This document shows, piece after piece, positions 1 to 10,664 of a stretch of DNA of 10,664 nucleotides. This DNA comes from JACPSX01 sp035288405 [NCBI: bacterium] (GTDB lineage: Bacteria; JACPSX01). A program made the position numbers and the translations under genes. Location of the stretch: the NCBI GenBank assembly GCA_035288405.1, contig DATEAK010000160.1:1-10664 (forward strand). The letters are read 5' to 3'. The notes under the pieces were generated by a model. That model was not told where the DNA came from. It saw only the letters and a program-made list of their open reading frames with translations, and searched no databases. How positions within the stretch are numbered: the stretch's first letter is position 1; each line of letters begins with the position of its first letter.

Positions 1-2
1 AC

Positions 3-1358
3 GCTATTACAGCCTTGGAGGCGGAACCGACCGCGACCTGCATCCCCACGCTGAAAACCATCGCCGGGCTTTTGTTCTTCTCCGCAGGTATCACACGGCG
101 GCGGGCCTATGCCGGGGAAGAGATCGTGTTTCGAGCCGCCGCCTGCACAGGCGCGCTTTATCATATCGACTTCTACCTAGTCTGCGGGAACTTGCCGGGG
201 CTGGAGTCCGGAGTCTATCACTTCAGCGTGCAGGACTTCTCACTGCGAAAGCTGCGGACGGGAGATCACCGTGAGGTCCTCGTGAAAGCCGGCGGAGGGG
301 AGTCTTCTCTGAAAACCGCTCCCGCCATTCTCATCTGTTCCGGAACATTCTGGAGGAACGCCTGGAAATACCGGGCCCGCACCTATCGACACTGCTTCTG
401 GGACAGCGGTACGATTCTCGCGAACCTGCTGGGCGTCTCGGAGGCCTTTGAGGTTCCATCCCGGATCGTAGGAGGCTTCATCGACTCCGAGGTCAATCAG
501 CTTCTGGATCTGGACCCGGACCGCGAGGTGGCACTGGCCCTCGTTTCCCTGGGGAAGAGCCAGACCCCTCCCCCTGAAATTCCCTACCATGCCGACCCCC
601 TGTCTCTTCCGACCGCGCCGTTGTCCAAGTCCCAGATTGACTACCCGGCCATCCGGGCCATGCACGCCGCCTCCTCACTCCAATCCGAGTCCGAAGTCAT
701 GGACTGGCGCGGCTCCACGGCGGCGGCGGATAGCCGCTCTCCTGTGGGGTCGCTCTTCTCTCTCCGTCCTCAAACGGACGCCGAGATTCCAGTGGATTCC
801 ATCTCCCAGGTGATTCTCAGAAGAGGCTCCACCCGGCAGTTCGCCCGGGAGCCGATCTCATTCGTCCAACTCTCCACGATGTTGGAGCGGGCAACGCGAG
901 GGATCCCGGCGGATTTTCTTACGCCAGCGGATGCCATGATCAATCAGATGTACCTCATCGTAAACGCCGTGGAGGATCTCCCGGCCGGAGCCTATGTGTT
1001 CCACCGGGACCTCCGGGCCCTCGAGCTGCTTAAAGAGGGGGACTTTCGCGGGGAGGCCGGTACCCTGGGACTCGAACAAGCACTGCCCGCGGATGCGAGC
1101 GTGAATGTTTATTTCCTCACCGATCTCACTCCGATCCTGGAGCGCTTCGGAAACCGGGGTTACCGGGCCGCCCAGCTCGAAGCCGGAATCATCGGTGGGA
1201 AGCTTTACCTGGCGGCCTATGCCCAGCGCCTGGGTGCCAGCGGCCTTACTTTCTACGATGATGACGTGACGTCGTTTTTTTCACCACATGCTGCGGGTAA
1301 AAGCGTCATGTTCCTAACCGCCCTGGGCAAGTCCAAGAAGCAAAGCTCTTCTCAATAA
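3..1358 (+). CDS. SagB/ThcOx-like double-domain nitroreductase, 5' truncated
   Basis: The frame is open to the left window edge, so the start codon lies outside; the TTG at 15 is only the first possible internal start. Two nitroreductase-like (FMN-binding fold) domains are visible. The first (nt ~60-560) contains LLFFSAGITRR, an FRAAACTGALYHIDFY stretch followed by GVYHF, and KYRARTYR near nt 366, which resemble the SagB-type PSxGxLxxxxxY...GxYxY and KYxxRxYR patterns. The second (nt ~800-1340) begins with RRGSTRQF (nt 819-842) and ends with GIIGGKLYLAAYAQRLGASG followed by TFYDDD. SagB proteins are FMN-dependent dehydrogenases that oxidise azolines in thiazole/oxazole-modified peptides. Stand-alone two-domain relatives are common and their substrates are mostly unknown. 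No YcaO, SagC or precursor-peptide gene is seen here, so a bacteriocin role is not supported inside the window. Family call fairly sure, substrate unknown. Confidence 0.8.
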   Translation, partial: AITALEAEPTATCIPTLKTIAGLLFFSAGITRRRAYAGEEIVFRAAACTGALYHIDFYLVCGNLPGLESGVYHFSVQDFSLRKLRTGDHREVLVKAGGGESSLKTAPAILICSGTFWRNAWKYRARTYRHCFWDSGTILANLLGVSEAFEVPSRIVGGFIDSEVNQLLDLDPDREVALALVSLGKSQTPPPEIPYHADPLSLPTAPLSKSQIDYPAIRAMHAASSLQSESEVMDWRGSTAAADSRSPVGSLFSLRPQTDAEIPVDSISQVILRRGSTRQFAREPISFVQLSTMLERATRGIPADFLTPADAMINQMYLIVNAVEDLPAGAYVFHRDLRALELLKEGDFRGEAGTLGLEQALPADASVNVYFLTDLTPILERFGNRGYRAAQLEAGIIGGKLYLAAYAQRLGASGLTFYDDDVTSFFSPHAAGKSVMFLTALGKSKKQSSSQ

Positions 1359-3227
<1,869 letters not shown>

Positions 3228-3347
3228 ACCCGCAAGATAAGATCTAGCGCGCTACACAATAAGGGTAACGTGTCCGCAATTTTTATCGCTGCCGGAGCGC
3301 CGGGAAAAGGACACACAGGCAAGTCCACAAATAGTGCCAATGAATGA

Positions 3348-3376
3348 TTGACACAAACGTGGGCGGTGAGTAAGCT
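3348..3376 (+). promoter_or_regulatory. putative sigma70-type promoter of the coiled-coil gene
   Basis: Perfect -35 TTGACA (3348-3353), 17-bp spacer, then TAAGCT (3371-3376), a weak -10 with three of six consensus bases. Transcription would begin near 3383, about 79 nt before the ATG at 3462. The 3228-3347 stretch before it holds no gene. It contains an inverted repeat GTGTCC/GGACAC (3270-3275, 3309-3314) with no T-run, so I see no clear thiC terminator. Confidence 0.55.
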
Positions 3377-3461
3377 TGGCTCGCTCATTTACCATTTGGT
3401 GATCCAGGAGGGGGAATCTGCGGCAAAACGCCGCCAACCATCTCGAAGAGAGGAGGGATCT

Positions 3462-3899
3462 ATGTTTCCTGAGATCGACTTGCTGACCAACCTCATCACA
3501 CGGCTCAAGTGGCTGCAGAGTGCACTGGAAGCGCTTCAGGCCGGGAATCCCTTGCCGCCGATTCATGATATCCCGGAGGGACCCATCGGCCAACTCATCC
3601 AGGCGGTGCAGCAGGTCGAGCAAAAAAACAACCAGCAGCAGGACCAGTTTCTCCAGAACTCCAGGGCGCTGCAGGTAAAGGAAGAAGAACTCCGGGATTT
3701 GCAAGCGAAACTCGAATCCGCGAATCGGGAATTAAGAGCTTCCCAGGAAAGCCGGGAAACGATCCAGAACGAATTGCAGAGCCGGATCATATCGGTGGAA
3801 GACCTCTTGGTACAACTGAATCAGGAAAAAGCGGCCATTCAGGAATGTGCCCGGCAATTGGTGGAGCAGGAGTACTCAGGGGCGAGGACCTCTGCGTAA
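3462..3899 (+). CDS. small coiled-coil protein of unknown function
   Basis: ATG 3462 is preceded by GAGAGGAGGGATCT, a strong ribosome-binding site. The frame opens earlier, at TTG 3348, but that codon is the -35 box, so I prefer 3462 (145 residues). The first 27 residues form an amphipathic-looking stretch (LLTNLITRLKWLQSALEALQ), followed by a Pro/Gly-rich hinge (NPLPPIHDIPEGP). From about residue 44 to 137 the sequence is rich in Gln, Glu, Leu and Arg with heptad-like spacing (VKEEELRDLQAKLESANREL), consistent with one long coiled coil. There is one cysteine near the C-terminus (QECARQL), and no signal peptide or membrane segment. I do not recognise a family. A structural or scaffold role is possible but is inference. 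Confidence 0.75.
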   Translation: MFPEIDLLTNLITRLKWLQSALEALQAGNPLPPIHDIPEGPIGQLIQAVQQVEQKNNQQQDQFLQNSRALQVKEEELRDLQAKLESANRELRASQESRETIQNELQSRIISVEDLLVQLNQEKAAIQECARQLVEQEYSGARTSA

Positions 3900-3984
3900 G
3901 AAGCGCAGGCATATTGAGCCTGACGACCATAACCGGCTCGGATTAACTCTCTCCGAGGCAAAATTGTCTTGAAGGTCCACGCTC

Positions 3985-4005
3985 CCGCGGGCCGGTTCCC
4001 CGCGG
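3985..4005. other. GC-rich inverted repeat between convergent genes
   Basis: CCGCGGG (3985-3991) pairs perfectly with CCCGCGG (3999-4005) across a 7-nt loop. A second weaker repeat, CTCGGA/TCCGAG, lies at 3937-3942 and 3952-3957. Both sit between the ends of the coiled-coil gene (+) and the dehydrogenase (-). Neither has a proper T-run on either strand, so a terminator role is only possible. Confidence 0.35.
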
Positions 4006-4032
4006 CCGGAGGGGTGGTGTTTCTTCAGCGCT

Positions 4033-5064
4033 CTATGTGTTCAGCATGATGACGGCCGGGTTGATGGCTCCGTGCTGGGACTTGTGAGCCGTGATTTCAA
4101 AAGCCTCCGGTAGTTTTTCGAGACCTTGCAGAACGTGGGTGATGTACGGCTTGAAGCGAACCTTCCCCTCCGCCACAAGCCGGCTTCCCAGTGCCATGAC
4201 GTCCGAGCTTGCCTCATCGGGGAAAATGTATTTGATCCGTTTGCCCCGCAAAGTGTTCAGGTCCAGAGTGACGTCGTCATGGTAAAAGGCAATTTGTACC
4301 AGCCGGCCTGAAAGCCGCACGGAGTCTATGGCCTGGAAAAGAGTCTTTCCGCCCGAGAGTCCAACTTCCGGGCTGCCGGAGGCACACTCGAAGACCACAT
4401 CGGCGCCCCGGCCCTCCGTAAGATCCAGGATCGCTTGGACAGGATTTTCCTTGCCGGCGTCTATTGTAATATCCGCTCCCAGCTCCCGGGACACCTTCAA
4501 GCACTGCTCCCGCACATCGATGCCGATCACTCGGGCTCCGGCCAACCGGCAGAGTTGCGTGATGTTTAATCCCATCACGCCCTGACCAAAAATTGCGGCC
4601 GTCTCACCGAGCTGGATCTTCGCCTCCCGGACGAGCTGGACACAGGAAGAGAGGGGCTGAAGAGCCGGAATCTCCAGGTCGGGAATCGTGGAATCGACTT
4701 TGGCAATTGCTTGCACCGGCAGCAGGACGGCCTCGGCAAAGCAGCCGGGGTAGTGGCTGCCGGCAATGTGCCCCGTGGAATAATGGAAATAGGCAACACG
4801 ATCTCCAGCCCGGAATCCGGAGCCTGCCGGCGCTTCCAGCACCTCGCCGCAAATCTCGTGTCCCATGGGGAAGGGGCCGATCTCCCGAATCAACTGCCTC
4901 ATCCTGTCAATGCCCCGTTTGCTGGTCCCCCAGAACCGCTGGATCTCGGTAATGCTTGGCTGGAAACCCTTCACCCGGATGAGTGCCCAGTCCGGCCGCA
5001 GTGCGGGGACAGGGACTTCTTCCAACCGCATCTCGTTTACATCGTAAACCCGCCAAGCTCGCAT
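4033..5064 (-). CDS. zinc-type MDR dehydrogenase (alcohol/sorbitol dehydrogenase-like) with altered zinc site
   Basis: A 343-residue medium-chain dehydrogenase/reductase. An N-terminal GroES-like domain holds GHE (68-70) and GDRVAYF (88-94). A Rossmann domain follows with GQGVMG (160-165) and IGID, where D183 at the end of strand 2 suggests NAD(H) rather than NADP(H). The residue normally providing the first catalytic-zinc cysteine appears to be Gln35 (VKGFQPS instead of VxGxCxS). His69, Glu70 and Cys141, the other expected site residues, are present, and so is Ser37 of the proton relay. The four-cysteine structural-zinc lobe is absent. Start ATG has GGAAGGAGGG just upstream. The gene is last in an apparent operon, 67 bp after the Sec-peroxiredoxin. 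Substrate unknown. Confidence 0.88.
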   Translation of the reverse strand: MRAWRVYDVNEMRLEEVPVPALRPDWALIRVKGFQPSITEIQRFWGTSKRGIDRMRQLIREIGPFPMGHEICGEVLEAPAGSGFRAGDRVAYFHYSTGHIAGSHYPGCFAEAVLLPVQAIAKVDSTIPDLEIPALQPLSSCVQLVREAKIQLGETAAIFGQGVMGLNITQLCRLAGARVIGIDVREQCLKVSRELGADITIDAGKENPVQAILDLTEGRGADVVFECASGSPEVGLSGGKTLFQAIDSVRLSGRLVQIAFYHDDVTLDLNTLRGKRIKYIFPDEASSDVMALGSRLVAEGKVRFKPYITHVLQGLEKLPEAFEITAHKSQHGAINPAVIMLNT

Positions 5065-5131
5065 AGACCCTCCTTCCCGATGAGACGATGGGGCTATTCG
5101 GACCGGGACTCAGGCAAAAGAAATTCCCTAT

Positions 5132-5599
5132 TTAGTGGGCCTGCAGTTTTCGGAGAACCTCCAAGGACTCGCGAGAGTGCCGCTCGAAATCCCGCGGGTC
5201 GTCGATGATATGCCGCACGAACCCATCGGGGTCAATGAGGAAGGTACGGCGGGCGGCGATTTTTTTCTCTTCGTCGTATGTGCCATAGGCCCGCGAAGCT
5301 TCGTAGTTCGGCCAATCACCCAACAGCGGGAAAGTAAGACCGAGCTGGCGGGCAAAAGCCGCTGCGCTGGGCGATGGATCCACGCTCACGCCGAGGATCT
5401 GCGCCTTCAGCTCACCGAAGGAAGGAGAGCATTCACCGAATGCCGTGAATTCCTTCGTTCAACCGCCGGTGAACGCCAGCGGATAAAAAGCGAGCACCAC
5501 CCACTTCGAACCCTTGTAAGAAGAGAGATGAACCGTCTCATTCGTGTTTCCGTCGCGCAGTGCAACGTCCGGAGCTGTGTCGCCGACTGCTGGTGCCAT
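5132..5599 (-). CDS. selenocysteine-containing peroxiredoxin (AhpE/Bcp-like), UGA read as Sec47
   Basis: Read from ATG 5599 (GGAGGGGG five bases upstream) to TAA 5132, the frame is 156 codons with one in-frame TGA at 5459-5461 (codon 47). Both sides are clearly one peroxiredoxin. The N-terminus is [17 protein letters not shown], then [14 protein letters not shown]. After the TGA comes [10 protein letters not shown], then [23 protein letters not shown] and [10 protein letters not shown]. The TGA falls on the peroxidatic cysteine of the PxxxTxxC motif (P40, T44, U47); the catalytic Arg is probably R117. Such enzymes reduce H2O2 and organic peroxides in the cytoplasm. A SECIS-like hairpin follows the TGA. 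The only cysteine is C57, a possible resolving residue. Length (155) is normal for the family. The gene sits between an LLM oxidoreductase and a dehydrogenase on the same strand. A nonsense mutation is the alternative, but the exact site, intact flanks and hairpin argue against it. Gene callers would report only the 3' half. Confidence 0.9.
5416..5461 (-). promoter_or_regulatory. bacterial SECIS element of the peroxiredoxin gene, with its UGA
   Basis: One base after the UGA (5459-5461), CGAAGGAA (5457-5450) pairs perfectly with UUCCUUCG (5423-5416). Inside, after an internal loop of 6 and 5 nt, GCAUUC (5443-5438) pairs perfectly with GAAUGC (5434-5429), leaving GGU at the tip (5437-5435). The first tip G is the 22nd base after the UGA. 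Bacterial SECIS hairpins lie within the coding sequence just after the UGA and present G residues early in the apical loop for SelB; E. coli fdhF has a GGU about 18 nt after its UGA. The match in place and loop sequence is good; function is inferred. Confidence 0.82.
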
Positions 5600-5637
5600 G
5601 GAATCCCCCTCCAAGTTCCCGGTGGCTTTCCTGAAAC

Positions 5638-5673
5638 CCGGTCCAAGTCTTGGAAAGCCCCGGCGTTTTTTTT
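5638..5673 (+). terminator. terminator-like hairpin antisense to the redox operon
   Basis: On the plus strand CCGG-TCCAA, loop GTC, TTGGA, five unpaired bases and CCGG (5638-5663) form an interrupted stem followed by CG and eight T (5666-5673). No plus-strand gene ends here. It lies in the 96-bp gap between the LLM gene and the peroxiredoxin gene, so it could only stop antisense transcription. It may have no function. Confidence 0.3.
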
Positions 5674-5695
5674 GCGAGAATGCTGACTGGACCGT

Positions 5696-6652
5696 TTACG
5701 AGAAATGCTTTGTAAACATCTCACCGGCCGCCGCCACCGGATCGAGATCTTGAACGTCCGGCATGCTGAAGATCAATCCGTCCAGGCCCGCATCAAGGTA
5801 CACTCGAATTTTCTCAGCTACGGTTTCGGGATCGCCGAAAGTGACGCGCTCCCGGAAGCGCGCCTCGTCCATCCGCCGTGCCGCGCGGTATTCCGCAGCC
5901 TTGCGCTCGGCCTCGGCTTGGGTGGAAGCGATGACCAGGATACCCAGGGCGGTCTTGATGATCTCTTTCGGATCGCGGCCCACGGCTTCACAATGGCGGG
6001 CAAGGACCTGCATCTTATGCCGGAGCGTTTCCACATCCCCAAAGACGTTGCACATGTCGGCGTACCGGGCGACGAGACGCAAGGTGCGGTGCTCGCCGTT
6101 ACCCCCGACCAGGATCGAAGGTCCGCCGGGTTGCACGGGGCGGGGGCTGTTCAGGACCTCATGAATCCGATAGTAACGACCTTCAAAGCTGGGAGCCTCC
6201 TGGGTAAACATGGCCCGGCATATCTGCAACGCCTCCTCAAGCCGGTCCATGCGCTCGCGCACAGGGGGAAAATCAAAGCCGTAACCTCTGTGCTCTTCCT
6301 CGTGCCAGGCCGCCCCGATACCGAGAATCGCCCGGCCGGAAGACACCACGTCCAGCGTAGTGACGATCTTGGCCAGCAGCGCCGGGTTGCGGTACGTGAC
6401 TCCGGTGACGAGCGTGCCCAACCGCACCCGCGATGTGCGGGCAGCGATGCCGGCGAGCAATGTATAGGACTCAAACATCGGATCCGTGCGTGGACCGACC
6501 GCGGGGATTTGATAGAGATGGTCCATCACCGTGACGGAATTGAAACCGGCCTTTTCGGCGGTGACGGCGATATCCGCGAGCCGATCGAACAACCGGTTCG
6601 TGGGCACGCCGGGAAAGGTGAAGCTCGGGATCTGCAGACCGAAGTATGGCAT
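5696..6652 (-). CDS. LLM-class (luciferase-like) F420-dependent oxidoreductase
   Basis: A 318-residue TIM-barrel flavin/F420 oxidoreductase. Features seen: MPYFGLQIPSF at the N-terminus, TVMDHLYQIP (41-50), RVRLGTLVTGVTYRNPALLA (76-95), LDVVSSGRAILGIGAAWHEEE around 100-120, GYGFDFPP (123-130), and GGPSILVGGNGE (176-187). These match the F420-dependent LLM subgroup rather than bacterial luciferase, and length is normal. Such enzymes transfer hydride between F420H2 (some use FMN) and diverse substrates; the substrate here is unknown. ATG 6652 has AAAAGGA seven bases upstream. It is the first gene of an apparent minus-strand operon, followed after 96 bp by the Sec-peroxiredoxin. F420 use is a family inference, with no cofactor genes in the window. 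Confidence 0.9.
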   Translation of the reverse strand: MPYFGLQIPSFTFPGVPTNRLFDRLADIAVTAEKAGFNSVTVMDHLYQIPAVGPRTDPMFESYTLLAGIAARTSRVRLGTLVTGVTYRNPALLAKIVTTLDVVSSGRAILGIGAAWHEEEHRGYGFDFPPVRERMDRLEEALQICRAMFTQEAPSFEGRYYRIHEVLNSPRPVQPGGPSILVGGNGEHRTLRLVARYADMCNVFGDVETLRHKMQVLARHCEAVGRDPKEIIKTALGILVIASTQAEAERKAAEYRAARRMDEARFRERVTFGDPETVAEKIRVYLDAGLDGLIFSMPDVQDLDPVAAAGEMFTKHFS

Positions 6653-6684
6653 TGCTTTATCCTTTTGTCAGGGGCGATTCCACG

Positions 6685-6712
6685 ATTACCAGGGTCAGGC
6701 GGTCTTCGTCAA
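6685..6712 (-). promoter_or_regulatory. putative promoter of the LLM/peroxiredoxin/dehydrogenase operon
   Basis: On the minus strand TTGACG (6712-6707) and GGTAAT (6690-6685) are 16 bp apart, giving a start near 6678 and a leader of about 26 nt. It faces the pirin promoter across the 258-bp divergent intergenic region (6653-6910), which otherwise holds only a short tandem GCTGAAC repeat near 6740. Confidence 0.5.
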
Positions 6713-6848
6713 GGCAAAAATGCGGGAGGAGCCGGGAAGCTGAACGCTGAACGCTTTCCAGCTTAAGGAGCCCAAGGGGAATCCCCGAGAACTTGCTACC
6801 GCGTTACTCCACAAATGAAACCAAGAGCGGGCAAGAGGAAAGGCTTAC

Positions 6849-6877
6849 TTGACGATCTCGCGCACGGGATCTACCCT
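6849..6877 (+). promoter_or_regulatory. putative promoter of the pirin gene
   Basis: TTGACG (6849-6854), 17-bp spacer, TACCCT (6872-6877, three of six -10 bases). A start near 6884 gives a ~27-nt leader and supports ATG 6911 as the pirin start rather than the upstream in-frame ATG at 6815, which lies before the promoter. Confidence 0.5.
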
Positions 6878-6910
6878 AATCCGCAGCAAGCAAGTCCTTC
6901 GGAGGCTACC

Positions 6911-7612
6911 ATGATCGAGATCATTCGAGCCCACGAGCACTATCACTTTCAGAACGACTGGCTTTCCAGTTACTGGCATTTCTCCTTCGATGAATTTTAC
7001 GATCCGAAGAAAGTCTCTTTTAGCGCTCTGCGGGTCTTCAACGATGACACGGTACAGCCCGACCGCGGGTTCGGCACCCACTCCCATCGTGAGATGGAAA
7101 TCGTCACCTATGTAATGCGCGGCCGCCTCGCACACCGGGACAGCACGGGCTCCGACTTCCTGATCAAGGCCGGTGAAGTCCAGCGCATGAGCGCGGGGAC
7201 GGGAATCAACCACTCCGAGATGAACCCCGATTCCATTGAGCCCGTCCATTTTTTGCAGATCTGGATCACTCCGGCCAAGAAAGGGCTCAAACCCGGCTAC
7301 GAGCAAAAGAATTTCTCCCGGCAGCAACGCCTGGGGACCCTGCTGCCCGTTGTCTCGGGTCGGGAAATCCCTGGATGTCTCCGGATCCATCAAGACACCA
7401 CGTTCTACATATCGAGACTGGACACCGGAGACCAGATAACGCACCCGCTTCCCTCTTCGTCCCAAAAGATCTATCTCTTTGTTATAGAAGGGGCAATAGC
7501 GCTCAATGGGGAAGTGCTTGGGGCTCGGGATGCTGTAAAACTAAGCGGACAACAAGACGTTCAACTCAAAGCCGGCGAGCCGTCGGAGTTGATCCTTCTG
7601 GACCTCCCCTGA
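6911..7612 (+). CDS. pirin family protein (bicupin; quercetin 2,3-dioxygenase-like)
   Basis: A 233-residue cupin-fold protein from ATG 6911, with GGAGG five bases before it. The N-terminal cupin carries the pirin metal-binding set: H57 and H59 in GFGTHSHREME, and H101 and E103 in GINHSEMN. These are the same positions and spacing as in human pirin and E. coli YhhW. HFLQIWI follows the metal site as in other pirins, and a less conserved C-terminal cupin ends the protein. Bacterial pirins bind Fe(II) or other metals; some show quercetinase activity and several respond to oxidative stress. The frame extends upstream to 6815, but the extra 32 residues look non-native. It is divergent from the redox operon, which may point to a shared stress theme (inference). 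Confidence 0.95.
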   Translation: MIEIIRAHEHYHFQNDWLSSYWHFSFDEFYDPKKVSFSALRVFNDDTVQPDRGFGTHSHREMEIVTYVMRGRLAHRDSTGSDFLIKAGEVQRMSAGTGINHSEMNPDSIEPVHFLQIWITPAKKGLKPGYEQKNFSRQQRLGTLLPVVSGREIPGCLRIHQDTTFYISRLDTGDQITHPLPSSSQKIYLFVIEGAIALNGEVLGARDAVKLSGQQDVQLKAGEPSELILLDLP

Positions 7613-7633
7613 GGGTATAATTGAAATAATCCC

Positions 7634-7662
7634 TTGACACTAAAGGATGGTGCCGATAGCAT
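7634..7662 (+). promoter_or_regulatory. sigma70-type promoter of the RRM gene
   Basis: Perfect -35 TTGACA (7634-7639), 17-bp spacer and TAGCAT (7657-7662, four of six). The start would be near 7669, leaving an untranslated leader of roughly 190 nt before the GTG at 7857. A TATAAT at 7616-7621 also exists but has no -35 at proper spacing. Confidence 0.7.
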
Positions 7663-7767
7663 ATTCCCACACTCATCAGCCGAGGGTCCATGGTGGGTGG
7701 CCTTGTTCACGGAGAGGCCCTAGACAGATATTGGCTTGCGACAGGAAATGACCGGAATTTACGCTCT

Positions 7768-7802
7768 GAGAGTTCTTCGGCTTACACACCTTCAAGACTC
7801 TC
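7768..7802 (+). promoter_or_regulatory. hairpin in the long leader of the RRM gene
   Basis: GAGAGT-t-CTT (7768-7777) pairs with AAGACTCTC (7794-7802), nine base pairs with one bulged T and a 16-nt loop. It lies about 55 nt before the start codon. No T-run follows, so it is not a terminator. A post-transcriptional role, such as autoregulation by the RNA-binding product or temperature control, is speculation. Confidence 0.35.
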
Positions 7803-7856
7803 CTTCCTCTCGGTCCCTGATCCCCAAGACAATGTCAAATAGCGAAGGAGGTACCT

Positions 7857-8168
7857 GTGGGTACTAAGTTGTACGTGGGGAATTTGCCCTACACAACGAC
7901 CGAGGAGCAGCTCAGTGAGCTCTTCTCAAAGCATGGAAACGTTCTGTCGGCTCGTGTGGTTACGGACAAGTACACGAGCCGGTCCCGAGGCTTCGGGTTC
8001 ATCGAGATGTCGACCCCTGACGAAGCCCAGCAGGCCATCACCAGCCTGGATGGCACTCAGATGGGCGGTCGCGCTCTCAAGGTGAACGAAGCCAAGCCTC
8101 AGGAGAAGCGGGAAGGCAGCTACGGCGGTGGCGGCGGCGGCAGAGGCCGGAGAGAGGAGCGCTGGTAA
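7857..8168 (+). CDS. small RRM-type RNA-binding protein
   Basis: A 103-residue protein starting at GTG 7857, preceded by AAGGAGGT with a 4-nt gap. It is a single RNA recognition motif: RNP2 is LYVGNL (residues 5-10) and RNP1 is RGFGFIEM (44-51), with the aromatic residues for base stacking present. The C-terminal tail is glycine-rich and basic (GGGGGGRGRREERW). This layout matches bacterial RRM proteins such as cyanobacterial Rbp, some of them cold-induced. The RNA target is unknown. The gene is a single transcription unit with its own promoter, a long leader and a strong terminator. Confidence 0.96.
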   Translation: MGTKLYVGNLPYTTTEEQLSELFSKHGNVLSARVVTDKYTSRSRGFGFIEMSTPDEAQQAITSLDGTQMGGRALKVNEAKPQEKREGSYGGGGGGRGRREERW

Positions 8169-8205
8169 GAGACTGACCTAGCGGACTACAACATCCGTCA
8201 TTAAA

Positions 8206-8234
8206 GGGTCGCCCTACGGGGCGACCTTTTTTTT
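8206..8234 (+). terminator. strong intrinsic terminator after the RRM gene
   Basis: GGTCGCCC (8207-8214) pairs perfectly with GGGCGACC (8219-8226) around a TACG loop, followed directly by eight T (8227-8234). It lies 38 nt after the RRM stop codon and separates this unit from the OsmC-like gene. Confidence 0.95.
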
Positions 8235-8346
8235 ACCTCACTTGGGTGTCCCGTCCATTCCCTCCCTACTCTCTGTCCTCACCGACCGGTTCACGGGGCC
8301 ACAGGTATCAAGCAAGAGAGATTACCCAGAACGCGCGCCCGCCGTG

Positions 8347-8352
8347 TATAAT
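8347..8352 (+). promoter_or_regulatory. putative -10 box for the Sec-OsmC-like gene
   Basis: A perfect TATAAT at 8347-8352 lies 33 bp before the ATG at 8386. The best -35 is a poor TTACCC at 8322-8327 with a 19-bp spacer, so the promoter may need an activator or be weak. The rest of 8235-8346 shows no other feature. Confidence 0.5.
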
Positions 8353-8385
8353 CATCCATCCACATTTTGCCAGGGGAGGATGATC

Positions 8386-8904
8386 ATGTCCACGGAGCAA
8401 GTTCCTGAGGCTCTCGATCCGAACATCCGCAATCGGGACATCGTCGTGGAAGCCGACGCGGAAACACTTGAGAAAATGCTGAAGATGGGGCACGTGCGCG
8501 GGTTCACCGTGATGTGCGACGAGGGGGCGCGGGTCGGCGGGGATGATACGGCGCCCTCTCCTCTCGCCTACTTCACGATCGGGATTGGTTTCTGACTGCT
8601 CACTCAAGTTGCCCGGTACGGGCAAATGATGAAGGTCCAGATCGATAAGGCACGGGTGCGGGTGACGGGGAAGTTCCATTCGGAAGGTTCCGTTCTGGCC
8701 CAGACGATCCAGGCTCACTGCCAGGGAGTGGAGACTCACCTGGAAGTGGAGTCCCCGGATCCTCCTGAAAAGGTGGCCGGTGTGATTCGCAACGCGGAAA
8801 ATGGTTGTTACACGATCCAGGCCATCAAAGATCCGGCTCCCGTGCAGACCACGGTGTCGCTCAACGGCCAGCCGTTCGATTGGGAATCCTACGCCAACAA
8901 ATAG
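8386..8904 (+). CDS. selenocysteine-containing OsmC-like peroxidase, UGA read as Sec70
   Basis: ATG 8386 has GGGGAGG six bases upstream. The frame runs 173 codons to TAG 8904 with one in-frame TGA at 8593-8595. Before it come APSPLAYFTIGIGF; after it LLTQVARYGQMMKVQIDKAR, then NAENGCYTIQAI and SLNGQPFDW. This is the OsmC fold pattern xPxPLxYFxxGxxxC-LxTxxxxxA, with the TGA at the first catalytic cysteine; the second conserved cysteine is C141. OsmC/Ohr-type proteins use this Cys pair to reduce organic hydroperoxides. OsmC-like selenoproteins have been reported from marine metagenomes, which supports Sec. A GGU-tipped hairpin follows the TGA. The total of 172 residues suits the family, whereas each half alone lacks part of the fold. 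A pseudogene is the alternative, made unlikely by the site, the hairpin and the second case in this window. Confidence 0.9.
8593..8625 (+). promoter_or_regulatory. bacterial SECIS element of the OsmC-like gene, with its UGA
   Basis: After the UGA (8593-8595), TTGCCC (8609-8614) pairs perfectly with GGGCAA (8620-8625), presenting GGTAC at the tip; if the G-C across it also pairs, the loop is GUA. The first G of GGU is the 20th base after the UGA, almost the same place as in the peroxiredoxin gene of this window. Only a weak lower stem (CTG/CAG, 8596-8598 and 8638-8640) is visible. Placement and loop fit bacterial SECIS rules. Confidence 0.8.
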
Positions 8905-8908
8905 GAGA

Positions 8909-9619
8909 TCAGACTCCCAGGAGAGTCTTGCGAAGCGCTTCCTCGCTTTGGAGTTGAACGGCGCTCCCCTCGAAGACCATGAGGCCGTTCTGCATACCGT
9001 AGATCCGGTCAGCGCAATCGAGAATGCGGGTCACGTTCTGCTCCACCAGGAGTATGGAAGTCTGGTAGAGATCCCGAATCGAGCGAATTACCTCGAAGAG
9101 CCTCTGCACCAGCAAGGGGGCCAGGCCTCCCGACGGCTCGTCCAGCATCAACAACTTGGGGCTGGCGGCAAGGCCCATGCCAATGGCCAGCATCTGGCGC
9201 TCTCCGCCGCTGAGGACGCCTGCTTTGCCGCCGCGGCGCTCTTTCAAGATCGGGAACAAGCTGTAGACCCTGGAGAGATTTTCCTCCAACCGGGAGCGAT
9301 CAGACAGCGTGCACCCTCCCATCTCCAGGTTTTCCGCTACGGAGAGTTCCGTGAAGACGATTCCCCCCTGGGGTACATAGACCATCCCCCCGCGGATGTT
9401 GACGAAAGGTTTGCGGCCGCTCACCTTCTTCTCCGCAAAAACCACTTCTCCATGGTCCAGCGGTAGGATCCCCACGATCGCTTTGAGGAGCGTGGTTTTC
9501 CCCGCGCCGTTGTGTCCGATCAGTCCCACGATTTCTCCAGGATCAACGCGCAGGGAAACGCCTTTGACCACCGTCTTCCCTGAATAGGAAACTTCAGCGC
9601 CAGTGACGGTCAGCAGCAT
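8909..9619 (-). CDS. livF: branched-chain amino acid ABC transporter ATP-binding protein LivF
   Basis: A 236-residue ABC ATPase that powers high-affinity import of leucine, isoleucine and valine, or related amides and urea, with LivG, LivM and LivH. Walker A is GHNGAGKT (35-42), the signature is LSGGE (136-140), and Walker B is LLMLDE (156-161). The H-loop position reads LVEQN, typical of LivF. Length is normal. Its start (ATG 9619) lies 26 nt inside the end of livG, with GGGGA upstream, indicating coupled translation. Its stop is 4 bp from the stop of the convergent OsmC-like gene, with no visible terminator between. Confidence 0.95.
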   Translation of the reverse strand: MLLTVTGAEVSYSGKTVVKGVSLRVDPGEIVGLIGHNGAGKTTLLKAIVGILPLDHGEVVFAEKKVSGRKPFVNIRGGMVYVPQGGIVFTELSVAENLEMGGCTLSDRSRLEENLSRVYSLFPILKERRGGKAGVLSGGERQMLAIGMGLAASPKLLMLDEPSGGLAPLLVQRLFEVIRSIRDLYQTSILLVEQNVTRILDCADRIYGMQNGLMVFEGSAVQLQSEEALRKTLLGV

Positions 9620-10385
9620 GAGCAGTCCCCAGATACGCTCTCAGGAGTTCCGGATGATTCCGAACCGTCTCCGGCACCCCTTCGAGGATCACCGCACCCT
9701 CCACGAGAACGACAAGATAGTCCGAAACTCCCATGACCACTTCCATATTGTGCTCGATGAGAAGGACCGTTTTTCCCCCCTGGGTGACGGTCTTCTGAAA
9801 AAGATCGGAAAGGCGTTGGATCATGGCTCCGTCCAACCCTACCGTGGGCTCATCGAGCAACAGCAACTCCGCCCCCGTGGCAAGAACCCTGCCGAAGCTG
9901 AGCAGGCGCTGTTCCCCGAAGGAGAGATCGTGAGCCGGGATCTCAGCCCGATCCTCGAGCCCGATGAAGCGCAGGATCTCATGGGCTCTCTCCAGGGCTA
10001 TCCCGTCACGGCGAGACCCGCGGGAAGTGAAGATCGCGCGCAGCGGATTCTCCCCCCGCTGACCGGGAACCGCGACGAGAATGTTCTCCAGCACCGTGAG
10101 ATGGCGGAACACGCGGGGATCCTGCAGCATGCGGCCGATCCCCAGTGCGGCAATCCTGTAAGCAGGGACCTTGTTGAGCAGCGTATTGCGGTAATGGATT
10201 ACTCCGGAATCCAACGGCAGAAGACAGGAAATCAAGTTGAAGATCGTCGTCTTCCCCGCGCCGTTGGGGCCGATGAGGCTCGTGATCTTCCCCTCCTCCA
10301 CGGCAAAGCTGACGTGGTTCACCGCCCGCAAGCCGCCAAAATCCTTCACACCGTCTTTCACTTCGAGTAGCACCATGGTCGTCAC
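9594..10385 (-). CDS. livG: branched-chain amino acid ABC transporter ATP-binding protein LivG
   Basis: The second ATPase of the Liv importer, 263 residues. Walker A is GPNGAGKT (39-46), the Q-loop LQDPRVF (Q88) is the LivG-type variant, the signature is LSFGEQR (154-160), Walker B is LLLLDE (174-179) and the H-loop is IEHNM (H212). The GTG at 10385 overlaps the livM stop as GTGA, a classic coupled junction; the ATG at 10376 (Met4) is an alternative start. The C-terminal YLG motif (YLGTAHA) is typical of the family. Confidence 0.95.
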   Translation of the reverse strand: MTTMVLLEVKDGVKDFGGLRAVNHVSFAVEEGKITSLIGPNGAGKTTIFNLISCLLPLDSGVIHYRNTLLNKVPAYRIAALGIGRMLQDPRVFRHLTVLENILVAVPGQRGENPLRAIFTSRGSRRDGIALERAHEILRFIGLEDRAEIPAHDLSFGEQRLLSFGRVLATGAELLLLDEPTVGLDGAMIQRLSDLFQKTVTQGGKTVLLIEHNMEVVMGVSDYLVVLVEGAVILEGVPETVRNHPELLRAYLGTAHAADRHWR

Positions 10386-10664
10386 TCAAAACGATAGCGG
10401 CCCACGAATCCCTGGGGCCGATAGAGCATGAGAACCATCAGCAGGAGTCCGAAGATCATCTGTTGGACAGGTCCCGCCACCGCACTGGGCAGCCCCACAA
10501 AGCGCAGCCCCTCGGGCAGCAAGATCAAAATGGCGGCGCCCAGGATCGAGCCCCACCAGTTTCCGCTGCCTCCGATGATAACGATCGTGAAAATAAAGAT
10601 GGACTCCCCTAGGGTGAAGCTGTCAGGCCCGATGTAGCGGATGTAGTGAGCGTAGAGACCTCCG
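10382..10664 (-). CDS. livM: branched-chain amino acid ABC transporter permease LivM, C-terminal part
   Basis: The gene continues past the right window edge; only the last 93 residues are present. Recognisable LivM strings are YIGPDSFTLGESI, VIIGGSGNWWGSILGA and LPEGLR, followed by a hydrophobic segment IFGLLLMVLMLY and the usual ending RPQGFVGRYRFE. Two hydrophobic membrane stretches are visible. The stop TGA (10384-10382) overlaps the livG start. It forms the transmembrane channel of the Liv importer; livH and the periplasmic binding protein would be expected farther right. Confidence 0.93.
   Translation of the reverse strand, partial: GGLYAHYIRYIGPDSFTLGESIFIFTIVIIGGSGNWWGSILGAAILILLPEGLRFVGLPSAVAGPVQQMIFGLLLMVLMLYRPQGFVGRYRFE

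Follow-up and report, generated by a model that had tools for sequence, protein, structure and literature searches.

The window analysed here (the whole stretch of DNA, 10,664 nt) contains, on its forward strand, a locus that under translation table 11 shows as two short ORFs. Both lie in the same frame and are joined by a single TGA codon, and the question is therefore whether they are the two parts of one gene, in which the TGA is read as selenocysteine (Sec), or whether the TGA is a true stop, a defect or a codon with another meaning. The original prediction had proposed the first of these, namely an OsmC-like selenoprotein with Sec at the first catalytic cysteine.

Reading frame and family of the OsmC-like gene

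If the TGA is read as Sec, positions 8386-8904 of the forward strand encode one protein of 172 amino acids, with Sec at residue 70 (U70) and a cysteine at residue 141 (C141), ending at the TAG at 8902-8904. Between the ATG and this TAG, the TGA at 8593-8595 is the only one in frame, and the nearest in-frame stop upstream of the gene is a TAG at 8179. The features of the locus are as follows.

8373..8379, forward strand: Shine-Dalgarno-like GGGGAGG ahead of the ATG at 8386, read from the sequence
8386..8904, forward strand: predicted OsmC-like selenoprotein gene, 172 aa with one in-frame TGA; evidence from Pfam, NF041052, alignment and dN/dS
8593..8595, forward strand: TGA predicted to be read as selenocysteine, residue 70, motif U-L-L-T; the same codon is TGA in 10 relatives and Cys in 22
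8610..8624, forward strand: hairpin of a predicted bacterial SECIS, stem 8610-8615 with 8619-8624, loop GUA at 8616-8618
8806..8808, forward strand: codon of Cys141, the likely resolving partner; Cys in 33 of 34 aligned sequences

The gene is preceded by a pirin-family gene and by a gene for an RRM RNA-binding protein, which adjoins it upstream on the same strand; downstream of it, on the opposite strand, lie two genes for ABC transporter ATP-binding proteins. The two ABC genes resemble livF/urtE and livG, with scores below the cut-offs of those models.

The joined protein scored 51.7 bits against the Pfam OsmC model (PF02566, cut-off 27.5), while the downstream half alone reached 25.3 bits, and the upstream half alone matched no family in the profile search. 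The joined protein thus outscores either half, which argues that the stop-spanning frame is more than a product of chance. Against the NCBIfam model NF041052.1 (OsmC_like_Se, OsmC-related (seleno)protein), the read-through protein scored 187.2 bits (cut-off 95) over model positions 2-144 of 144, and no difference was found between the window gene and this family. The NF041052 cut-off was passed by none of the 14 named control genomes. The translation and the joined family scores thus bear out the original prediction that the two pieces form a full OsmC-like protein, which a standard annotation would present as two small ones.

Among solved structures, the OsmC-like protein 3cje could be aligned over residues 38-149, and has the motif C-V-M-T at U70 and K-G-C-F at C141, i.e. 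it carries Cys where the window protein would have Sec. By profile, the Ohr/OsmC hydroperoxide resistance proteins 1vla, 3eer and 6mjn belong to the same superfamily as the window protein. A structure prediction of the window protein, made from two sequences, gave a mean pLDDT of 30.6 and was set aside as unusable.

Conservation of the TGA codon and of the hairpin that follows it

A scan of genome contigs gave one relative, L001, which is 91% identical, has TGA at the same codon, and comes from a Candidatus Tectomicrobia groundwater MAG (genome G001). The order and strands of the genes around L001 are like those in the window, as judged by eye from ORFs of like sequence. In the comparison of the two genes, the TGA is unchanged and dN/dS is close to 0.05 on either side of it, at 0.053/1.06 over codons 1-69 and 0.036/0.73 over codons 71-169.

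In a search of 386 genomes, 32 places were found at E 1e-20, and 11 of them passed the NF041052 cut-off. Ten of these contain one TGA each and are spread over six genomes (G001, G048, G138, G276, G349 and G364); the remaining one, in G323, contains no stop, reaches 95.1 bits together with its in-frame neighbours, and has Cys at column 70. Three TGA-bearing genes above the cut-off are present in G138, and three in G276. A search of 116 genomes at E 0.001 gave matches in 69, two of them above the NF041052 cut-off, and four TGA-containing places (in G001, G048, G098 and G061).

The window gene, all 32 places at E 1e-20 (the G001 gene entering as its copy L001) and the weaker TGA-bearing L022 were combined in an alignment of 34 rows; the weaker matches of the 116-genome search stand outside it, except L022 and those that recurred in the 386-genome search. 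Column 70 is TGA in 12 rows (the window gene, ten subfamily genes and L022) and Cys in the other 22, while column 141 is Cys in all rows but L008, which has Ser. The frame runs on past the TGA in each of the 11 NF041052 subfamily rows that bear one. These 11 rows have C-[YF] as the second motif, whereas most of the Cys rows have C-P-[VA]. The expectation that U70 would fall at the first catalytic cysteine column, and that homologues would show Cys or Sec there and Cys at position 141, was thus satisfied in 34 and 33 of the 34 rows, respectively.

The six-pair stem after the TGA (columns 24-29 with 33-38) was compared in 11 aligned genes, namely the window gene and the ten above. Paired cells made up 92.4%; the mean of the shuffles was 72.0%, and sliding the partner strand gave 19.7-57.6%. 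Cells changed on both sides numbered 10, against a shuffled mean of 2.7. Among 500 shuffles, none attained the covariation score of the stem, 0.491, while 43 reached the count of pairs with changes on both sides and 36 that of further pair types, all to be read with the consideration that related sequences can exceed such shuffles. When 48-nt stretches were folded singly, two of the 11 were clear of their shuffles, that of the window (z -2.81) and that of L060 (z -2.54), and the other nine were not clearly better. Cys homologues folded as a control gave no comparable hairpin, a result of little weight as it covers just 2 of the 22 such genes. At gathering thresholds, Rfam matched no SECIS family in the whole window, but only a TPP riboswitch (RF00059, 64.7 bits, window 1405-1515, forward strand), which lies upstream of thiC.

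In the window hairpin, the distance from the TGA to the loop is 20 nt. Both this distance and the loop are usual for bacterial SECIS elements. Taken together, the hairpin evidence fits a predicted bacterial SECIS.

These data bear on two readings in which no Sec would be inserted. According to the first, the TGA arose by a recent nonsense mutation or is a sequencing error, and the locus is a decaying OsmC pseudogene. Taken alone, one in-frame stop in a single gene would agree with this; however, a TGA at the same codon occurs in 10 other genes, down to 39% identity, dN/dS is low on both sides of it, and the hairpin after it covaries, so that we regard a pseudogene as scarcely credible. According to the second, the locus encodes two proteins, a short N-terminal peptide and a C-terminal piece that is started independently at the ATG at 8626. 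This ATG, which is also found in L001, opens a 92-aa ORF to which the partial Pfam OsmC match of 25.3 bits belongs. Yet the C-terminal piece is under the Pfam cut-off and devoid of the catalytic residue, and the original prediction thus stood up to the refuting case of an independent downstream piece; moreover, the frame spans the TGA throughout the subfamily, and the very bases that follow the TGA are those of the covarying hairpin. We consider two separate proteins very improbable, and one read-through selenoprotein the preferred interpretation.

Probable selenocysteine decoding in relatives and in a second gene of the window

The Sec machinery was assessed in the genomes of relatives. Genes for selB were found above cut-off in all six genomes that hold the ten TGA-bearing genes, and selA in five of the six. 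The genome in which selA was not found is G001, the closest relative; since G001 is a MAG and its selB is located 269 bases from a contig start, sequence may be missing there. Two selD genes were also detected above cut-off in G001, L048 (C120) and L049 (C175), each with one in-frame TGA, and L049 lies on the same contig as selB. No tRNA-Sec was found in G001 among the 150 of 508 candidates that were scored, the three over cut-off being identified by ARAGORN as one tRNA-Trp and two tRNA-Ser. The G001 contigs that carry selB, selD or the OsmC gene gave no tRNA with ARAGORN, which may miss tRNA-Sec, and neither did the window or the initial 20 kb of the G048 contig. Six genomes (G323, G046, G070, G032, G052 and G092), which have matches to the NF041052 model but none bearing a TGA in the 116- or 386-genome search, were used for contrast: selB was present in two of them and absent from four at E 1e-60.

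It should also be considered that UGA might be translated as tryptophan, or as some other residue, if the code were changed or a suppressor were present. The frame at 8386-8904 is indeed open under such a code. However, column 70 is Cys, not Trp, in the homologues that lack the TGA, and in the window, to whose genes this check was confined, the SagB-like, ThiC, ADH, LLM oxidoreductase, pirin, RRM and two ABC genes are all open under table 11. Furthermore, the in-frame TGAs in the family-supported genes of the window are two, and both are located at catalytic Cys positions. We judge such a reading of UGA to be extremely unlikely. The second of the two TGAs belongs to a separate gene:

5132..5599, reverse strand: AhpC/TSA peroxiredoxin, second likely selenoprotein gene, with a TGA at 5461-5459 in T-G-G-U

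This gene scored 121 bits against PF00578, and the hairpin after its TGA has a z of -3.27. A peroxiredoxin gene of G001 is 90% identical and has its TGA at the corresponding residue. The 2005 survey (PMC1088965) gives TXXU as the motif of peroxiredoxin selenoproteins. The window peroxiredoxin is thus likely to be a selenoprotein as well, and independently supports the view that the organism from which the window derives decodes Sec. Two peroxiredoxin relatives with one in-frame TGA were also found elsewhere, L089 (G048:C5:40802-41170) and L090 (G364:C3:28758-29234).

On the TGA/Cys column, the dN/dS values, the family scores and the covarying hairpin, the pseudogene, recoding and two-gene readings were rejected. 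The window gene is almost certainly a selenoprotein gene of the OsmC/Ohr superfamily, subfamily NF041052, with UGA 70 decoded as Sec.

Proposed function and relation to known OsmC selenoproteins

From sequence, covariation and the gene content of relatives, we infer that the UGA at codon 70 would be decoded by SelB and Sec-tRNA with the aid of the SECIS hairpin just downstream, so that selenium would be incorporated at this codon. The further steps are modelled on the chemistry of OsmC/Ohr proteins, in which a peroxidatic cysteine reacts, a resolving partner follows, and thiols reduce the product. By analogy, Sec70 would replace the peroxidatic cysteine and attack a hydroperoxide or a similar oxidant; the resulting selenenic acid would form a selenenylsulphide with Cys141, the presumed resolving partner; and a cellular thiol would then reduce the Sec70-Cys141 selenenylsulphide. 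The 'peroxidatic' role of residue 70, and with it a peroxidase activity of the protein, are to be taken as putative in the same sense.

The original prediction, in noting that such selenoproteins are rarely annotated, had implied novelty, and this part did not hold. OsmC-like selenoproteins with a UXXT motif and a predicted SECIS were described in the 2005 Sargasso Sea survey (PMC1088965), and were listed again in the 2008 ocean survey based on Global Ocean Sampling (PMC2398784) and in reviews of 2022 and 2026 (PMC9312934, PMC13188914); NF041052 is in addition a dedicated NCBI model. Compared by description, the Sargasso Sea/Global Ocean Sampling family shares with the window gene the OsmC family, the UxxT motif (U-L-L-T in the window) and a predicted SECIS after the UGA, and differs in that it comes from ocean metagenomes, while the closest relative of the window gene is from a groundwater Tectomicrobia MAG.

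The window gene is therefore very probably a further, well-supported member of the known OsmC-like selenoprotein family. It provides a clean and checkable example from a poorly sampled bacterial lineage, and the comparison of the hairpins strengthens the case for the SECIS of the family. By itself the gene raises no new question. The literature listings and passages covered contained no account in which an OsmC selenoprotein had been assayed biochemically.

Two TGA-bearing genes fall outside the NF041052 subfamily. L022 (from G098; gene at 1500-1895 of L022, reverse strand; motif U-T-S-M) and L030 (from G061; gene at 1441-1932 of L030, forward strand; motif U-M-S-M) both have TGA at the catalytic column and are below the NF041052 cut-off; L022 scored 56.3 bits against that model and 66.2 bits against Pfam OsmC, above the Pfam cut-off. 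Both selA and selB are present in G098, and selB was not found in G061. The folds downstream of the TGA in L022 and L030 were no better than shuffles (z -1.07 and 0.12). This divergent group may represent an unlisted subfamily of OsmC selenoproteins, and two or more separate OsmC subfamilies, NF041052 and the U-[TM]-S-M group with its two genomes, may share Sec at this one catalytic site; the latter proposal is tentative and on balance somewhat doubtful. Because of the weak downstream folds, and because selB was missing from one of the two genomes, the divergent group stays a lead.

No relatives of the OsmC-like gene were found in a scan of viral contigs, and six plasmid records gave distant matches to it, with identity of 29.8% or less. 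The whole window matched 75 plasmid records; the five matches listed all fall within 1914-3128, which is the thiC gene. At the other side of the TPP riboswitch, a SagB-family dehydrogenase-like gene (window 3-1358, forward strand; TIGR03605, 158.2 bits in two matched stretches) runs off the start of the window.
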